Source: Flavobacteriales bacterium UBA1494 (lineage in GTDB: Bacteria; Bacteroidota; Bacteroidia; Flavobacteriales_E; Vicingaceae). From it: a stretch of DNA of 64,000 nucleotides. This document shows, in pieces, positions 1 to 64,000 of the stretch. The notes beneath the pieces were generated by a model, which searched no databases, had not been told where the DNA came from, and worked only from the letters and a program-made list of their open reading frames with translations. Position 1 is the stretch's first letter. Every line of letters starts with the position of its first letter. A program made the position numbers and the translations under genes. The stretch is taken from NCBI GenBank assembly GCA_905182175.1, contig CAJJAT010000027.1, forward strand, positions 1-64,000, given 5' to 3'.

Positions 1-481
1 ATTGCTGGTACAAAGCTGTTCCTTTGGTTTTCCAAGCAATCATTTCATCGCTTACCTCTTTTATCTTCTTGGCAGGGTTGCCCACAATTAAACTTCGCTT
101 TTCAAAAACTGCTTTCGATTTTACAAAAGTCAACGCTCCAATAATGCACTCGTCGCCTATAACGGCTTCGTCCATTACCACAGCATTCATGCCTACCAAT
201 ACATTTTTACCAATATGTGCCCCATGTATAATGGCTCCGTGACCAATGTGAGCACCTTCTTTTAAGGTAATGGTTATTCCCGGAAACATGTGAATGGTGC
301 AATTCTCCTGCACATTACAACCGTCTTCTATTACTATCCCTCCCCAATCACCACGAATTGCAGCACCTGGACCTACGTATACGTTTTTGCCAATGATAAC
401 ATTGCCTGTTACCGTTGCATTTGGGTGAACAAACGAACTTGGATGAACTACTGGGATGAAACCTTTGAAACTGTATATCAA
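1..481 (-). CDS. paaY: PaaY-like hexapeptide-repeat thioesterase / gamma-carbonic-anhydrase fold protein (3' end beyond window)
   Basis: The minus-strand frame runs off the left edge with about 160 residues visible. It shows the left-handed beta-helix hexapeptide pattern: isoleucine- and valine-spaced turns such as VIIGKNVYVGPG, then RGDWG, then IGHGAIIHG, then LVGMNAVVMD. The His residues in the turns HIGHGAIIHGAHIG are the metal ligands of the gamma-CA fold. The segment IVGNPAKKIKEVSDEMIAWK resembles the C-terminal helix of PaaY. PaaY is a thioesterase that clears dead-end CoA esters in phenylacetate catabolism, and the paaZ, paaJ and paaI genes downstream support that role. No ATG precedes the conserved start, so I use TTG at 481 (Leu/Met-Ile-Tyr-Ser-Phe-Lys-Gly). 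A general gamma-CA-like acyltransferase is the alternative. Confidence 0.85.
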   Translation of the reverse strand, partial: MIYSFKGFIPVVHPSSFVHPNATVTGNVIIGKNVYVGPGAAIRGDWGGIVIEDGCNVQENCTIHMFPGITITLKEGAHIGHGAIIHGAHIGKNVLVGMNAVVMDEAVIGDECIIGALTFVKSKAVFEKRSLIVGNPAKKIKEVSDEMIAWKTKGTALYQQ

Positions 482-640
482 ATTTTTAATTTTTAATTGT
501 GAGTTGGTGATTTTTAGTTTTAAGTGTCAGTTTTTAAATTTTAATTACGAGTTGGTGATTCTGAATTTTTAATTGTGAGTTATTAATTTTTAATTGCAGG
601 GTTTTAATTACGAGTTGTTAATTATGGATTAGATACAAAA
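482..640. repeat. Degenerate TTTTTAATTGTGAGTT / TTAATTACGAGTT repeats
   Basis: This spacer upstream of the paaY-like gene is built from imperfect copies of a roughly 25-35 base A+T unit. The copies read TTTTTAATTGTGAGTTGGTGA, TTTTAATTACGAGTTGGTGA, TTTTTAATTGTGAGTTATTAA and TTTTAATTACGAGTTGTTAA. Shorter relatives (AATTACGAATTACTAAT) occur before paaZ and downstream of paaJ. The array lacks the spacers of a CRISPR and codes for nothing. It may also hold the promoter of the paaY-like gene, but no convincing TAnnTTTG box stands out. Confidence 0.6.
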
Positions 641-665
641 AAACATTCTTGCCTGATTAGTAAAA

Positions 666-1034
666 TTAAGAATCCTGATTAGCTTCCATATTTTTTTGAA
701 TGGAGGCCATTATTCGGAGTAGCTCTTCAACTTGCTCTAAATATTCATTGGTTTCCCGGTCTGTAAATATCTCTGCGTCACCCAATAGTCTAATCCAATA
801 GTGGGTTTCTCTAGCCTTCTTGTAAGAAATCGAAATTTTCTTCCTAAAATTCTTACTTGAGTGTCCTCCAATGGCCTCTTCTATGTTAGACCCAATTGCC
901 GTTGCAGAGCGCATCAACTTTTTGCTAATCACAGAATCATTTGACTTCCTTTGAAGCAAAAAACACCTTTTCACCATAGTCAAAGCAAAAGCGTAACTTT
1001 TATCTCTTAGTGGATTTTCTTTTTCCTGATCCAT
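666..1034 (-). CDS. Four-helix bundle protein (23S rRNA intervening-sequence / S23 family)
   Basis: The 122-residue protein has the family pattern: an N-terminal DKSYAFALTMVKRC helix, the hallmark LMRSATAIGSNIEEAIGG, then FRKKISISYKKARETHYWIRLL, and a final amphipathic helix EYLEQVEELLRIMASIQK. Members form pentameric four-helix bundles. They are found inside 23S rRNA intervening sequences and, very commonly in Bacteroidota, as free-standing genes of unknown function. No rRNA lies nearby. The gene sits between the crotonase and the paaY-like gene, on the same strand but 64 bases from the crotonase, so it may simply be an insertion in the catabolic cluster. A decayed relative lies at 10081-10504. 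Confidence 0.85.
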   Translation of the reverse strand: MDQEKENPLRDKSYAFALTMVKRCFLLQRKSNDSVISKKLMRSATAIGSNIEEAIGGHSSKNFRKKISISYKKARETHYWIRLLGDAEIFTDRETNEYLEQVEELLRIMASIQKNMEANQDS

Positions 1035-1098
1035 AGCTATTCATTAAAGATTTATCGTAAGTGTTTCGTCTTTAGTAATTATAAAATTATTGAATGAT

Positions 1099-1851
1099 TT
1101 AAGCATATCCCTTCAACACCTCTTTTGTGTATTCACTCAACACTAGCTTGCCACTCATAGCGGCTCTCTCTGCTAGCAAAACATCCCAATTTTCACAACC
1201 TTCCCAAAATACTTTTTTCAGCATGCTTTGGGCTTCAGGATTTTTAGATAGGAGATAATCCACTAAATCTTGAACTCCTTGATCCAAGGCATCAATGTCT
1301 TCAAAAACATCGGCGTACAACCCTTTTTCCATTGCCCAACTAGCCGGGTAAAAATGATCCGCATTAATCGTCATTTGACTCATAGCCGAAATACCAACTT
1401 TACGCTCAACTGCAGGTCCAACCACAAATGGTCCAATACCTACATTTAATTCAGAAAGCTTTGTAGATGCAAACTTTGTTGCCATGCAATAATCAACTGC
1501 AGCTGCAACTCCTACTCCACCACCGACGACTTTTCCTTGTACTCTCCCAATAATAAACTTCGGACATTTTCTACAAGCATTAATCACATTTGCAAAACCT
1601 GAGAAGAATTTCTGTCCAGTTGCTAAATCGTTAATGCCAATCAACTCAGTAAAGCTTGCTCCAGAGCAAAACGTTCGATCGCCTCCACTTCTTAAAACAA
1701 TTAGTTTCACTTCTTCATCTTCCCCTGCTTCAGTAATTGTTTGAGCTAGTTTGCTCAAAATATCACTGGGTAGTGAGTTGTGCTTTGCGTGGAAAAATTC
1801 TATCGTTGCTAGGCCGTTTTCGGCTTTTGTTATGTTTACGTATGGTTCCAT
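1099..1851 (-). CDS. Enoyl-CoA hydratase/isomerase (crotonase) family protein of the phenylacetate cluster
   Basis: The 250-residue protein has a crotonase fold. An oxyanion-hole loop FCSGASFTEL lies near residues 61-70, and the second backbone-NH glycine run GKVVGGGVGVAAAVDY near 106-121. A Glu at about 134 (SELNVGIG) takes the place of one catalytic acid, while the second acid is not obvious because that loop reads GPFVVGPAVERK. It lies directly downstream of paaZ and so probably acts as the PaaF- or PaaG-type hydratase/isomerase on ring-opened or oxepin CoA intermediates. The sequence alone does not decide between PaaF and PaaG, so I give no symbol. The ATG at 1851 is the first in frame and gives the usual N-terminus. 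Confidence 0.85.
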   Translation of the reverse strand: MEPYVNITKAENGLATIEFFHAKHNSLPSDILSKLAQTITEAGEDEEVKLIVLRSGGDRTFCSGASFTELIGINDLATGQKFFSGFANVINACRKCPKFIIGRVQGKVVGGGVGVAAAVDYCMATKFASTKLSELNVGIGPFVVGPAVERKVGISAMSQMTINADHFYPASWAMEKGLYADVFEDIDALDQGVQDLVDYLLSKNPEAQSMLKKVFWEGCENWDVLLAERAAMSGKLVLSEYTKEVLKGYA

Positions 1852-1879
1852 TATATGAATTACTAATTTGTTAATTAAG

Positions 1880-1976
1880 GAAAGTACCCTGAGTGCTTTA
1901 TTAGTTCCCTTCGATACATTATCGGTTTTACCGAAAACACTCAGTGGCCAAATAAAGTGTATCGAAGGGTACTTTC
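1880..1976. repeat. Nested inverted-repeat element between paaZ and the crotonase gene
   Basis: Three nested arms are visible: GAAAGTACCC (1880-1889) with GGGTACTTTC (1967-1976); CTGAGTG (1889-1895) with CACTCAG (1939-1945); and CCCTTCGATACA (1907-1918) with TGTATCGAAGGG (1958-1969). A small inner hairpin TCGGTTTTACCGA lies at 1922-1934. The CTTCGA and CACTCAG words match the dispersed CTTCGACT...CTCAG repeats elsewhere in the window, so this looks like two such units facing each other, as in REP/BIME elements. It lies inside an otherwise co-directional pair of genes and could fold in the mRNA and lower downstream expression. Confidence 0.75.
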
Positions 1977-1978
1977 AA

Positions 1979-4468
1979 TTACAAAATTCCAAATTGCTTA
2001 AAATGATGATTAAAATGCTTTCTGTTCATCAAGTCCCAAAGGTCTTTGTCTAGCGCTCCAAAAACGGCGTTATTTGACTTTGCTTCAGGATTTTCCTTGT
2101 AATACAATTCAAAATCATCGAATGCTTCTAAGAATTGTTTTTTCGATTCAGCTAAGCTCTCGCATCCTAAATCAGCAAGTACGCCATCTTCTAAAACAGG
2201 TGTTTTACTGTTCTTTGGAAATGGATAGTAATTGTACAAACTATCTGTGTATTTTTCTAAATGTTCTTCAGGCGTAGCGATGTCCAATTTAATTTTATTT
2301 ACTGCTGACTCTAAGCCATGAGTTAAATGCTCTACCATGTGCTGCGGTGTCATTATTCCCCAATTCGCTGTTGATTGTTCGGTCAACTTGTCCAAATAAC
2401 CTGCTACATTTTTACGATTAATATCTGTGAATGGAGACTTCTTCGCCACCATGGTCAATACTGTTGCAATTGCTACTTTTTCATCATCTTGATCAAAAAC
2501 CTCAACAAACCATTTTACAACACCGGATGGAAATTGTTGACCGCGAACATCTTTATCCCGTTTTTCCTGACAAGTTAGACGAACATAAATGGTATCGCCA
2601 TGGTAAATTGGACGCATAAAACGGCAGGTATCTAAACCGTAATTTGCAGCAACTGGTCCTTTGTTTGGATAAACAAATAAACCTGCGGCAGCGGAGAGGA
2701 TGAAATACCCATGAGCAGCTCGCTTATCAAAAATAGTATGGTTTAAAGAGGTGATGTCTGTATGCGCATAAAAGTGATCCCAAGAGAGGTTTGCAAAGTT
2801 TGCAATCTCCGAATCCATCATTGTTCTTCGGTGCGTCTTTAATGACATTCCTGCTTCTATGTCTTCAAAATGGTATTTAAAAGGATGCTCCGGAGTATCT
2901 TTATATTCTGCTCCAGGCTGATAAACACCTGTAATTTCTGTTATTGTTGTTGGCGAACCCTGAATAGCGCAACGTTGCATATAATGCTTTACACCGCGCA
3001 TTCCGCCCATTTCTTCTCCGCCCCCTGCTCTACCAGGACCACCGTGTGTCAAGGTTGGTAATGGAGAACCATGACCTGTACTTTGAACAGCAGAATCTTG
3101 ATTCAAGATTAGTATTCTTCCATGATGTGTTGCTGCTTCAACTGTAAATTCAGTTGCAATTTTGTCATCTCCAGTAACAATGGAAGCAACTAACGACCCC
3201 ATTCCTAAATGCGAAAGCTCAACCGCTTCTGCCGTTGTAGAATACGGCATAATAGTACTAACCGGTCCAAATGCCTCAACGTTATGAACTGCCCTATTTT
3301 TGAATGGCTCTTTCTCCAACAATAAGATTGGACTTAAAAATGCACCTTTTGATGCATCCGCTCCATTCACCTCAACTTGATCCAAACTACCGTAAACAAT
3401 CTCAGCAGTTTGATTCAACTCTGCTACTCTTTCTTTCACTTCTTGAACTTGGTCTTTGCTTACCAAAGCTCCCATTCTTGTTGCCTTCAAAGAAGGATCA
3501 CCAATGTTAGTTCTTCCTAATTCTTTGCCCAATGCAATTTGAACATCTTCAACATAATTTTCCGGTACCATTATTCTTCGAATGGCAGTACATTTCTGAC
3601 CACACTTTACCGTCATTTCTGCTTTTACGCCTTTAATAAACAACTTGAATTCTGGTGTTCCAGGAGCAGCATCCAATCCTAAAACTGAACAATTCAATGA
3701 ATCTGCCTCCATGTTAAAAGGCACCGATTCATTAATAATTCGCGGATTTGCTTTTAGCATTCTACCTGTAGTTGCAGAACCTGTAAAAGTCACCACATCT
3801 TGAGATTCTACATGATCTAAAATAGTTCTTGCCGAACCACAAATCAGTTGTAATGCACCCTCAGGCAATATTTTAGAAGCGATTATTTCCTTTACTACAG
3901 CTTCCGTTAAAAAGGAAGTGTTTGTCGCTGGCTTTACAACTGCAGGAACTCCGGCCATCCAGTTTACTGCACACTTTTCTAACATTCCCCAAACCGGAAA
4001 GTTGAATGCATTGATGTGAACTGCAACGCCTCTTTTGGGAACCAATATGTGATGTCCCATAAATTTACCTCCTCTTGAAAGGTCTATACCATCTCCTTCA
4101 ACATGAAATGGTTTATTTGGAAATTCTTTCCTCAAGGATGCGTTGGCAAATAAGTTCCCAAAACCGCCTTCTATATCAATCCAAGAATCAACCTTCGTTG
4201 CTCCAGTTTTATACGATACTTCGTAAAACTTCGCTTTGTGTTTCATTAAGTGAAGTCCCAACTTCTTCAACATCATTCCTCTTTCCTGAAAGGTCATTTT
4301 TCGTAACGCCGGGTTTCCTACCCTCCTTCCGTATTCAAGGATGTCATTAAAATCGAATCCTTTTGTAGTTGCTACTGCTACTTCTTCGCCGTTTACTGCG
4401 TTAATTAACGGAATACCATCACCATCTCCGGTTACCCAATTGCCTTGTATGTAGTTTTCTAATTTCAT
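1979..4468 (-). CDS. paaZ: PaaZ: oxepin-CoA hydrolase / 3-oxo-5,6-dehydrosuberyl-CoA semialdehyde dehydrogenase with extra C-terminal DinB/DUF1569-like domain
   Basis: At 829 residues it is longer than the usual ~680. Residues 1-520 form the NADP-dependent aldehyde dehydrogenase: substrate-pocket N156, VVKP with K179, FNMEADS with E254 and GQKCTAIRR with the nucleophile C293. Residues ~530-675 form the MaoC-type hydratase with LSWDHFYAHTD, giving the D564/H569 dyad that opens the oxepin ring. Residues ~685-829 are an added domain starting WGIMTPQHMVEHL and ending HFNHHFKQFGIL. Its spaced histidines (H710, H714, H818, H821, H822) resemble the metal site of DinB/DUF1569 four-helix proteins. All catalytic residues of the two standard domains are kept. 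The domain's role is unknown. The ATG at 4468 matches the PaaZ N-terminus. Confidence 0.93.
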   Translation of the reverse strand: MKLENYIQGNWVTGDGDGIPLINAVNGEEVAVATTKGFDFNDILEYGRRVGNPALRKMTFQERGMMLKKLGLHLMKHKAKFYEVSYKTGATKVDSWIDIEGGFGNLFANASLRKEFPNKPFHVEGDGIDLSRGGKFMGHHILVPKRGVAVHINAFNFPVWGMLEKCAVNWMAGVPAVVKPATNTSFLTEAVVKEIIASKILPEGALQLICGSARTILDHVESQDVVTFTGSATTGRMLKANPRIINESVPFNMEADSLNCSVLGLDAAPGTPEFKLFIKGVKAEMTVKCGQKCTAIRRIMVPENYVEDVQIALGKELGRTNIGDPSLKATRMGALVSKDQVQEVKERVAELNQTAEIVYGSLDQVEVNGADASKGAFLSPILLLEKEPFKNRAVHNVEAFGPVSTIMPYSTTAEAVELSHLGMGSLVASIVTGDDKIATEFTVEAATHHGRILILNQDSAVQSTGHGSPLPTLTHGGPGRAGGGEEMGGMRGVKHYMQRCAIQGSPTTITEITGVYQPGAEYKDTPEHPFKYHFEDIEAGMSLKTHRRTMMDSEIANFANLSWDHFYAHTDITSLNHTIFDKRAAHGYFILSAAAGLFVYPNKGPVAANYGLDTCRFMRPIYHGDTIYVRLTCQEKRDKDVRGQQFPSGVVKWFVEVFDQDDEKVAIATVLTMVAKKSPFTDINRKNVAGYLDKLTEQSTANWGIMTPQHMVEHLTHGLESAVNKIKLDIATPEEHLEKYTDSLYNYYPFPKNSKTPVLEDGVLADLGCESLAESKKQFLEAFDDFELYYKENPEAKSNNAVFGALDKDLWDLMNRKHFNHHFKQFGIL

Positions 4469-4510
4469 CTTTTTGAATTACGAATTACTGATTACGAATT
4501 ACTAATCCCA
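4469..4510. repeat. AATTACGAATTACTGATTACGAATTACTAAT repeat before paaZ
   Basis: Immediately upstream of the paaZ start codon the plus strand reads two near-identical copies, AATTACGAATTACT and GATTACGAATTACT. The same word family occurs at 482-640, at 1857-1877, and in the spacer 6430-6550. It is simple A+T-rich repetitive DNA and has no coding sense. Confidence 0.5.
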
Positions 4511-4591
4511 AGAGAAAGCATTTCATTTAATCGAACTTCTAAATTAACCTATTTTGAATGGTTGGAAAAGAAAACTAGAAGAGTTTATTGT

Positions 4592-5263
4592 TTAAAAATC
4601 AAGTTGAGATAATTTGCTTTCAATATCTATAAAATCTAGGTTTTGATTTATTTTTTCAAAATTATTTTTCGAAACAGAACGGTCGATCTTTCCCGCTTTC
4701 AAAAAATGAATTTGATCACAAATTTCAGTTAAAGAAGAGAGTATGTGAGAGGAAATAAGAATTGTTTTTCCTGCTGCCTTGATTTTTTGAAGGATGTGAT
4801 TAATCATTAAATTACTTTCAAAATCTACTCCACTGAATGGTTCGTCGAGAATAAAGAATTGATTCTTTTGCATTAAAAGAGCAGTTAAAGCCAATTTCTT
4901 TTTCATTCCTGTAGAGAACGTTGAAGCATAACTAGACAATGGTAAATCAAAGATATTCGACTTATTGCAATCAAACTCTTCCACCTTTCGTGCCTTGCAC
5001 ATAAAGATCAAATACTCTTGTGCCGTCATTTTTGATAGGTATTCAGGATTACTCAACAGCAAACCAATTGGCAGACATTCTTTTTCGACCAAGACTTCCC
5101 CTTCGCATTGTTCAATTCCGGCAATTGAACGAAACATCGTTGTTTTTCCCGCTCCGTTAGCACCCACTAAGCCAACAATGCTGCCTTTAGGAATTTTCAT
5201 TGATATTCCGGAGAGCACCTCCAACTTCCCGAATGACTTTCTGATGTCTTTTAATTCTATCAT
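4592..5263 (-). CDS. ABC transporter ATP-binding protein
   Basis: The 223-residue protein has a full nucleotide-binding domain: Walker A GANGAGKT (34-41), a degenerate signature FSTGMKKKL (about 116-124) of the kind found in ABC-2/drug-efflux ATPases, Walker B FFILDEPF with E141, and the switch histidine in ISSHI (H173). The start overlaps the stop of the upstream gene by four bases (ATGA), so the two proteins are translationally coupled and should form one transporter. The location between paaZ and paaJ suggests, but does not prove, a link to aromatic-acid metabolism. Nothing in the sequence shows the cargo. Confidence 0.88.
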   Translation of the reverse strand: MIELKDIRKSFGKLEVLSGISMKIPKGSIVGLVGANGAGKTTMFRSIAGIEQCEGEVLVEKECLPIGLLLSNPEYLSKMTAQEYLIFMCKARKVEEFDCNKSNIFDLPLSSYASTFSTGMKKKLALTALLMQKNQFFILDEPFSGVDFESNLMINHILQKIKAAGKTILISSHILSSLTEICDQIHFLKAGKIDRSVSKNNFEKINQNLDFIDIESKLSQLDF

Positions 5264-6180
5264 TGTGTAATCGGGTTTATTTGTCGAACGGCTTTTCCAT
5301 AATAGTAAGGGATAATTAAAAGCAGTAATGGCGGAAATAAAAATAACAAGGGCAATAAAATTCCTTGAATTACTTCTGTACTTCTAGGAAAGTGTGCATA
5401 TTTCAAAACTACATTTGCTAAGAGAAATAAAATAGTTAAGACTACTGCTAACAATTGAATAAAAGCTCCTTCAGGAAAGAAAGTGAACAACGAGACGAAT
5501 ATAGGAGAAACACTCAATATCAGATTTACAATACCTCGCTTTAATTTTTGAGAGAGCATTTTCTTGGCTCCTTCACGATATACCCAAACGTAATAATCGG
5601 GTTCTATAGTGGAATAAAAATGAGCATTAGTCAATCCCAAAAGTAGAATCGAGAAAATTCCCAAATTCATATTGCCTACCGACACCGCTATTATAGCTAA
5701 GCCATATGCTATCGGGTAAACCAGAATGGCTTTTCGAAATCCACTACTAAACTCAAAAGGGTGATTTGAAAAAGGCGTTTTGAATGAAAAACTGATGCTA
5801 TTATTGAATTCAATGTTCGCTGTTCCTAGCATGAATAACAAAAGTATCACGGTAAATAAAAACTCGAAATGTATCGTCAAAAAGAATAAGAAAGGCAGAC
5901 AAACTATCAAATTCTCATAATTTCGCAATGCCTTAAATTCTCTTAGCGAAAGTGACAGTTTGAGAAATTCTCTGTTTTTAAGATTCGAAAGGGTAAACAG
6001 AAGATTGACCGCTAAAATCAGATAGATGTAACAAGCGTATTCTGGTAGTTGACTAAAAAGTAAAATCGATAAGCCAACAAATAATATCCCAAGTATAGAC
6101 AGCCCAAAAATTGGATGAATTCCAAATTCTTGCAAATGCCTTGCAACTCTCCTGCCTTGAATTTTAAAGTAATACTTCAT
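5260..6180 (-). CDS. Polytopic membrane protein, probable permease partner of the adjacent ABC ATPase
   Basis: The 306-residue protein is strongly hydrophobic with about seven or eight predicted membrane segments, for example around residues 22-50, 53-66, 95-122, 150-185, 208-225, 230-255 and 270-292. The N-terminus MKYYFKIQGRRVARHLQEFG is a basic amphipathic stretch. I cannot assign it to a named family. Its stop overlaps the start of the ATPase by four bases, the typical arrangement of an ABC permease and its ATPase. A paralogous function such as a membrane-bound regulator is possible. Confidence 0.65.
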   Translation of the reverse strand: MKYYFKIQGRRVARHLQEFGIHPIFGLSILGILFVGLSILLFSQLPEYACYIYLILAVNLLFTLSNLKNREFLKLSLSLREFKALRNYENLIVCLPFLFFLTIHFEFLFTVILLLFMLGTANIEFNNSISFSFKTPFSNHPFEFSSGFRKAILVYPIAYGLAIIAVSVGNMNLGIFSILLLGLTNAHFYSTIEPDYYVWVYREGAKKMLSQKLKRGIVNLILSVSPIFVSLFTFFPEGAFIQLLAVVLTILFLLANVVLKYAHFPRSTEVIQGILLPLLFLFPPLLLLIIPYYYGKAVRQINPITQ

Positions 6181-6548
6181 TAATTAATTGCAAATAAAAA
6201 GGTTTACTCTTTTATACCACTGTAATTATGATGGAAGGTTAAAATGAGAATTAAAGCTTTACACCATAATTGTTGGGAAACATGAATCCATTCTCATCTA
6301 TACCATAGTTTATTTAAAAACAACGAAACAGTATTCGCAATTTAATTATTTGAAATTATTGCTTTATGTGAACCAGATCATTTCCCTTTAATCTGCACAA
6401 AATCAAACCATTAAATTACGTGAGGTACGGCGAACATTCGCAATTAAGAGATTCGTAATTAAAATCAACCAGATTGCTAAGTACTTCGAAATAAGGTTAA
6501 GCCAATTTTTTATTCGTGGTTTAAATATTTGAGATTCGTAATTCCGAA
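6181..6548. other. Non-coding spacer with AATTACG-type words
   Basis: This 368-base gap has no plausible gene on either strand. It holds a pair of related words, GCGAACATTCGCAATTA near 6430 and GATTCGTAATTAAAATC near 6450, and a third, GAGATTCGTAATTCCGAATTAC, which runs into the end of paaJ. GCGAACATTCGC is a short palindrome (6430-6441). I saw no T-rich terminator hairpin after paaJ. Confidence 0.5.
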
Positions 6549-7757
6549 TTACACCCTTTCAATAATTGTAGCATACCCTTGCCCTACGCCAACGCACATA
6601 GCAGCCAAAGCATACCGTTTTCCAGTTTTTTGAAGTTCTAATGCAGCTGTATGAAGAATACGCGTTCCTGTTACACCTAATGGATGACCAATGGCAATTG
6701 CTCCACCATTTGGATTAATTCTAGCATCGTCGTCTGCCAACCCCAATTCTCTTGTGCAAGCCAATGCTTGCGCTGAAAAGGCTTCGTTAAATTCAAGTAT
6801 ATCCATATCATCAAGCGTTAAACCGGCTCTTTTCAAAGCCAATTTAGTTGCTCCAACAGGACCAATTCCCATTACTCTTGGCTCAACACCAACAACAGCA
6901 GAACTTACAATTCTTGCCATCGGTTTAAGGTTGTATTTTTTAACTGCATCTTCAGATGCAATGATAGTTGCTGCGGCTCCATCGTTCAAACCTGAAGCAT
7001 TTCCTGCTGTAACAGTTCCGCCTTCTTTTCTAAAAGCTGGTATAAGTTTAGATAACCCTTCAACTGTTGTTCCTGCTCTTATAAATTCGTCTTTATCAAA
7101 AATGATTGGATCTTTCTTTCGTTGTGGAATTTCTACCTGAATTATTTCTTCAGCTAGTCTTCCATTCTGCTGCGCAGCAGCTGCCTTTTGTTGAGACCAT
7201 GCAGCAAACTTATCCTGATCTTCTCTACTAATAGCAAAACGATCCACTAAATTCTCAGCAGTTTCGCCCATGGCATCAGTTCCATAAAGATCTTTCATTT
7301 TTAAATTCACAAACCTCCATCCAAAACTAGAGTCGTGCATTTGTGCATCTCTACCAAACGGAGTTGATGTTTTTGAAATTACCCAAGGCCCACGAGTCAT
7401 GTTTTCAACTCCACCAGCAATAAATACATCGCCTTCACCCGCCTTAATTGCTCTGTTCGCATGAACAATAGCAGACATTCCGGATGAACACAATCTGTTC
7501 ACTGTCTCTCCCGGAACTGACCATGGCAATCCTGCCAACAAAGAACACATTCTTGCAACATTCCGATTGTCTTCTCCTGCTTGGTTCGCATTTCCCAAAA
7601 TCACATCGTCGTATGCTCCAGCAGGAATAGTTGGATTTCTTTTCACCAACTCTCTTATCACTAAAGCACCTAAATCATCTGTTCTTACTGGAGATAGTGT
7701 ACCTGTAAATCTACCTATTGGAGTTCTTATTCCGTCAATTATATATGCTTCTTTCAT
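6549..7757 (-). CDS. paaJ: 3-oxoadipyl-CoA/3-oxo-5,6-dehydrosuberyl-CoA thiolase (acetyl-CoA C-acyltransferase)
   Basis: The 402-residue protein has the full thiolase set: nucleophile C90 in NRLCSSGMSA, H358 in GHPLG, and C388 in AMCVGVGQG. The start MKEAYIIDGIRTPIGR, the segment GNANQAGEDNRNVARM and the stretch IGWRFVN-like (FGWRFVNLKMKDLYGTD) follow PaaJ/PcaF rather than the general PhaA/FadA thiolases. The enzyme cleaves the last beta-keto CoA intermediates of phenylacetate degradation to acetyl-CoA and succinyl-CoA. It is on the same strand as paaZ but separated from it by the ABC pair and a 368-base spacer, so it may have its own promoter. The ATG at 7757 fits the family. Confidence 0.93.
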   Translation of the reverse strand: MKEAYIIDGIRTPIGRFTGTLSPVRTDDLGALVIRELVKRNPTIPAGAYDDVILGNANQAGEDNRNVARMCSLLAGLPWSVPGETVNRLCSSGMSAIVHANRAIKAGEGDVFIAGGVENMTRGPWVISKTSTPFGRDAQMHDSSFGWRFVNLKMKDLYGTDAMGETAENLVDRFAISREDQDKFAAWSQQKAAAAQQNGRLAEEIIQVEIPQRKKDPIIFDKDEFIRAGTTVEGLSKLIPAFRKEGGTVTAGNASGLNDGAAATIIASEDAVKKYNLKPMARIVSSAVVGVEPRVMGIGPVGATKLALKRAGLTLDDMDILEFNEAFSAQALACTRELGLADDDARINPNGGAIAIGHPLGVTGTRILHTAALELQKTGKRYALAAMCVGVGQGYATIIERV

Positions 7758-7789
7758 GTGGTATTTTTCGAATGTTAAAGTTAGGAATA

Positions 7790-7975
7790 ATGCCTAGAAT
7801 GTATTAATTCGTGCATGGCTAGAATAAAAAATGATTTTAATTTAAAATCAAAGACTTCATTCCATTTTAGAGCATTTTAAAACCTAGTCATTTAAACAAC
7901 CTAATACTAAAGCCTAAAATCTCCATCATATAAAACTCATTCAAGCCATTTTAATATTCTAGGCATCTACAGGAA
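7790..7975. repeat. Degenerate CATTTTA / ATTCTAGGCAT spacer repeat
   Basis: Between the relic phosphatase gene and paaJ the plus strand is made of loosely repeated pieces such as CCTAGAATG, CCATTTTAGAGCATTTTAAAACCTAGTCATTTAAA and GCCATTTTAATATTCTAGGCAT. Words of the same kind recur at 10505-10614. Copies are 18-25 bases and diverged. No coding sense is seen. Confidence 0.45.
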
Positions 7976-8071
7976 CAGAACTGCTCTGAATTCTGCTCTA
8001 ACTCCAAATCTATCTCGACCAAAGTTTATATGAAGCGTACCAAAGTAAACAGTCTAGACAACTCCATTTGC

Positions 8072-9333
8072 TTATATCCTAACCCCAATTATGCAGACAT
8101 CATCAATCTGTTTTTCATCACCTTTCCAATTGGCAAAGGCTCCTTTCAATTTTTGATCTTGTTCCTTCATCGGCAAGTGACAAATAGACAAGACATACTC
8201 CCTTAAATTTTTCATCATAAACCTTTTACCTTTTGGTCCACCAAACTGATCCTGAAATCCGTCTGTTAACGTGTAGATCAAATCTCCTTTTTTAGTTTCA
8301 AACTCTCCTCCTAAAAATGGAAGATAGTCATTCCTATGTTTTCCAACTGGCATTTTCTCAGGTGAGATGACCGTCATCTCACCCTCCCTTACGATCCAAA
8401 TAGGATTTTGAGCTAAGGTGTAGGTGATTTTATTATTTTCAAAATCAAAGCAAACAATGGAAGCACCCATTCCATCTCTGCCGCCCTCAGAGCTGCCGTC
8501 TTTTTTCAGTCATTCAACAATTGTTTTACGACAATCGTTAAAGATCACAGCTGGATTGCACAACTTGTCTTTGAAAGCAGATTCAATTGAGGTGATGTTT
8601 AGTATGCTCATAATAGCACCTGAGACTCCATGTCCTGTGCTATCCCTATTGACCATTGCAAAATTACCGTTATTGAGTTCTCCTGCCCAATAAAAATAAC
8701 CACTTACAATATCTTGGGGTTGAAATAATACGAAGTAATCTTTTAAATTTTGATCCAATAGAGCCTTAGTTGCTAAAAAACTACGTTGTATTCGCTCTGC
8801 ATAAATAATGCTATCTGTAATTTCTTCATGCGATTCTTGAACAATATCTTTTTGCTTAGAGATTTCCTAGTTTTTTAACAATAAATCTTTCGTTGCTGAC
8901 CCAACCTCTTTTTCCTGTTTGTTTTGTGTTTCCTTCAATTTTCTTGTACGCCATCCAACTATCCATACAACTAATGCAATAGCCATTATACCAAAAGCAA
9001 ATCGAGCCCACCACGTGTGCCACCAGGGCGGGTAGATTGTGAATTCATATAAAAATGGTTCGCTCCATTCACCGCTTTCTCCAATGGCCCGAATTTTAAA
9101 AACAAAATCTCCATAAGGCAGATTACGAAGATCTGCTTTTGATTCAAAATTAGGCGGGCTCCAAGATTTATTTAGGCCTTGTAATAAATAACTAAATAGC
9201 CTCCTCTAGGATTGGCTTTAATACTTTGAGCTTGCGAAAATATTGGCAGTTGAATTTCCTGGTCTTGCTTGTTGTTTCTAAATGCCAATAAAAACAAAAT
9301 AGGAAAAAGACAGTGTAGTTTGACCTTCTCCAT
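8072..9333 (-). pseudogene. Relic of a sensor with Y_Y_Y domain, membrane helix and SpoIIE/PP2C phosphatase domain
   Basis: Read on the minus strand, the segments line up as one former protein. From ATG 9333 come a signal-like start MEKVKLHCLFPILFLL and a short tail that ends at TAA 9172-9174. In another frame follow a Y_Y_Y domain end (RNLPYGDFVFKIRAIGESGEW), PPWWHTWWARF plus a membrane helix, a coiled coil, and a SpoIIE-type phosphatase domain ending DDVCIIGVRI. In-frame stops occur at TAG 8867-8869 and TGA 8510-8512. The metal-binding aspartate of the VSGDFYW motif has become Tyr (VSGYFYW). The beta-propeller that normally precedes Y_Y_Y is missing, consistent with a large internal deletion near 9190. 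It is a dead gene. Confidence 0.85.
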
Positions 9334-9340
9334 TTACTCT

Positions 9341-9379
9341 ATTTACCTAGTAATTTACAGTGTAAATTACTAGGTAAAT
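9341..9379. promoter_or_regulatory. 39-base palindrome: perfect 19-base inverted repeat with a one-base centre
   Basis: The left arm ATTTACCTAGTAATTTACA (9341-9359) is the exact reverse complement of the right arm (9361-9379), with one G between them. No T-tract follows on either strand and the loop is too small for an ordinary hairpin, so it is not a standard terminator. It lies eight bases upstream of the relic gene's start codon and downstream of paaI. That position suits an operator for a dimeric repressor or a remnant of a mobile-element end. No regulator was identified. Confidence 0.7.
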
Positions 9380-9525
9380 GCATCGAATAAATGACGGAGT
9401 TTAAGCTTTAAATGGGTCTAATTTTTACTTTATTTAAAATAGCACCCACTTCAGAGTAAGGGTCAGAGGACATAGATTTATCTGCAACAAATTACAATTC
9501 GATACGTAACGTACTAAGTAGAGAT

Positions 9526-9966
9526 CTATACTTCAATCAGATGTTCTTTCGAAGTCCGATAGACAGTTCCCCTGAAAAAATAGAAAGGTGTTTCATGCCC
9601 TTTGCAGGTAATTACTACATCAATGTCAGCTTTTTTATTTCCCAAAGAAATAACCTGAGCTTTGGCAGTCAGTACATCCCCTATTTTTGCTGATTTGGAA
9701 TAAGACATATTTCCATTAATCAAAGGAGAAATTAGACCGTAAGAATTAGAAGCAAAAGCCAGAGCCGAATCTGCCAAAGAATAGGCCATTCCGCCATGTA
9801 ATGTTCCAAAACCATTGAGCATTTCTTTGCGCACTTCCATCTCTAAAATACAATGACCTTCTTCAATTAGAATTGGTTTTATCCCCAACCACTGAGAGCA
9901 GAAATCATTCTCCATCATTGAGTCGTAAACTTTTTGGGCTTTGTTTTTCATAAGAAATGACTTCAA
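9526..9966 (-). CDS. paaI: PaaI hotdog-fold acyl-CoA thioesterase
   Basis: The 146-residue protein has the PaaI pattern: MLNGFGTLHGGMAYSLADSA with the HGG turn (H57-G59) and catalytic Asp near 66, followed by FASNSYG and a last strand FYFFRGTVYRT. PaaI hydrolyses phenylacetyl-CoA and its ring-hydroxylated forms, relieving CoA trapping. The position within 10 kb of paaZ and paaJ supports the assignment over a generic 4HBT thioesterase. The start could be ATG 9966 or the second Met at 9951; the first is used. Confidence 0.88.
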   Translation of the reverse strand: MKSFLMKNKAQKVYDSMMENDFCSQWLGIKPILIEEGHCILEMEVRKEMLNGFGTLHGGMAYSLADSALAFASNSYGLISPLINGNMSYSKSAKIGDVLTAKAQVISLGNKKADIDVVITCKGHETPFYFFRGTVYRTSKEHLIEV

Positions 9967-10080
9967 TTAAAATTGACTAAAATGATAAAATATTTATGAA
10001 TAACTAAAATTTTTACTGCCATTACTAAAACTGCAAATCTGACTAATCTATGTCAATAGAATTATTTCTTTTTTGCATTC

Positions 10081-10504
10081 ATGCTTTTAACGATTGATGA
10101 AAAAATTATAAATAATTCTTACATCTGCTTCATTGTAGCTTGTGAAGACTAGCTGTCCAACCATTCTAAATCAAGTATACTTCACGCCAATAAATAGATT
10201 CACTTGCTTCAGCCTTACAAATCCTAATTTTATTCCGAAATCGGCTGCGATTATGCCTCTATTTTGCCTCTCAATATCCTACTCCTAAACTTGTTAAAGA
10301 TTCCATAAGTTGATTCTTAATAATTCAAGTTTCATTAGATTTTGGGAGTTCTGGTAACGACCTAATTACATCTATTGCAAGATCTCCAGTTCTTTTCTCT
10401 AGAGCTCTTCTAAACTTTTTTTTCTCTTTCCATAATTTGTGAATTTCCTTATTTCACAATACATAGGCACTCCAAAATTCTAGGTATTTTACTATTTCAG
10501 TCAT
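10081..10504 (-). pseudogene. Decayed four-helix bundle (S23/IVS-type) protein gene
   Basis: One minus-strand frame from ATG 10504 reads MTEIVKYLEFW and continues to the family core: RTGDLAIDVIRSLPELPKS, IIKNQLMESLTSLGVGY, a short EAK segment, FRNKIRICKAEASESIYW, and a last helix ending FFHQSLKA. At least seven stop codons interrupt it, for example TGA at 10325-10327, yet the reading frame is kept throughout. That is the mark of an old gene decaying by substitution. Many stops sit where the family has Arg or Gln, as expected from C-to-T changes. It belongs to the variant with the GDLAIDVIR N-terminus, so it is a distant cousin, not a copy, of the gene at 666-1034. Confidence 0.8.
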
Positions 10505-10614
10505 TTCAACATTCAGTCTTTCTACAATTCCAGACATTTTAAAATCCTAAGCATTTCAACACTCTACAATTCTAGAAACTTCCAAATCCCATTCATTTCC
10601 AAATCCCCCACTCG
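10505..10614. repeat. Degenerate CATTTCAA / ATTCTAGAC spacer repeat
   Basis: The plus strand shows a loose tandem pattern of about 20-25 bases: CATTTCAACATTCAGTC, ACAATTCCAGACATTTTAAAA, CATTTCAACACTCTACAATTC, CATTCATTTCCAAATC. The same word types occur at 7790-7975. The repeat fills the space between the decayed gene and the conserved protein at 10615 and carries no gene. No structure is visible in the remaining spacer 9967-10080. Confidence 0.45.
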
Positions 10615-11091
10615 CTACACCAGCTTGATGTGCCAACTTTCATTCACAGGAACTTCCCATTTCGTTTCAAAATCGCCTTTAGTTCCTATTAAGTTATTAA
10701 AGACAGTTGTTTTTTCATTTAACTCCCCTTTCTCCAAAGCAGTTTGAAAGTCAGCCATTGCCATCATTTTAACATCCGAACCAGATTTATACGTCAAATT
10801 CAAACGATCAAATAAATCTAGGTGATACTCTTTTTCAATTTCTTTTATAAAACGAACGGAAGAATCAATTGAACAGCCGGAAGCTTTCACCTGGCTTTCA
10901 TCAGCAAAAAGCACAATAAACTGATTGTAAAATACCTCGAAAGCTGCTTGTAAATCAGAGCCGTGTGCAGCCCATTGATCAATGAATTTAGAAGCATACC
11001 TGCTAATTTCAGTTACTTCTGTATCAGTTAGTCTTCGGTTAGATTGGTAAATCCAAACTCTGCTGTGGTCTGCTAATTCTTTGTAATTCAT
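10615..11091 (-). CDS. Conserved Flavobacteriia protein of unknown function (often mislabelled ABC transporter ATPase)
   Basis: The 158-residue protein has no signal peptide, membrane helix or Walker motif. A recognisable core NRRLTDTEVTEISRYASKF, then QWAAHGSDLQAAFEVFYNQF, and ASGCSIDSSVRFIKEIE with a conserved cysteine near 83 is shared by many Bacteroidota proteins found beside the Fe-S/MCE/amidase block. Databases often call them ABC transporter ATPase, but nothing in the sequence supports that. The conserved location suggests a job tied to envelope lipid transport or the adjacent redox proteins; this is inference. Confidence 0.75.
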   Translation of the reverse strand: MNYKELADHSRVWIYQSNRRLTDTEVTEISRYASKFIDQWAAHGSDLQAAFEVFYNQFIVLFADESQVKASGCSIDSSVRFIKEIEKEYHLDLFDRLNLTYKSGSDVKMMAMADFQTALEKGELNEKTTVFNNLIGTKGDFETKWEVPVNESWHIKLV

Positions 11092-11208
11092 AAAACATTT
11101 TTTTCAAAGGTACTGAATGATGTTTTCTTCGAAAACCAAAGTATATGATACAAAAAAAGGATGCTTTCGCTTCCCTCTTTTCCATTTTTTTTGAGTTATT
11201 TCTTATCC

Positions 11209-11233
11209 ACTTCGACTGCGCTCAGCAAGACAA
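11209..11233. repeat. CTTCGACT...CTCAG dispersed repeat, copy 1
   Basis: The 25-base string CACTTCGACTGCGCTCAGC plus AAGACAA lies 23 bases before the stop of the Fe-S gene. It shares CTTCGACT, GCTCAG and the GACAA end with copies at 40245-40269 and 58888-58980. It is non-coding and short, as expected for a REP-like intergenic repeat. Confidence 0.7.
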
Positions 11234-11255
11234 AAAATTAATTGAAATCAATTGA

Positions 11256-12047
11256 TTACAATCCGTTGCCTTCTACAATCAATTCTGCAAGATCATATAC
11301 TTTAAGCGTTTCTTCTTTTTCTTTGTTTTTGACACCGTCAGTCATCATGGTCATACAAAAAGGACAGCCAACTGCAACAATGTTCGGACTGGCTTCTACC
11401 ACATCTTCCATTCTTTCAATGTTCACTTCTTTGGTGCCTGGTTCTGCTTCTTTAAACATCTGTGCGCCTCCTGCACCACAACAAAGTCCTTTCGACTTGC
11501 AGCGTTTCAGTTCAACCAATTCAGCATCCAACTCCTGCAATAGAGCTCTTGGAGCCTCGTACTCTCCATTCCCTCTGCCTAAATAACACGGATCATGAAA
11601 AGAAATTTTCTTTCCTTTGAACTTTCCACCTTCTATTTTGAGTTTGCCTTCCTCCATCAACTTTTGTAGAAATTGAGAATGGTGCATCACCTCATAATCC
11701 CCTCCTAAACCAGGGTATTCATTTTTTAAGGTGTTAAAACAGTGAGGACAAGTCGTCACAATCTTTTTGACTTCATAATTATTTAAAACTTGAATATTAG
11801 TCATTGCTTGCATCTGGAAAAGGAATTCATTGCCTGCTCTTTTTGCGGGGTCTCCTGTGCAACTTTCCTCTGTACCAAGAATTGCAAAGTTTACTCCAAC
11901 ACTGTTTAATATTTTCACAAAAGCCCGAGTAATCTTTTTCGCTCTATCGTCGAAACTACCTGCACAACCTACCCAAAATAAGACTTCAGGCTTCTCTCCT
12001 TTGGCCGTTAAATCAGCCATTGTATTTACGTTTAAAGTATCGCTCAT
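11256..12047 (-). CDS. (Fe-S)-binding protein with CCG domains, HdrB/GlcF-like
   Basis: The 263-residue soluble protein carries two cysteine-rich CCG-type modules. The first has C28 in FWVGCAGS, C63 in EESCTGD and C100/C103 in CPHC. The second has C154 in HDPCYLGR, C189/C190 in GLCCGAGG and C228/C231 in GCPFC. These bind the unusual [4Fe-4S] clusters of the heterodisulfide-reductase HdrB and glycolate-oxidase GlcF families. The membrane Fe-S partner is at 12475-13797, separated only by a HAD gene. Together they look like a membrane-linked oxidoreductase passing electrons to or from quinone; the donor is unknown. Confidence 0.85.
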   Translation of the reverse strand: MSDTLNVNTMADLTAKGEKPEVLFWVGCAGSFDDRAKKITRAFVKILNSVGVNFAILGTEESCTGDPAKRAGNEFLFQMQAMTNIQVLNNYEVKKIVTTCPHCFNTLKNEYPGLGGDYEVMHHSQFLQKLMEEGKLKIEGGKFKGKKISFHDPCYLGRGNGEYEAPRALLQELDAELVELKRCKSKGLCCGAGGAQMFKEAEPGTKEVNIERMEDVVEASPNIVAVGCPFCMTMMTDGVKNKEKEETLKVYDLAELIVEGNGL

Positions 12048-12053
12048 AGTTTT

Positions 12054-12485
12054 TTATCTTTTAAACACTTCAATTGTTTTTTCTTGTTTTACTAAATCTG
12101 TAAATTTTCCGTTAAATCGAGTCGCCTTTACCATGTGGTTGTCTATCCAATGATAGTTTCCCCCTCTTGGCTTACCCATTAATAAAGCATGGTATTTGAA
12201 TCCGTTTTCATTCAACCACTTTTCAGTAACCTCACGGTGCTCCTCTGTTCTTGATGTAAAGTAAGTAATCACATGTCCATCGTCGAACCACTTGTTGGTT
12301 GTTTCCAAAGCATCAGGGTACAATCTTGCGGTAGCCATTCTTTCAGGCTCCTCATTCGGAATATCATCACATATAGTTCCATCAATATCAATCAAGTAAT
12401 TTTTACAGTCATTTGCTAAAACCGGACTTAATAATTTACCTCCCTGCTCTACTTCTTTGAGCTTTATCTCTTTCTTATTTTTCAT
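12054..12485 (-). CDS. HAD-superfamily phosphatase-like protein
   Basis: The 143-residue protein shows HAD motif I LIDIDGTICDD with nucleophile D33 and general acid D35, a motif II threonine/serine in YFTSRTEEHREVTEKW, and a basic loop GKPRGG followed by WIDNHMVKATRF that may supply motifs III and IV. It has no cap domain of note, so it belongs to the small sugar- or nucleotide-phosphatase types. It starts within the end of the Fe-S gene upstream (11-base overlap) and ends six bases before the next. Its substrate is not evident. Confidence 0.78.
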   Translation of the reverse strand: MKNKKEIKLKEVEQGGKLLSPVLANDCKNYLIDIDGTICDDIPNEEPERMATARLYPDALETTNKWFDDGHVITYFTSRTEEHREVTEKWLNENGFKYHALLMGKPRGGNYHWIDNHMVKATRFNGKFTDLVKQEKTIEVFKR

Positions 12486-13797
12486 TTATCCAATTTGCTC
12501 TGTCAGTTTGCGAAAACTGCCACGGTGCACCATTATTTTCAATATTTGTTAGCATACCCGCTAACTCCGAAGGAACTTTAGATTCCTCCATAACTAAACT
12601 TCTTCGCATGTCCATAATAATGGACAATGGATTTAATTCAATCGGACAGGCATCTACACATGCGTTACAAGTTGTGCAAGCCCACAGTTCTTCTTCTGAA
12701 ATAAAATCACCCAAAAGCGATTTGCCATCTTTGTGTTCAACGCCATTTTTATCAATACCTTTTCCGACTTCCTCTACTCTGTCTCTGGTATCCATCATTA
12801 TTTTTCTCGGGGAGAGCAATTTTCCAGTTTGACTTGCAGGACATTGCTCTGAACATCTTCCACATTCAGTGCAGGAGTATGCGTCCATTATTTGCTTCCA
12901 ATTTAAATCGGTTACGTCTTTTGCTCCGAATCTTTCAATAGGTCCTTCAGGTTCCGCAGGCACTGCATACGGATCTGCGTCGGGATCAAACATCATTTCA
13001 ACCTCTTTTTTTACAGAATCCATGTTATCAAATTCTCCTCTAGGTTTTAGTTTCGAGTAAAAAACCGATGGAAAGGCCAACATGATGTGGAAATGTTTTG
13101 AGTACGGTAAGTAATTCAAGAAAGCCAGTATTCCCAGTATATGAAACCACCAAGTTGACCGTTCAAGTAAAACCAAAGTTCCTGTGGAAAGGCCTTCCAA
13201 TACGGGTACTAAAAATTGGCTTATTGGATATGACCCCGCAACTACATAATGCTCTACACTGCGGACCTGCAAAATTTGATCGGCTGCATTCATGTTCAAA
13301 AAAGCTCCCATTAATAAAACTTCAACAATCAGAATAATGTTTGCATCTGTTTTAGGCCATCCCAACATTTCCTTCATCCCGAATCGTTTAATTGTCATAA
13401 AATTTCTTCTAACAAAGAAGACAGAAATCGCAATTAAAACAAGGAATGCTAGTATTTCAAATGAACCAATCAAGAAATCATAAAAGCCACCAAGAGGTTC
13501 AGCGAAAATTCGATGTGTTCCAAAGATTCCATCAATAATAATCTCTAAAACTTCAATATTGATAATAACAAATCCAGCATAAACAACAATGTGCATCAAG
13601 CCTGAAACTGGCTTCACTACCATTTTTGACTGTCCGATGGCAACTAGCAGCATCTTTTTCCAACGTTCAGCTTTGTTGTCAGAAAGATCCACATCTCGTC
13701 CTAAATTAATGTTTCGGATAATCTTTCTTAAATTCTTCGAAAAGAGAAATACCGCAGCACCAAAGGCTACTATAAATAATATATTTTCTATACCCAT
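12475..13797 (-). CDS. Membrane-anchored 4Fe-4S dicluster protein, HdrC/NarI-like
   Basis: The 440-residue protein has an N-terminal membrane part with about six hydrophobic helices (around 3-20, 62-90, 108-130, 152-170, 188-212, 216-232) containing histidines such as H69 and H219 that could bind heme b. The cytosolic tail carries two ferredoxin clusters, CTECGRCSEQCP (C309, C312, C315, C319) and CTTCNACVDACP (C374, C377, C380, C384). The layout is that of HdrC fused to a NarI/HdrE-like cytochrome. It would form a complex with the CCG protein at 11256-12047. This block beside MCE and amidase genes is common in Bacteroidota. Confidence 0.85.
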   Translation of the reverse strand: MGIENILFIVAFGAAVFLFSKNLRKIIRNINLGRDVDLSDNKAERWKKMLLVAIGQSKMVVKPVSGLMHIVVYAGFVIINIEVLEIIIDGIFGTHRIFAEPLGGFYDFLIGSFEILAFLVLIAISVFFVRRNFMTIKRFGMKEMLGWPKTDANIILIVEVLLMGAFLNMNAADQILQVRSVEHYVVAGSYPISQFLVPVLEGLSTGTLVLLERSTWWFHILGILAFLNYLPYSKHFHIMLAFPSVFYSKLKPRGEFDNMDSVKKEVEMMFDPDADPYAVPAEPEGPIERFGAKDVTDLNWKQIMDAYSCTECGRCSEQCPASQTGKLLSPRKIMMDTRDRVEEVGKGIDKNGVEHKDGKSLLGDFISEEELWACTTCNACVDACPIELNPLSIIMDMRRSLVMEESKVPSELAGMLTNIENNGAPWQFSQTDRANWINEK

Positions 13798-13823
13798 TTT
13801 AGTATGTTATAAAATCAATTTTA

Positions 13824-14795
13824 CTATTCTGATTTGTCCTTTCTTCCAAATATAGAAAAATGCACATATCGTTCAGGATTTAAGCGCATGTCAAGCATTA
13901 ATTGATCCAGATCATAAGCAGCTGCTTCTAAGTTGTTGTATAATGTATCGTTGTTCATTAACGCTCCCAAAGAACCTTCGCCGTTATTTATCTTAGTCAT
14001 TAATTCAGCCACCTCTTGCATTGCAACAGATGCGTTATTTACAGTTTGCTTCAAATTAGCTCCTGCTAAAGAATCACTAATCATCTTTAAATTTGTTAAA
14101 GTTTGATCTAACTTTTTATTGTTATTTTCAAAGTTCTGAGTAATGGATTCCACATTGGAGAATATACGCTGTAAACTTTGTCTATTCTCGTTTACCATCG
14201 CATCCGCATCTTCCATGGTTCTTTTAAAAACCTCTAGAGACTGCTTTATGTTCGTAATACTTGACCCAATATCTGCTTGCGCCTTGGTATTAAAGATAGA
14301 TTTTACAGTTGTTATTGCAGAATCGATAGAGCCAATTAAATCTTCAGCTTTCCTCTTCAAAGGTGCTATCTGCTGATTTACGGCATCTTGCAATGAGGCT
14401 TCAATTGAAGAATTTAAAGTATCTAAATTTGAAACTATGATTGTACTTTCTCCGACTTCTAAGTTAATCGCTTTTCCTCCTAAAAATCCATCACTAAATA
14501 TGGCGGCTCTAGAATCTTTAGGTATTTTTATAAATGTCTCAGTGATTGAAAATTGAACAATTAAATTTCCCGAAAAATCTTTCGCAAAATCTACACTTTC
14601 AACCTGCCCAACCTTATTGCCGTTGTACATTACTGGATTTGTTCTAGATAATCCCCCAACATTGCTGTAAACAGCAAACAGCTTTACATTGTTATCAAAA
14701 ATATTTTTACCCTTCAAATAATTCGCACCCCAAATAGAAAGGAAGATGCAGAGTAACATTACCCCACCTATTTTTACTTCTTTGCCTACTTTCAT
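13824..14795 (-). CDS. MCE/MlaD family lipid-transport protein
   Basis: The 323-residue protein has one N-terminal membrane anchor (about 10-27), then an MCE domain (about 37-117: AVYSNVGGLSRTNPVMYNGNKVGQV ends the first half), and a long alpha-helical/coiled-coil region. It ends in a conserved NNGEGSLGALMNNDTLYNNL motif repeated in MCE proteins of this phylum. MlaD-like hexamers carry phospholipids across the periplasm with an ABC transporter; that transporter is not in this window. The gene starts 13 bases after the amidase gene ends, so the two are probably one transcript. Confidence 0.88.
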   Translation of the reverse strand: MKVGKEVKIGGVMLLCIFLSIWGANYLKGKNIFDNNVKLFAVYSNVGGLSRTNPVMYNGNKVGQVESVDFAKDFSGNLIVQFSITETFIKIPKDSRAAIFSDGFLGGKAINLEVGESTIIVSNLDTLNSSIEASLQDAVNQQIAPLKRKAEDLIGSIDSAITTVKSIFNTKAQADIGSSITNIKQSLEVFKRTMEDADAMVNENRQSLQRIFSNVESITQNFENNNKKLDQTLTNLKMISDSLAGANLKQTVNNASVAMQEVAELMTKINNGEGSLGALMNNDTLYNNLEAAAYDLDQLMLDMRLNPERYVHFSIFGRKDKSE

Positions 14796-14808
14796 TCTGC
14801 TAAATTAA

Positions 14809-16005
14809 TTATTTATCTGCCTTTAAAAGCTTAACCGCTTCTCCAACTGCAATTCTCTTTCCATTATGAAATGCAACTACAAATGAATCATCATATCCGT
14901 TATCTTTTACTTTTTGTTGAAGTAAATTGGCCTCTTCCCACGTTTTTTCAGACCCATAAGTATATCGAAACAAGCCACCTGCTTCGTAATATTCCACTCC
15001 TTCTAGACCATTAAAATTTTCTGGTACTATTTTTACTTTATTGGCAGTTGTTGCCAATTGCACTTTAAAAAGAAGACCTGGTTCTTTGGACAGTTCAGAT
15101 TTTTTATTTTCTGTTTCTGTTTTCTCTAATTTCTTTGTTACGTCTTTCCCAATTTCTTGCTTTGGTTCAATTTTTTCCTGTGAATCTTCTGTTATACTTT
15201 CTCCTACCATTGACTGAGAAACTGATTCTACTTCAGATTTATAGGTTTTAAATGCTCTATAGACTGCAGATGCTAAATAGTCTTGACCAAGTTCAGATAA
15301 TAAGAATTTTTCTTCTGCGGGATTTGAAATAAACCCAGTTTCTACCAGTACGCTCGGCATAGTAGTCTGATGTAAAACTAAAAAGTGTTCCATTTTTACT
15401 CCACGATCTTTTCTCCCTACCCGATCTCTAAATTGTGCTTGAATCTTTTCGGCAAAAGCGACACTTTGCTCTTGATACGCACTTTGTGACAGCGTAAACA
15501 TAATATAAGACTCAGGTGAATAGGGATCAAATTGCTGGTACTTTTCTTCGTAATTGTCCTCTAAAAGTATGACTGCGTTTTCACGTTGTGCAGCACGTAA
15601 ATTTGCATCAGTCTTGGCATTTCCCATGACATACGTCTCCGTCCCAAAAGCACTTTTATTGTTGTTCGAATTCGCATGAATGCAAATAAACAAGTCAGCT
15701 TTGGCTTGGTTGGCAATGTGCGCTCTTTCCTGTAACTCTACAAAAACATCCGTTTTGCGAGTATAAATAACGTTCAAGTCAGGATAAAAATCTTCTAAAT
15801 ACTTTCCCAATTTTAGAGAAACTGCAAGCGCAACATCTTTCTCTTTTCCTTTTGAGCCTAGACTCCCAGGATCCTTACCTCCATGACCTGCATCGATAAC
15901 TACCGTTCTAAGCTTGCCAAAAAAATCATTTTTCGTCTGCCCATAGGAAAACTGGAACAAAGTCATGACAAGTATTATTGCAAGTAATTTCACTCCATAC
16001 ATCAT
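14809..16005 (-). CDS. N-acetylmuramoyl-L-alanine amidase with C-terminal SPOR domain
   Basis: The protein has a signal peptide (MMYGVKLLAIILVMTLF, then FSYGQ). An Amidase_3 domain follows with the zinc residues of VVIDAGHGGKDPG, KEKDVALAV, IHANSNN and the catalytic VLVETGFISNPAEE. A low-complexity Lys/Glu linker leads to a SPOR-like peptidoglycan-binding domain ending FVVAFHNGKRIAVGEAVKLL. It cleaves the amide between MurNAc and the stem peptide. I set the start at Met 16005 (or 16002), because a longer frame to 16152 would put 49 residues in front of the signal peptide. The divergent lptD begins 88 bases away. Confidence 0.9.
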   Translation of the reverse strand: MMYGVKLLAIILVMTLFQFSYGQTKNDFFGKLRTVVIDAGHGGKDPGSLGSKGKEKDVALAVSLKLGKYLEDFYPDLNVIYTRKTDVFVELQERAHIANQAKADLFICIHANSNNNKSAFGTETYVMGNAKTDANLRAAQRENAVILLEDNYEEKYQQFDPYSPESYIMFTLSQSAYQEQSVAFAEKIQAQFRDRVGRKDRGVKMEHFLVLHQTTMPSVLVETGFISNPAEEKFLLSELGQDYLASAVYRAFKTYKSEVESVSQSMVGESITEDSQEKIEPKQEIGKDVTKKLEKTETENKKSELSKEPGLLFKVQLATTANKVKIVPENFNGLEGVEYYEAGGLFRYTYGSEKTWEEANLLQQKVKDNGYDDSFVVAFHNGKRIAVGEAVKLLKADK

Positions 16006-16093
16006 AGTTTGAAAAGAGTTAATTTTAAATAATTTAATTAGCTTTGGCACTGAATTTGACAGTAGGTTTCTATACAAAAATAGCATTATAACG

Positions 16094-18724
16094 TTGCACT
16101 CTATTTCACTACTTTCTCGGGTTTTCATCTTCATGGTGTTGATAACTGTCATTACTACTTCAAACGGGTTCTCTCAGTCGAACGAAGAATTAGGTAAAAT
16201 AAATTTCATTCCCAGCCCCAATTCAGATAGGTTACAATCTGATTCTCTGGCGCGAATTGATAGTTTGAATTTCATAAACTCCCCCAAAATTGATACCACA
16301 CTTTCAAAAGATGCTATAGAGCATAAAGTAGAATATGACGCCATAGACTCTATGAAAATAGACATGGCAACTGAAAAGGTGTACTTGTATGGTTCTGCCA
16401 AAGTAAACTACGAAGACATTCAGTTGAACGCCGATTACATTGAATTGGATTTAAAAAACAATGTTGTTTTCGCAAATGGTAGACCAGATTCAGTGGGTGA
16501 AATGGCAGGAATGCCCATTTTTAAAGAAGGTCCGCAAGTGTATGAAACCGGTAAAATGACGTATAACTTTAAAACTCAAAAGGGAAAAATTACGGAGGTT
16601 AGAACGCAAGAAGGAGAAGGTTTTATTAAAGGGAACGAAGTAAAAAAGAGCAGATCAGACGTCATGTATATCAAAGATGGATATTACACTACTTGTAACT
16701 TGGACGAGCCACACTTTTCATTAGCAACAACAAAACTAAAAATTATACCAGGAGATAAAATTATAACTGGTCCAACTGTTTTAAAAATAGACAACATCCC
16801 CACTCCGTTAGGGCTGCCTTTCGGTTTCTTTCCGAATAAAAAAGGCCGTTCTTCAGGAATTGTTATTCCTACTTACGGAGATTCTAGAGCTTTAGGATTT
16901 TTTCTAAGAAATGGAGGGTTTTATTGGGGAATCAATGACAATTTAGACGCAAGAATTACAGGTGATATTTATTCGTTAGGAAGTTGGGGAAGTGCCTTGA
17001 CAACTAGGTACAGAAAAAGATATAAGTACAACGGTAACGTAAATATATCTTACACAAAGCGAAAGGAAGGCTTTGAAGAGTTAGCCTCTTATTCTGAGGT
17101 TAATAATATGTTTGTTCGATGGAATCACTCCCAAGATTCAAAAGCACGTCCGGGAAGTAGATTCTCTGCAAATGTGAACTTAGGCAGTAGCAGTAATTTT
17201 AGAAACAACCTCAATAGCTTTTCGAACGATTATTTAACAAACACATTTCAGTCTTCGGTTACCTATACCAACTCTTTCCCTAATAAACCATTCAATTTAA
17301 CAATGAGTGCTCGTCACAGTCAAAATACTCAATCAGAACAATTCAACATTAACTTACCTGACGTATCCTTTAACGTTTCCCGACAGTTCCCCTTTAAAAG
17401 TTTTGGTAAAATTGGTAATGAATGGTGGCGAAGTATTTATAAAAATTTAGGGATAAGTACGAGGTCAGAAGCGTCTAATCGCTTATCTGTGCAAGAAAAT
17501 AAACTTCGCGTTTCTGAATTCAACGAATTGTCACAAGATTTTCAAAATGGAATTCGGCACAGCATACCTTTAAGTACCTCGTTTAAATTACTAAAGCATG
17601 CTACAATTAGCCCGTCTGCAAATTTTGCCGAAATATGGGCATTCCGCAGTATTCGAAAAAGCACAGACAACGAAGGAGTGCTAGATCGAGATACAGTTTT
17701 AGGGTTTGAGCGTGGAGCTACAGCAAGTTTTAATGCATCAATAAACACAAAGCTTTACAGCTTATATCAGTACAAAAAAGGAAAAGTTGCTGCCATACGT
17801 CATGTTATGACTCCATCTGTTTCCTTTAACTTCCAACCACAGGTTTCAGACGGTATACAACGGTATACAGACACAGCAGGAGTTATAAATAAATACTCCA
17901 TTTTTGAGGGAAACATATACGGCACGCCAAGCAGAACGAGAAGTGGCAGAGTTGGTTTTGGATTGTTAAATAACTTAGAAATGAAAGTGAGAACTGATAA
18001 AGACAGTTCAGGCTTGAAGAAAATTAAACTATTGGAAAACTTTGGACTTTCTAGTAGCTACGACCTAAGCGCAGACTCATTACAATGGGCCCCAATTTCC
18101 GCAAATGGAAGAACAAGAATTGGGCGATTTTTAAGTTTCCAATTCAACGGCACATTAGACCCTTACGGTTTTGTAACAGATTCATTAGGAACTAAAACCC
18201 GGGTGAACAAAAGCGCCAAAGAAACTCAGGATGAATGGCTCAGACTTACCAATGGGAGCGTTGCTTTTAACTTTAGATTGACAGGTAAAGGAAAAGACGG
18301 AAAAAAACCAAACGAACCTCGAAAAAGCAAATACGCTACTGATGAGGAAATGGAACTCATTAACTCAAACATTGATCAATACGTAGATTTTAATATACCA
18401 TGGTCACTTAACGTGAGCTACAACATACGATACACTAAGCCGACAAGTCAAAGCAATGTAACACAAACGTTAAATTTTAACGGTGACTTAAGTTTAACTG
18501 AAAACTGGAAAATTGGTATGACTTCAGGTTGGGATTTTACAAGCAATGATTTCAGTTATACCTCCCTAAATATCAATAGAGATTTACATTGTTGGCAATT
18601 GGCAGTAAACTGGATTCCATTCGGGCCTAGGCAAAGTTATAACATAACTTTGAATGTAAAATCTGCTGTTTTGCAAGACTTAAAACTCAATAGAAGAAGG
18701 GATTTCTACGACTTAATTCGATAA
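16094..18724 (+). CDS. lptD: LPS-assembly outer-membrane protein LptD
   Basis: The 876-residue protein begins with a signal peptide (hydrophobic FIFMVLITVITT then SNGFSQS). An OstA/LptA-like jelly-roll region follows at about 75-230, with YGSAKVNYEDIQLNADYIELDLKN and ANGRPDS. The rest is a long beta-barrel with LptD features such as IPTPLGLPFGFFPNKKGRSSGIVIP. It forms the outer-membrane channel that inserts LPS. Bacteroidota versions are shorter or differ in their plug. No ATG gives a charged signal peptide: ATG 16133 leaves an uncharged 12-residue stub, while TTG 16094 adds HSISLLSRVF with an Arg. The start is therefore probably TTG. Confidence 0.87.
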   Translation: MHSISLLSRVFIFMVLITVITTSNGFSQSNEELGKINFIPSPNSDRLQSDSLARIDSLNFINSPKIDTTLSKDAIEHKVEYDAIDSMKIDMATEKVYLYGSAKVNYEDIQLNADYIELDLKNNVVFANGRPDSVGEMAGMPIFKEGPQVYETGKMTYNFKTQKGKITEVRTQEGEGFIKGNEVKKSRSDVMYIKDGYYTTCNLDEPHFSLATTKLKIIPGDKIITGPTVLKIDNIPTPLGLPFGFFPNKKGRSSGIVIPTYGDSRALGFFLRNGGFYWGINDNLDARITGDIYSLGSWGSALTTRYRKRYKYNGNVNISYTKRKEGFEELASYSEVNNMFVRWNHSQDSKARPGSRFSANVNLGSSSNFRNNLNSFSNDYLTNTFQSSVTYTNSFPNKPFNLTMSARHSQNTQSEQFNINLPDVSFNVSRQFPFKSFGKIGNEWWRSIYKNLGISTRSEASNRLSVQENKLRVSEFNELSQDFQNGIRHSIPLSTSFKLLKHATISPSANFAEIWAFRSIRKSTDNEGVLDRDTVLGFERGATASFNASINTKLYSLYQYKKGKVAAIRHVMTPSVSFNFQPQVSDGIQRYTDTAGVINKYSIFEGNIYGTPSRTRSGRVGFGLLNNLEMKVRTDKDSSGLKKIKLLENFGLSSSYDLSADSLQWAPISANGRTRIGRFLSFQFNGTLDPYGFVTDSLGTKTRVNKSAKETQDEWLRLTNGSVAFNFRLTGKGKDGKKPNEPRKSKYATDEEMELINSNIDQYVDFNIPWSLNVSYNIRYTKPTSQSNVTQTLNFNGDLSLTENWKIGMTSGWDFTSNDFSYTSLNINRDLHCWQLAVNWIPFGPRQSYNITLNVKSAVLQDLKLNRRRDFYDLIR

Positions 18725-18805
18725 TAGATTCGATTTAAGTATTAAAATAAACATAAACCCCTGTTTAACAAAACAAAAGGCTATCTAATTTCATTCACTC
18801 GGGCA

Positions 18806-18836
18806 CTTCTTTTTAACTAAAAATATCATACATTTG
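18806..18836 (+). promoter_or_regulatory. Putative promoter of the rpsP operon
   Basis: The -7 box TACATTTG (18829-18836) fits the Bacteroidota TAnnTTTG consensus. About 19-20 bases upstream is the T-rich string CTTCTTTTT in place of the usual TTTG -33 box. The start codon of rpsP is 38 bases downstream. Partial -33 match keeps confidence moderate. Confidence 0.55.
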
Positions 18837-18874
18837 CAGGCTTAAAAATTATTTTAACTTAATATAAACGTAGT

Positions 18875-19465
18875 ATGCCTACAAAGATTAGATTACAGAG
18901 ACATGGTAAGAAAAGATATCCTTACTACCATGTTGTGATCGCGGACAGTCGAGCCCCACGAGATGGGAAATTTATTGAGAAATTAGGTACGTATAACCCT
19001 AACACCAACCCTGCAACTATCGATATCAATTTCGATGGTGCATTAAACTGGTTAAAGCAGGGTGCACAGCCAACTGATACAGTTAGAGCTTTGTTAACGT
19101 ACAAAGGAGTGATCTTTAAAAATCACTTAGACAAAGGAGTATTAAAAGGTGCTTTCAATCAAGAAGAAGCTGACAAAAAGTTTGCTGCTTGGTTAGAAGA
19201 AAAAGAAGCTAAGATTAGTAGTAAGAAGGATGGCCTACTAGCTGCTATAGATGCAGAAGCTAAGAAAGCATTTGCTGCTGAGTCTGAATCTAATGCTAAG
19301 AAAGCTGCATCTATTGCTGCCAAAACTGCTGAATTAGTAGAAGAGGTTGTAGAAGAAGCATCTGAAGTAGTTGAAGCTGTAGCTGACGCTGCTGAAGGCG
19401 CTGTTGATGCAGTGAAAGAAGCTGTTTCAGGAGACGACGCTGCTGCTGAAAATAAAGAAGCATAA
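18875..19465 (+). CDS. rpsP: 30S ribosomal protein S16
   Basis: The N-terminal part (residues 1-85) is canonical bS16: KIRLQRHGKKRYPYYHVVIADSRAPRDGKFIEKLGTYNP. The total of 196 residues is more than twice the usual ~85. The extra ~110 residues form an Ala/Glu/Lys/Val-rich, mostly acidic tail with a helix-like heptad pattern, typical of Bacteroidota S16. It opens the operon rpsP-rimM-trmN6, of which rimM begins 15 bases after its stop. S16 helps 30S assembly. The tail probably stays outside the ribosome core, but its role is unknown. Confidence 0.97.
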   Translation: MPTKIRLQRHGKKRYPYYHVVIADSRAPRDGKFIEKLGTYNPNTNPATIDINFDGALNWLKQGAQPTDTVRALLTYKGVIFKNHLDKGVLKGAFNQEEADKKFAAWLEEKEAKISSKKDGLLAAIDAEAKKAFAAESESNAKKAASIAAKTAELVEEVVEEASEVVEAVADAAEGAVDAVKEAVSGDDAAAENKEA

Positions 19466-19480
19466 TAATAGTTTCATACG

Positions 19481-20020
19481 ATGAAAATCGATGATTGTTT
19501 TTATTTAGGATATATTTCTAAAACGATAGGAACCAAAGGGGAATTAGCATTCAAGCTGGATGTTGATTCCCCTTCTTCTTATCATGGATTAGATGCAGTA
19601 TTTGTGCAAGTTAGCCCAAAAGACACCCAACTTATCCCCTATTTTTTAGAAAAGGCGGAAATTCAGAACAATGATTTACTGCGCTGTAAGATTGAAGGAG
19701 TTGACGACCAAACTAGTGCTAAAAGCCTAGTTGGAACATCCTTGTACTTGCTACAGGAAAACCTTCCAAAACTAAAAGCAGACCAGTTTTACTTCCATGA
19801 AATTATTGGTTTTACCATTATAGACAAAGAACGAGGAGAGTTAGGGAAAGTAGAGAAAGTATTGGAATACTCGACTTCAAACTTATTTTCTATTCCTGTT
19901 GGCGATAAGGAAGTCCTTATTCCAATTTCTGACGAGACCATTACCAAAGTAGACAAAACCTTAGGTCAGATTCATGTAATTTGCCCTGAAGGACTAATTG
20001 ACCTTTACCTTGAAGGCTAA
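19481..20020 (+). CDS. rimM: Ribosome maturation factor RimM
   Basis: At 179 residues it has the usual two-domain form. The N-terminal RimM beta-barrel starts CFYLGYISKTIGTKGELAF. The C-terminal PRC-barrel begins near QFYFHEIIGFTII and contains VEKVLEYSTSNLFSIPV and EVLIPISDE. RimM binds S19 and helps mature the 30S head. It follows rpsP by 15 bases, the standard gene order. The ATG at 19481 gives the expected N-terminus. Confidence 0.95.
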   Translation: MKIDDCFYLGYISKTIGTKGELAFKLDVDSPSSYHGLDAVFVQVSPKDTQLIPYFLEKAEIQNNDLLRCKIEGVDDQTSAKSLVGTSLYLLQENLPKLKADQFYFHEIIGFTIIDKERGELGKVEKVLEYSTSNLFSIPVGDKEVLIPISDETITKVDKTLGQIHVICPEGLIDLYLEG

Positions 20021-20714
20021 GCCTTTTTATTTCAAACAATTTACAATACATCAAGACCGTTGTGCTCTTAAAGTTGGCACTGATGGAGTTTTACTTGGAG
20101 CTTGGACCGCGTGTAAAAATTCAAATTTAATATTGGATATTGGAGCAGGAACTGGCATTATTTCATTAATGCTTTCTCAGCGCTCAGGAGCAACTATTAC
20201 AGCAATTGAAATTGACAAAGATGCATCAGAGCAGTGTGCAGATAATTTCAAGAATTCTCCTTGGAGTAATCGATTGACTGTAATTCAACAATCGGTTCAA
20301 AAATATTCAGAAAACAGTACCGATTCGTTTGACTTAATTGTCAGTAATCCACCCTTCCACTCCATTCAAAAAACGACTACGCAAAGGAGCACCGCTAGAA
20401 GTGAACAAGAACTTAACCTTTCAGAACTCTTTAAAGCTGTTCACTCTTTACTGTTACCAAAAGGTAAATTTTGTATCATTTTTCCTTTTAGCAGAATAGA
20501 AGAATTAGTACAATTCGCAAAGGGATTTCAACTTTATGCAGCAAAAATTTGTTCTGTAAAGGGGAACCATAGCTCCGAAATAAAAAGAATTCTAGTAGAA
20601 TTTAAATTTGGGGAACAGCAATTAGTAGAAACAAACCTTACCATTGAGGAAGATCGACACAATTATACTTCAGAATATCGAGAGTTGTGCGCAGACTATT
20701 TAACAATTTTCTAA
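20010..20714 (+). CDS. trmN6: tRNA1(Val) (adenine(37)-N6)-methyltransferase (TrmN6-like)
   Basis: The ~234-residue protein starts KAKPFYFKQFTIHQDRCALKVGTDGVLLGAW, the hallmark of TrmN6/YfiC. The SAM loop is LDIGAGTGIISLM, and the adenine-N6 motif IV is SNPPFHS. It methylates A37 in tRNA1(Val) in E. coli; the specificity here is inferred. No ATG is present. TTG 20010 gives the family start M-K-x-K-P-F, while TTG 19998 would add four residues. The start lies inside the end of rimM, showing translational coupling. The 3' end overlaps the convergent gmhB by 15 bases. Confidence 0.88.
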   Translation: MKAKPFYFKQFTIHQDRCALKVGTDGVLLGAWTACKNSNLILDIGAGTGIISLMLSQRSGATITAIEIDKDASEQCADNFKNSPWSNRLTVIQQSVQKYSENSTDSFDLIVSNPPFHSIQKTTTQRSTARSEQELNLSELFKAVHSLLLPKGKFCIIFPFSRIEELVQFAKGFQLYAAKICSVKGNHSSEIKRILVEFKFGEQQLVETNLTIEEDRHNYTSEYRELCADYLTIF

Positions 20715-21266
20715 TAGGACTGAGAAATCTGCTAAACTCTTCACCACCCAATCTGCGTTCTCTGGGTTTTCAGACGCTGAGTGAATAAATACAGTTTTCA
20801 TTCCAGCTCTTCTGCCCATCTCAATGTCGGTAATAGAATCGCCAACAAGTATCGATTTTTCAAAATCAATTTCAGGAAAGTCTTGTTTAGCCTGTAGTGC
20901 CATCCCAATATTTGGTTTTCTACTGGGTGATTTTTCTGCAGCTAAGGCCGGACAATAGTACAATTGATCAAATATCGAATTATAATTTTCAAGTTCCGAT
21001 TCCATAAAGTTGTGAACCAATTTTAAATCGTCATGAGACATTATTCCCTTCCCAACTCCTTGCTGATTGGTGACCAACAACATTCTCCCAAACACTGAAT
21101 TTAGGTACTGAATGGCTTTTTGAGCTCCTTCAAGAAAGATAAATTCTTCCACCGTTTTAACGTAATCATTGTCGCGCTTCACGTTGATTACTCCATCTCT
21201 ATCCAAAAATATGGACCAAGACTTATCTATCTTCAAATCTCTTAAATTCATCTTGTGCTCGCTCAT
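20700..21266 (-). CDS. gmhB: D-glycero-D-manno-heptose 1,7-bisphosphate 7-phosphatase (HAD family)
   Basis: The 188-residue HAD protein has motif I IFLDRDGVINV (D-x-D), motif II VTNQQGVGKG, and motif IV SILVGDSITDIEMGRRAG. The acid motif and the short cap match the histidinol/heptose bisphosphatase group (GmhB). It removes the 7-phosphate of D-glycero-alpha-D-manno-heptose 1,7-bisphosphate. The neighbours supply the other three steps of GDP-heptose synthesis. The first Met at 21266 overlaps hddC by 44 bases; a second Met at 21251 would give a 29-base overlap. Cysteines of the zinc loop of classical GmhB are not clear. Confidence 0.85.
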   Translation of the reverse strand: MSEHKMNLRDLKIDKSWSIFLDRDGVINVKRDNDYVKTVEEFIFLEGAQKAIQYLNSVFGRMLLVTNQQGVGKGIMSHDDLKLVHNFMESELENYNSIFDQLYYCPALAAEKSPSRKPNIGMALQAKQDFPEIDFEKSILVGDSITDIEMGRRAGMKTVFIHSASENPENADWVVKSLADFSVLLENC

Positions 21267-21930
21267 AATCAGAAGGTATACCTATGTCTATAAAATAATC
21301 GTTAGAAGGAAATGTATGAATTACGCCTAACCTACTTGTAGGCTCTAAAAACTCCGTTTCCATTGAAAAATTTCCTTCCGGCGTGTGATTTAAAAAATAT
21401 TCTTTTTGAATTAAATAAACGCCACTGTTAATGTATCCTGCGCCTTTTTGTTGACCTTTTTCTTTGAATTCAGTCAAAATATTACCTTCCGTTTCAACTG
21501 CACCATAGCGTGAAACGTCTTCCATGTAACGCAATGCCATGCTCATAGGAGCGCTAGACCCATCGAATTGTTCAGTGAAATTAGCTAAATTTAGATCAAT
21601 TAGACTATCCCCATTCAATACTATAGCTTGTTCTCCTTTGCACTTAGTCAATGCTTGACGAATTCCTCCACCGGTACCAAGTGCATATTCTTCAACAGAG
21701 TACTTAACTTCTATTCCTAAATAGCTATCTCCAAAAAAATCTGTGATGACTTCTCTCTTATGATGAATTGCCAGTATTACTCTTGTAATATCTGTTTTCG
21801 CTAACTGCTGAAATAAATAATGTAAAAATGGCTTCCCATTTACAGGTGCCATTGGCTTTGGAACATCTTCAACTACAGAACTTAACCTTGTTCCAAACCC
21901 TCCGGCCAGAATAATAGCTTCATTCAGCAT
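21223..21930 (-). CDS. hddC: D-glycero-alpha-D-manno-heptose 1-phosphate guanylyltransferase (nucleotidyltransferase)
   Basis: The 235-residue protein has the sugar-nucleotidyltransferase signature AIILAGGFGTRLSSVVEDVPKPMAPVNGKPFL with the P-loop-like GGxGTRL and the base-contacting KP. It also has LNGDSLIDLNL with the metal-binding Asp. Together with HddA, GmhA and GmhB it makes GDP-D-glycero-alpha-D-manno-heptose, as in Aneurinibacillus or Campylobacter. The next gene, gmhA, ends only two bases from its start codon. Confidence 0.87.
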   Translation of the reverse strand: MLNEAIILAGGFGTRLSSVVEDVPKPMAPVNGKPFLHYLFQQLAKTDITRVILAIHHKREVITDFFGDSYLGIEVKYSVEEYALGTGGGIRQALTKCKGEQAIVLNGDSLIDLNLANFTEQFDGSSAPMSMALRYMEDVSRYGAVETEGNILTEFKEKGQQKGAGYINSGVYLIQKEYFLNHTPEGNFSMETEFLEPTSRLGVIHTFPSNDYFIDIGIPSDYERAQDEFKRFEDR

Positions 21931-21932
21931 TT

Positions 21933-22511
21933 TTAAAACATATGAATTTCAGTCAATTCACATATTAAGTGACCGATTAAAATGTGAACCTCCTGAATTC
22001 TAGGAGTGTCGGAAGAAGGTACATTTACCAAGATATCTGAAAGGTCTTTCATTTTGCCACCAGTATCACCTGTCATTCCAATCGTGATTCCACCTTGTTT
22101 CTTGGCTGTTTCAAATGCTTTAACAATATTTGCACTGTTTCCACTAGTAGATATCCCCACCAATATATCACCCTTTCTAATCTTAGCTTTCACCAAGCGG
22201 CTATATATTTCATCGTAGCTGTAATCATTGGCTACAGCGGTTAAATAAGAGGTATTAACATGCAGCGCCTCAGAGAAAAGAGGATCTCTATCCTTGTAAA
22301 ATCTTCCGCTTAACTCAGCAGAAATATGTTGTGCATCTGCAGCTGAACCTCCATTGCCACAAAAAAGCACTTTTCCATCGGCTTTAAAACATTTCACAAA
22401 TTCCAAAGCGCAAGTTTCAATTTTTGATACTAGCGCTTCATCCGCCAATAGATCTTGTTTTACTTGAATGGATTGTTGAATTTTTTCCCTTATTAACGCT
22501 AAATTGTCCAT
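21933..22511 (-). CDS. gmhA: Sedoheptulose 7-phosphate isomerase
   Basis: The 192-residue SIS-domain protein has the phosphosugar site GNGGSAADAQHISAELSGRF, TSYLTAVANDYSYDEIYSRLV, and the second loop GISTSGNSANIVKAFETAK. GmhA converts sedoheptulose-7-phosphate to D-glycero-D-manno-heptose 7-phosphate, step one of the heptose pathway. The start overlaps the end of hddA by 13 bases. Length fits E. coli GmhA (192). Confidence 0.94.
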   Translation of the reverse strand: MDNLALIREKIQQSIQVKQDLLADEALVSKIETCALEFVKCFKADGKVLFCGNGGSAADAQHISAELSGRFYKDRDPLFSEALHVNTSYLTAVANDYSYDEIYSRLVKAKIRKGDILVGISTSGNSANIVKAFETAKKQGGITIGMTGDTGGKMKDLSDILVNVPSSDTPRIQEVHILIGHLICELTEIHMF

Positions 22512-23533
22512 GATCGTTGTCCTTTGTCTGTAAATTGAAATTTCTTTTCTATACCTCCGATTGTTGTTAACGCCTTTCTTACAGCATATCGGGTATTTTT
22601 AGGGCAATAGAAAATCATAAATCCTCCGCCACCAGCACCACTAATTTTTCCACCAGTTGCACCAGCTTTAATTGCCGCATCGTAAATGCCATCAATTACA
22701 GGATTAGAAATCCCTACCGCCATTTGTTTTTTTTGTTGCCATCCGAAATCCAAAATCTCCCCAATTTTGTCTAGTTCACCTTTTAATATAGCTTCCTTCA
22801 TTCGAACAGATTGTTCTTTTAACTTATGCATCGCATCAATACTCTTCGCATTTTTTTGCTTTACATTGTCCGCCTGCTTTTCAATAATATCAGAACTAAA
22901 TCTTGAAGTATCAGTATAGTAAAGTAGTAAATTGAATTCTAACTCATTTAAGTACTTATCTTTTACTCTGAGAGGGTTCACCAATACAGTATTATCTTTT
23001 TTGAACTCCATAAAATTAACACCTCCAAAGGTTGCAGCATATTGATCTTGCTTACCTCCCGCTTGACCTAGGTCTACTCTCTCGATATCGTAAGCGATTC
23101 TTGCAATCTCGTATTCACCAAAAGGCAAGTTATAGAATTCAGCAAAAGCACCAACAATAGCAACGACCAATGTTGAACTCGTTCCTAAACCACTTCCAGA
23201 AGGCACATCGGCATAAGTAGAGAGCTTTAAGGCCCGTGGCGCGACGTTGTAATGCTTTACCATGTGGTTATATACCCCTTTTAGTAAGTCCAACTTACCG
23301 TTGATAGGCAGTTCTTTTTGCAAAGGATATTCTTCAAATTCCTCTCGATCAACGGCGTGAAATGAAATATTATTATCATCCACCAACTCTATGGTAGCAT
23401 AAGCATACAAACTAATTGTTGCATTCAATATACTTCCACCATATAAATCTGAGTAGGGGCTAACATCCGTTCCGCCACCTGCTAGCCCTATTCTTAAAGG
23501 AGCTCTACTGCGTATTATTTCAAATTCTTTCAT
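22499..23533 (-). CDS. hddA: D-glycero-alpha-D-manno-heptose 7-phosphate kinase (GHMP family)
   Basis: The 344-residue protein has the three GHMP motifs: RAPLRIGLAGGGTDVSPYSD at the N-terminus, the ATP loop PSGSGLGTSSTLVVA, and the C-terminal GGKISGAGGGGFMIFY. It matches HddA rather than galactokinase or mevalonate kinase. It phosphorylates the anomeric carbon using ATP. The alpha-1-kinase route leads to GDP-heptose, whereas the HldE route of E. coli leads to ADP-heptose. The start and the stop of the glycosyltransferase share one base. Confidence 0.9.
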   Translation of the reverse strand: MKEFEIIRSRAPLRIGLAGGGTDVSPYSDLYGGSILNATISLYAYATIELVDDNNISFHAVDREEFEEYPLQKELPINGKLDLLKGVYNHMVKHYNVAPRALKLSTYADVPSGSGLGTSSTLVVAIVGAFAEFYNLPFGEYEIARIAYDIERVDLGQAGGKQDQYAATFGGVNFMEFKKDNTVLVNPLRVKDKYLNELEFNLLLYYTDTSRFSSDIIEKQADNVKQKNAKSIDAMHKLKEQSVRMKEAILKGELDKIGEILDFGWQQKKQMAVGISNPVIDGIYDAAIKAGATGGKISGAGGGGFMIFYCPKNTRYAVRKALTTIGGIEKKFQFTDKGQRSWTI

Positions 23534-24669
23534 TACTCTAAATCTCGATATAAAGTTAGAATATTATCTACCATTGCAGACCATGAAAAACGTTTTTTAG
23601 CGTCTTTCATATCTGATTCGAATGAATTCGAATCTTTTTGGAAAAAATGGATTACTTTTTTAGCTATTTTATCGGCATCTGGCTCAACTAAATAACCAGT
23701 TTTGCCCTCTTCTACCAATTCAGGTAATCCTCCTACATTGGTAACTACCATTGGTTTCTCAAATTGGTAAGCAATTTGAGTTACACCGCTTTGCGTTGCA
23801 TGATGGTATGGCTGCAGCACTAAACTACAAGCTGAAAAATACACTTTCACCTGGCTGTCTGGAATAAAGTCCGTGTGCCATACTACCTCTTTTTCTATTT
23901 TTAAATCACTTGCTAAAGACATATATGTCTGCTTATTGTCATAAAACTCTCCGGCAACTATTAACGTAACATTAGGAATTTCTTTTTTCCATTTAGCGAA
24001 AGCCCTTAATGCCAAATCAAGCCCTTTGTACTTTCTAATAAACCCAAAGAATAGCACATACTCTTGATTCTCCGCTAAATTTATGCTCTTCTTTGCTTGT
24101 ACCTGATCTATCGCTTCACCAAAATTATCGAATACCGGATGTGGGTTGATCAAAACCTTTTTATTAGGCTCGAAGGTTTTCAAGTCTACCTTAACTGACT
24201 GACTCATTGCTATAAAGGACTGTACTGATTTGAAAAAATACTTTGTAAATAATTCATCGCCCATCCGTTTTTCATGCGGTACAACGTTGTCTAAAATGCA
24301 AATTTTCTTCGTTTCTTTACTCAATAAACGCAAAACAGAGCCAAAGGCAGGTCCCATAACGGGAATCCAAAATTTTACAATTAATAAATCTGGTTTTTGT
24401 TTTTTAATGTACTGAGCAGTTGTCCACCAGGTGATTGGATTTATACTACTTAATTTTCTAGTAATTTTTTTAAATGCGGAAGGTTCCTCAGCAAATTGAG
24501 TTTTACCGGGAAAAAATAATTTAGGGTATTGGGTCGTAAATGTTACGATCTCACACTCCATCCCCATGTCGCAAAACTGCTGTGCTAAACGCTCATTATA
24601 TGCCGCTAATCCTCCTCTAAAGGGCCAAGCTGTGCCTAATAAAATAACTTTTCTTGGAATATTAGCCAA
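23533..24669 (-). CDS. GT4-type glycosyltransferase
   Basis: The 378-residue protein is a GT-B enzyme. The N-terminal glycine loop RGGLAAYNERLAQQF is followed by the nucleotide-sugar half VLFFGFIRKYKGLDLALRAF and the diagnostic EX7E-like stretch ATQSGVTQIAYQFEKPMVVTNVGGLPELVEEG. It should add a sugar, possibly heptose, to a surface glycan. The first codon is TTG (24669), preceded by a very strong AGGAGG with almost no spacing; an ATT nine bases away is the other candidate. It overlaps the GT2 gene by eight bases. Confidence 0.85.
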   Translation of the reverse strand: MANIPRKVILLGTAWPFRGGLAAYNERLAQQFCDMGMECEIVTFTTQYPKLFFPGKTQFAEEPSAFKKITRKLSSINPITWWTTAQYIKKQKPDLLIVKFWIPVMGPAFGSVLRLLSKETKKICILDNVVPHEKRMGDELFTKYFFKSVQSFIAMSQSVKVDLKTFEPNKKVLINPHPVFDNFGEAIDQVQAKKSINLAENQEYVLFFGFIRKYKGLDLALRAFAKWKKEIPNVTLIVAGEFYDNKQTYMSLASDLKIEKEVVWHTDFIPDSQVKVYFSACSLVLQPYHHATQSGVTQIAYQFEKPMVVTNVGGLPELVEEGKTGYLVEPDADKIAKKVIHFFQKDSNSFESDMKDAKKRFSWSAMVDNILTLYRDLE

Positions 24670-25618
24670 CCTCCTGCTCTATTTTGTAGTTATTTCTATT
24701 TGGTGAATTACGCGAAACTAATTCAGCCAAGAAGCCTGCTAAAAAGAGCTGGGCTCCAATTACCATTGAGATTAAAGCAACATAAAACTGCGGCTTATCT
24801 GTTACTAAGGGAGCTCCAATATCTTTAAAAATGTAAAATAGCTTTTCCCCTAGAACAAATAATACCATGGCAAAACCGATAGCGAATACAATGGTTCCTA
24901 ACGTTCCAAAAAAGTGCATCGGCCGTTTTCCAAATTTCCCAACAAAATTAATCGATAGTAAATCTAAGAATCCATTGATAAATCGTTCCAACCCAAACTT
25001 AGTGACACCATACTTTCGTTCTTGGTGAGAAACTTCTTTTTCCGTAATTTTTGTAAAACCTGCCCATTTAGCTATGGCAGGAATGTAGCGGTGCATTTCT
25101 CCGTAAACCTCTATGTTTTTTACCACTGTATTCTGGTAGGCTTTTAAACCACAATTAAAATCATTTAATTGGATTCCCGTCATTTTACGAGTGGCCCAAT
25201 TAAATAACTTTGTTGGTATTGTCTTAGAGAGAGGATCGAAGCGTTTCTTCTTCCATCCTGAGACAATGTGAAAACCCTGCTCCGTAATCATTTTATACAT
25301 CTCAGGTAATTCTTCTGGGCTATCCTGTAAGTCAGCATCCATTGTAAAAACAACCTCACCTTCACAAGCTGCAAAACCTACATTTAATGCCGCAGACTTG
25401 CCATAGTTCCGTCTAAACTTAATCCCTTTTACAGTATCACTTTTCTGATTTAAATCTTCAATTATGGACCACGATTTATCTGTACTTCCGTCGTCGATGA
25501 AGAACACTTCATAACTAAACTTATTCTCAGTCATTACTTTATTGATCCAATCATTTAGTTCAACGATGGATTCTTCCTCATCTAAGAGTGGAATTACAAT
25601 GGAAATATCTTTTTTCAA
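24662..25618 (-). CDS. GT2 polyprenyl-phosphate glycosyltransferase with two C-terminal membrane helices
   Basis: The 318-residue protein is DPM1/GtrB-like. It begins ISIVIPLLDEEESIVEL, has FFIDDGSTDKSW and the DxD region FTMDADLQDSPEELP, and the acceptor motif HRYIPAIAKWAG. Two hydrophobic helices lie at about 230-252 and 268-292. It would transfer a sugar to undecaprenyl phosphate at the inner membrane. Together with the GT4 enzyme and GDP-heptose genes it points to assembly of a heptose-containing envelope glycan. Confidence 0.9.
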   Translation of the reverse strand: MKKDISIVIPLLDEEESIVELNDWINKVMTENKFSYEVFFIDDGSTDKSWSIIEDLNQKSDTVKGIKFRRNYGKSAALNVGFAACEGEVVFTMDADLQDSPEELPEMYKMITEQGFHIVSGWKKKRFDPLSKTIPTKLFNWATRKMTGIQLNDFNCGLKAYQNTVVKNIEVYGEMHRYIPAIAKWAGFTKITEKEVSHQERKYGVTKFGLERFINGFLDLLSINFVGKFGKRPMHFFGTLGTIVFAIGFAMVLFVLGEKLFYIFKDIGAPLVTDKPQFYVALISMVIGAQLFLAGFLAELVSRNSPNRNNYKIEQEVG

Positions 25619-25630
25619 GCTAGTAGTTTC

Positions 25631-26182
25631 TTAAGCGTTTTCGAACGTATCAGGGTCGTTCTTTAAAAATGCAGATGCAATCAATGAAACAATAAATCCT
25701 ATAAAGGTTGTTGCAATTATTCCGGAAATGAAAATTCCTATTGGAGATAACACTTTACTAGTCCATGTCATTGCCATTTCAATCACTTCCTCTGTTTGAC
25801 CTTGTTCAATCATACCTATTTCAGCCTGTTCTAAAGCCAATTGAATAAAAGAATCGTCAATAAAACTAAGGTAAATATAACTGCCAAAACTAGAAATTAT
25901 TGCGGAAAATAGAGTAATCAAAACACCATAACCTAAGGCACCTCCATATGTTATAAAGCCCTTGCACTGCTCATCTTTATACTTTTTTATTCCGTAACTA
26001 ATTGCAACAGCTAGTAGGGCCATAGAACCATATGAAAATATTTTATTATTTGATAAATCAAATAAATATGTACAATAATTAATTACTAAAAAAACTAGGC
26101 CCATTAAAGCCCCATAATTTAACGCACTTTTCGTCTTTGACGGCGGTTGCGTATTCATATCATAGCTCGAAGATTCAGACAT
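25631..26182 (-). CDS. DUF4199 membrane protein
   Basis: The 183-residue protein has four membrane spans (around 24-44, 52-64, 75-103 and 145-172), a charged cytosolic loop GIKKYKDEQCKGFITYGGALGYG between spans two and three, and an acidic amphipathic stretch between spans three and four. This is the DUF4199 pattern. Such genes commonly precede a GT2 gene in Bacteroidota, as here, 12 bases away, and are likely first in the operon. The function is unknown. Confidence 0.8.
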   Translation of the reverse strand: MSESSSYDMNTQPPSKTKSALNYGALMGLVFLVINYCTYLFDLSNNKIFSYGSMALLAVAISYGIKKYKDEQCKGFITYGGALGYGVLITLFSAIISSFGSYIYLSFIDDSFIQLALEQAEIGMIEQGQTEEVIEMAMTWTSKVLSPIGIFISGIIATTFIGFIVSLIASAFLKNDPDTFENA

Positions 26183-26207
26183 ATTAACTCTTGTTTTTGG
26201 TTTGAAA

Positions 26208-26215
26208 CAAAGATA
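26208..26215 (-). promoter_or_regulatory. Putative -7 box for the heptose/glycan operon
   Basis: On the minus strand TATCTTTG (reverse complement of CAAAGATA, 26208-26215) fits TAnnTTTG and lies 26 bases upstream of the DUF4199 start. I found no clear TTTG at the -33 spacing, so it is only half a promoter by sequence. Confidence 0.35.
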
Positions 26216-26255
26216 TAAAAACTAAATGCCACAGCCATTATTTATTTTTGATTTA

Positions 26256-26288
26256 TTTGGATTAGGATAAAACAAATCGTTAACTTTG
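26256..26288 (+). promoter_or_regulatory. SRP RNA promoter
   Basis: A textbook Bacteroidota promoter: TTTG at 26256-26259, 21 bases, then TAACTTTG at 26281-26288. Transcription would begin about five bases later, at the first base pair of the RNA stem. Confidence 0.8.
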
Positions 26289-26290
26289 GC

Positions 26291-26392
26291 ACGGGTAAGT
26301 CTTATACGATCAGCTCCCATTGAATCCCCCAGGGTCGGAAGGCAGCAAGGGTAGATGGTTGTAGCGGTGCGATGTAAGTAGCTTACCCATTT
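26291..26392 (+). ncRNA. ffs: Bacterial small signal recognition particle RNA (4.5S)
   Basis: The ~100-base RNA has the universal SRP domain-IV core GGTCGGAAGGCAGCAAGG, with the asymmetric GGAAG-tetraloop side, and closing ends GGGTAAG (26293-26299) and CTTACCC (26382-26388) that pair exactly. A T-run (ATTTTTTATG, then TTTTTTT) follows and should act as the terminator. It pairs with the Ffh protein for membrane-protein targeting. The promoter is directly upstream. Confidence 0.97.
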
Positions 26393-26493
26393 TTTATGCC
26401 TTTTTTTAAAGATTTGCTCTAAAGTTGTTCAAATCTTTTTTTGTTTTACTACCCTCCTCTCTTTAACTTTACGCAAACTAAAATAGTAATTGC

Positions 26494-27147
26494 ATGAAAT
26501 TTTTTATCGATACCGCAAATCTAGACCAAATCAAAGAAGCCCAAGATATGGGTATTTTGGACGGAGTAACTACCAACCCTTCGCTAATGGCCAAAGAGGG
26601 AATTTTTGGTGATGAAAAGGTAAAACAACACTATGTTGATATTTGTAACATCGTGGACGGTGACGTAAGTGCTGAAGTAATTTCAACTGACTTCGACGGA
26701 ATGGTTAGAGAAGGAGAAATTCTTGCTGCCCTTCACGAGCAAATTGTTGTAAAAATTCCTATGATAAAAGATGGAATTAAAGCGATTAAGTACTTCTCTT
26801 CAAAAGGAATTAAGACAAACTGTACACTGATCTTTAGCGCAGGACAAGCCTTACTTGCTGCAAAAGCAGGTGCTACTTACGTTTCTCCATTCTTAGGTAG
26901 ATTAGACGATGTGTCAACTGACGGCTTGAACTTAATCGATGAGATGAGGACTATTTACGATAATTATTTCTTTGAAACTGAAATATTAGCAGCCTCTATT
27001 CGACACCCAATGCACATTATTGATTGTGCTAAAATTGGTGCAGATGTTATGACAGGTCCTTTAAGTGCTATTACTGCATTATTGAACCATCCATTAACAG
27101 ATCTTGGATTAGCTAAGTTTCTGGAGGACCACGCAAAAAACAAATAG
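26494..27147 (+). CDS. fsa: Transaldolase / fructose-6-phosphate aldolase family protein
   Basis: The 217-residue protein is the short TalC/FSA class of class-I aldolases. It begins [13 protein letters not shown] and has DGVTTNPSL, the Schiff-base lysine in VVKIP (K87), and the C-terminal [14 protein letters not shown]. The size fits the 210-220-residue single-domain class, not classical transaldolase. Many Bacteroidota use it as their transaldolase. The choice between transaldolase and fructose-6-phosphate aldolase activity cannot be made by eye. The next gene starts three bases after the stop. Confidence 0.9.
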
Positions 27148-27150
27148 TAG

Positions 27151-27765
27151 ATGCTACTAAAGCTTTATGATAATAATACCAACCCAAAGGATTTGAAGCG
27201 CATCTCACAATGCCTTCAATCCGGTGGGGTTATTATTTACCCAACAGATACGATATACGCGATAGGATGTGACATTAACAGTCGTTCAGCAATTGAAAGA
27301 GTCGCAAATATTAAAGGGATCAAAGCTGATAAAGCTGATTTCTCTTTTGTTTTTTACGATTTAAGTCAGATTTCAGAATATACCAAGCAATTCGACTCAG
27401 CTACATTCAAATTACTGAAACGTAACTTACCAGGTGCATTTACATTCATCTTAGAAGCAAATAATAGCATTCCAAAACTTTTCAAGAATAAGAAAAGAAC
27501 ACTTGGAATTCGTGTACCGGACAATTCCATTTGCAGGTCTATTGTCGAAAACTTTGGTAACCCTATCATCTCAACGTCTGTGCACGATGACGATGAAGTG
27601 TTAGAATATACCACAGACCCAGAATTGATTTACGAAAAATACAAAGACAAAGTAGACATTGTTATTGACGGAGGATTTGGAAATAATGAAGCTTCTACTG
27701 TAGTCGACTTAACTGCGGGTTATCCCGAAATTATAAGACAAGGACGTGGAGAGTTAGACGATTAA
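27151..27765 (+). CDS. YciO/TsaC-family (Sua5-YciO-YrdC) protein, L-threonylcarbamoyladenylate synthase-like
   Basis: The 204-residue protein has a YrdC fold with VIIYPTDTIYAIGCD near the N-terminus and PGAFTFILEA. The stretch RTLGIRVPDN, then NPIISTSV and TVVDLTAGYPEIIRQGRG, follow YciO. YciO subfamily members lack part of the KRxxxKPxxL signature, and here it reads GIKADKADFSFVF, so the activity in t6A37 tRNA synthesis is less sure. It ends within four bases of the convergent coaE. Confidence 0.85.
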   Translation: MLLKLYDNNTNPKDLKRISQCLQSGGVIIYPTDTIYAIGCDINSRSAIERVANIKGIKADKADFSFVFYDLSQISEYTKQFDSATFKLLKRNLPGAFTFILEANNSIPKLFKNKKRTLGIRVPDNSICRSIVENFGNPIISTSVHDDDEVLEYTTDPELIYEKYKDKVDIVIDGGFGNNEASTVVDLTAGYPEIIRQGRGELDD

Positions 27766-28373
27766 AAAATCACCTTGTCTTTTGTGTGCTCATTTAAAAG
27801 TAGCTCGTGAAGCTCCATTACTTGGGGCAATAAGTCCTCAATTCCGTCATTCATAATAATGTAATCGGCTAACTTATTCCGCTCGTCATCAGTAATTTGC
27901 TGAATCATTCTCTTTTCGATTTGCCCTTTCGTAGTACTATCACGCTTCATAATTCTACGAATGCGTTCCTCTTTCGGGCAAAAAACAGTAATCATTTTAT
28001 CCAACTCCCGATAAAGGCCCGTTTCAAAAAGAATTGCAGCTTCTTTTACTACATACGGTCGTTTCTCATTTTTCTTGCACCAACTATCAAACTCAGCTTT
28101 TACCTTAGGATGAACTAATTCATTTAACTTTTCTAACTCATCAGGGTTGTTAAATACTAGCTTGGCCATGCGTTCTCGATCTAATCTTCCCGTCGACATA
28201 TACATATCTCTATCGAAGATTTTCTTTATTTGAGTTTTAAGGTAGTCGTCGTTATTCAGCAAAAATTTCCCGACATCATCAGAAGTAAAAACAGGTACAC
28301 CAAGGTTCTTTAAAATATTACATACAGTAGATTTACCACTTCCAATTCCTCCAGTTATCCCAATCTTCAACAT
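27762..28373 (-). CDS. coaE: Dephospho-CoA kinase
   Basis: The 203-residue P-loop kinase has GITGGIGSGKSTVC, the acid DVGKFLL, LDRERMAKLVFNNPDELEKLNELVHP, and VVKEAAILFETGLYRELD. It adds the 3' phosphate to dephospho-CoA, the last step of CoA synthesis. Lengths of 195-210 are typical. It is the last gene of a minus-strand run that begins with leucine dehydrogenase; it starts three bases after the YbbR gene ends. Confidence 0.95.
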   Translation of the reverse strand: MLKIGITGGIGSGKSTVCNILKNLGVPVFTSDDVGKFLLNNDDYLKTQIKKIFDRDMYMSTGRLDRERMAKLVFNNPDELEKLNELVHPKVKAEFDSWCKKNEKRPYVVKEAAILFETGLYRELDKMITVFCPKEERIRRIMKRDSTTKGQIEKRMIQQITDDERNKLADYIIMNDGIEDLLPQVMELHELLLNEHTKDKVIF

Positions 28374-28376
28374 ACT

Positions 28377-29354
28377 CTACTGCTTTATAATAAACTCAAC
28401 TTTTTCTGGCTCAATACGCAATAACTTTGCAAAATGAGGCACTCCTTTGATTGCTACTTTTAATTTTTTCTTCTGTTTAAGATCTGAATCTACGTCTACT
28501 TTAGCTATAATTTCACGCTCAGTTAGTTGCTCATAATTGGAAAGTGGAACCAAAAATATTACTTTAACTTTATTTGGAAAGGTTCTAATTGAAAGTTTAC
28601 CACCCCAAGTAATAGGCACCTCAAATGTCTTTTCCGTGAACTTATCAACCGGCACAAGCAAAGAAACTTGCTCCGGAACTATGTTGACATTAGAAAATCG
28701 TTTATCACTGCCAAAATCATAGGTTAATTGCAATGAGTCGTTGACATCTTCTTCTATTAACTTTTCGGTAGTTATAAATTCCAACGAATCCAAATACCCT
28801 TTTGGCCCTGAAACTTCTACATATTCCGGTTGAACAGATACCTTTCCCATTAAATTATAGCTACTTTCAAAAGAAATTTCAAGGTCAGGAATTACTTTTA
28901 ACTTTCGAACTACTCGTTGATCCGTTTTGAAGATAATAGAATCAGAGGTAATACGTTCAAAACGAATATCTTTATCCAGGTATTTATACACCTCATTTTG
29001 GAGCTTAGAGGTCGCTATGCCAAATCTGTTTTTCCCTAAACGCCTCGCCATCTGAAGATTTACATCTAAAGCATTCCTGTTCAAACTCATTTGTTCCCCC
29101 AACAATTCAAACCCATTTCCAGATACTTGAATCTCGATAAATTCAATTGGTTTTTCTACCAATATAAAATTTTTATTGAAACTGGTATATTCTATGGGAA
29201 TGGTCAGAGTTGTTGTATACTGTTTAGATAAAGAAGAAAGAAACCAAAAGAATGTGGCCAGTACCAAACAAAAAAAGAAGATTGAAGCTCTTTCATTGAG
29301 CTTGATCTTCCCTTTATTTGAATCAAAAATTAAGTTTTTGATTTTATTTTTCAC
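28377..29354 (-). CDS. YbbR-like domain protein (CdaR-like)
   Basis: The 325-residue protein has an N-terminal cytosolic stretch, one membrane helix (about 24-42), and extracytoplasmic beta-rich repeats of the YbbR kind. Recurring boundaries include VSGNGFELLGEQ, VSGPKGYLDSLEFITTEKL, and FSNVNIVPEQVSLLVPV. CdaR regulates a diadenylate cyclase in Firmicutes; in Bacteroidota the role is not settled. Its place between yajC and coaE is conserved in the phylum. Confidence 0.85.
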   Translation of the reverse strand: MKNKIKNLIFDSNKGKIKLNERASIFFFCLVLATFFWFLSSLSKQYTTTLTIPIEYTSFNKNFILVEKPIEFIEIQVSGNGFELLGEQMSLNRNALDVNLQMARRLGKNRFGIATSKLQNEVYKYLDKDIRFERITSDSIIFKTDQRVVRKLKVIPDLEISFESSYNLMGKVSVQPEYVEVSGPKGYLDSLEFITTEKLIEEDVNDSLQLTYDFGSDKRFSNVNIVPEQVSLLVPVDKFTEKTFEVPITWGGKLSIRTFPNKVKVIFLVPLSNYEQLTEREIIAKVDVDSDLKQKKKLKVAIKGVPHFAKLLRIEPEKVEFIIKQ

Positions 29355-29398
29355 TTTTATCTAACTTTCTGCCAAAGTACAAAAGTTAAAACTTCTGA

Positions 29399-29725
29399 TT
29401 ATTTCGCTGTTGTTGAAATTCCTTTTTCAGTTGCAAAGTCTGAAGATACTGCCGCTTTTTCAACTGTGATTCTCACATCATTTGCAATTTCTAAAATTAA
29501 CGTATTTTCTTTCATTTCTGAAATTTTACCATGGACTCCTCCAATAGTTACTACTTTATCACCTTTTGCTAAACCTTCTCTGAATTTCTTCGTTTCCTTT
29601 TGCTTTTTAAGCTGAGGGCGAATCATGAAAAAGTAAAAAACAACTATGATCAGAATCAATGGAAGAAAATCCATTATTCCACCTCCATCACCTGGAGCCA
29701 TTAAAAATATGTTTGCTAATTTCAT
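29399..29725 (-). CDS. yajC: Preprotein translocase subunit YajC
   Basis: The 108-residue protein has one membrane helix (around 20-37: [19 protein letters not shown]) and the characteristic tail [33 protein letters not shown]. YajC associates with SecDF and YidC. It shares one base with the end of the DUF1573 gene upstream. Confidence 0.95.
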
Positions 29726-30222
29726 TATTGTGCGGTTTTTTGGGTTTCAGGAGCTAAAACATCTCCTTCAATTACTAATAACATGGTGTTTGGTACTGTA
29801 TTCGCTACTAAAGTAACTGTTTTCTTTTGATGACCTGATTTTCCATTACTATCAAATACAACTTCAATTTCTGCTTCTTCACCCGGAGCTATCGGTTCTT
29901 TTGGCCAAAGAGGAACCGTGCAGCCACAGCTTCCTTTTGCATCAGATATAATTAGGCTTGACTTACCAACATTAGTGAATTTAAACATTCTCTTCACCTT
30001 TTCACCTTGAGAAATTTCTCCAAACTGCATAACAGTCTCTTCAAATTCAAACTGTGGTGCGTTAGCTTCATCAACTGCTTCAGCTCCTTCTGCGGCAGTA
30101 GCATTGTTATTGATTAGGTCAGTGGTTATTTCCTGAGTCTTGTCTTCTAATTTTGTTTCGCTGTTGCAAGCACTTAAACTTATAAGTGCAATGCATGATG
30201 CTAGTATTGCTATCTTTCTCAT
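29725..30222 (-). CDS. DUF1573 lipoprotein
   Basis: The 165-residue protein has a lipobox (ISLSAC, Cys at about 19) after a hydrophobic n-region, then an ASPM/Hydin-type beta-sandwich: [38 protein letters not shown] with the typical GSCGCT cluster. DUF1573 lipoproteins are anchored on the inner or outer membrane and lie in this nusB-yajC-coaE block in many Bacteroidota. The function is unknown. Confidence 0.88.
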
Positions 30223-30235
30223 AATTATTATGTAA

Positions 30236-31180
30236 TTATTGCATTAAACCTCTACCGGTTTTTTTGATTAAACTATCTCTATTAAATTGTGCTAAAAGCT
30301 TATCTAAAACTCCGTTAATAAATATTTTACTTTTTTGAGTGCTGAATTGTTTCGACAACTCGATGTACTCATTCATGGTCACTTTTACCGGAATTGAACT
30401 AAAGTTTAAGAATTCGGTGATGGCCATTTTCATTAATAAAACATCCATAACTGCAATCCTTTCAACTTCCCAATTCTGTGTTTTACCGTCAATCAACTTA
30501 GAATTCTCTTCATTGTTATTAATTGCCTTTCTGAAAAGATTCTTTACAAAACTTTCATCCTCCTCGGGATCTTTGTACATATCAGGCAAAGCCTTGTACT
30601 TTTCTAACGATTTTATTTTACCAACATAACGAATCGCCATGTTAATAGAATAATCACTGTCCTCAAAGTCCCAATAAATACTTCTATCTTGGAAATGGTT
30701 GTAAAAACCTTCATTATCTAGAATAAATTTGGTGTATATTCTTTCTACAAATTTACGATGGGAAGCAGAAGAATCCTCCTCATTTAAAAATTCTTGGTAC
30801 ACATCGCTATCTCTAACCTTTTTCCACAGCTTCCGTATCATATCAGGATCTGCGCTCCAAGAAACCTTTAAGTCTGTTGCTTTTCTTTGTAAAGCTGCAT
30901 TATCCCTTAGAGCCTGAACTAAAAAGCTATCAACAAACTTTCGATTGGGGTTCTTCTCCTCTTCTGTAGGAACTTTTTTATTGCGAGACTCTTCCATTTG
31001 AATCTCAGCGGCATTCGCTAATTCAATCGGTAAAATCAAGTAATGCATATACAATTCATACACCCTTTGGATGCTCATTTTTAAAGACTTTTCAGCCTTC
31101 ACTAAATCCACATCATTCGATTGAAAGTAGGCGTAAAGTCCTTGCAGAACTTTAACTCGGAGTATTCTTCTATTTAGCAT
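30236..31180 (-). CDS. nusB: Transcription antitermination factor NusB
   Basis: The C-terminal ~110 residues are NusB-like: WEVERIAVMDVLLMKMAITEFLNF, then IPVKVTMNEYIELSKQFSTQKSKIFINGVLDKLL. The protein has 314 residues, against ~140 in E. coli, with an added N-terminal helical region; the N-terminus MLNRRILRVKVLQGLYAY retains the usual NusB first helix. Long forms are typical of Bacteroidota. It acts in ribosomal RNA antitermination with NusE (S10). It sits 13 bases upstream of the DUF1573 gene. Confidence 0.92.
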   Translation of the reverse strand: MLNRRILRVKVLQGLYAYFQSNDVDLVKAEKSLKMSIQRVYELYMHYLILPIELANAAEIQMEESRNKKVPTEEEKNPNRKFVDSFLVQALRDNAALQRKATDLKVSWSADPDMIRKLWKKVRDSDVYQEFLNEEDSSASHRKFVERIYTKFILDNEGFYNHFQDRSIYWDFEDSDYSINMAIRYVGKIKSLEKYKALPDMYKDPEEDESFVKNLFRKAINNNEENSKLIDGKTQNWEVERIAVMDVLLMKMAITEFLNFSSIPVKVTMNEYIELSKQFSTQKSKIFINGVLDKLLAQFNRDSLIKKTGRGLMQ

Positions 31181-31184
31181 TTAA

Positions 31185-32291
31185 TTATAGTACGCTTTTA
31201 ATTTTCGCTATTGCATGAATTCTGTCTTTTGCAATTTCCATTGCTGCAACTTGTGGAGTTACTCCAGTTGACTCAGACCGATTAAAAATATCTCCTGTTG
31301 TATTGTAAATGTTCTCTGTTAATTCCATTGCTCTTGCTTCTGAAATACCCTCAACTTCGCGGTAAACATTAATTAAACCTCCAGCATTAATTAAGAAATC
31401 AGGGGCATAAAGCACACCTCTCTCCATTAATCGTTGTCCATGGATTAATTCATCGTGCAATTGATTGTTGGCTGCACCAGCAACAATGCTACACCTTAAA
31501 CGCTCAATGGTATTGTTATTTAAAGTAGCACCCAGGGCGCATGGAGCATATATATCCATGTCCCAATCGTATATTGCGTTTCCTTCAACAACTTGCGTTC
31601 CATATAATTTTGCAACTGAGGCAACTCTTTCTTGGTTAATATCCGCGATGGTTACCACGGCACCTTCATTAGACAGGTGCTTTACCAATGTTTCACCTAC
31701 ATGTCCAACTCCCTGAACCGTTACTTTTTTACCTCCTAAGTTATCAGAACCATACTGCTTTTTTGCAGCAGCCTTCATGCCCATATAAACACCGTAGGCC
31801 GTCACGGGAGAAGGATCACCACTCCCACCTAGTGATTTGGGCAATCCACTCACATGTTTCGTTTCCATGCTTACCCACTCCATATCTTTCGGAGAAATTC
31901 CAACATCTTCGGCAGTAATGTACTTTCCGCTTAAGCTGTTTACGAATTTTCCGAATCTTCTAAAAAGTGCTTCCGATTTTTGAGTGTAGGAATCCCCGAT
32001 GATAACGGCTTTCCCACCCCCTAAATTTAAACCACTTATTGATGCCTTGAAAGTCATTCCTCTTGAAAGACGCAAAACATCATTTAATGCTTCTAACTCA
32101 TTGCTATAGTTCCACATTCTTGTTCCGCCTAATGCAGGGCCAAGTGTTGTATTATGAATTGCAATAATTGCTTTTAATCCACTTGATTTGTCTTGACAAA
32201 AAACAACTTGCTCATGTTCAGTGTTAAACATTTTTGAAATAACTGGGTTCATGTCAACCGCTAATTCTTCTCGATCTAAAACATCTTTCAT
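31185..32291 (-). CDS. Leucine/branched-chain amino-acid dehydrogenase (Glu/Leu/Phe/Val dehydrogenase family)
   Basis: The 368-residue protein has GPALGGTRMW, the catalytic lysine pair K82 (MTFKASISGL) and K94 (GGGKAVII), and a Rossmann VQGVGHVGETLVKHL. A C-terminal stretch, INAGGLINVYREVEG, follows the leucine-dehydrogenase subset. It reversibly deaminates L-leucine to 2-oxoisocaproate with NAD. It begins the minus-strand run ending at coaE and is four bases from nusB. The choice between leucine and phenylalanine as substrate is inferred from overall pattern. Confidence 0.86.
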   Translation of the reverse strand: MKDVLDREELAVDMNPVISKMFNTEHEQVVFCQDKSSGLKAIIAIHNTTLGPALGGTRMWNYSNELEALNDVLRLSRGMTFKASISGLNLGGGKAVIIGDSYTQKSEALFRRFGKFVNSLSGKYITAEDVGISPKDMEWVSMETKHVSGLPKSLGGSGDPSPVTAYGVYMGMKAAAKKQYGSDNLGGKKVTVQGVGHVGETLVKHLSNEGAVVTIADINQERVASVAKLYGTQVVEGNAIYDWDMDIYAPCALGATLNNNTIERLRCSIVAGAANNQLHDELIHGQRLMERGVLYAPDFLINAGGLINVYREVEGISEARAMELTENIYNTTGDIFNRSESTGVTPQVAAMEIAKDRIHAIAKIKSVL

Positions 32292-32305
32292 TCCTCAGTT
32301 TTATG

Positions 32306-32337
32306 TTGATTAAACAAAATAGATTATCCTAAATTTG
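32306..32337 (+). promoter_or_regulatory. Putative promoter of the ABC exporter gene
   Basis: A TTG at 32306-32308 and a TAAATTTG at 32330-32337 are separated by 21 bases, the Bacteroidota promoter form. The start codon at 32414 is ~75 bases downstream. A minus-strand TACTTTTG (32368-32375) may similarly serve the leucine-dehydrogenase run. Confidence 0.6.
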
Positions 32338-32413
32338 CCTGGTATTGAAGCCTTGCAAACCGGAATGCAAAAGTACCTATAAAAATCAAATTTAGAAAGC
32401 TCTAAAACCGCCC

Positions 32414-34258
32414 ATGAGATCGCTCAAATACCTCAATAAATACCTTTGGAAATATCGCAATAGATTAGTCTTAGGAATTATTTTTATTGCCATTTCTAAC
32501 GTATTTGCAATTTATCCTCCTCAAATTGTGAGTGAGGCATTCGATGCTGTTGCCAACTCACAGGAATTACAAAAGGTTTTAAAAAACGAAAAATCTACCG
32601 AAACGTTACACACAGTCGAAGAAACCTTTTTAACTCCATACACTGAAAGTATGTCGTTAAAGGGAACGTTGCTGTTTTTTGCCGGTTTAGTGTTATTAAT
32701 GGCGCTACTCAAAGGAGTTTTTACTTTTTTTATGAGACAAACTATTATCGTAATGTCTCGAATGATTGAATACGATTTGAAGAATGAAATATATGAGCAC
32801 TACCAATCGCTTAGCATGTCATTTTACAAGAAAAACAATACCGGTGACATCATGAATAGAATTTCTGAAGATGTAAGCCGAGTTCGGATGTACTTAGGAC
32901 CTGGAATTATGTACACCTTAAATTTAATTCTTTTGTTTGCTATGGTAATTCCGGTAATGCTGAATAAAAGTGTTGAATTAACTTTATATGCGCTTACACC
33001 GCTTCCCGTGCTTTCTATCTTGATATATATTATTTCGAGTAAAATCAATAAAAAGAGTGAAGCCACACAACGTCAATTGTCTTTACTTTCTACCTTTTCA
33101 CAGGAGAGTTTCTCGGGCATTCGAATTATTAAATCTTTTGTGAAGGAAAAGTACATGAACAAAATCATGCAAAAAGAAGCGGAAGAATACAAGGATCGCA
33201 ACTTGGATTTAGTGAAATTGGAAGCTTTTTTCTTTCCTGTTATGATGATGTTAATTGGATTAAGCACCATTTTAACCGTTTACATAGGTGGTTTACAAGT
33301 TATTGAAACTCGAGGAACTGCTAATGCTATTTCTGTTGGAGACATTGCTGCTTTTATTATATACGTAAACATGTTAACTTGGCCGGTAACAGCCTTAGGT
33401 TGGGTAACCTCCATTGCGCAAAGGGCTGCTGCCTCTCAAACTAGAATAAATGAATTCTTAGAAACTGTTCCAGAAATTCAAAACCCAACCACAACCTCAG
33501 TTCCGATTAACGGCGAAATAGAATTTAAAAATGTTTCGTTTGTATATCCTGAATCTGGTACAAAAGCAGTTCAAAACGTAAGTTTCAAAATTTCGAAAGG
33601 AGAAACGCTTGCTATCATTGGTAAAACAGGTTCTGGAAAATCTACCATAGCTGACTTGGTTTGCCGATTATTTGATGCAGCAGGAGGTGACGTGCTAATT
33701 GACGATAGAAAGATTGAAACCATTAATCTCAACGACCTGCGAAGCGAAATAGGCTATGTGCCGCAAGAAGTATTTTTATTTTCTACGAGCATAAAAAACA
33801 ACATCTCATTCGGTTTACACGATAAAAATATTCCGCAAGATCGCATCGAAGACGCTGCTAAAAAAGCCGCCATCCATGAAAATATAAAAACGTTTAAAAA
33901 GAAATATGATACAATCTTGGGAGAAAGAGGAATTACACTTTCAGGTGGTCAAAAACAGCGCATATCGATAGCTAGAGCTATAATTGACGAACCTAAAATC
34001 TTAATCTTTGATGATTGCCTTTCAGCAGTTGATACGGAAACAGAAGAAAAAATCCTGAGTAATTTAAAGCAAATAATGAAGCATTCAACCTCCATTATTA
34101 TTAGCCATAGAATTTCTTCGATCAAACATGCGAACCGCATTTTAGTTATGGACGAAGGTCAAATAGCGGAACAAGGAACACACAGAGAATTACTCCATTT
34201 AAAAGGTCAATACTTTGAGACGTATCAGAAACAGTTGTTGGAAGACGAAAAAAAATAG
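32414..34258 (+). CDS. ABC exporter, MsbA/MdlB-like half-transporter
   Basis: The 614-residue protein joins a six-helix exporter domain (about 1-345) to a nucleotide-binding domain. Walker A is GKTGSGKS (403-410), the signature LSGGQKQR (509-516), Walker B ILIFDDCLSAVD, and the H-loop IISHR (H565). The residue after the Walker B aspartate is Asp534, where most homodimeric exporters have the catalytic Glu. This suggests a slow or regulated ATP site, or a heterodimer partner elsewhere. The cargo could be lipid or drug. The gene stands alone, divergent from leucine dehydrogenase. Confidence 0.9.
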   Translation: MRSLKYLNKYLWKYRNRLVLGIIFIAISNVFAIYPPQIVSEAFDAVANSQELQKVLKNEKSTETLHTVEETFLTPYTESMSLKGTLLFFAGLVLLMALLKGVFTFFMRQTIIVMSRMIEYDLKNEIYEHYQSLSMSFYKKNNTGDIMNRISEDVSRVRMYLGPGIMYTLNLILLFAMVIPVMLNKSVELTLYALTPLPVLSILIYIISSKINKKSEATQRQLSLLSTFSQESFSGIRIIKSFVKEKYMNKIMQKEAEEYKDRNLDLVKLEAFFFPVMMMLIGLSTILTVYIGGLQVIETRGTANAISVGDIAAFIIYVNMLTWPVTALGWVTSIAQRAAASQTRINEFLETVPEIQNPTTTSVPINGEIEFKNVSFVYPESGTKAVQNVSFKISKGETLAIIGKTGSGKSTIADLVCRLFDAAGGDVLIDDRKIETINLNDLRSEIGYVPQEVFLFSTSIKNNISFGLHDKNIPQDRIEDAAKKAAIHENIKTFKKKYDTILGERGITLSGGQKQRISIARAIIDEPKILIFDDCLSAVDTETEEKILSNLKQIMKHSTSIIISHRISSIKHANRILVMDEGQIAEQGTHRELLHLKGQYFETYQKQLLEDEKK

Positions 34259-34492
34259 ATCACGAAACCTAGAAGTACCAATGTTTCATTATTTATCATA
34301 TTTCCATCAAATGTTTTATCCTGAATTTGATTAAAAAAAAGCTTAAAGTGCTTGTTCAGATGCCATATAGTTTGTTATAATCAAACATTAAGTGGCAGCA
34401 TTATTGAACCCTAACTAATACAATGATTTTTTTATTAGATTTGTTAATATAACATAAAGCAACAGTTATAGATTAAAAACCTACACTTTAAG

Positions 34493-34903
34493 ATGGATAA
34501 TGAGCACGAGAGTTCAAAGCGGAGAACCGACGATATTTACTCGAAATCGCTGAGGGCCGGAAATAGAACTTACTTTTTTGATGTAAAATCTACCAAATCA
34601 GAAGATTTATACCTAACAATTACCGAAAGTAAGAGACGTTTTAACAATGATAACGGCAAATTTTTTTATGAGAAACACAAGTTATTTCTTTATCCTGAAG
34701 ATTTTGCTTCCTTTCAAGATAATTTGCAAGCTACACTTGATAAAATTTCTGAATTGAACGGTGGAAAAGAAATAGTTACTCGATCTGAACTAGATGAACA
34801 GAGAGAACCTAGAGAAAACGGTATTCCTAAAGCGGAACAAAGCAAACCCGATGAAGAGAAACCTGCTGGTGGATTCTCTGATGTGAGTTTTGAGGATTTG
34901 TAG
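34493..34903 (+). CDS. PUR family DNA/RNA-binding protein (DUF3276)
   Basis: The 136-residue protein contains a PUR repeat: DIYSKSLRAGNRTYFFDVKSTKSEDLYLTITESKR and KFFYEKHKLFLYPEDFASFQDNL, followed by an acidic, Pro/Lys-rich disordered tail. Bacterial PUR proteins dimerise and bind G-rich single-stranded nucleic acid. It is found in most Bacteroidota. The ATG at 34493 fits. It is separated from the exporter by 234 bases and is probably a single-gene transcript. Confidence 0.93.
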   Translation: MDNEHESSKRRTDDIYSKSLRAGNRTYFFDVKSTKSEDLYLTITESKRRFNNDNGKFFYEKHKLFLYPEDFASFQDNLQATLDKISELNGGKEIVTRSELDEQREPRENGIPKAEQSKPDEEKPAGGFSDVSFEDL

Positions 34904-35212
34904 CGTTTTGGAAGGATATGAAGTCAGTTACGATTTTGACTTTATTTCAACTTTAATCTTTCAATTGTAAATTTCTATATGTTATATTTTGACAACTAAA
35001 GAGGTTTCTAAATTGCGAGCTTAGGCGAATATCTAAAATTTATATTCAGTTATAATACAAAACGTTTTTTAATTTGTATTGTAATGTTCAACATTCAATT
35101 GTTTTGCACAACAAGATCGATATTATAAAGAAATTAATATTAAATGTTTGAAACATTTAATGATTCTGAGATAATAATTTACAATGAAGAACGGTAACTA
35201 GAATTATTAGGC
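34904..35212. other. Gap without a gene
   Basis: This 309-base stretch between the PUR gene and the first decayed gene has no plausible coding frame, no promoter box that I trust and no obvious hairpin. It is strongly A+T-rich. Confidence 0.4.
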
Positions 35213-35935
35213 ATAACTTCTTCAAGTTCACATTGCATAAATTTGAAGTTACCAAAAATTGACTTTTATATTCATTTTTTAATTGGCTATCAACGAGGTA
35301 CAGATTGAGATTCTGACAATCATGATACGACCGTTGGAATTATTAAAAGTGATATCAACTTTATCGTTAGTATAGAGAAGGGTTATTATATGAATTTAGT
35401 CTTCTTCTCTAAATGGTACATTATTGACAACGAACATAAAAGCAAAAAAATCAATTTCTAAAAAAGATATATTCCTAAACGACGAATTATTTAAAACATA
35501 TTGTAATTTTTATTACACAAATACTTCCTTTAATTTCTATTGCTTAATTATCAATAAAAGTATTCCAAATTCTTTTTTAAGCGAAAAGACCACAGGTCAT
35601 AATACTTTTACGCTACCCTTATTAGATGATACAGCAAAACAAGAGAGGGCCAACGCACTTAATGCTAAATGAGAGGATTTGTAGATGGGGAACTTATCCT
35701 TAGAAATCAAACCGAAAGTGAGAAAGTAATAGAAATTAAATCTCCTCATCCTAATTGTGCAAGCTATATTTTAACTCCTATAGATTTTTAAAAATATATT
35801 CTAATCGGAATAAGAAGTTCATCTGCAAGAAATAAACTAATTTTTGGTAAACCCATTTCTTTTAACTCAAATACACTTACGATTTATTATCAATTAAATC
35901 AGCACGGCAAAGTTTTGGTGCCAAACAACATATAA
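35213..35935 (+). pseudogene. Fragmented relic of an unknown gene
   Basis: Three adjoining readable pieces on the plus strand suggest one former gene. Piece A (35213-35461) reads LPKIDFYIHFLIGYQRGTD then a TGA at 35306-35308, DTTVGIIKSDINFIVSIEKG and SKWYIIDNEHKSKKINF. Piece B (35424-35672) is in a +1 frame with ISKKDIFLNDELFKTY and TLPLLDDTAKQERANALNAK. Piece C (35669-35935) reads RGFVDGELILRNQTESEKV and CASYILTPIDF, then TAA at 35789-35791, then KYILIGIRSSSARNKLIFGK. The pieces overlap by a few bases, as expected for frameshifts. I do not recognise the family. Confidence 0.55.
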
Positions 35936-36020
35936 AAATTGCTCCTCCTTGAGTAAGTTGGCTCATGCAATTTTGTTGAATTTAAATCCATGAAAATTTA
36001 TGAATTAAGTAAAGGAGGTT

Positions 36021-37242
36021 ATGATTAATTTGAATGTTATATTTGGCTTATTCTTTTTTTGAACTTACTATTCTCCCAAACGGAATAGCTAGTTACCATT
36101 GATCCTACTAACCACACCCACACTACTATCAATAGTATTGTGGGAGTTCGATATGTGAGCTCAGGAAGTAATACATTCGATGAAATTAACGGAAGGTTTA
36201 TTTTTGTAGGAACTGACTCAAATTTAAAAGATTCGCTTTATTCAATTGATGTAAGTATAGGAAATGTAATTACAAGAGTGCCATTCCCAGTTGGACTTTG
36301 CCAGAATGATAATTTAGGTAGCCTTGTTTTAAAAAATAATGCTTTGTATGCTTTATTATACAGAAGTTCATTTCAATTACAATACCTAGAGACGCTATAC
36401 CCAAAAACAGGAGTACAGTCTGTTAATTATAGTATTCCGGGATTTCAATCTATCCTTTCCGGATCTCAAGTAATTGATAAAAGAAACCATACCTACAATT
36501 TTGTTGGTCTTGGGCAGATTCAACTTATATCTAAATTATATACTGTAGACTTATCAAATGGAGCTACTCTTCGCAGCGCTATCGTCCCAAATTCAACCAA
36601 TCAGTCTCATGCCATCTTTCATCTAAAACAAAATTCTGCAAATAATTTGTTAGAAATTTTTAATGCATTTAATTCCAATATCTATCAATTAGTACCTGTA
36701 AATAAAGCGATAGGAATTCATTCCTTTATTTACACTTTGAATAGATTCTCTAACTATATGCCGTTCAACTCTATTTATAACAAATCAACCAACTTATATT
36801 CGTTCGAAACTATAGATAGTAACTCAAATTTTAGATTTTGTAATTATAATGCAAATACAGCCAGTTTAATTTCAAATTTTATATTTCCGGTATTAGCAGA
36901 CACAAACGACAATGTATTAAACTACAAATTGATAATTCAACCTGAATTATTTACGAATTACATTGGGACAATGAAATTATAGCAGGATTAAAAGAGCAGC
37001 ACAAAGTTGATCCAATTTCCGTTTATTCAAATCCAGCAGATTACGTTTTAAAATTCAACTTAGAGCATACGAAAAACTATCAAATTGATTTATTTAACAG
37101 CATCGGTAAACTCGAATATTCTAAAAAGAATGTAGACACTTCGAATTTAAAAATTAGTGTTGAAAGTTTTGATCGGGGAATCGATTACGAAAGATTTAAC
37201 TCAGCTGACACTTCTCAAACAAAGAAGATTATTCTTTACTAG
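36021..37242 (+). pseudogene. Relic of a type IX secretion cargo protein
   Basis: A former secreted protein runs from ATG 36021, which has an AAAGGAGG ribosome-binding site. The signal peptide MINLNVIFGLFFF hits TGA after a T7 run (36054-36060). One added T would continue to LNLLFSQTE. A TAG follows at 36086-36088. A 280-codon open stretch (36140-36982) of beta-rich repeats starts GVRYVSSGSNTFDEINGRF. A further frame change near 36970 reaches a T9SS type A sorting domain: VDPISVYSNPADYVLKFN, FNSIGKLEYSKKN, and TSQTKKIILY, then TAG 37240-37242. At least three breaks make it a pseudogene. The C-terminal signal shows that its ancestor was exported by the T9SS. Confidence 0.8.
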
Positions 37243-37246
37243 ACCC

Positions 37247-38722
37247 TTAATTATTCAAAACAAAATCCATACTCTTCTTCATCAACGGATACATGACCAA
37301 ATCTTCTTCAATAAAAGCAACTTCCTTTCTAAACTTGGCTTTCATCGCTTCCACTTTGGTTGAGCTTTTCTCTGTTCTAAAATCTAACCCCTGGCAAGCG
37401 GTAAACCATTCCACTCCAACTACTTTCTGGAGATTGTCCACTACCCTCTTTAGTTTGGTTGCTGCATTTGCACCCATACTTACATGGTCTTCTTGTCCGT
37501 TTGAAGAGTCAATGGTGTCGACTGAAGCAGGTGTTGCCAATTGTTTGTTTTGACTTACTGCTGAAGCTGCTGAATATTGAGCAATCATAAAACCAGAATT
37601 TAAGCCTGGCTTTTTTACCAAAAAGGCAGGTAAGCCTCTAGTTCCTGAAACTAATTTGTAAATTCTTCGTTCAGAAATGGAAGCTAATTCTGAAGTTGCA
37701 ATGGCTAGAAAGTCCAATACTAGCGCCAATGGCTGACCGTGAAAGTTACCTGCTGAAATTACCTTGTCGTCTTCAATAAAAATGGTTGGATTATCGGTTA
37801 CTGAATTAATTTCCGTTTCGACTATCTTGCTTGCATAAGCTATCGCATCTTTTGATGCACCGTGAACTTGAGGCACGCACCTAAAGCTGTATGGATCTTG
37901 CACATGTGCTTTATGACGTTGCACAATTTCGCTTCCTTCCAAGTTTTCTAAAATTGCCCTTGCTGTATCTAACTGACCTTGATGTGGTCTTGCTTTGTGC
38001 ACCAGCTCATCAAATGGTTCTACTCTTCCATCGTAAGCATCAATAGAAGCTGCAGCAGATAAATCGCACCAAGCGGAAAGATGTTTTAACCTCAACAATA
38101 AGTTAGTGGCATAAGCCGACATAAATTGAGTTCCGTTCAGTAAAGCCAATCCTTCTTTTGATTGCAGTTCAATTGGATCCCAACCCATTTTTTCGTTTAA
38201 TTCTTTACCTGAGATTCGATTTCCTTCAAAATCAACTTCCCCTTCACCCAAAAGTGGCAAACTCAAGTGAGCCAGTGGCGCTAAATCGCCCGAAGCACCT
38301 AAACTACCTTGCTCATAAATAACCGGATAAACTCCTTTGTTGAAAAAATCAATTAATCTGTTAATCGTTGCCAATTGAACTCCTGAGTGACCTTGAGAAA
38401 TTCCTTGAATTTTCAATAGAATCATCAACTTTACCATTTCTTGAGGAACTTCATCGCCCATTCCGCAGGCATGCGATGTTACTAAGTTCCATTGTAGTTG
38501 CCCCAATTGATCGTTGTCTATTTCCGTATCACATAAAGATCCAAAGCCGGTGTTAATGCCATAAATTGGTCTTTCAGATCGCTTTATTTTATCGTCTAAA
38601 TACTCACGACAAGCAGTAATTTTATCAGCACATGCTTTGCTCAGTTCAAGCTTAGAGTTTGAATCAAGAATTTGTTTGATGTCTGCTAAACTTAAAAAAT
38701 CTGATGTTATTTGATGGATCAT
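37247..38722 (-). CDS. hutH: Histidine ammonia-lyase (HAL/PAL/TAL family)
   Basis: The 491-residue protein has the self-forming MIO triad A143-S144-G145 in GSLGASGDLAP, the catalytic Tyr in RPIYGINTGFG (Y54), S83-H84 in NLVTSHACGMG (His there supports histidine, or tyrosine, over phenylalanine), and the QEDHVS region near residue 400. It removes ammonia from L-histidine to form urocanate. No other hut gene lies in the window, so the pathway may be elsewhere, or the enzyme acts on tyrosine. It is convergent with the T9SS relic: the stops are four bases apart. Confidence 0.87.
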   Translation of the reverse strand: MIHQITSDFLSLADIKQILDSNSKLELSKACADKITACREYLDDKIKRSERPIYGINTGFGSLCDTEIDNDQLGQLQWNLVTSHACGMGDEVPQEMVKLMILLKIQGISQGHSGVQLATINRLIDFFNKGVYPVIYEQGSLGASGDLAPLAHLSLPLLGEGEVDFEGNRISGKELNEKMGWDPIELQSKEGLALLNGTQFMSAYATNLLLRLKHLSAWCDLSAAASIDAYDGRVEPFDELVHKARPHQGQLDTARAILENLEGSEIVQRHKAHVQDPYSFRCVPQVHGASKDAIAYASKIVETEINSVTDNPTIFIEDDKVISAGNFHGQPLALVLDFLAIATSELASISERRIYKLVSGTRGLPAFLVKKPGLNSGFMIAQYSAASAVSQNKQLATPASVDTIDSSNGQEDHVSMGANAATKLKRVVDNLQKVVGVEWFTACQGLDFRTEKSSTKVEAMKAKFRKEVAFIEEDLVMYPLMKKSMDFVLNN

Positions 38723-38793
38723 AAAAGATTATTGATTGATAATTCATAATTCTAATTTAACTACTTCAGTTGGATCGAGCTCAATATGAAAAA

Positions 38794-40206
38794 TTAACTC
38801 ATAGAATTGATTAGCTCCTCTATGATTATTTTACTCTGTTCTCCGCTTTCCATATTCTTTAAACTCAGTTGGCCTGAACTCATTTCATCTTCCCCTACCA
38901 TTACTACAAATGGAATTTTTTTATCGTTGGCATATTTCATTTGCTTTTTCATCTTCGCAGGGTCAGGGTATAATTCTGCTCGAATGCCTTCAACTCTTAG
39001 TTTTTGAAGAGCCTTCAAGCAATAACTTGCTTCTTTGTCTCCAAAGTTGATGAACAAGACTTGCGTCGTTGCATTTGCCGATTCAGGAAAGAGGTTTAAC
39101 TCTTCCATTACATCGTAAATACGATCTGCTCCAAAAGATATTCCAACACCGGACATGTTTTTTAAACCAAAAATACCGGTCAAATCTGCATAACGACCAC
39201 CGCCGCAAATACTTCCCATTTTAGCTTCGTTCGAAACTACTTCGAAAATCGCACCTGTATAATAATCTAGTCCACGAGCCAAGGTAACGTCAACTTCTAG
39301 AGATGCTATGGTTAACCCTAATGAGTCTACCGTATCCAAAATGAATTTTGTTTCTTCAATTCCTATCAAGCCAATTTCTGAATCTTTTAAAAATTTAGAT
39401 AACTGAGCTAATTTTTCGTCGTTGCTGCCTTCAATTTTAAAAAGTGGTTGAATCTTCTCCAATTCATCTGCTGACAAACCTCTTTGAGAAAGCTCTTCGT
39501 TTACTTTTTCTAAACCGATCTTTTCCAGTTTATCAATCGCCACCGTTATTGGAATAATCATTTCTGGTCTTCCAATTACCTCAGCAATTCCACTTAATAT
39601 TTTTCGGTTGTTCAGCTTGATTGAAAAGCTTTTCAACCCTAAATTGCTCAGTACTTCATCAAAGAGTTTTACCAACTCCACTTCATTTAATAAAGAATCG
39701 GAACCTATAATATCAGCATCACACTGATAGAATTCGCGGTAACGTCCTTTTTGCGGACGATCAGCCCTCCAAACTGGTTGAATTTGGTAGCGCTTAAATG
39801 GAAAAGCTATTTCATTTTGATGTTGAACTACGTAACGTGCAAAGGGAACTGTTAAGTCGTAACGGAGAGCTTCCCCTTCTTTCTCTTTAAAAAGAATCTT
39901 CATTAAAACAGGAATATTTAACTCCCCTTTCAGATCTTCTTCTCTTATCCCTTTATTAATTTCGGAAACCAAATGAGCAACATTCTTTTTAAGTTTATCG
40001 CCCCTTTCTAAAACTTTAAAAATCAATCGGTCCCCTTCCTCTCCATACTTGCCGGTCAAAGTCTCCCTATTCTCCATGGTTGGAGTTTCTATTTGCTCAA
40101 ATCCGTACAGCTGAAACGACTTTCGAATCGTATCAAAAATATAGTTTCGTTTCGCCATAACTTCCGGCGAAAAATCTCTAAAACCTTTAGGGATACTAAC
40201 TTTCAT
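38794..40206 (-). CDS. hisS: Histidyl-tRNA synthetase
   Basis: The 470-residue class II synthetase has motif 2 region [59 protein letters not shown], and [16 protein letters not shown] (motif 3). The C-terminal anticodon-binding domain has [22 protein letters not shown]. It charges tRNA-His. The length is longer than the ~424 of E. coli, through small insertions common in Bacteroidota. It is 87 bases from hutH start and follows ettA. Confidence 0.96.
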
Positions 40207-40244
40207 TGTTCTTCAATTTTCCTTCACTCGTCCAAATTGTCAAT

Positions 40245-40269
40245 ACTTCGACTCCGCTCAGCACGACAA
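40245..40269. repeat. CTTCGACT...CTCAG dispersed repeat, copy 2
   Basis: ACTTCGACTCCGCTCAGC followed by ACGACAA lies between ettA and hisS. It differs from the copy at 11209 by a few substitutions and shares its CTTCGACT and CTCAGC blocks. Confidence 0.7.
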
Positions 40270-40286
40270 TTAATAAACATTCGTAA

Positions 40287-41972
40287 TTACTTAACTAGTT
40301 TTCTATATCTAAATTTCGTTGGTTCAGTTCCCATTCGTTTGCGCTTGTTTTCTTCGTATTCAGAAAATCCACCTTCAAAGAAAACCACGTTAGCGTCTCC
40401 TTCAAAAGCTAAAATATGTGTACAAATACGATCCAAGAACCATCTATCGTGAGAAATAACTACTGCGCAACCTGCGAAGTTTTCAATTCCTTCCTCTAGT
40501 GCTCTCAATGTGTTCACATCAATATCATTGGTAGGCTCATCAAGTAATAGGACGTTCGCTTCAATTTTTAAAGTCAAAGCTAAGTGTAGTCGGTTTCTTT
40601 CTCCGCCGGAAAGCACTCCTACTTTCTTGTTCTGATCTCCACCATTGAAGTTAAAACGTGATAAATAAGCCCTAGAATTAATAATCTTACCTCCTATTTC
40701 CATTTGATCGTTGCCACCGGCTACCACCTCAAAAACTGTTTGTTCTTCATCTAAATCTTCGTGCGCTTGATCTACATAACCCAACTCAACCGTTGAACCC
40801 ACTTTAAAATCGCCTGAATCTGGGGATTCTTCACCCATGATCATTTTAAACAAGGTGGTTTTACCCGCACCGTTTGGTCCAACAATACCAACAATACCTG
40901 CAGGTGGAAGTTTAAAGTTCAAATTTTCATACAACAAACGATCTCCAAAACCTTTCGAAACATTAACTGCTTCAATTACTTCATTTCCTAAGCGCTGTCC
41001 GTTAGGAATTGGAATTTCTAATTGCTGAATTTCTTCTTTCCCTCCGTCTGCCATTAACTTATCGTAGTTCGCTAAACGAGCTTTAGACTTACTTCTCTTC
41101 GCCTTGGGGTTCATTCGAGACCACTCCAATTCCTTCTCTAAATTCTTTCTTCGTTTGCTTTCTGTTTTCTCTTCCGCCTTCAGTCTCTTCGATTTTTGCT
41201 CTAACCAAGAAGTGTAATTCCCTTCGTAAGGAATTCCTTGTCCTCTGTCTAGTTCAAGAATCCAACCTGCTGCATTGTCTAAGAAATATCGATCGTGAGT
41301 TACGGCAATTACAGTTCCTTTATATTGTTGTAAATGCTGCTCTAACCAATAAACAGATTCTGCATCCAAGTGGTTAGTAGGCTCATCTAATAGTAAAATA
41401 TCCGGCTCTTGTAATAGTAATCTACATAAAGCAACTCTTCTTCTTTCTCCACCAGATAAATTAGCAACTGAAGCATCAGGCTCAGGACAACGAAGGGCAT
41501 CCATCGCTCTTTCCAATTTAGTATCTAGTTCCCAGGCGTTCAACGCATCAATCTGAATGGAAAGACGCTCCTGCTCTTTCATTAACGCTTCCATTTTATC
41601 AGGATTATCCAATACTTCCGGATCACCAAATTTCTCGTTGCACTCTTCGTAAGCTTTCAAAACAGCAACTGTTTCTGCTGCTCCTTCTTCAACAATTTCG
41701 CGAACCGTTTTTGTGTCGTCTAGTTGAGGCTCTTGAGATAGCATTCCTACAGAATATCCATCTGAAAAAACAACATCTCCGGTGTAACCAGACTTTTCCT
41801 CCCCTGCAATGATTCGCATTAAGGTAGATTTTCCAGATCCGTTAAGACCAATAATACCAATTTTAGCACCGTAGAAAAAAGAGAGGTATATATTTTTTAG
41901 GATTGGTTTCCCTGATGGTAGCGACTTTGTTAAGTTCACCATCGAAAAAATTATCTTTTTATCGTCAGACAT
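40287..41972 (-). CDS. ettA: Energy-dependent translational throttle protein EttA (ABC-F)
   Basis: The 561-residue protein has two ABC domains: Walker A GLNGSGKST and GPNGAGKTT, signatures NLSGGERRRVALCRLL and VLSGGERNRLHLALTL, and Walker B LLLDEPTNHLDAES and LLLDEPTNDIDVNT. It has the EttA arm and the linker. EttA gates the first translocation step according to ATP/ADP. I start at Met 41972 (MSDDKKIIFSM), because the extra 19 residues upstream (from 42029) are not part of the family. Confidence 0.95.
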   Translation of the reverse strand: MSDDKKIIFSMVNLTKSLPSGKPILKNIYLSFFYGAKIGIIGLNGSGKSTLMRIIAGEEKSGYTGDVVFSDGYSVGMLSQEPQLDDTKTVREIVEEGAAETVAVLKAYEECNEKFGDPEVLDNPDKMEALMKEQERLSIQIDALNAWELDTKLERAMDALRCPEPDASVANLSGGERRRVALCRLLLQEPDILLLDEPTNHLDAESVYWLEQHLQQYKGTVIAVTHDRYFLDNAAGWILELDRGQGIPYEGNYTSWLEQKSKRLKAEEKTESKRRKNLEKELEWSRMNPKAKRSKSKARLANYDKLMADGGKEEIQQLEIPIPNGQRLGNEVIEAVNVSKGFGDRLLYENLNFKLPPAGIVGIVGPNGAGKTTLFKMIMGEESPDSGDFKVGSTVELGYVDQAHEDLDEEQTVFEVVAGGNDQMEIGGKIINSRAYLSRFNFNGGDQNKKVGVLSGGERNRLHLALTLKIEANVLLLDEPTNDIDVNTLRALEEGIENFAGCAVVISHDRWFLDRICTHILAFEGDANVVFFEGGFSEYEENKRKRMGTEPTKFRYRKLVK

Positions 41973-42075
41973 GAAGCGTTTTTTTAAGTTTTGACAAATT
42001 TGTGAATTTATTAGCGGTTCTCCTTGCAATATTGTGATTATTTCTTATTCTTGACTAACTTAATATATACCGAAT

Positions 42076-42501
42076 TTGAACAAGCAAAAAACAACTTTAG
42101 GAAGAACCGAAATTGTGACCTTTCCTGACCTAGGAATTGAAAATATTATAGCCAAAATTGACACTGGAGCTTACTCTACCGCAATTCATGCTAATAAATT
42201 TTGGGTGGAGACTAAAGAGGAAATTGAAGAGTTGTACTTTCAATTGTTAGACCCCTCCAAAGATGAGTTTGTGAACCGAATCTATAAAACTGCAAACTTT
42301 TATCGAAAAAAGGTAAGAAGCAGCAATGGAAGACTAGAGGAAAGGTACATTATAAAAACAAAAATAATGCTAGGAGGAAAATTGAGAACAACAAATCTAA
42401 GTTTAACAAACAGAGAAAAAATGAGATACACTGTTCTTGTTGGCAGAAAAGTACTAGCAAAGGGGTATCTTGTCGATGTCTCAAAAAACAGACAGAACTA
42501 A
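42076..42501 (+). CDS. RimB-like retropepsin-type aspartic protease (DUF615/PF05618)
   Basis: The 141-residue protein has the aspartic-protease motif KIDTGAYSTAIHA in the N-terminal third and ends LVGRKVLAKGYLVDV, as in the PF05618 family once called ATP-dependent zinc proteases and now seen as retropepsin-like. It precedes rimK by nine bases, the standard pairing (RimB/RimK). It is thought to trim or regulate RimK-added residues. No ATG is present; TTG 42076 gives M-N-K-Q-K and is likely the start. Confidence 0.85.
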   Translation: MNKQKTTLGRTEIVTFPDLGIENIIAKIDTGAYSTAIHANKFWVETKEEIEELYFQLLDPSKDEFVNRIYKTANFYRKKVRSSNGRLEERYIIKTKIMLGGKLRTTNLSLTNREKMRYTVLVGRKVLAKGYLVDVSKNRQN

Positions 42502-42510
42502 AATAACGGT

Positions 42511-43419
42511 ATGAAGATTGCAATTTTATCACGAAATAAAGAACTCTACTCAACAAGAAGACTAGTAGAAGCTGCAAAGCAAAAAGGACACGAAGTGAGA
42601 GTGTTTGACCACACTAAACTTTATATGGTGAATGAAAGTGGTGAGGCAGGCCTATACTACGGCAACGAAAAGGTACAAGGCTACGATGCTGTTATTCCAA
42701 GAATCGGAGCATCAGTTACATTTTACGGAGCGGCTATTATTAGACAATTCGAAGTGCAAAAGATATTTTGCACCGTTAAATCGGTTGCATTAACTCGTTC
42801 TAGAGACAAGCTGAGAAGTTTACAAATCATGTCTCGAGAAGAGCTGGGCATTCCTAAAACTGCATTTGCCAAGCATCCTAAAGATATTCCACACTTGATT
42901 CGAACCGTTGGCGGAGCACCATTAATTATAAAAGTGTTAGAGGGAACACAAGGATTAGGCGTTGTGTTAGCTGAAACTAGACAAGCAGCAAAATCTGTTA
43001 TCGAAGCTTTTATGGGCATGAACACCAATATTTTAGTTCAGGAATTTATCAAAGAAGCGGGTGGAGCAGACATTCGAGCTTTTGTGGTAGACGGCAAAGT
43101 AGTTGGCGCTATGAAACGACAAGGAAAAGAAGGAGAGTTTAGGTCAAACCTTCATCGTGGTGGAACAAGCAGTAGTATTAAGCTTAAACGAGCAGAAATT
43201 GCCGCAGCAATTAAAGCGGCAAAATCAATGGGGTTAAGTATCGCAGGAGTTGATATGTTGCAATCTTCTCGAGGTCCATTGATTTTAGAAGTCAATTCTT
43301 CTCCTGGTTTAGAGGGAATAGAGAATTCTACAAAAGAAGACATTGCAGGAAAGATAATTGAATACTGTGAACGAAGCGCAGGGGTAAAAGCTAAGTTGAA
43401 GGATAAAGTCGGTGTTTAA
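42511..43419 (+). CDS. rimK: RimK-type alpha-L-glutamate ligase (ATP-grasp)
   Basis: The 302-residue ATP-grasp enzyme has [40 protein letters not shown] (the ATP-grasp lysine region), [19 protein letters not shown], and [26 protein letters not shown] (metal-ligand Glu/Asn). It adds glutamates to the C-terminus of ribosomal protein S6 in E. coli, and other targets are known. RimB lies upstream. Length matches the E. coli protein (300). Confidence 0.94.
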
Positions 43420-43981
43420 AAAATTGGAAATTTTTAGTTAGATAAAGGATCGAGTGCGAAAGATAAAAGCAATTTAACAAAAGAAGTTTTTTTAACCTAA
43501 TGAAGGACTAAAGACAAAAGCTTTAAAAAACTAAGCTTGATTAGAAAGGAAGTATCCCCCCTTTATCCCTTGTTTTAAGTCTTCCATCCTATCACTTTAA
43601 CCTCTATTTAAGCATAAACCATGAGTAATTCGTTACAAGTATTCTAAGATGAACTAGGTATACTATCAGAAAAAAAATTGTGTGGCTCATCCTCGAAACG
43701 TTGTAGAGAATCAAATCTTGCGAGCAGCATTATCTGTTTCTAATAATGGTGCGAAAGGTTTTGAAAGAGTTAACAAATTGAAGGGAGTTATTTATGTAAC
43801 CAGTTGTCCATGATTTCCATCAAACGTTCACTTTAATAACTCGCGACCTTTTATCTTTCGTCTTAATAATATATAATTTTTTGTCTTTTAACTTTTATCC
43901 TACGTCATAAAATCACAAATCCCTTGTCCGAAAAGGCCTAAAATTGAAGAGAAATAATAATTAATCCAAACACCTCGACAA
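43420..43981. other. Spacer between rimK and the M14 gene
   Basis: This 562-base gap holds no gene that I can support. A ~50-codon open stretch with HPRNVVENQILRAALSVSNN lies around 43660-43810 on the plus strand, without ATG or family resemblance; it could be a relic. Long A-runs and a TGCGAGCAGCAT word also seen at 50645 are the only other features. Confidence 0.35.
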
Positions 43982-44923
43982 ATGAACAGAACACTTTCCA
44001 TAGATAATCAAAGCGTTAAGTACGGAGATAAAGCAGTTATTAATCTAAACATTGCTCGGTTAATTTCAGGAACAGAAATTGACTTGCCTATTTATGCGTA
44101 CCGAAGTAAAAAACCTGGTCCAACAGTTTTATTAAGTGGTGGATTGCACGGGGATGAAATTAATGGGGTAGAAATTGTTCGAAGAATGATTGACCAAAAA
44201 GTCTTTGATAATTTGAAATGTGGCTCTGTAATAGCAATTCCAGTCATGAACATTTATGGCTTTTTAAACTTTTCAAGAGAGGTTCCAGATGGAAAAGACA
44301 TCAATAGAAGCTTCCCGGGAAGTTTGTCAGGCTCGTTGGCGTCCAGAGTAGCATATAACTTAACACACAAAGTGCTACAAGAAATTGATTTTGGACTTGA
44401 TTTTCATACTGGAGGCGCAAATCGCTACAATTACCCGCAAACAAGATTTGACCCTTCTGATGCCAGAGCAAAGGAAATTTCAGAAGTATTTAATGCCTCG
44501 ATTAGCTTGGAATCAAAATTCATTGACAAGTCTTTTAGAAAGCAAGCAATGAAAATGGATAAAACCATTGTAGTTTACGAAGCGGGAGAATCGATGCGAT
44601 TCGATGAACAGTCCATTACTGAAGGGATTTTAGGTGCTAAAAAAGTTTTGGCACACTTTGGTATGATTGACTTTACTTCAGAGCCTCAGGAAACGATAAA
44701 ATGCTCAGAAAGTATTTGGGTAAGAGCAAAAAGCTCAGGAATTCTACACCTAGAAAAAACCTCTGGTCAATTTGTGAAATCCAAAGAAATACTCGCTACG
44801 ATAACAGATCCTTTTGGCAACTTTAAAACAAAAATTAAAGCACCAAAAGGCGGAACTATTATAGGACATACCAATGCCCCTTTAGTGAATCAAGGAGATG
44901 CTTTATATCATATTGGGAATTAA
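43982..44923 (+). CDS. Succinylglutamate desuccinylase/aspartoacylase-like M14 deacylase
   Basis: The 313-residue protein has the zinc site of the M14 aspartoacylase branch: GGLHGDEINGVEIVRR (H56, E59) and GLDFHTGG (H142), plus the general acid/base in IVVYEAGESM. A C-terminal beta-domain with a biotinyl-like lobe reads SGILHLEKTSGQFVKSKEILATITDPFG. It lies downstream of rimK, which suggests that it removes glutamate or another acyl group from a RimK product. This is a plausible but unproven pairing. Confidence 0.84.
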   Translation: MNRTLSIDNQSVKYGDKAVINLNIARLISGTEIDLPIYAYRSKKPGPTVLLSGGLHGDEINGVEIVRRMIDQKVFDNLKCGSVIAIPVMNIYGFLNFSREVPDGKDINRSFPGSLSGSLASRVAYNLTHKVLQEIDFGLDFHTGGANRYNYPQTRFDPSDARAKEISEVFNASISLESKFIDKSFRKQAMKMDKTIVVYEAGESMRFDEQSITEGILGAKKVLAHFGMIDFTSEPQETIKCSESIWVRAKSSGILHLEKTSGQFVKSKEILATITDPFGNFKTKIKAPKGGTIIGHTNAPLVNQGDALYHIGN

Positions 44924-46185
44924 TTCCGTTGAAATTTTCGAATAATTAAACGTGCACCTCTATCGAAACTAAAGTAATTGTATGACCAGTTAAAAAAAGT
45001 GATAACTCGATTACGAAAACCCACCAAAGAAATTAGGTGAATGAACATCCAAACGAACCAAGCAAGGGTCCCTTGAAATTTAATTTTACCCATATCTACA
45101 ACCGCTCTATTTCTTCCTATAGTTGCCATAGAACCTTGGTCGTTATATTCAAATTCTAGCGGCTTTTCATTATTCCGAACTCGAACTAAATTTTTGGCTA
45201 AAAAAGTTCCTTGTTGATTTGCAACAGGCGCAACCTGCGGCAACCCACTTTCAAACAATGGTGTTGTCATGTATGCTATGTCTCCAACTGCGTAAATATT
45301 TTCAAAGCCTTTAACTTTTGAGGTTCTGTCTACCACATACATCCCTCTGTCGATAGAAGTTTCAGGAAAACCGTTAATTACATTTCCACGAACTCCTGCT
45401 GCCCAAATCAAGGTTTTACTTTCTAGCTCCTCTCCCGATTTAAAAGTTAGTTTATCACCATCAAAACTTGCTACAGATTTATTAAGCATAACGTCGACTC
45501 CCAATTCTTTCAAATAACTTAACGCCTTTTTCGAAGCATTATCCGACATTGACTTTAACAATTCGTCTTGCATTTCAATTACCTGAATCTTCATTCGCTT
45601 AATGTTCAAGTCAGGGTAATCGGCCGGAAGAACATGATTTTTTAATTCTGCCAAAGCTCCTGCCAATTCCACACCTGTTGGTCCACCGCCTACGATAGGA
45701 AAATTCATATAACTTTCTTGTTCCTCTTCATTCGCCAACAGCGCCTTTTCAAAATTTTGAAGAATAAGACTTCTTAAGTCGAGCGCTTCGGAAACCGTTT
45801 TCATGGTCATAGCATACTTTTCAACCCCTTTCATTCCAAAAAAGTTGGTTGTTGTGCCGGTGGCAATAACCAAATAATCGTAATCCAATTGTCCAATATT
45901 GGTTTCAATAACTTTATCAGCGGTGTTGACCTTCTCCACACTTGCCATTCTAAAATGGAAGCGCTGCTGATTTTTAAATATTTTACGAATTGGATAAGCT
46001 ATTGAATCCGGCTCTAAGCCCGAGGTTGCTACTTGATACAACAGCGGCTGAAAGGTATGGTAGTTGTTTTTATCCAACATCACTACTTGAAAATCCTTGT
46101 TTCTCAAACTTTTGGCTAAATTCAGACCTCCAAATCCCCCTCCAATAATAACTACTCTTTTGAACTCGTTCTTAGGAACATTCAT
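44920..46185 (-). CDS. ndh: Type II NADH:quinone oxidoreductase-like FAD protein
   Basis: The 421-residue protein has an FAD dinucleotide loop VVIIGGGFGGLNLAKSL, NAD loop region FPIVGGGPTGVELAGAL, the segment ATGTTTNFFG, and the FAD-pyrophosphate motif FENIYAVGDIAYM. A hydrophobic C-terminal stretch (LAWFVWMFIHLISLVGF) fits a membrane-dipping NDH-2. It is convergent with the M14 gene and their stops overlap by four bases. Confidence 0.88.
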   Translation of the reverse strand: MNVPKNEFKRVVIIGGGFGGLNLAKSLRNKDFQVVMLDKNNYHTFQPLLYQVATSGLEPDSIAYPIRKIFKNQQRFHFRMASVEKVNTADKVIETNIGQLDYDYLVIATGTTTNFFGMKGVEKYAMTMKTVSEALDLRSLILQNFEKALLANEEEQESYMNFPIVGGGPTGVELAGALAELKNHVLPADYPDLNIKRMKIQVIEMQDELLKSMSDNASKKALSYLKELGVDVMLNKSVASFDGDKLTFKSGEELESKTLIWAAGVRGNVINGFPETSIDRGMYVVDRTSKVKGFENIYAVGDIAYMTTPLFESGLPQVAPVANQQGTFLAKNLVRVRNNEKPLEFEYNDQGSMATIGRNRAVVDMGKIKFQGTLAWFVWMFIHLISLVGFRNRVITFFNWSYNYFSFDRGARLIIRKFQRN

Positions 46186-46196
46186 TTACTTTTAAT

Positions 46197-46865
46197 TTAG
46201 AAATTGGTTGCAATTGCTTTCAACTCCTCTGAGTCAAAAGCTTTTTGTTTAGGACAAGAATTGGCGATAAAAATCATTGCTTGAGCAACTTCTTCATCAT
46301 AAATACCTCGATATTTTTTGGCTCCACCTACCATTAAGAATTGAAATACTTTCATCAAAAATATTCCAGCCTTTTCGCCTAATCGGAATTCTTCACGATC
46401 TCCAAAAAGCATAGAAGGTCTCACAGCATAAGAATTTTTAGGACCGTCTTTCCAAATCGCATCCTCTGCCCTACCTTTGGTTTTGGTATAAAAATTACTA
46501 GAATTTACAGTTGCTCCTATGACAGAAATATGGACCAGTTGATTTACATTTTCTTGCTTTGCTATCCTCGCAATTTGATGTGGATACTCTAAATCTACTT
46601 TCTCAAATGCAGGCTTTGATCCAGCTTTTTTTATAGTAGTTCCCAAACAAATAAAAACATGATCAACGTTAAAGCTTTTGCTATACTTTTCTAAATCAGA
46701 AAAATCTACAATAACCTCTTCGATCTTAGTATTTGAATAATTTTTCGATTTCCTATTCGCTACTCGAAGCTTGACATAACGGTCATCTTCGAGCAATAGC
46801 TCAAGTAATTTTTTCCCGACTAGTCCGGTTGCACCAAATAGTAAAGCAGTTTTATTAGAACTCAT
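46197..46865 (-). CDS. NAD(P)-binding oxidoreductase, HTATIP2/TIP30-like
   Basis: The 222-residue protein begins TALLFGATGLVGKKLLELL (Rossmann), has VFICLGTTIKKAGS and VSVIGATV-like HISVIGATVNSSNFYTKTKGRAE with the YxxxK helix. It is the atypical-SDR TIP30 type (SDR_a5). It starts 61 bases from the divergent TPR gene and its stop is 12 bases upstream of ndh, so it may be co-transcribed with ndh. Confidence 0.85.
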   Translation of the reverse strand: MSSNKTALLFGATGLVGKKLLELLLEDDRYVKLRVANRKSKNYSNTKIEEVIVDFSDLEKYSKSFNVDHVFICLGTTIKKAGSKPAFEKVDLEYPHQIARIAKQENVNQLVHISVIGATVNSSNFYTKTKGRAEDAIWKDGPKNSYAVRPSMLFGDREEFRLGEKAGIFLMKVFQFLMVGGAKKYRGIYDEEVAQAMIFIANSCPKQKAFDSEELKAIATNF

Positions 46866-46875
46866 AAATTGCGCT

Positions 46876-46883
46876 TAATTTTG
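46876..46883 (+). promoter_or_regulatory. Putative -7 box for the TPR gene
   Basis: TAATTTTG (46876-46883) fits TAnnTTTG and is 42 bases before the start codon at 46926. No good TTTG is seen at the -33 spacing. Confidence 0.4.
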
Positions 46884-46925
46884 TCTCAAATTTAAACATT
46901 ACAGTGTATTAATCGTTTAATATAT

Positions 46926-47519
46926 ATGAAGAATGATCAACAAAAATTTGATAAAGGAGTAGAGTTATTGAGAGCAGGAAGTTTTGATAAATCTTTGAGT
47001 ATTTTTAATGAATTGGTGAAAGCCAATCCAACCAATGGAGACTTTTGGAGCGAAAGAGGTGTTGTGTATTTTCACTTAAAAAAGAAGAAACAATCCTTAG
47101 CAGACATGGACGAGGCCGTTCGTTTGCAACCACAAAAACCATATCGTTACTCAAGCAGAGCTTACATTCGTGGTCACTTTAAACTAACACAAGAGGCAAT
47201 TGCAGACTATGAAAAAGCCATAGAACTTGACCCTGAAGATGCAGTTGCACAAAACAATCTAGGTATGTTGCAAGAGCAGCAAGGGTATAAGAAAGAAGCT
47301 AAAAAACGTTTCGACATTGCGGACGATTTAGTGGAGAAACCAAAGGGCAGCAAGGATTTAGGAGTGCAAGGCGAACCATTGGAGGCTAGAAATATTCAGC
47401 AAGAAATAAACGATGCTAAAAAGACCCAAAGTCTTTGGAGCGAATTAAAGTCGCTTACGTCGAAAGAAGGTAGGGAATCTTTTGAGAAGTTTGTTAAGTC
47501 CGGATTTAAGAGTTCTTAG
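46926..47519 (+). CDS. Tetratricopeptide-repeat protein
   Basis: The 197-residue protein has three TPR motifs (residues ~4-37, 38-71 and 72-105), with NPTNGDFWSERGVVYFHLK and ELDPEDAVAQNNLGMLQEQQGYKKEAKKRF. A Lys/Glu-rich helical tail follows. It has no signal peptide or membrane helix. It is likely a cytosolic scaffold; partners unknown. Confidence 0.85.
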   Translation: MKNDQQKFDKGVELLRAGSFDKSLSIFNELVKANPTNGDFWSERGVVYFHLKKKKQSLADMDEAVRLQPQKPYRYSSRAYIRGHFKLTQEAIADYEKAIELDPEDAVAQNNLGMLQEQQGYKKEAKKRFDIADDLVEKPKGSKDLGVQGEPLEARNIQQEINDAKKTQSLWSELKSLTSKEGRESFEKFVKSGFKSS

Positions 47520-47731
47520 CTTTAAAACTCTCTTCTAATTTCTATAAAATTTGTAATTCAATATAATAAGTATCTCGTCCAACATAAAATTACTTCACCA
47601 AAAGTAATTAGGAGATTCCGCCAAGACAAATCAGTACTCTACCCCTATAAAACACTGCCCGATATTCGATAAAAGACAAACAACCTATTGACTTTTAACT
47701 TTCAACAAAACTCAAATATTAACTCCTTTTT

Positions 47732-48610
47732 TTACTGCAACATTTCTAACTCACTCTTAAGCATAGTAGTCAATTTTTGTGATGCTTTCATTAATGGCAT
47801 TCTTACTTCATCACCACAAATTCCTTGCAACTTTAAAGCAGCCTTTACTCCTGCTGGATTGCCTTCGGCAAAAATTAAGTTAATGAAATCTAACGATTTG
47901 TAGTGCAATTTTCGCGCCTTCTTGTTTTCCGACTTCAAGCTAAAATCGACAAGGTCAGCTGTGAGCTTTGGTTGAGAATTGGCCAATACGGAGATAACTC
48001 CGCCGCCGCCGCAAGTTATAATTGGAAAGTTTAACGCATCTTCTCCAGAAATCAATAGAAAATCAGCAGGCTTTTCTTTTAAAATTTCCATGACCTGATT
48101 TAGATCTCCCGATGCTTCTTTCATGGCCACAATATTCTCAAAATCATGAGCCAATCGCAAAGTTGTATCCGCTGTCATGTTTGAGGCAGTTCTACCAGGA
48201 ACGTTATATAAAACTAACGGCAACGGGGAGTGCTCTGAAAGCACTTTATAATGTTGATAAATTCCTTCTTGACTTGGCCTATTATAATATGGACTAGCAG
48301 ATAGGATGGCATCAACTCCGGTTAAATCTACTCTCTCAAACTCTTCAACAATAGCAGCAGTGTTGTTTCCTCCAATTCCAATAACAATTGGTAATCTGCC
48401 GTTGTTAACTTGTTTCACGTGAGCCAAAACTTGATCTTTTTCTTCTACCTTCAGTGTTGCAGTTTCTCCTGTTGTGCCTAATACAACTAAATAATTTAAG
48501 CCTCCACCAATTACATGGTTTACCACACTAGTTAACCCTTCAAAATCAATTGCTCCATCTACTAAAAAAGGGGTTACCAAGGCAACTCCTGTTCCTTTCA
48601 TCTTATCCAT
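47732..48610 (-). CDS. dapA: 4-hydroxy-tetrahydrodipicolinate synthase
   Basis: The 292-residue protein has Schiff-base K164 in VAMKEASGDL, the catalytic Tyr Y135 in VLYNVPGRTA, and LGTTGETATL. It condenses pyruvate with aspartate semialdehyde, the first step of lysine/diaminopimelate synthesis. Length fits E. coli DapA (292). It is the last gene of the recF-DUF721-DUF6913-dapA run, three bases after the DUF6913 gene. Confidence 0.95.
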   Translation of the reverse strand: MDKMKGTGVALVTPFLVDGAIDFEGLTSVVNHVIGGGLNYLVVLGTTGETATLKVEEKDQVLAHVKQVNNGRLPIVIGIGGNNTAAIVEEFERVDLTGVDAILSASPYYNRPSQEGIYQHYKVLSEHSPLPLVLYNVPGRTASNMTADTTLRLAHDFENIVAMKEASGDLNQVMEILKEKPADFLLISGEDALNFPIITCGGGGVISVLANSQPKLTADLVDFSLKSENKKARKLHYKSLDFINLIFAEGNPAGVKAALKLQGICGDEVRMPLMKASQKLTTMLKSELEMLQ

Positions 48611-48613
48611 ATT

Positions 48614-49141
48614 CTACTTGTTTATCATTTTCAAATAAGTCGTTACCTGACCTAAAAAATAATCGAGCTTGTTGTTCTCCGTGCTAATAGTAAAGTCACA
48701 AATTTGATTTTGATATCCTTTTGCCCTCCCAATTTTAAAATTAGAATTAGACAGCGTTGAAATCACCTTTAAGCTAAAAATTGATTCAACATTTAAATCA
48801 ATCATTAAATTATACTCTTTTGCTATCCTTTTCAAAAGTCGGCTATCTTTTGGAAAGCCAAATGCATTTAAACACCTCTTGTCGTAATAAACATATCCTA
48901 ACTCATCTTCAGGTCGCTTATCTTTTTTGCCTTTCAATTTATAAAAGCCGAGAGTGTCTGTTTTAATTCCTTCTTCTTTCAAAAAACGAGCGTAGTGCCT
49001 TACTTCCTTTTCTACAGAACCATTCGATGCATCGTAAACTAAAAGAGCAGATTTAGCAACGGAAAAGTTCATAACTCCAACCTTACGCCTTACTTTTTTA
49101 AGCTTTTGCGCTAAGTATCTATCTGCAATGAATTGTATCAT
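48614..49141 (-). CDS. DUF6913 domain protein
   Basis: The 175-residue basic protein shows LLVYDASNGSVEKEVRHYARFL and the tail FKIGRAKGYQNQICDFTISTENN; proteins of this kind occur beside dapA in many Flavobacteriia. No membrane helix or signal is present, and no catalytic motif is evident. Its start overlaps the DUF721 gene's stop by four bases. Function unknown. Confidence 0.72.
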   Translation of the reverse strand: MIQFIADRYLAQKLKKVRRKVGVMNFSVAKSALLVYDASNGSVEKEVRHYARFLKEEGIKTDTLGFYKLKGKKDKRPEDELGYVYYDKRCLNAFGFPKDSRLLKRIAKEYNLMIDLNVESIFSLKVISTLSNSNFKIGRAKGYQNQICDFTISTENNKLDYFLGQVTTYLKMINK

Positions 49142-49428
49142 TTCAAATGAATGTTTTTTACCATTATTTTACCCGCTTTCTCGTTTAATCTTTGAACTAA
49201 ATCACTTTTGACATAACTCAATTCCTGACGTAAAGTTGAGGAATCTAGTTTAACGTACAACGTTCCTTTATTAAAATAAATCTCATCGGTATGTCGAGCA
49301 ATCATCTTCCCAACTAACTCTTCCCAACTTTTTACCAGACTCATTTCATCTAGCCTGTCTCCCAACCCGTATGATCGCAACATTTTATCTACTAGCTGCT
49401 TTAACGGTTTCTCTGAATCATTAGACAT
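49138..49428 (-). CDS. DUF721 (DciA-like) protein
   Basis: The 96-residue protein is of the DUF721 family: LVDKMLRSYGLGDRLDEMSLVKSWEELVGKMIARHT, then TLYVKLDSSTLRQELSYVKSDLVQRL. DUF721/DciA proteins load or regulate the replicative helicase in many bacteria that lack DnaC. It follows recF with an eight-base overlap. Confidence 0.86.
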   Translation of the reverse strand: MSNDSEKPLKQLVDKMLRSYGLGDRLDEMSLVKSWEELVGKMIARHTDEIYFNKGTLYVKLDSSTLRQELSYVKSDLVQRLNEKAGKIMVKNIHLK

Positions 49429-50524
49429 CTTTTATCCTCCCTTTTTCAATTTTAAATGCTTTGTATTTTACCCCTAATTTATCAAACAAATTAGGTAGCC
49501 TGTCTTCATGCGTATCAGAAATAAACACCTGTCCAAACCATTCTTTTTGAACTACTTCCATCAACTTTGCAACTCTTTCTTCGTCTAATTTATCGTAAAT
49601 ATCATCTAATAATAGTATAGGGGCAATCTTTTTGTTGTTTTTTAAGAACTCTGCTTGTGCAAGTTTCAATGAGAGCAAATAGGTTTTTTGCTGACCTTGA
49701 GAACCAAATTTCTTTAGCAGCTTGTCTCCCAAATTAAAACCTAAATCGTCTTTATGCACCCCCGTAGTAGTGTAAGTACTCCGCCTATCTTTCTCCCTTG
49801 ATGTTAATAAGTTATCTTTAAAAGAAGCCTCCTTTAATTGCGATGAATATTCTAACGTTACCCTTTCTTTATTGCCACTTATAAAATCATAGTGTTTTTG
49901 AAAAAGCGGCGTAAAGTCTTCCAGAAACTCTTTCCTTGCAAGGTAAATTGGTTCCCCATATTTAATCAATTGATCATCCCATATTTCAAGACTTACCTCG
50001 TCAAAACTTCTTACTTCCATAAACTTTTTTAAAAGTCTATTCCGCTGAGAAAGTGCCTTGTTATATTGTATTAAATCGTCTAAATACCTGCGATTGTATT
50101 GGGAAATTATAAGATCCAAAAACTTCCGCCGAATTTCGCTTCCTTCTATGATTAGCAAAGAGTCCGATGGGGATATCATTACCAAAGGAATCAATCCGAT
50201 GTGATCTGCGATACGATCGTATACCTTCTTATTTCGTTTAACTTGCTTTTTTTGTCCTTTTTTTAATCCAATATATATCCTTTCTTTCTCCTCTTCTCTT
50301 TTAAAATCACCTGTTAACGTCATAAACGCCTCATCGTCTTTTATTAGCTGAGAGTCGATAGGATTAAAAAAACTCTTGCTAAACGCCAGATAAAATATGG
50401 CGTCTAACAAATTGGTTTTTCCTTGACCATTGTTGCCTAAAAAACAATTAATTGAAGGAGATAACTGTACGTCTGCCTCTTCGTAATTTTTGAAGTTGAG
50501 TAACTGTAATTTTTCTAGATACAT
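49421..50524 (-). CDS. recF: DNA replication/repair protein RecF
   Basis: The 367-residue SMC-like ATPase has LLNFKNYEEADVQLS, Walker A LGNNGQGKTNLLDAI, the signature/Q-loop region around GSQGQQKTYLLSLKLAQAEFL, and Walker B ILLLDDIYDKLDEERV. RecF works with RecO/RecR at ssDNA-dsDNA junctions. It leads the recF-dapA run; dnaA and dnaN are not in the window. Confidence 0.95.
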   Translation of the reverse strand: MYLEKLQLLNFKNYEEADVQLSPSINCFLGNNGQGKTNLLDAIFYLAFSKSFFNPIDSQLIKDDEAFMTLTGDFKREEEKERIYIGLKKGQKKQVKRNKKVYDRIADHIGLIPLVMISPSDSLLIIEGSEIRRKFLDLIISQYNRRYLDDLIQYNKALSQRNRLLKKFMEVRSFDEVSLEIWDDQLIKYGEPIYLARKEFLEDFTPLFQKHYDFISGNKERVTLEYSSQLKEASFKDNLLTSREKDRRSTYTTTGVHKDDLGFNLGDKLLKKFGSQGQQKTYLLSLKLAQAEFLKNNKKIAPILLLDDIYDKLDEERVAKLMEVVQKEWFGQVFISDTHEDRLPNLFDKLGVKYKAFKIEKGRIKDV

Positions 50525-50877
50525 TATCTGGTAAAAATAACTAAAGCGTAAGCTAAAAATGCAAAATATAAGGTCAGTTATTCCTAAGAATTTAAGAGAC
50601 CAAATATTAATAAGATTTGGCTACAAATCTTAAAGTAATTGCGAGCAGCATAAAATTATTTTTAGATAGTCTTCATTATACAGAACCTTTCGTAACATAA
50701 TAATATCCTCCATTATACTCTTAGAGTTTATCTTGCTATGTTTCTAAAAACTTACCTTACATATTGTTATCTCTAATAATCTAAACGTCTCAATTATTAT
50801 GGGAATCAAGTTTAAAAGAATTAATTTGAAATGACCGAAAAAATCCTATTTTTGCCGACTCGAAAAAAGAACAACAA
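50525..50877 (+). promoter_or_regulatory. Spacer with a canonical promoter (50825-50854) for the TPR/membrane gene
   Basis: In this 353-base divergent gap the only clear signal is TTTG at 50825-50828, 18 bases, then TATTTTTG at 50847-50854, a close match to the Bacteroidota consensus. The start codon at 50878 is 24 bases downstream. The rest is A+T-rich with no gene. Confidence 0.7.
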
Positions 50878-51561
50878 ATGGCCAAAAAAACAGAAGAAAA
50901 CGAAGAGGTATTAGTAGACGTTCAAGAAGTTTACAGTAAAACCGAAACTTTTATAGACGAGAACAAAAACATACTAACTTCAGTAATTGTTGTTTTAATC
51001 GTTGCAATAGCGGGCTACTTTGCCTACAGCAGTCTATACCTAGCTCCACTTGAAGGTGAAGCTAGAGAAGAAATGTTCATGGCTGAGAAATATTTTAGAC
51101 TAGACTCTTTCAATTTAGCTATTGATGGTAGAAATGATTTTGCTGGTTTTATCGAAATTTCCGATAAATATGGAGGCACCAAAGCAGGTGATTTGGCTAA
51201 TTATTATTTGGGAATGTCCTTCTTAAATATCGGTGAATTTGAATCTGCTATTGATGCTTTAAACCAATTTGACGGTGACGATGAAATGTTGGCAACACTT
51301 GCGATTGGAGCAAAAGGAGATGCCCTTTTGGAATTAGACAATGTTGAAAAAGCAATTAACCAATACGAGAAGGCTGCAAGTAGAAATCCAAACCAATTTA
51401 CTACTCCTATTTTTTTAATGAAGGCGGCTCAAGCACAAGAATTAGCGGGAGACTTCAGTGATGCAGTGAAAAACTATACTAAAATTAAGAATGAATATAG
51501 AAATTCTTCTGAAGCTAGTAATATTGAAAAATACCTTGCAAGAGCAGAGTCTCAATTATAA
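50878..51561 (+). CDS. Membrane-anchored TPR protein, YfgM-like
   Basis: The 227-residue protein has a short N-terminal acidic part, one membrane helix (about 33-56: ILTSVIVVLIVAIAGYFAYSS), and an extracytoplasmic helical region of four or five TPR motifs (GDLANYYLGMSFLNIGEFESAIDAL and related). It matches the PF09976 YfgM type. It is five bases upstream of ribH, so the two are probably one transcript. The partner role of YfgM with Sec/PpiD is from E. coli and only suggestive here. Confidence 0.82.
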   Translation: MAKKTEENEEVLVDVQEVYSKTETFIDENKNILTSVIVVLIVAIAGYFAYSSLYLAPLEGEAREEMFMAEKYFRLDSFNLAIDGRNDFAGFIEISDKYGGTKAGDLANYYLGMSFLNIGEFESAIDALNQFDGDDEMLATLAIGAKGDALLELDNVEKAINQYEKAASRNPNQFTTPIFLMKAAQAQELAGDFSDAVKNYTKIKNEYRNSSEASNIEKYLARAESQL

Positions 51562-51566
51562 CTTTT

Positions 51567-52061
51567 ATGGCAACTGAAGGAAATAACCTTTCTGAATACG
51601 ATTTCAACAGCATTCCCGATGGCTCAGCAATGACATTGGGAATTGTTGTTTCTGAGTGGAACAATAAAATCACATTGGGCCTTTTAAAAGGCGCTAAACA
51701 AAGTCTTTTAGGACACGGCGTCAAAGAAGAGAACATCCATGTACATTTTGTGCCCGGAGCTTTTGAATTACCTCTGGCAGCACAGTTTTTGTTAAAAAAC
51801 ACCTTAGTAGAAGCGGTGATATGTCTAGGTTGCGTCATTCAAGGTGAAACCAAACACTTTGACTTTGTTTGTGAAGGCGTTACACAAGGAATTAAAGATG
51901 TTAGCTTAAAGTTTAACGCTCCTGTTATATTTGGAGTGTTAACTGACAATACAAAGCAACAAAGCATTGACCGAAGCGGTGGACGATTAGGTAACAAAGG
52001 AGACGAAGCAGCCGTTACTGCTATAAAAATGTTGGATTTAAAAAATCGTTTAGAGCAGTAA
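51567..52061 (+). CDS. ribH: 6,7-dimethyl-8-ribityllumazine synthase
   Basis: The 164-residue protein has LGIVVSEWNNKIT, VPGAFELPLAAQFL, GCVIQGETKHFDFVCEGVTQGI with the catalytic His, and GVLTDNTKQQSIDRSGGRLGNKGDEAA. It makes the lumazine precursor of riboflavin. It forms icosahedral or pentameric assemblies. Other rib genes are not in the window. Confidence 0.95.
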   Translation: MATEGNNLSEYDFNSIPDGSAMTLGIVVSEWNNKITLGLLKGAKQSLLGHGVKEENIHVHFVPGAFELPLAAQFLLKNTLVEAVICLGCVIQGETKHFDFVCEGVTQGIKDVSLKFNAPVIFGVLTDNTKQQSIDRSGGRLGNKGDEAAVTAIKMLDLKNRLEQ

Positions 52062-52195
52062 GTAACCATCACAAATTTGAAAATTTCGAGTTGTTAGACT
52101 AAAATCTCAGCTCGCACTTGCAAAGGTTAGTGTAAACTGATTTTCAATTTCTTCGTAATCATAATCTGATGTTTGAAAATTTGAAAATCTACGAT

Positions 52196-52705
52196 TTAAC
52201 CCACTTTGGTTTTTACCTTTTCCCAAGTTTTAATTTGCCAATTTGTTGTAGCAACACAAAGTAAGTTATTGTTCTTGTCGTGAACTTCAATAATACATTT
52301 CTTATAGACTAATCCTTCTGTCTTTAATGGATTTAATACATTCCTTTCGAAATCTATTTCATCAATTGTAAACGTAGCAAAAGCTTCTGTTTTACCTTGA
52401 TACTTGTAACTTATCTCCATTGACTCCATAATTAGGCGATAGTTTTTCATACCTAACTTATGCAATAATAAAAACCCGGAACAATATTCAGCTGCGGTTG
52501 CCAAACAACAGGCATGAATTCCTTTTAAATGGTTTTGATTAATTTTCCAATACGGTATTTTAACTTTTACTTCATTGTCTGCTATATGAACTACCTTTAA
52601 ACCGTGAGGTCTGTTGAACGGTATAAAACGTTGAAGAAGAAAATTTAGTTTAGCCCTTCCCCAACTTGACCTCTTTGCGCTTTCAATTAGTTTATCAATA
52701 TTCAT
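52196..52705 (-). CDS. DUF4442 (hotdog-fold) protein
   Basis: The 169-residue protein has the DUF4442 pattern GRAKLNFLLQRFIPFNRPHGLKVVHIADNEVKVKIP, then NQNHLKGIHACCLATAAEYCSGFLLLHKL. It is a hotdog-fold thioesterase-like protein of unknown substrate. A cysteine cluster (CC and a later C) is present. It stands alone with a 394-base gap upstream. Confidence 0.82.
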   Translation of the reverse strand: MNIDKLIESAKRSSWGRAKLNFLLQRFIPFNRPHGLKVVHIADNEVKVKIPYWKINQNHLKGIHACCLATAAEYCSGFLLLHKLGMKNYRLIMESMEISYKYQGKTEAFATFTIDEIDFERNVLNPLKTEGLVYKKCIIEVHDKNNNLLCVATTNWQIKTWEKVKTKVG

Positions 52706-53099
52706 AACTTGAAGTATAATTATTCAAATCTATAGAATGAATTGCAAAGAGCGACAAATGCAAAAAAAGTTTTAGAAATAAATTAATTTAATGCTAGGTA
52801 AATAGGGCAAATTAAACTTTCAGCAAATTAAATTATTGCAAGTCATAACAATCACACATACAATATTCTAACATCGAAATGGGAACTTCTTAAATTTTGA
52901 ACAAAAAAAATTTCAAAGTTAAACTATTTAATTTTAGTTATTTAACTTAATTGGATAGCCATGTACAACACACTGTATAGAATAATTTGAATGTTAATAC
53001 TCTATAAAATCCGAACATTAATAGCTTATTTTTTAGGTTAACCCTTATCAGAGCCTTACTTTTGTTGAAATTATTTTTTTCAAATTTAAACACGAGCTT
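52706..53099 (+). promoter_or_regulatory. Spacer with a promoter for the FKBP gene (-7 TACTTTTG at 53057-53064)
   Basis: The 394-base gap is A+T-rich and holds no gene. TACTTTTG at 53057-53064 fits TAnnTTTG and lies 35 bases before the FKBP start. The -33 region is only T-rich (TTTTTTAGG near 53030). Confidence 0.55.
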
Positions 53100-53528
53100 A
53101 TGTCTCAAGCAGAAAAAGGAAATACAGTAAAAGTTCACTATACAGGAACGCTATCTGACGAAACTATTTTTGATAGTTCAAGAGAAAGAGAACCAATTGA
53201 GTTCACTGTTGGTGAAGGTCAAATGATTGCGGGTTTTGACGCAGCGGTTCAAGGTATGAAAGTTGGTGAAGCTAAAAAAGTAACCATACCTTCAGCAGAA
53301 GCTTACGGGCCAAAAAGCGAAGAAGCAATGGTGAAAGTACCAAAAGAGCAATTACCTGAAGGAATGAAACCTGAAATAGGAATGCAACTTGAGGCTACCG
53401 GAGAGGACGGAAAAAGCCAAGTATTAGTAGTTGCTGAAGTGATGGAAAGTGAAGTTATTTTAGATGCAAACCACCCTTTAGCAGGAAAAGATTTGGTTTT
53501 TGATATCGAAATGATGGAAATCAAATAA
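53100..53528 (+). CDS. SlyD-like FKBP-type peptidyl-prolyl isomerase
   Basis: The 142-residue protein has FKBP halves VKVHYTGTLSDETIFDSS and EFTVGEGQMIAGFDAAVQGMKVGE, with an inserted IF (insert-in-flap) chaperone domain at about residues 68-120, then FDIEMMEI. The metal-binding C-terminal tail of E. coli SlyD is absent. It isomerises prolyl bonds and may assist folding. A terminator follows. Confidence 0.9.
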   Translation: MSQAEKGNTVKVHYTGTLSDETIFDSSREREPIEFTVGEGQMIAGFDAAVQGMKVGEAKKVTIPSAEAYGPKSEEAMVKVPKEQLPEGMKPEIGMQLEATGEDGKSQVLVVAEVMESEVILDANHPLAGKDLVFDIEMMEIK

Positions 53529-53545
53529 GTTATATAAAGCTATAC

Positions 53546-53580
53546 AAAAAGCCGTTGCAGTTTTACTGGAGCGGCTTTTT
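53546..53580. terminator. Bidirectional intrinsic terminator
   Basis: AAAAAGCCG (53546-53554) pairs with CGGCTTTTT (53572-53580), with an inner CAG/CTG pair. The stem has a T-run on the plus side and the A-run gives a T-run on the minus side. It lies 17 bases after the FKBP stop codon. Confidence 0.85.
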
Positions 53581-53853
53581 TACGAGAAGTAATTTAAATG
53601 CGTCCATATCCTTACGATTAGATTAATTCTATTAAGCAAGGTAATATGTACCGTCATTTTAACTTATAGTGCCACTGTTTGCCAGATACGATGGGCACTT
53701 TCTTCTTAATCTTTGCGTTAAAGGAGCAGCGCTGTATTTACTGATTGGAAAAAAATTTCTACATGCTCCTTACTTGAAGATCTTCTAAAAAATGAAATCT
53801 TTTCTCGAATTTAATTCAAAAAAGTACGCTATTTTAGAAGTATTGGTCTAAGT

Positions 53854-54249
53854 TTATTCTTTCAGATGATTCGAAACTATTAAATTAACCTGAGCCATAG
53901 ACAAGGGCTTAACAAAATAACTTATGACAAAAGGATACTTTTCAATCCGCCTAGTATCCTCCGGATTCATGGAAGTGCTAAGTAATATAATCTTTAATGA
54001 ACCTTGAAAATTAAACTCAGCACTGTCTAAGTGTTCTAAAACCTCAAGACCATCTAAAACGGGCATTTTCAAATCTAGTATTACTAAGTCGGGTAAGAGC
54101 GAATGGTCGGGATGTTCTAAAATAGCGAGGGCCTCTTTTCCGTTTCGTGCAACTACAATCTCTAAATCACTAGAACACTTTCTAAAGAAATAGCTATTCA
54201 TCACATTGATAGCCTCGCTATCGTCCACTAATAAAACCTTCTTAGTCAA
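53854..54249 (-). CDS. Single-domain response regulator 2
   Basis: The 131-residue receiver domain has the acidic pair D9-D10, phosphoacceptor D59 in LVILDLKMPVLDG, a T/S in LLSTSMNPED, and the lysine in YFVKPLSM. It lacks an output domain. It overlaps the frameshifted receiver gene by eight bases. Transcribed with the histidine kinase, it probably acts through protein contacts or phosphotransfer. Confidence 0.9.
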   Translation of the reverse strand: MTKKVLLVDDSEAINVMNSYFFRKCSSDLEIVVARNGKEALAILEHPDHSLLPDLVILDLKMPVLDGLEVLEHLDSAEFNFQGSLKIILLSTSMNPEDTRRIEKYPFVISYFVKPLSMAQVNLIVSNHLKE

Positions 54250-54662
54250 AATACACTTGCATTAAATTGATAATACCTTCTTTATTCATAGGCTTTTTAA
54301 TTTGCTCCACTACTCCAATAGGTTTATACTTCTTACTCTTCTCCAAATCATCTTCGTCTAAAAAGTCACTTAAAATAAATACAACTATTTGCTGATTATT
54401 GGTTATCTCTTTTGACAGTTTTGCATATTCATCCAAGAACATAAAACCGTCCATTTGAGGCATCGCTATGTCTAATAATATTAAATCAGGTTTAGGTAAA
54501 CGGCCTTCTGTATCTTTCCCTCTTAAAAACTCAAGTGCTGCTTCAGCATTACTTTTAACAACAATGTGCTCTGCTATTCCCATCTCTTTTAATAATACTC
54601 TATTGTACTGGTTTGATGAATTACTGTCATCAATTAAAAGAATAGTTTCTAATTTTTTTCAT
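54242..54662 (-). CDS. Single-domain response regulator 1, frameshifted in an A7 tract
   Basis: The receiver core with phosphoacceptor Asp in LILLDIAMPQMDG is in one frame, but its start is missing. ATG 54662 is followed by seven A's (54653-54659) and reads KKIRNYSFN to a stop. With six A's the frame gives MKKLETILLIDDSNSSNQYN, the normal start with the acidic Asp pair. So either the gene is broken by one inserted A, the sequence has an error, or the ribosome/polymerase slips on A7. The lysine IKKPM is present. An internal Met at 54583 would lack the beta-1 strand and acid pair. The histidine kinase ends 17 bases upstream. Confidence 0.7.
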
Positions 54663-54679
54663 ATGTATTATTGGCTTTC

Positions 54680-56701
54680 CTAAAATACGATTTTAAACGT
54701 CGTACCAACTCCGATAGTACTTTCAACACTTATCTTACCTCCGATGTTTTCAATCATTTTAGATGAGAGGTACAATCCTATGCCACTGCCTTCAACATGG
54801 TCGTGCAGTCGATGAAACATTTTAAAAAGCTTTCCCTTACTTTTCTCCATATCTATTCCTAAGCCGTTATCCGTAACTAGAATCTCTGTTTTAGATTTAT
54901 TTTTTGAAATAGATATATCAATACTTACATTTTGATTGTGTTTGCGATATTTTACTGCATTTTCAATTAAGTTTAATAAAACAGTTTCTAAATACAATTT
55001 ATTTGTCTCTACTTTTAACTCACCGTCCATCCGAATTGTAAATCGTTCTATATGCTTGTCATAGTTCTGCAGGATATTGTCTTTTAGCCTCTTTAACAGT
55101 TTAAAAATATCTACAGTAGTAAAATTCTTTCCGTGCCCTATTTTCAATCTAGCAATACTAATGATACTTTCAATTTTTGATTCCGCATTCTCAATAGAAT
55201 CTCTAATCCAGAGCAATGATTTACCGACTGTGAGATTAGAATTTCCTACTTCGTTTTCAATAATTTCTACATGGCCTTTTATTGCAGCTAAAGGGGATCT
55301 TAAATCATGTGTAGCGATGTATGTGAACTCTTCTAATTCGGCATTTACCGAATTCAGGTCAGCATTTAACTTTTTAATCGTTTCTTGTCGCTCTAAAACT
55401 TCATCAAATGCAATTTTATCTCTTGTAATGTCTTGAAAAACACCAAATAGCTTTGTAACTTTTCCATCCTCCTCATACGGCTTGCCGGTTGCTCTTACCC
55501 ATCTATGTTTTTTTGTAGCTGTCAAAATTCCCAACTTAACATCCCAGCGTTTCTTTTCGGCTATTGCTTGCTGAATTACTTCTTTAATGATCGGTTTAGA
55601 CTCTTCATCGTAAAAATTTATTGCTCCTTCTAAAGTGGGAACATAATCTTCAGCAACTTCATGAATCTCTTTTGTTTTTTGCGACCAAAAAACAGTACAT
55701 TTCCCTAAGTCGACCACCCAATGACCTAAATTTGCTAAATCTTGCGCTTGCAAAAGCAAATCCTCTCCTTTATTTAATTCAAACTCTTTCTCTTTTTGTT
55801 CGGAAATATCAGAAGCTACTAATATGACTCCTTTGATCTCTTTATTCTCACCCAATAAGGGTTTTGCATCGAAACTATAATATTTCCCTTCTCCCGTTTT
55901 TCTATTTTTTATATAAGCTTGCATTCCCAGCACAACTTCTCCTCGCATCGATCGTCCAGCAGGCATTTCTCCTTGCTTAATCTGAGTTTTACCATCAACG
56001 TGAAATGTTTCAAATTTTTCATACAAATCTCCTAACCCACTAATTTTAGACTTCACATCCCCTATCATGATCTTAGCACTGTCATTTATCAATAAAAATT
56101 TATTCTCTTTGTTCAAAGCAATTACACCTTGTGGTATAGCAGATAATATAGTGTGAAGCAATCTATATTTTGTCGCTACTTCTTCGTTAAACTCCTCCTG
56201 TTTTATAAGCTGTCGTTGAAGCTCCATGTGGTGCATAATTTGACGAGATAATGCTGCAAGAGATTTCTTTTGAGAATTCGATAGTTTCTTTGGTTTTGTA
56301 TCAATAACACATAAAGTTCCCAGAGAAAACCCTTCGGAATTAACAAGAGGTATTCCTGCATAAAACTTAAAACCTAGATCATTTATAACCAATGGATTGT
56401 CAAAAAAACGATCATCTTCAGATGCACTTTGAATCTCAAAAATTTCCTGTTGATTGTTAATTGCATGTCCACAAAAGGAAATATCTCTACTTGTTTCGTT
56501 TACTTCCAAACCTACCTTTGATTTAAACCACTGCCGGTCTGTATCAATTAAAGAGACCAATGCAATTGGAGTGTCACAAATTTGTGATGCAAGAAAAGTT
56601 AGATCATCGTATGCATCACTGGGTAGTGTATCTAAAATTTGATATTCTTTAAGTGAGTTAAGCCGTTCCTTTTCATTAATAGGGATAGGAGGAGAAGTCA
56701 T
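54680..56701 (-). CDS. Soluble GAF-PAS histidine kinase
   Basis: The 673-residue protein starts with a GAF domain (about 20-160; WFKSKVGLEVNETSRDISFCGHAI), followed by PAS domains at about 175-300 and 315-430 (TLSAIPQGVIALNKEN; FGVFQDITRDK). A HisKA dimerisation helix has H465 in YIATHDLRSPLAA, and a HATPase has N-box NLIENAVKYR, G1 DNGLGIDMEKSK, and GSGIGLYLSSKMIENIGG. No membrane helix is seen, so it senses a cytosolic signal. The two receiver genes downstream complete a phosphorelay. The GAF signal is unknown. Confidence 0.93.
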   Translation of the reverse strand: MTSPPIPINEKERLNSLKEYQILDTLPSDAYDDLTFLASQICDTPIALVSLIDTDRQWFKSKVGLEVNETSRDISFCGHAINNQQEIFEIQSASEDDRFFDNPLVINDLGFKFYAGIPLVNSEGFSLGTLCVIDTKPKKLSNSQKKSLAALSRQIMHHMELQRQLIKQEEFNEEVATKYRLLHTILSAIPQGVIALNKENKFLLINDSAKIMIGDVKSKISGLGDLYEKFETFHVDGKTQIKQGEMPAGRSMRGEVVLGMQAYIKNRKTGEGKYYSFDAKPLLGENKEIKGVILVASDISEQKEKEFELNKGEDLLLQAQDLANLGHWVVDLGKCTVFWSQKTKEIHEVAEDYVPTLEGAINFYDEESKPIIKEVIQQAIAEKKRWDVKLGILTATKKHRWVRATGKPYEEDGKVTKLFGVFQDITRDKIAFDEVLERQETIKKLNADLNSVNAELEEFTYIATHDLRSPLAAIKGHVEIIENEVGNSNLTVGKSLLWIRDSIENAESKIESIISIARLKIGHGKNFTTVDIFKLLKRLKDNILQNYDKHIERFTIRMDGELKVETNKLYLETVLLNLIENAVKYRKHNQNVSIDISISKNKSKTEILVTDNGLGIDMEKSKGKLFKMFHRLHDHVEGSGIGLYLSSKMIENIGGKISVESTIGVGTTFKIVF

Positions 56702-56762
56702 GTAAATACTAATTTAATGCGAATTTTAAAAGTATGCTAAAATAACTTCAAAAAGATACAAA

Positions 56763-56795
56763 AAAAGACAGTTGCAACTTTTGAAACTGTCTTTT
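56763..56795. terminator. Hairpin with A/T-tracts upstream of the histidine kinase
   Basis: AAAAGACAGTT (56763-56773) pairs with AACTGTCTTTT (56785-56795), loop of 11. It can act as a terminator in both directions. On the minus strand it separates the relic gene region from the kinase, so the kinase needs its own promoter between 56701 and 56762. Confidence 0.75.
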
Positions 56796-57033
56796 ACTCT
56801 ATTTATGCTATTTTTTGCGTTTCCTGTCAGTTCGCAGAGTACTCCTTTTATCCTTTCAAAGCACTCTCCAAGAATAACAACTCCTAATTGATAAAATATT
56901 GCACTTCCGATAAAAACTACCTTTGCTCGTTGTGGTAAAGAATTCACTCTCGTCCCTATTGAAATTTAGAAACTTCTGAATCCTCTTTGTGATCGTCTGT
57001 AAAAAATGCCTTAGTCACAATGATAAACTTGTC

Positions 57034-57391
57034 TTATTCCTCTGAACGTAACTTCACCTTGAGATAAAATAGCATTAAATGGTCGTTACCCTGTTGATTG
57101 CGTAGCCAAACACTTTGTCTTTTAATGACAAATGATCCGCAAACAACAAGTTGGAAATGTCGATTACCAAAGTTCACATTTAAATTTCTTCTTCGGTTGT
57201 TTGTATTCCAATTGTTATTTCTATCACCTTCATTCGCAAGTTTAGGTTGGCTTACAGTTTTTTGTTTTTGGAAGTTTATTGCATTTAATTTCTCAATTTC
57301 TATTCATACTTGCATCTCTTTGAGCTGCCGCAAGCAGGCTTGCTGCAATAATCAATAACGCTAAAAAAAAAAGGAATTTCTCTCTTTTAGA
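57034..57391 (-). pseudogene. Relic of a secreted protein
   Basis: On the minus strand a strong signal peptide KREKFLFFLALLIIAASLLAAAQ (start near 57388) is followed by RDASMNRN and a TGA at 57293-57295. The start codon is lost: TCT now stands where ATG should be, after a GGGAAAGG. A second open stretch in the other frame (57303-57034) of 89 codons without a stop continues KLNAINFQKQKTVSQPKL, then RRRNLNVNFGNRHFQLVV. It looks like the N-terminal half of an exported beta-rich protein with a frameshift; similarity to DUF4476-type proteins is possible but unproven. Apart from the hairpin at 56763-56795, the space on either side (56796-57033 and 57392-57606) shows no other gene. Confidence 0.6.
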
Positions 57392-57606
57392 CCTTTCCCT
57401 TCCGCAGTTTCTAGATTTAAAATAAAAGTTACCTCGATTAATTCAAAAGCAGTTACAGCGTTTATCAGAACGATAAATCAGCACATTAATTTATAGATAC
57501 ATCCTAATTTAACATTCATTTAAGCCTAAGGAATAGATACTTCAAATGCCACGAACTACAGAAATATTAATTGTATAAACTTGGAATAAGAACTTACGAA
57601 CCGAGA

Positions 57607-57768
57607 TTACTTATCCTTCTTCTTTAATCGCCTCGTTTTTTTTAAACTCTCATGAATAATCCACTCCAATTGCCCGTTAGTACTTCTAAACTCGTCAGCG
57701 GCCCATTTTTCAACAGCTTTCATTAATTCTTCATCTAATCGAAGTGCAAATGCTTTTTTCTTAGCCAT
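57607..57768 (-). CDS. Arc-family ribbon-helix-helix DNA-binding protein (53 residues)
   Basis: A short gene from ATG 57768 encodes MAKKKAFALRLDEELMKAVE, a ribbon-helix-helix start, then KWAADEFRSTNGQLEWIIHE and a Lys/Arg-rich tail. Its strand-helix-helix pattern (FALRLDEELMKAVEKWA) fits Arc/MetJ-type repressors. It follows the DUF4177-like gene by three bases and is the last gene of the SPFH operon, the same trio seen in other Bacteroidota. It may regulate its own operon. Target unknown. Confidence 0.82.
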   Translation of the reverse strand: MAKKKAFALRLDEELMKAVEKWAADEFRSTNGQLEWIIHESLKKTRRLKKKDK

Positions 57769-57771
57769 TGG

Positions 57772-57924
57772 CTACCTGCTTTTTTCCATTAATACTGAAA
57801 CTAAACTGCTTTCGCTCGCCATCGAGACTGCTCGCCATCCTTCTAATGCCATAGAATTTGATCGTTCTTCAAAAGTCTTTCTCTTTTCAAACATTCCTTT
57901 TGTTAGTAATTTATATTGTATCAT
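57772..57924 (-). CDS. DUF4177-like small protein (50 residues)
   Basis: From ATG 57924, MIQYKLLTKGMFEKRKTFEE then RSNSMALEGWRAVSMASESS and a final LVSVLMEKSR. The GWRAVSM-like core and the beta-alpha-beta pattern with a hydrophobic last strand fit DUF4177 domains. It starts three bases after the SPFH gene ends and precedes the Arc gene by three bases, so the three genes are one unit. Function unknown. Confidence 0.72.
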   Translation of the reverse strand: MIQYKLLTKGMFEKRKTFEERSNSMALEGWRAVSMASESSLVSVLMEKSR

Positions 57925-57927
57925 ATT

Positions 57928-58782
57928 CTAATGATTTAAAGTCCCTGTATTTATAACTGGAGTAGCATCTTTATCTGCACAAAGAACTGTCAACAAGTTA
58001 CTTACCATAGCTGCTTTTTTATCTTCGTCCAGTTGTACAATGTTTCTTTTACTCAGTTGATTAATTGCTTCCTCTACCATCCAAACAGCACCCTCAACAA
58101 TTTTCATTCTCGCCGCTACAATTGCAGTTGCTTGTTGTCTTCTTAACATCGCACTTGCAATTTCTTGTGCATATGCTAAATATCCAATTCTTGCTTCTAA
58201 TACTTCAATACCGGCAATGTGTAATCTCTCCCCTACCTCTCTTTCCAAATTTTCGTTCACTTCCTCCATTCCACTTCGAAGCGTTATTTCGGATTCGTTG
58301 TCATCAAAATTATCGTATGCATACATGTTTGCTAATTTTCGAACTGCCGCATCTGTCTGCACTCTCACAAAGTTTTCGTAAATATCTACCTCAAAAGCAG
58401 CTTTGTATGTATCCTTAACTCTCCAAACTAAAATAACTGAGATGTTAATCGGATTTCCCAATTTATCATTTACTTTTAAGCGTTCGCTGTCAAAATTTCT
58501 TGCTCTTAATGAAATTCGTTTTCGAACAAAGAATGGATTCACCCAATAAAAGCCATGTTCTTTTACTGTTCCCTTATACTCCCCAAAAAGGGTCATGACT
58601 CTAGAACCATTTGGATAAACAAAAAAGAAACCTGGAGCCATGAAGATGGCCAACACAAATGCTATAATAAATATTGGTGATTTAAATAATACTATTCCAC
58701 CAATTCCCATAATTATAAATAATGCTAAAAAGGTTAACATAGTATAGCCTGATGAAGGCTTCATTTCTTTTTCATTTGTCAT
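57928..58782 (-). CDS. SPFH-domain (prohibitin/stomatin-like) membrane protein
   Basis: The 284-residue protein has two hydrophobic segments (about 14-31 and 33-53) and an SPFH domain: YPNGSRVMTLFGEYKGTVKEHGFYWVNPFFVRKRISLRARNFDSERLKVNDKLGNPINISVILVWRVKD, with YENFVRVQTDAAVRKLA. The tail is alpha-helical with ARIGYLAYAQEIASAMLRRQQATAIVAARMKIVEGA. Proteins of this kind form rings or scaffolds in the membrane. The ATG at 58782 fits. It leads the SPFH-DUF4177-Arc operon. Confidence 0.9.
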   Translation of the reverse strand: MTNEKEMKPSSGYTMLTFLALFIIMGIGGIVLFKSPIFIIAFVLAIFMAPGFFFVYPNGSRVMTLFGEYKGTVKEHGFYWVNPFFVRKRISLRARNFDSERLKVNDKLGNPINISVILVWRVKDTYKAAFEVDIYENFVRVQTDAAVRKLANMYAYDNFDDNESEITLRSGMEEVNENLEREVGERLHIAGIEVLEARIGYLAYAQEIASAMLRRQQATAIVAARMKIVEGAVWMVEEAINQLSKRNIVQLDEDKKAAMVSNLLTVLCADKDATPVINTGTLNH

Positions 58783-58887
58783 GGTTTACTTATTTTTAGT
58801 GATACTATTATAATATCACAATAATACCAATAAATCGAAATGACAAGTTAATAAATTGGATGAACGGTAAATTAAATTTAAGAATGT

Positions 58888-58980
58888 GGACTTCGACTAT
58901 CGCTCAGTCTGACAAAAGAAGTCTTCGACTATTGCTCAGTCTGACAAAGATGGACTTCGACTATCGCTCAGTTTGACAAA
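58888..58980. repeat. Three tandem copies of a 32-base CTTCGACTATCGCTCAG repeat
   Basis: CTTCGACT occurs at 58891, 58923 and 58955, an exact 32-base period. The shared core is CTTCGACTAT[C/T]GCTCAGT[C/T]TGACAAA, with a variable 6-8 base linker. Copies differ by a few bases. The array lies between the SPFH promoter region and the thioesterase gene and matches the single copies at 11209 and 40245. It is too short and has no spacers to be a CRISPR. Confidence 0.9.
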
Positions 58981-59076
58981 ATAGCATGTGGAATATGAAA
59001 ATAATATTTACACCTATTATTTTCCAAATGGAAGAATAAAATTGAACAAAGTTGCTCAATTTTGAAAAAAAGCAAG

Positions 59077-59523
59077 ATGACAGACATTCAACTTACAGAT
59101 TACAGACATTCAATAGAAATTCCTATTCGGTTTATGGACATTGACGCTTTACAGCATGTAAACAACGCTCGGTATTTAAACTTTTTAGAAGAATCTAGAA
59201 TTGCTTATTCTCAAGAATTGCTGGATGTTTTTAACTCTATTCAAGAGTTAAATGTATTGGTTGCTCGAGTAGAAATAGATTTTTTGCGCCCTATTCTGTT
59301 TGGTGAAAAAGTACAAGTGTACACGAGAGTTTCAAAATTGGGAAATAAAAGTTTCACTTTCGACTCTATTATTACTACATCTACTAAAAAAGGCGAATTT
59401 CATGCGGCCAAGGCAATTCAAACTCTTGTCGCCTTCGACCCGAAAACGCATAAAACCACAGCAATTGCCTCAGAGTTAAGAGAAAGACTAATAGAATTAG
59501 AGCCAGATTTAATACAGAAGTAA
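59077..59523 (+). CDS. Acyl-CoA thioesterase of the YbgC/FcbC (4HBT) type
   Basis: The 148-residue hotdog protein has IPIRFMDIDALQHVNNARYLNFLEESRIAY, with the Asp of the D-x-D-x-x-x-H-V-N motif that is the active site. It ends in RERLIELEPDLI. I start at ATG 59077 (MTDIQLTDYRHS), because TTG 59062 adds only five residues. It hydrolyses small acyl-CoAs; substrate unknown. Confidence 0.88.
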   Translation: MTDIQLTDYRHSIEIPIRFMDIDALQHVNNARYLNFLEESRIAYSQELLDVFNSIQELNVLVARVEIDFLRPILFGEKVQVYTRVSKLGNKSFTFDSIITTSTKKGEFHAAKAIQTLVAFDPKTHKTTAIASELRERLIELEPDLIQK

Positions 59524-59578
59524 GGAATTTGGAAAGTTCATTTTTCTGTTATACATTTAACTAATCGAAAACTATTTA

Positions 59579-60052
59579 AAATATCGTTATCTAACCTATC
59601 AGGAGTTGGAATTACTCACTGAAGACTTCATTGAATTCCTGTATTTAAAAGGGATAAACAAATTTGAATGGAAATTATTACTTGATTATTCTTCTGCAGA
59701 AGCGCTAAATATTTTAGGAAACTACAGTGAAATGACCTTTGAAAAGGTGATGAGAACAGTTAATTTCTTAGAGTACAGAACAACAAATACCTTAGAATTA
59801 ATCAACTGTACTGATCGTAAAATCATCTCCATTTTCCTTGAACTTCCTTTGAAAAGCAACCTCAATTTTTTGAAAATAGATTCTGTTGACAAGCTACAAG
59901 CAACTACTAGTATCTCCTCCAAGCAAATCAGCAAGAGATATTTTTATTCTAGAGAAAAAGACATATTTAATTTAATTGAATCCGGTTACAAAGTTGTGGA
60001 TAAAAAAATGTTTGGTTATTTGGACATTACGAGAAAATCTCAGTTAAATTAG
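59579..60052 (+). CDS. DUF6495 family protein with unclear start
   Basis: The family begins with a (M)KYRRLTxEEL-like stretch; here KYRYLTYQELELLTEDFIEFL begins at AAA 59579, but the preceding codon is TTA and an in-frame TAA lies six codons upstream of that. A TTG at 59606 would drop this conserved start. So either TTA 59576 stands in for ATG or the start was lost. The body (IEFLYLKGINKFEWKLLLD; TVNFLEYRTTNTLELI) looks intact. Function unknown. Its end overlaps the convergent GT2 gene by four bases. Confidence 0.7.
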   Translation, partial: KYRYLTYQELELLTEDFIEFLYLKGINKFEWKLLLDYSSAEALNILGNYSEMTFEKVMRTVNFLEYRTTNTLELINCTDRKIISIFLELPLKSNLNFLKIDSVDKLQATTSISSKQISKRYFYSREKDIFNLIESGYKVVDKKMFGYLDITRKSQLN

Positions 60053-61272
60053 TTCGCATCTAACTTCCTTAACTGCTCCAACAAGTCCCTATCGACTTTA
60101 ATTCCAAAACCATTTAATAGCTTTGGAACCTCTGAACTGAGAGCCTCGTTTTGAAAATAATGATCTCGTAAAAAGTGAACAAACTTCAACACTTGAAAAG
60201 CATTAAACCATTGAAAAAATCGTTTCTCAAATCGTTCTTTTGAAACCGATTGCCTTCTAATTTCTGCTAGTTTACTTTCCCAAACCTTGCTACTCAAAAA
60301 ATTCAATAAATAAGGGTGTACTTCAATGTCGTTCTCAAATCGATGAGCAACGTTAGCAAAACAAGCTTTTAGTATTTCAAAGCTTTCAAACGCATAGCTT
60401 TTTTCAATTTCCCGTTTATTGTCAATCATTTCTTGAATTGCTCTGCCAGTTCCAAACGGGACCCTGTGGGAAAACCTTGGTGATGGGATTACCGTTGTAG
60501 ACTGTAACTCTGATAAACTTCCTACGTCTATGAATTTTTGAAGAAAATAGAAATCTTCCCCTGCCTTTCGACGATTCATTCCTCCTTGCTCACAATATGC
60601 ATTCACTCTCACTGCCATTGAAGAACCGATGGTGTGAAAGGCATAAGGTAAGTTGGCATACGCTATTCCGTTCTTGTAATATCTAAGGTGCAGTTCATAG
60701 TAGTATATGCCACGATACACTTCAGGAGCGAACTCTTCCCCATTAGTGGGGTGCTCAAAATGTATGGAACAAGCACTAGTTTTAGTATTCTGTTTAAAAT
60801 GCTTTTCGATTTCAACTAAATAATCAGTTTCACATTTTGAGTCTGCATCGAAGCAAACTATGACCCCATCTTCATTTCCTACACTTTCGAACCTCCGAAC
60901 AGCCTCGTCCATGCCAATTTTTCTAGCTAAACCAACTCCTGCATGCTTCTTTGGCAATTCGTTCTCTTCAATACAAAATAGTTGAAACTTTGGATTTTTT
61001 AGTTTCGAATACCAATCTTGTAATTGTATACTAGCTGTTTTATTTTTATTTATAACGCCAGAAACCGAGTTTTCTGGAGCGTTAAAGATTACGATTACTT
61101 CAACTGCACATTCAACTGCAATGCAATTCTGAAGACTTGTAACACTAGTAATTAGCTCCTCTTCATCATGAACAGGAATAACAACAATAAGACCAAGCTC
61201 AACTTCTACCTGCTTTTGAATTAGTTTACCCCGAAAAGAATTTTTACTTAAATACTGTTGAAGTTTTGACAT
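60049..61272 (-). CDS. GT2-like glycosyltransferase
   Basis: The 407-residue protein has a GT-A core: LGLIVVIPVHDEEELITSVTSL, GMDEAVRRFE, GVIVCFDADSKCETDYLVEIE (DxD-like DAD), and AGEDFYFLQKF. It has a helical C-terminal tail and no membrane helix. I start at ATG 61272, as TTG 61275 adds one residue. The sugar donor and acceptor are unknown. It ends four bases within the DUF6495 gene and is divergent from a small membrane protein. Confidence 0.85.
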   Translation of the reverse strand: MSKLQQYLSKNSFRGKLIQKQVEVELGLIVVIPVHDEEELITSVTSLQNCIAVECAVEVIVIFNAPENSVSGVINKNKTASIQLQDWYSKLKNPKFQLFCIEENELPKKHAGVGLARKIGMDEAVRRFESVGNEDGVIVCFDADSKCETDYLVEIEKHFKQNTKTSACSIHFEHPTNGEEFAPEVYRGIYYYELHLRYYKNGIAYANLPYAFHTIGSSMAVRVNAYCEQGGMNRRKAGEDFYFLQKFIDVGSLSELQSTTVIPSPRFSHRVPFGTGRAIQEMIDNKREIEKSYAFESFEILKACFANVAHRFENDIEVHPYLLNFLSSKVWESKLAEIRRQSVSKERFEKRFFQWFNAFQVLKFVHFLRDHYFQNEALSSEVPKLLNGFGIKVDRDLLEQLRKLDAN

Positions 61273-61349
61273 CAATAATTATTACTTTACCGACTACAAA
61301 GGAAGGTTTTCTAAAACTTTTAAGCCTTGAGATTGTTTTATTTATTATT

Positions 61350-61754
61350 ATGAAGAATACGTGGATGAAAACGACGCTAAAGCTAGCGGCAGTATACAAT
61401 GTAGTTTGGGGAGCTTGGGTTGTGTTAGTACCACATCATTTCTTCGAAATTACAGGAATGGAAGCTATGATTCACCCTACTATTTGGCAAGGTATGGGTA
61501 TGATTGTTGGAGTTTACGGGCTTGGATATTGGTTTGCAAGCTATGATCCTATTCGCCATTGGCCAATTATTTTGGTCGGTTTTTTAGGTAAAATATTTGG
61601 TCCTTTAGGCTTTATAATGAATTACTTTTTTCTACAAAGCGTCCCTTTTGAATTTAGTTACACCTTATACACGAATGACTTAATTTGGTGGATACCTTTT
61701 TTCTTAATTCTAAAAGCCGTTCATGATACTACCAACTGGAAACTCACTGCCTAA
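61350..61754 (+). CDS. Small four-helix membrane protein 1
   Basis: The 134-residue protein from ATG 61350 (MKNTWMKTTLKLAAVYNVVWG) has about four membrane helices: 8-26, 44-62, 70-93 and 108-125. It is rich in Trp and Gly (GYWF, WWIPFF). An upstream TTG at 61266 adds a weak N-terminus and is not preferred. The family is unknown to me; related proteins are sometimes mislabelled alkyl hydroperoxide reductase. The next gene overlaps it by 32 bases. Confidence 0.75.
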   Translation: MKNTWMKTTLKLAAVYNVVWGAWVVLVPHHFFEITGMEAMIHPTIWQGMGMIVGVYGLGYWFASYDPIRHWPIILVGFLGKIFGPLGFIMNYFFLQSVPFEFSYTLYTNDLIWWIPFFLILKAVHDTTNWKLTA

Positions 61755-62127
61755 AAAAATAGGATTCTACGCTCTTTTTTTCGCCTATTTCTCAGGCGGA
61801 ATTAATCATTTCATGCAACCTGAAATTTATTGGCCTTTAATGCCACCCTACCTAATATATATAAAAGAGTTAAACCTTTTAAGTGGTCTGGCTGAAGTTT
61901 TATTGTCGCTTGGTTTGCTATTTCAAGTAACCAGAAAATGGACGGTTTACGGCATAATTTTAATGTTAATTGCCTTCTTACCTGCCCATATTTATTTTAT
62001 TGAAATGGGCAGTTGTATTTCTAAGTCCATGTGTTTTGATCCTTGGGTGGCTTGGGTAAGATTAATAGTCATACATCCGATGTTAATTTATTGGGCTTTT
62101 GTTTACCGAAATTACTCTGTTCAATGA
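61723..62127 (+). CDS. DoxX-like membrane protein
   Basis: The 134-residue protein has four membrane helices and a DoxX-type core: YFSGGINHFMQPEIYWPLMPPYL, then LNLLSGLAEVLLSLGLLF and GIILMLIAFLPAHIY. The central AEVLLSLGL segment and the first-helix HF are DoxX marks. It overlaps the previous gene by 32 bases and shares an ATGA with the next, so three small membrane proteins form one unit. Confidence 0.82.
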   Translation: MILPTGNSLPKKIGFYALFFAYFSGGINHFMQPEIYWPLMPPYLIYIKELNLLSGLAEVLLSLGLLFQVTRKWTVYGIILMLIAFLPAHIYFIEMGSCISKSMCFDPWVAWVRLIVIHPMLIYWAFVYRNYSVQ

Positions 62128-62537
62128 CACTTGAAATTGCAAGAGTAATAATAGATTTCGGGGCTGTGGTGCTAATTTGGATGGTACAGCTTGTCATTTA
62201 CCCTAGTTTCGTCTATTATGCGGACAAAGACTTACTAAAATGGCACATTCCTTACACTCAAAGGGTAACGTTTATTGTCGCTCCCATTATGTTTTCACAA
62301 ACAGGAATAATAGCGTATCAAACTTTCACTGAGTTTAATTACCTGAACCTATTATCAGCGGTTATTTGCGGCTCACTTTGGTTGCTCACCTTTTTTGAAG
62401 CTGTGCCACTGCACCATAAAATTGACATGAATCAAGAGGTACAAGCTACCAGTCAAAACCTTATTCGTATAAATAAAAAAAGAACGGCCTTGTGGACCAT
62501 TCTTTTCATCGTTTCTCTTACTCAACTAATTCTTTAA
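62124..62537 (+). CDS. Small four-helix membrane protein 2
   Basis: From ATG 62124 (MTLEIARVIIDFGAVVLIWM) the 137-residue protein has helices at about 5-25, 45-68, 73-91 and 117-136, with a basic loop INKKRTALW before the last helix. ATGA overlap with the DoxX gene. Family not recognised. The stop is within four bases of the convergent pdxH stop. Confidence 0.7.
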   Translation: MTLEIARVIIDFGAVVLIWMVQLVIYPSFVYYADKDLLKWHIPYTQRVTFIVAPIMFSQTGIIAYQTFTEFNYLNLLSAVICGSLWLLTFFEAVPLHHKIDMNQEVQATSQNLIRINKKRTALWTILFIVSLTQLIL

Positions 62538-63181
62538 GGATACAGTCTTTTAGTATTCCATTTTGAAGGTGTTCCTTCGTAAATAATTCTGTCGTGTAAT
62601 CTGCTTGGTCTCCCTTGCCAAAATTCGAAATAACTTGGAACCAATTCATATCCACCCCAAAAGTCTGGTCTGGGAACATCTTGTCCTTCAAACTTTATTT
62701 CAAATTCTTCCAGTTGATCTTCCAGCTTTTCTCTAGACTCTAACTCGTTGCTTTGCGCAGAAGCCCATGCACCAAGTTGACTCTTTCGAGGTCTCGTTGC
62801 GAAATAAGCATCCGATAATTTCCCATCTAATTTTTTAACCGCTACCGTCATTCGAATTTGACGGTCCATATCGGGCCAAAAAATGTTTACAGCTGCTTTT
62901 GCGTTTGCTGCTAAGGCAGCTGCTTTGCTACTTCCATAATTGGTATAGAAGTGAATTCCTATGTCTGAAATATCTCTGATTAGAACAACTCTTGCATCAG
63001 GCTGATTATTTACTGCTGTAGAAAGTACAAATGCATTTGCATCTTTTATTTTCATTTTTACAGCATCTTCTAACCATACTTTCAATAAGTCGAAAGGATT
63101 TTTAGGAACATCTTTTGCGTCTAATGTTCCGAAATCGAAATCCCTTCTCAAATCTCTCATGTCTTTTCTAATTTCTTCCAT
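62534..63181 (-). CDS. pdxH: Pyridoxamine 5'-phosphate oxidase
   Basis: The 215-residue protein has RDMRDLRRDFDFGTL, PDARVVLIRDISDIGIHFYTNYGSSKAAAL (FMN site), RQIRMTVAVKKLDGKLSDAYFATRPRKSQLGAWAS, and the C-terminal FWQGRPSRLHDRI. It oxidises PNP/PMP to PLP with FMN. Length fits E. coli PdxH (218). Its upstream spacer 63182-63337 has no gene. Confidence 0.95.
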   Translation of the reverse strand: MEEIRKDMRDLRRDFDFGTLDAKDVPKNPFDLLKVWLEDAVKMKIKDANAFVLSTAVNNQPDARVVLIRDISDIGIHFYTNYGSSKAAALAANAKAAVNIFWPDMDRQIRMTVAVKKLDGKLSDAYFATRPRKSQLGAWASAQSNELESREKLEDQLEEFEIKFEGQDVPRPDFWGGYELVPSYFEFWQGRPSRLHDRIIYEGTPSKWNTKRLYP

Positions 63182-63337
63182 TCTTTACTTTAATTTTATT
63201 CGAGAAACACTTGTTTTATGCGAATAGTTTTAGCGTAAAAGTTTTCTCTTTAGTCAAAAATAAGGTTGCTAAAATAGGCGCCTCTGTGCACCGTATATTT
63301 CACATTAGAGCTACTGCCTTAGTTCAAGAAGCCTCTT

Positions 63338-64000
63338 TTATTTAATAGCTAAATCCTCACTTCTAGTAACCCATAAATTCTCACTGTACTTGTTCCAAGT
63401 TACTTTAGAAAGGTCTACCGTTTCATCGTACAGTGGTTTTGAAACTTTACCATTTAAACTTACCCAACTTTTAGCATAAATCCCTACGTATTCTTCATCC
63501 TTAATTGCTAAATCATTTTTCAAATGTTGCACAAAATACCACAACATATCCGGCCGAGTAGCTATGGAGCGTTGTTGTTTACCAGTTAAGTAGTCTTTTA
63601 AATTAACAAAGCGTTTTTCTCCGTTTTGCTTTTTTAAATACAACTGCACTTCTCCACTTTTGGAGCGCAGCATCATTCGCCAAGAGAGGCGGTGACCTTC
63701 TTCTGTCCATGTAACGTTTCCATCAAAATAACGGTTTCGCATAGGCAATAGAAACATTACAACCATAAATACAACAAAAGCAATTGTTTTTGGCATTTGG
63801 AAAGTCGGTCTGTTTACTTGAATTTCCCTATTGAAAAACGGTTTATTTCCAAAGAATAATTTCCGGATTACCTCAGGTTCAAAATAAAACAAACCGAATG
63901 CAATTCCCATAAATGGAAAAATTCCAACTTGAAAAACAGCTGAGTTAAATCCATGAAATAAGACCGAACCAAAAAAAGCGTACTTTCTTGTTTTCTTCCA
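63338..64000 (-). CDS. HTTM (vitamin-K gamma-carboxylase-like) membrane protein, 5' end beyond window
   Basis: The visible 221 residues are the C-terminal part: FHGFNSAVFQVGIFPFMGIAF, two or more membrane helices (AIAFVVFMVVMFLLP-like region) and a soluble tail WTEEGHRLSWRMMLRSKSGEVQL and LRxDM-like ATRPDMLWYFVQHL. The HTTM domain is a group of membrane helices with an active-site His; the conserved GHRLSWRMMLR fits this family. The gene continues past the right edge; the Met at 63910 is internal. Function in bacteria is unknown. Confidence 0.82.
   Translation of the reverse strand, partial: WKKTRKYAFFGSVLFHGFNSAVFQVGIFPFMGIAFGLFYFEPEVIRKLFFGNKPFFNREIQVNRPTFQMPKTIAFVVFMVVMFLLPMRNRYFDGNVTWTEEGHRLSWRMMLRSKSGEVQLYLKKQNGEKRFVNLKDYLTGKQQRSIATRPDMLWYFVQHLKNDLAIKDEEYVGIYAKSWVSLNGKVSKPLYDETVDLSKVTWNKYSENLWVTRSEDLAIK

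Follow-up and report, generated by a model that had tools for sequence, protein, structure and literature searches.

A one-base longer A-run after the start codon has probably silenced a CheY-like receiver gene of Flavobacteriales bacterium UBA1494

Results and Discussion

A receiver gene (REC1) of Flavobacteriales bacterium UBA1494 was analyzed in the window, which is the whole 64,000-nucleotide stretch of contig CAJJAT010000027.1. REC1 was probably silenced by the recent growth of an A-run by one base, which would make it a silent allele or early pseudogene, not a programmed recoding site. REC1 would be an ordinary CheY-like response regulator gene, the second in a kinase-REC1-REC2 operon. 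Replication slippage would have lengthened the A-run after its start codon by one base, and the actual DNA, judged from the assembly, would carry seven A's. Translation from the ATG would then end after 10 codons and full-length REC1 would not be made, and the output of REC2 may drop through lost translational coupling. The run may revert, at the low rate expected for a tract of this kind.

Operon Structure and Reading Frames

The following features of the operon were found.

54680..56701, - strand: sensor histidine kinase, 673 aa, GAF-PAS-PAS-HisKA-HATPase_c, intact
54653..54659, - strand: A7 run directly after the ATG, with a one-base length difference from relatives
54630..54662, - strand: short ATG frame, 10 codons (MKKIRNYSFN) and then TGA, read directly
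54242..54658, - strand: REC1 open frame, 138 aa, Response_reg, +1 to the ATG, stop at 54242
54242..54583, - strand: longest stretch of REC1 that an ordinary start codon opens (ATG 54583), 113 aa, missing the first strand as well as the acidic pair
53854..54249, - strand: REC2, intact single-domain receiver with a TTG start

The - strand was read directly as ...ACAT, ATG (54662-54660), A7 (54659-54653), and then TTAGAAACT...; the sequence of this strand directly 3' of the A7 run (54659-54653) is TTAGAAACTATTCTTTTAATTGATGACAGT. The ATG frame closed after 10 codons, and REC1 cannot be translated whole from its start codon. The receiver frame was +1 relative to ATG 54662 and was closed on its upstream side by a TGA overlapping the ATG. 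Its open-frame translation (138 aa) begins KKLETILLIDDS..., and the first ATG, GTG or TTG in this frame was ATG 54583, 25 codons in and past the acidic pair. As in genes that vary in phase by slipped-strand mispairing, a repeat run (A7, 54653-54659) lay at the frame break. The first-pass annotation had described ATG 54662 as followed by seven A's and the receiver frame as needing one A fewer; both statements agreed with the direct reading of the - strand. Its claim of an intact kinase and an intact second receiver was likewise borne out, as both frames were open and their domains were matched by Pfam.

The two receiver genes share 8 bases (54242-54249, - strand), with the start of REC2 inside the end of REC1. 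The position of the REC2 TTG inside the last REC1 codons suggests that the two genes may be translationally coupled. A TTG at the REC2 start position was also readable in two genomes of the same genus, G004 and G002, and in G002 an ATG follows closely behind. Readthrough from the kinase into REC1 to give a fused product was rejected, since the kinase ends in TAG and, in the orthologs, a short gap separates the two genes.

Receiver Domain of REC1

In the Pfam profile search, REC1 matched Response_reg (PF00072) with an E value of 5.9e-13 and a score of 49.4 bits, above the cut-off of 30.2. The match covered the whole domain (profile positions 1-109 of 111). The canonical residues D10, D11, D63, S97, and K122 were all present, and the Lys-Pro was kept. 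We take D10 and D11 to be the acidic pair, D63 the phosphoacceptor Asp, S97 the Ser/Thr, and K122 the Lys of the active site. The alignment showed that the active-site residues were kept in both orthologs, G004 and G002. At this base composition, the chance of one stop-free frame of 138 codons was about 4.5e-5; the REC1 reading frame is therefore real. REC1 had the domain, the active-site residues, and the kinase operon in common with single-domain CheY-like response regulators (PF00072). Unlike these, its open frame was without its start codon.

Comparison with Relatives

The receiver search covered 41 genomes (the own genome and 40 relatives), 38 of which had some receiver match. Clear REC1 orthologs were found in G004 and G002, with about 59-60% identity, and were also found as Flavobacteriales MAG records. 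The gene order kinase, REC1, REC2 was common to the window, G004, and G002. The G004 ortholog starts in frame with ATG GAA AAA TTT and has a shorter A-run than the window. The G002 ortholog starts in frame with ATG AAA AAA TTC (A6), and the window has one A more.

Eighteen relative loci (L003-L020) with 20 receiver matches were compared; a match had to begin at query residue 8 or earlier and reach at least residue 110, a filter that left out, among others, the REC2 match of G004. An in-frame ATG, GTG or TTG was within reach in 20 of the 20 matches, and no frame break at this place was found in the 18 loci. The ATG-A7 of a more distant relative (L007) is read in frame 0. REC1 belonged neither to a conserved frameshift site nor to a cluster of five or more, which is what GeneTack looks for. 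Its frame break occurred in one genome and was confirmed by homology and Pfam, in the manner of a singleton indel or error.

The main rival explanation is a sequencing, assembly or consensus error, with the true run in frame and REC1 an ordinary working gene. This is possible but somewhat unlikely. The assembly has 45 contigs and is 96% complete, the relatives are in frame at this gene, and REC1 keeps all active-site residues and its coding character, all of which agree with an error. In the GeneTack text as excerpted, singleton frameshifts confirmed by homology are errors or indels, and those in homopolymers are expected to be mostly error (PMC3711429). The REC1 break, confirmed by homology and Pfam and absent from relatives, resembled such singletons, and no difference from the excerpted description was evident (PMC3711429). 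The full coding character of REC1 counts against silencing.

Sequence Changes in REC1 and REC2

The amino acid identity of REC1 was 0.593 between the window and G004, 0.585 between the window and G002, and 0.807 between G004 and G002. The corresponding values for REC2 were 0.613, 0.589, and 0.742. The third-position share of the changes on the window branch was equal in the two genes (29/67 in REC1 and 28/66 in REC2). On the window branch, amino acid changes were weakly in excess in REC1 (34 against 9) relative to REC2 (27 against 19), with a Fisher p of 0.043; against REC2 plus the kinase, the p value of the same excess was 0.065. This weak excess was the sole hint of REC1 relaxation; it gives no date and would fit a recent break. 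Because the frame is stop-free, the active site is kept, and the codon-position pattern is like that of the neighbours, the change would be a recent one.

Census of A-Runs in the Own Genome

The own genome (G000) has 104 sites at which an ATG directly precedes a run of exactly seven A's, and the census covered the 100 of these that were listed. Frame-0 starts of coding-like frames accounted for 55 of the 100 sites. Another 6 were in frame 0 and perhaps internal, which puts the frame-0 total at 55 to 61. Sites inside a gene in another frame (18/100) and sites without a coding-like frame (19/100) were uninformative either way. The remaining 2 looked shifted: one is REC1 in the window, the other a weak case of 51 codons. 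Among the 100 of 104 ATG-A7 sites, REC1 was the only convincing gene start needing a shift.

The weak case (L184, G000:C29:41999-44099) has its ATG-A7 site at base 601 of the - strand and a coding-like +1 frame of 51 codons with a score of 9. It was judged too weak to count as a second slip candidate.

Runs of at least eight A's directly after an ATG were found at 27 sites in the own genome, and a coding-like shifted frame began at none of the 27. In the window, 28 runs of A or T of 7 or 8 bases lay inside intact coding-like ORFs. The two censuses and the window runs gave no indication of a slip system across the genome or of an assembly riddled with homopolymer errors. General homopolymer trouble was not seen in these data, and the otherwise sound homopolymers (28 intact runs in the window, 55 to 61 in-frame ATG-A7 sites, and no off-frame ATG-A8+ site) argue against a sequencing or assembly error at REC1.

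Slippage at the A7 Run

The first-pass annotation had left mutation, error or programmed slippage as the choices. The first two fit the present results. The third, in which REC1 output would be governed by programmed slippage at the A7 run, was rejected on non-conservation, census, slip direction, run length, and RNA fold, and is extremely improbable. All that speaks for it is the A7 run itself and the intact receiver frame. The A7 run was not conserved in the orthologs G004 and G002, and no comparable second case was found in the own genome among 100 of 104 ATG-A7 sites and 27 ATG-A8+ sites. The RNA structure downstream of the run was ordinary (z -0.85; 37 of 200 shuffled sequences were as stable). 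The slip direction was also wrong. The receiver comes in frame if the run loses one A or gains two. In the easy directions, a -1 slip of the ribosome or one added A, the sequence reads AAT TAG, an immediate stop.

According to the excerpted survey in PMC1088944, selection against slippage-prone runs is evident at nine bases in many genomes and varies among bacteria. The REC1 run of seven is below this usual length of about nine (PMC1088944). Among the transcriptional slippage genes in that excerpt, Thermus dnaX, mxiE, and IS elements resemble REC1 in that another frame follows the A-run. The survey concerned runs of nine with conservation in homologs, whereas the REC1 run is seven, is not conserved, and meets a stop in the easy directions (PMC1088944).

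Some full or nearly full receiver may yet be made from DNA with seven A's, by low-level unprogrammed slippage or from an ATT start. An in-frame ATT (54643) lies just before the LIDDS strand, with no stop before the receiver, and would give nearly the whole domain; the REC1 relaxation was also small. ATT start codons are rare. The slip needed would be the loss of one A or the gain of two, and one-A insertion or a -1 ribosome slip leads to a stop at once. In the excerpt of PMC5574713, slippage measured during transcription of A/T runs mainly inserts bases in both E. coli and Buchnera; in E. coli, transcription seldom deletes bases from a run. This explanation is therefore unlikely, and silencing of REC1 by the longer run is preferred.

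Decayed Signalling Genes in the Same Genome

Two further signalling loci of the genome were broken.

L195 1-2593 (G000:C3:166500-169092), also L224: paralogous kinase-REC1-REC2-Hpt cassette
Window 8072-9205, - strand: Y_Y_Y sensor / SpoIIE-type phosphatase gene, broken, in-frame TAG at 8869 and TGA at 8512

The kinase frame of the C3 cassette had three internal stops (TAG, TAA, and TAA). Its REC1-like gene matched the intact C15 paralog through three frames, and its phosphoacceptor position is Val, in contrast to Asp in the paralogs. The second receiver and the following Hpt gene were intact. In its kinase and first receiver, the C3 cassette is a real pseudogene. The Y_Y_Y/SpoIIE gene of the window is a clear pseudogene. 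The breaks in these two loci are not homopolymer errors, and the presence of real signalling pseudogenes in the same genome speaks against an error at REC1. Signalling genes are being lost in this lineage, and the break in REC1 looks like an early instance of this decay. The break would also point to ongoing loss of kinase-receiver cassettes in the lineage.

A slow, reversible switch, in which the present REC1 A-run is one state and cells with the other run length make the receiver, is very unlikely. If this were true, the ratio of the two receivers competing for one kinase would also change, through the REC2 start in REC1, and run length would bring about a bet-hedging rewiring of a two-component system.

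Known Precedents

The excerpted text of PMC2831843 reports that bacterial genes over-represent poly-A runs of three to seven bases and that runs of five to eight bases are nearer the 5' ends of genes, where there is an excess of runs of up to 7-8 bases. It also gives measured A6 to A7 insertions in 5' poly-A runs, and one-base changes in such runs that silence inlA of Listeria monocytogenes and p78 of Mycoplasma fermentans (an A7 tract). REC1 resembled inlA and p78 in a one-base change of a short 5' A-run that abolishes the protein. It differed from them, as the excerpt describes them (PMC2831843), in that these are surface or virulence genes, whereas REC1 is a CheY-like receiver with the change in one genome. 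The REC1 frame break is an already known kind of event. Frame breaks in short 5' A-runs are both a common silencing route and a common artefact, and the break has little significance in itself. It provides a small clean example of a start codon, an A-run, and a next-frame domain judged by relatives and by a census of the motif in the same genome.

An ATG with seven or more A's directly behind it occurred 131 times in the own genome against 64 times in the reversed control, which is about twice as frequent. The excess plausibly comes from lysine AAA codons after the start.
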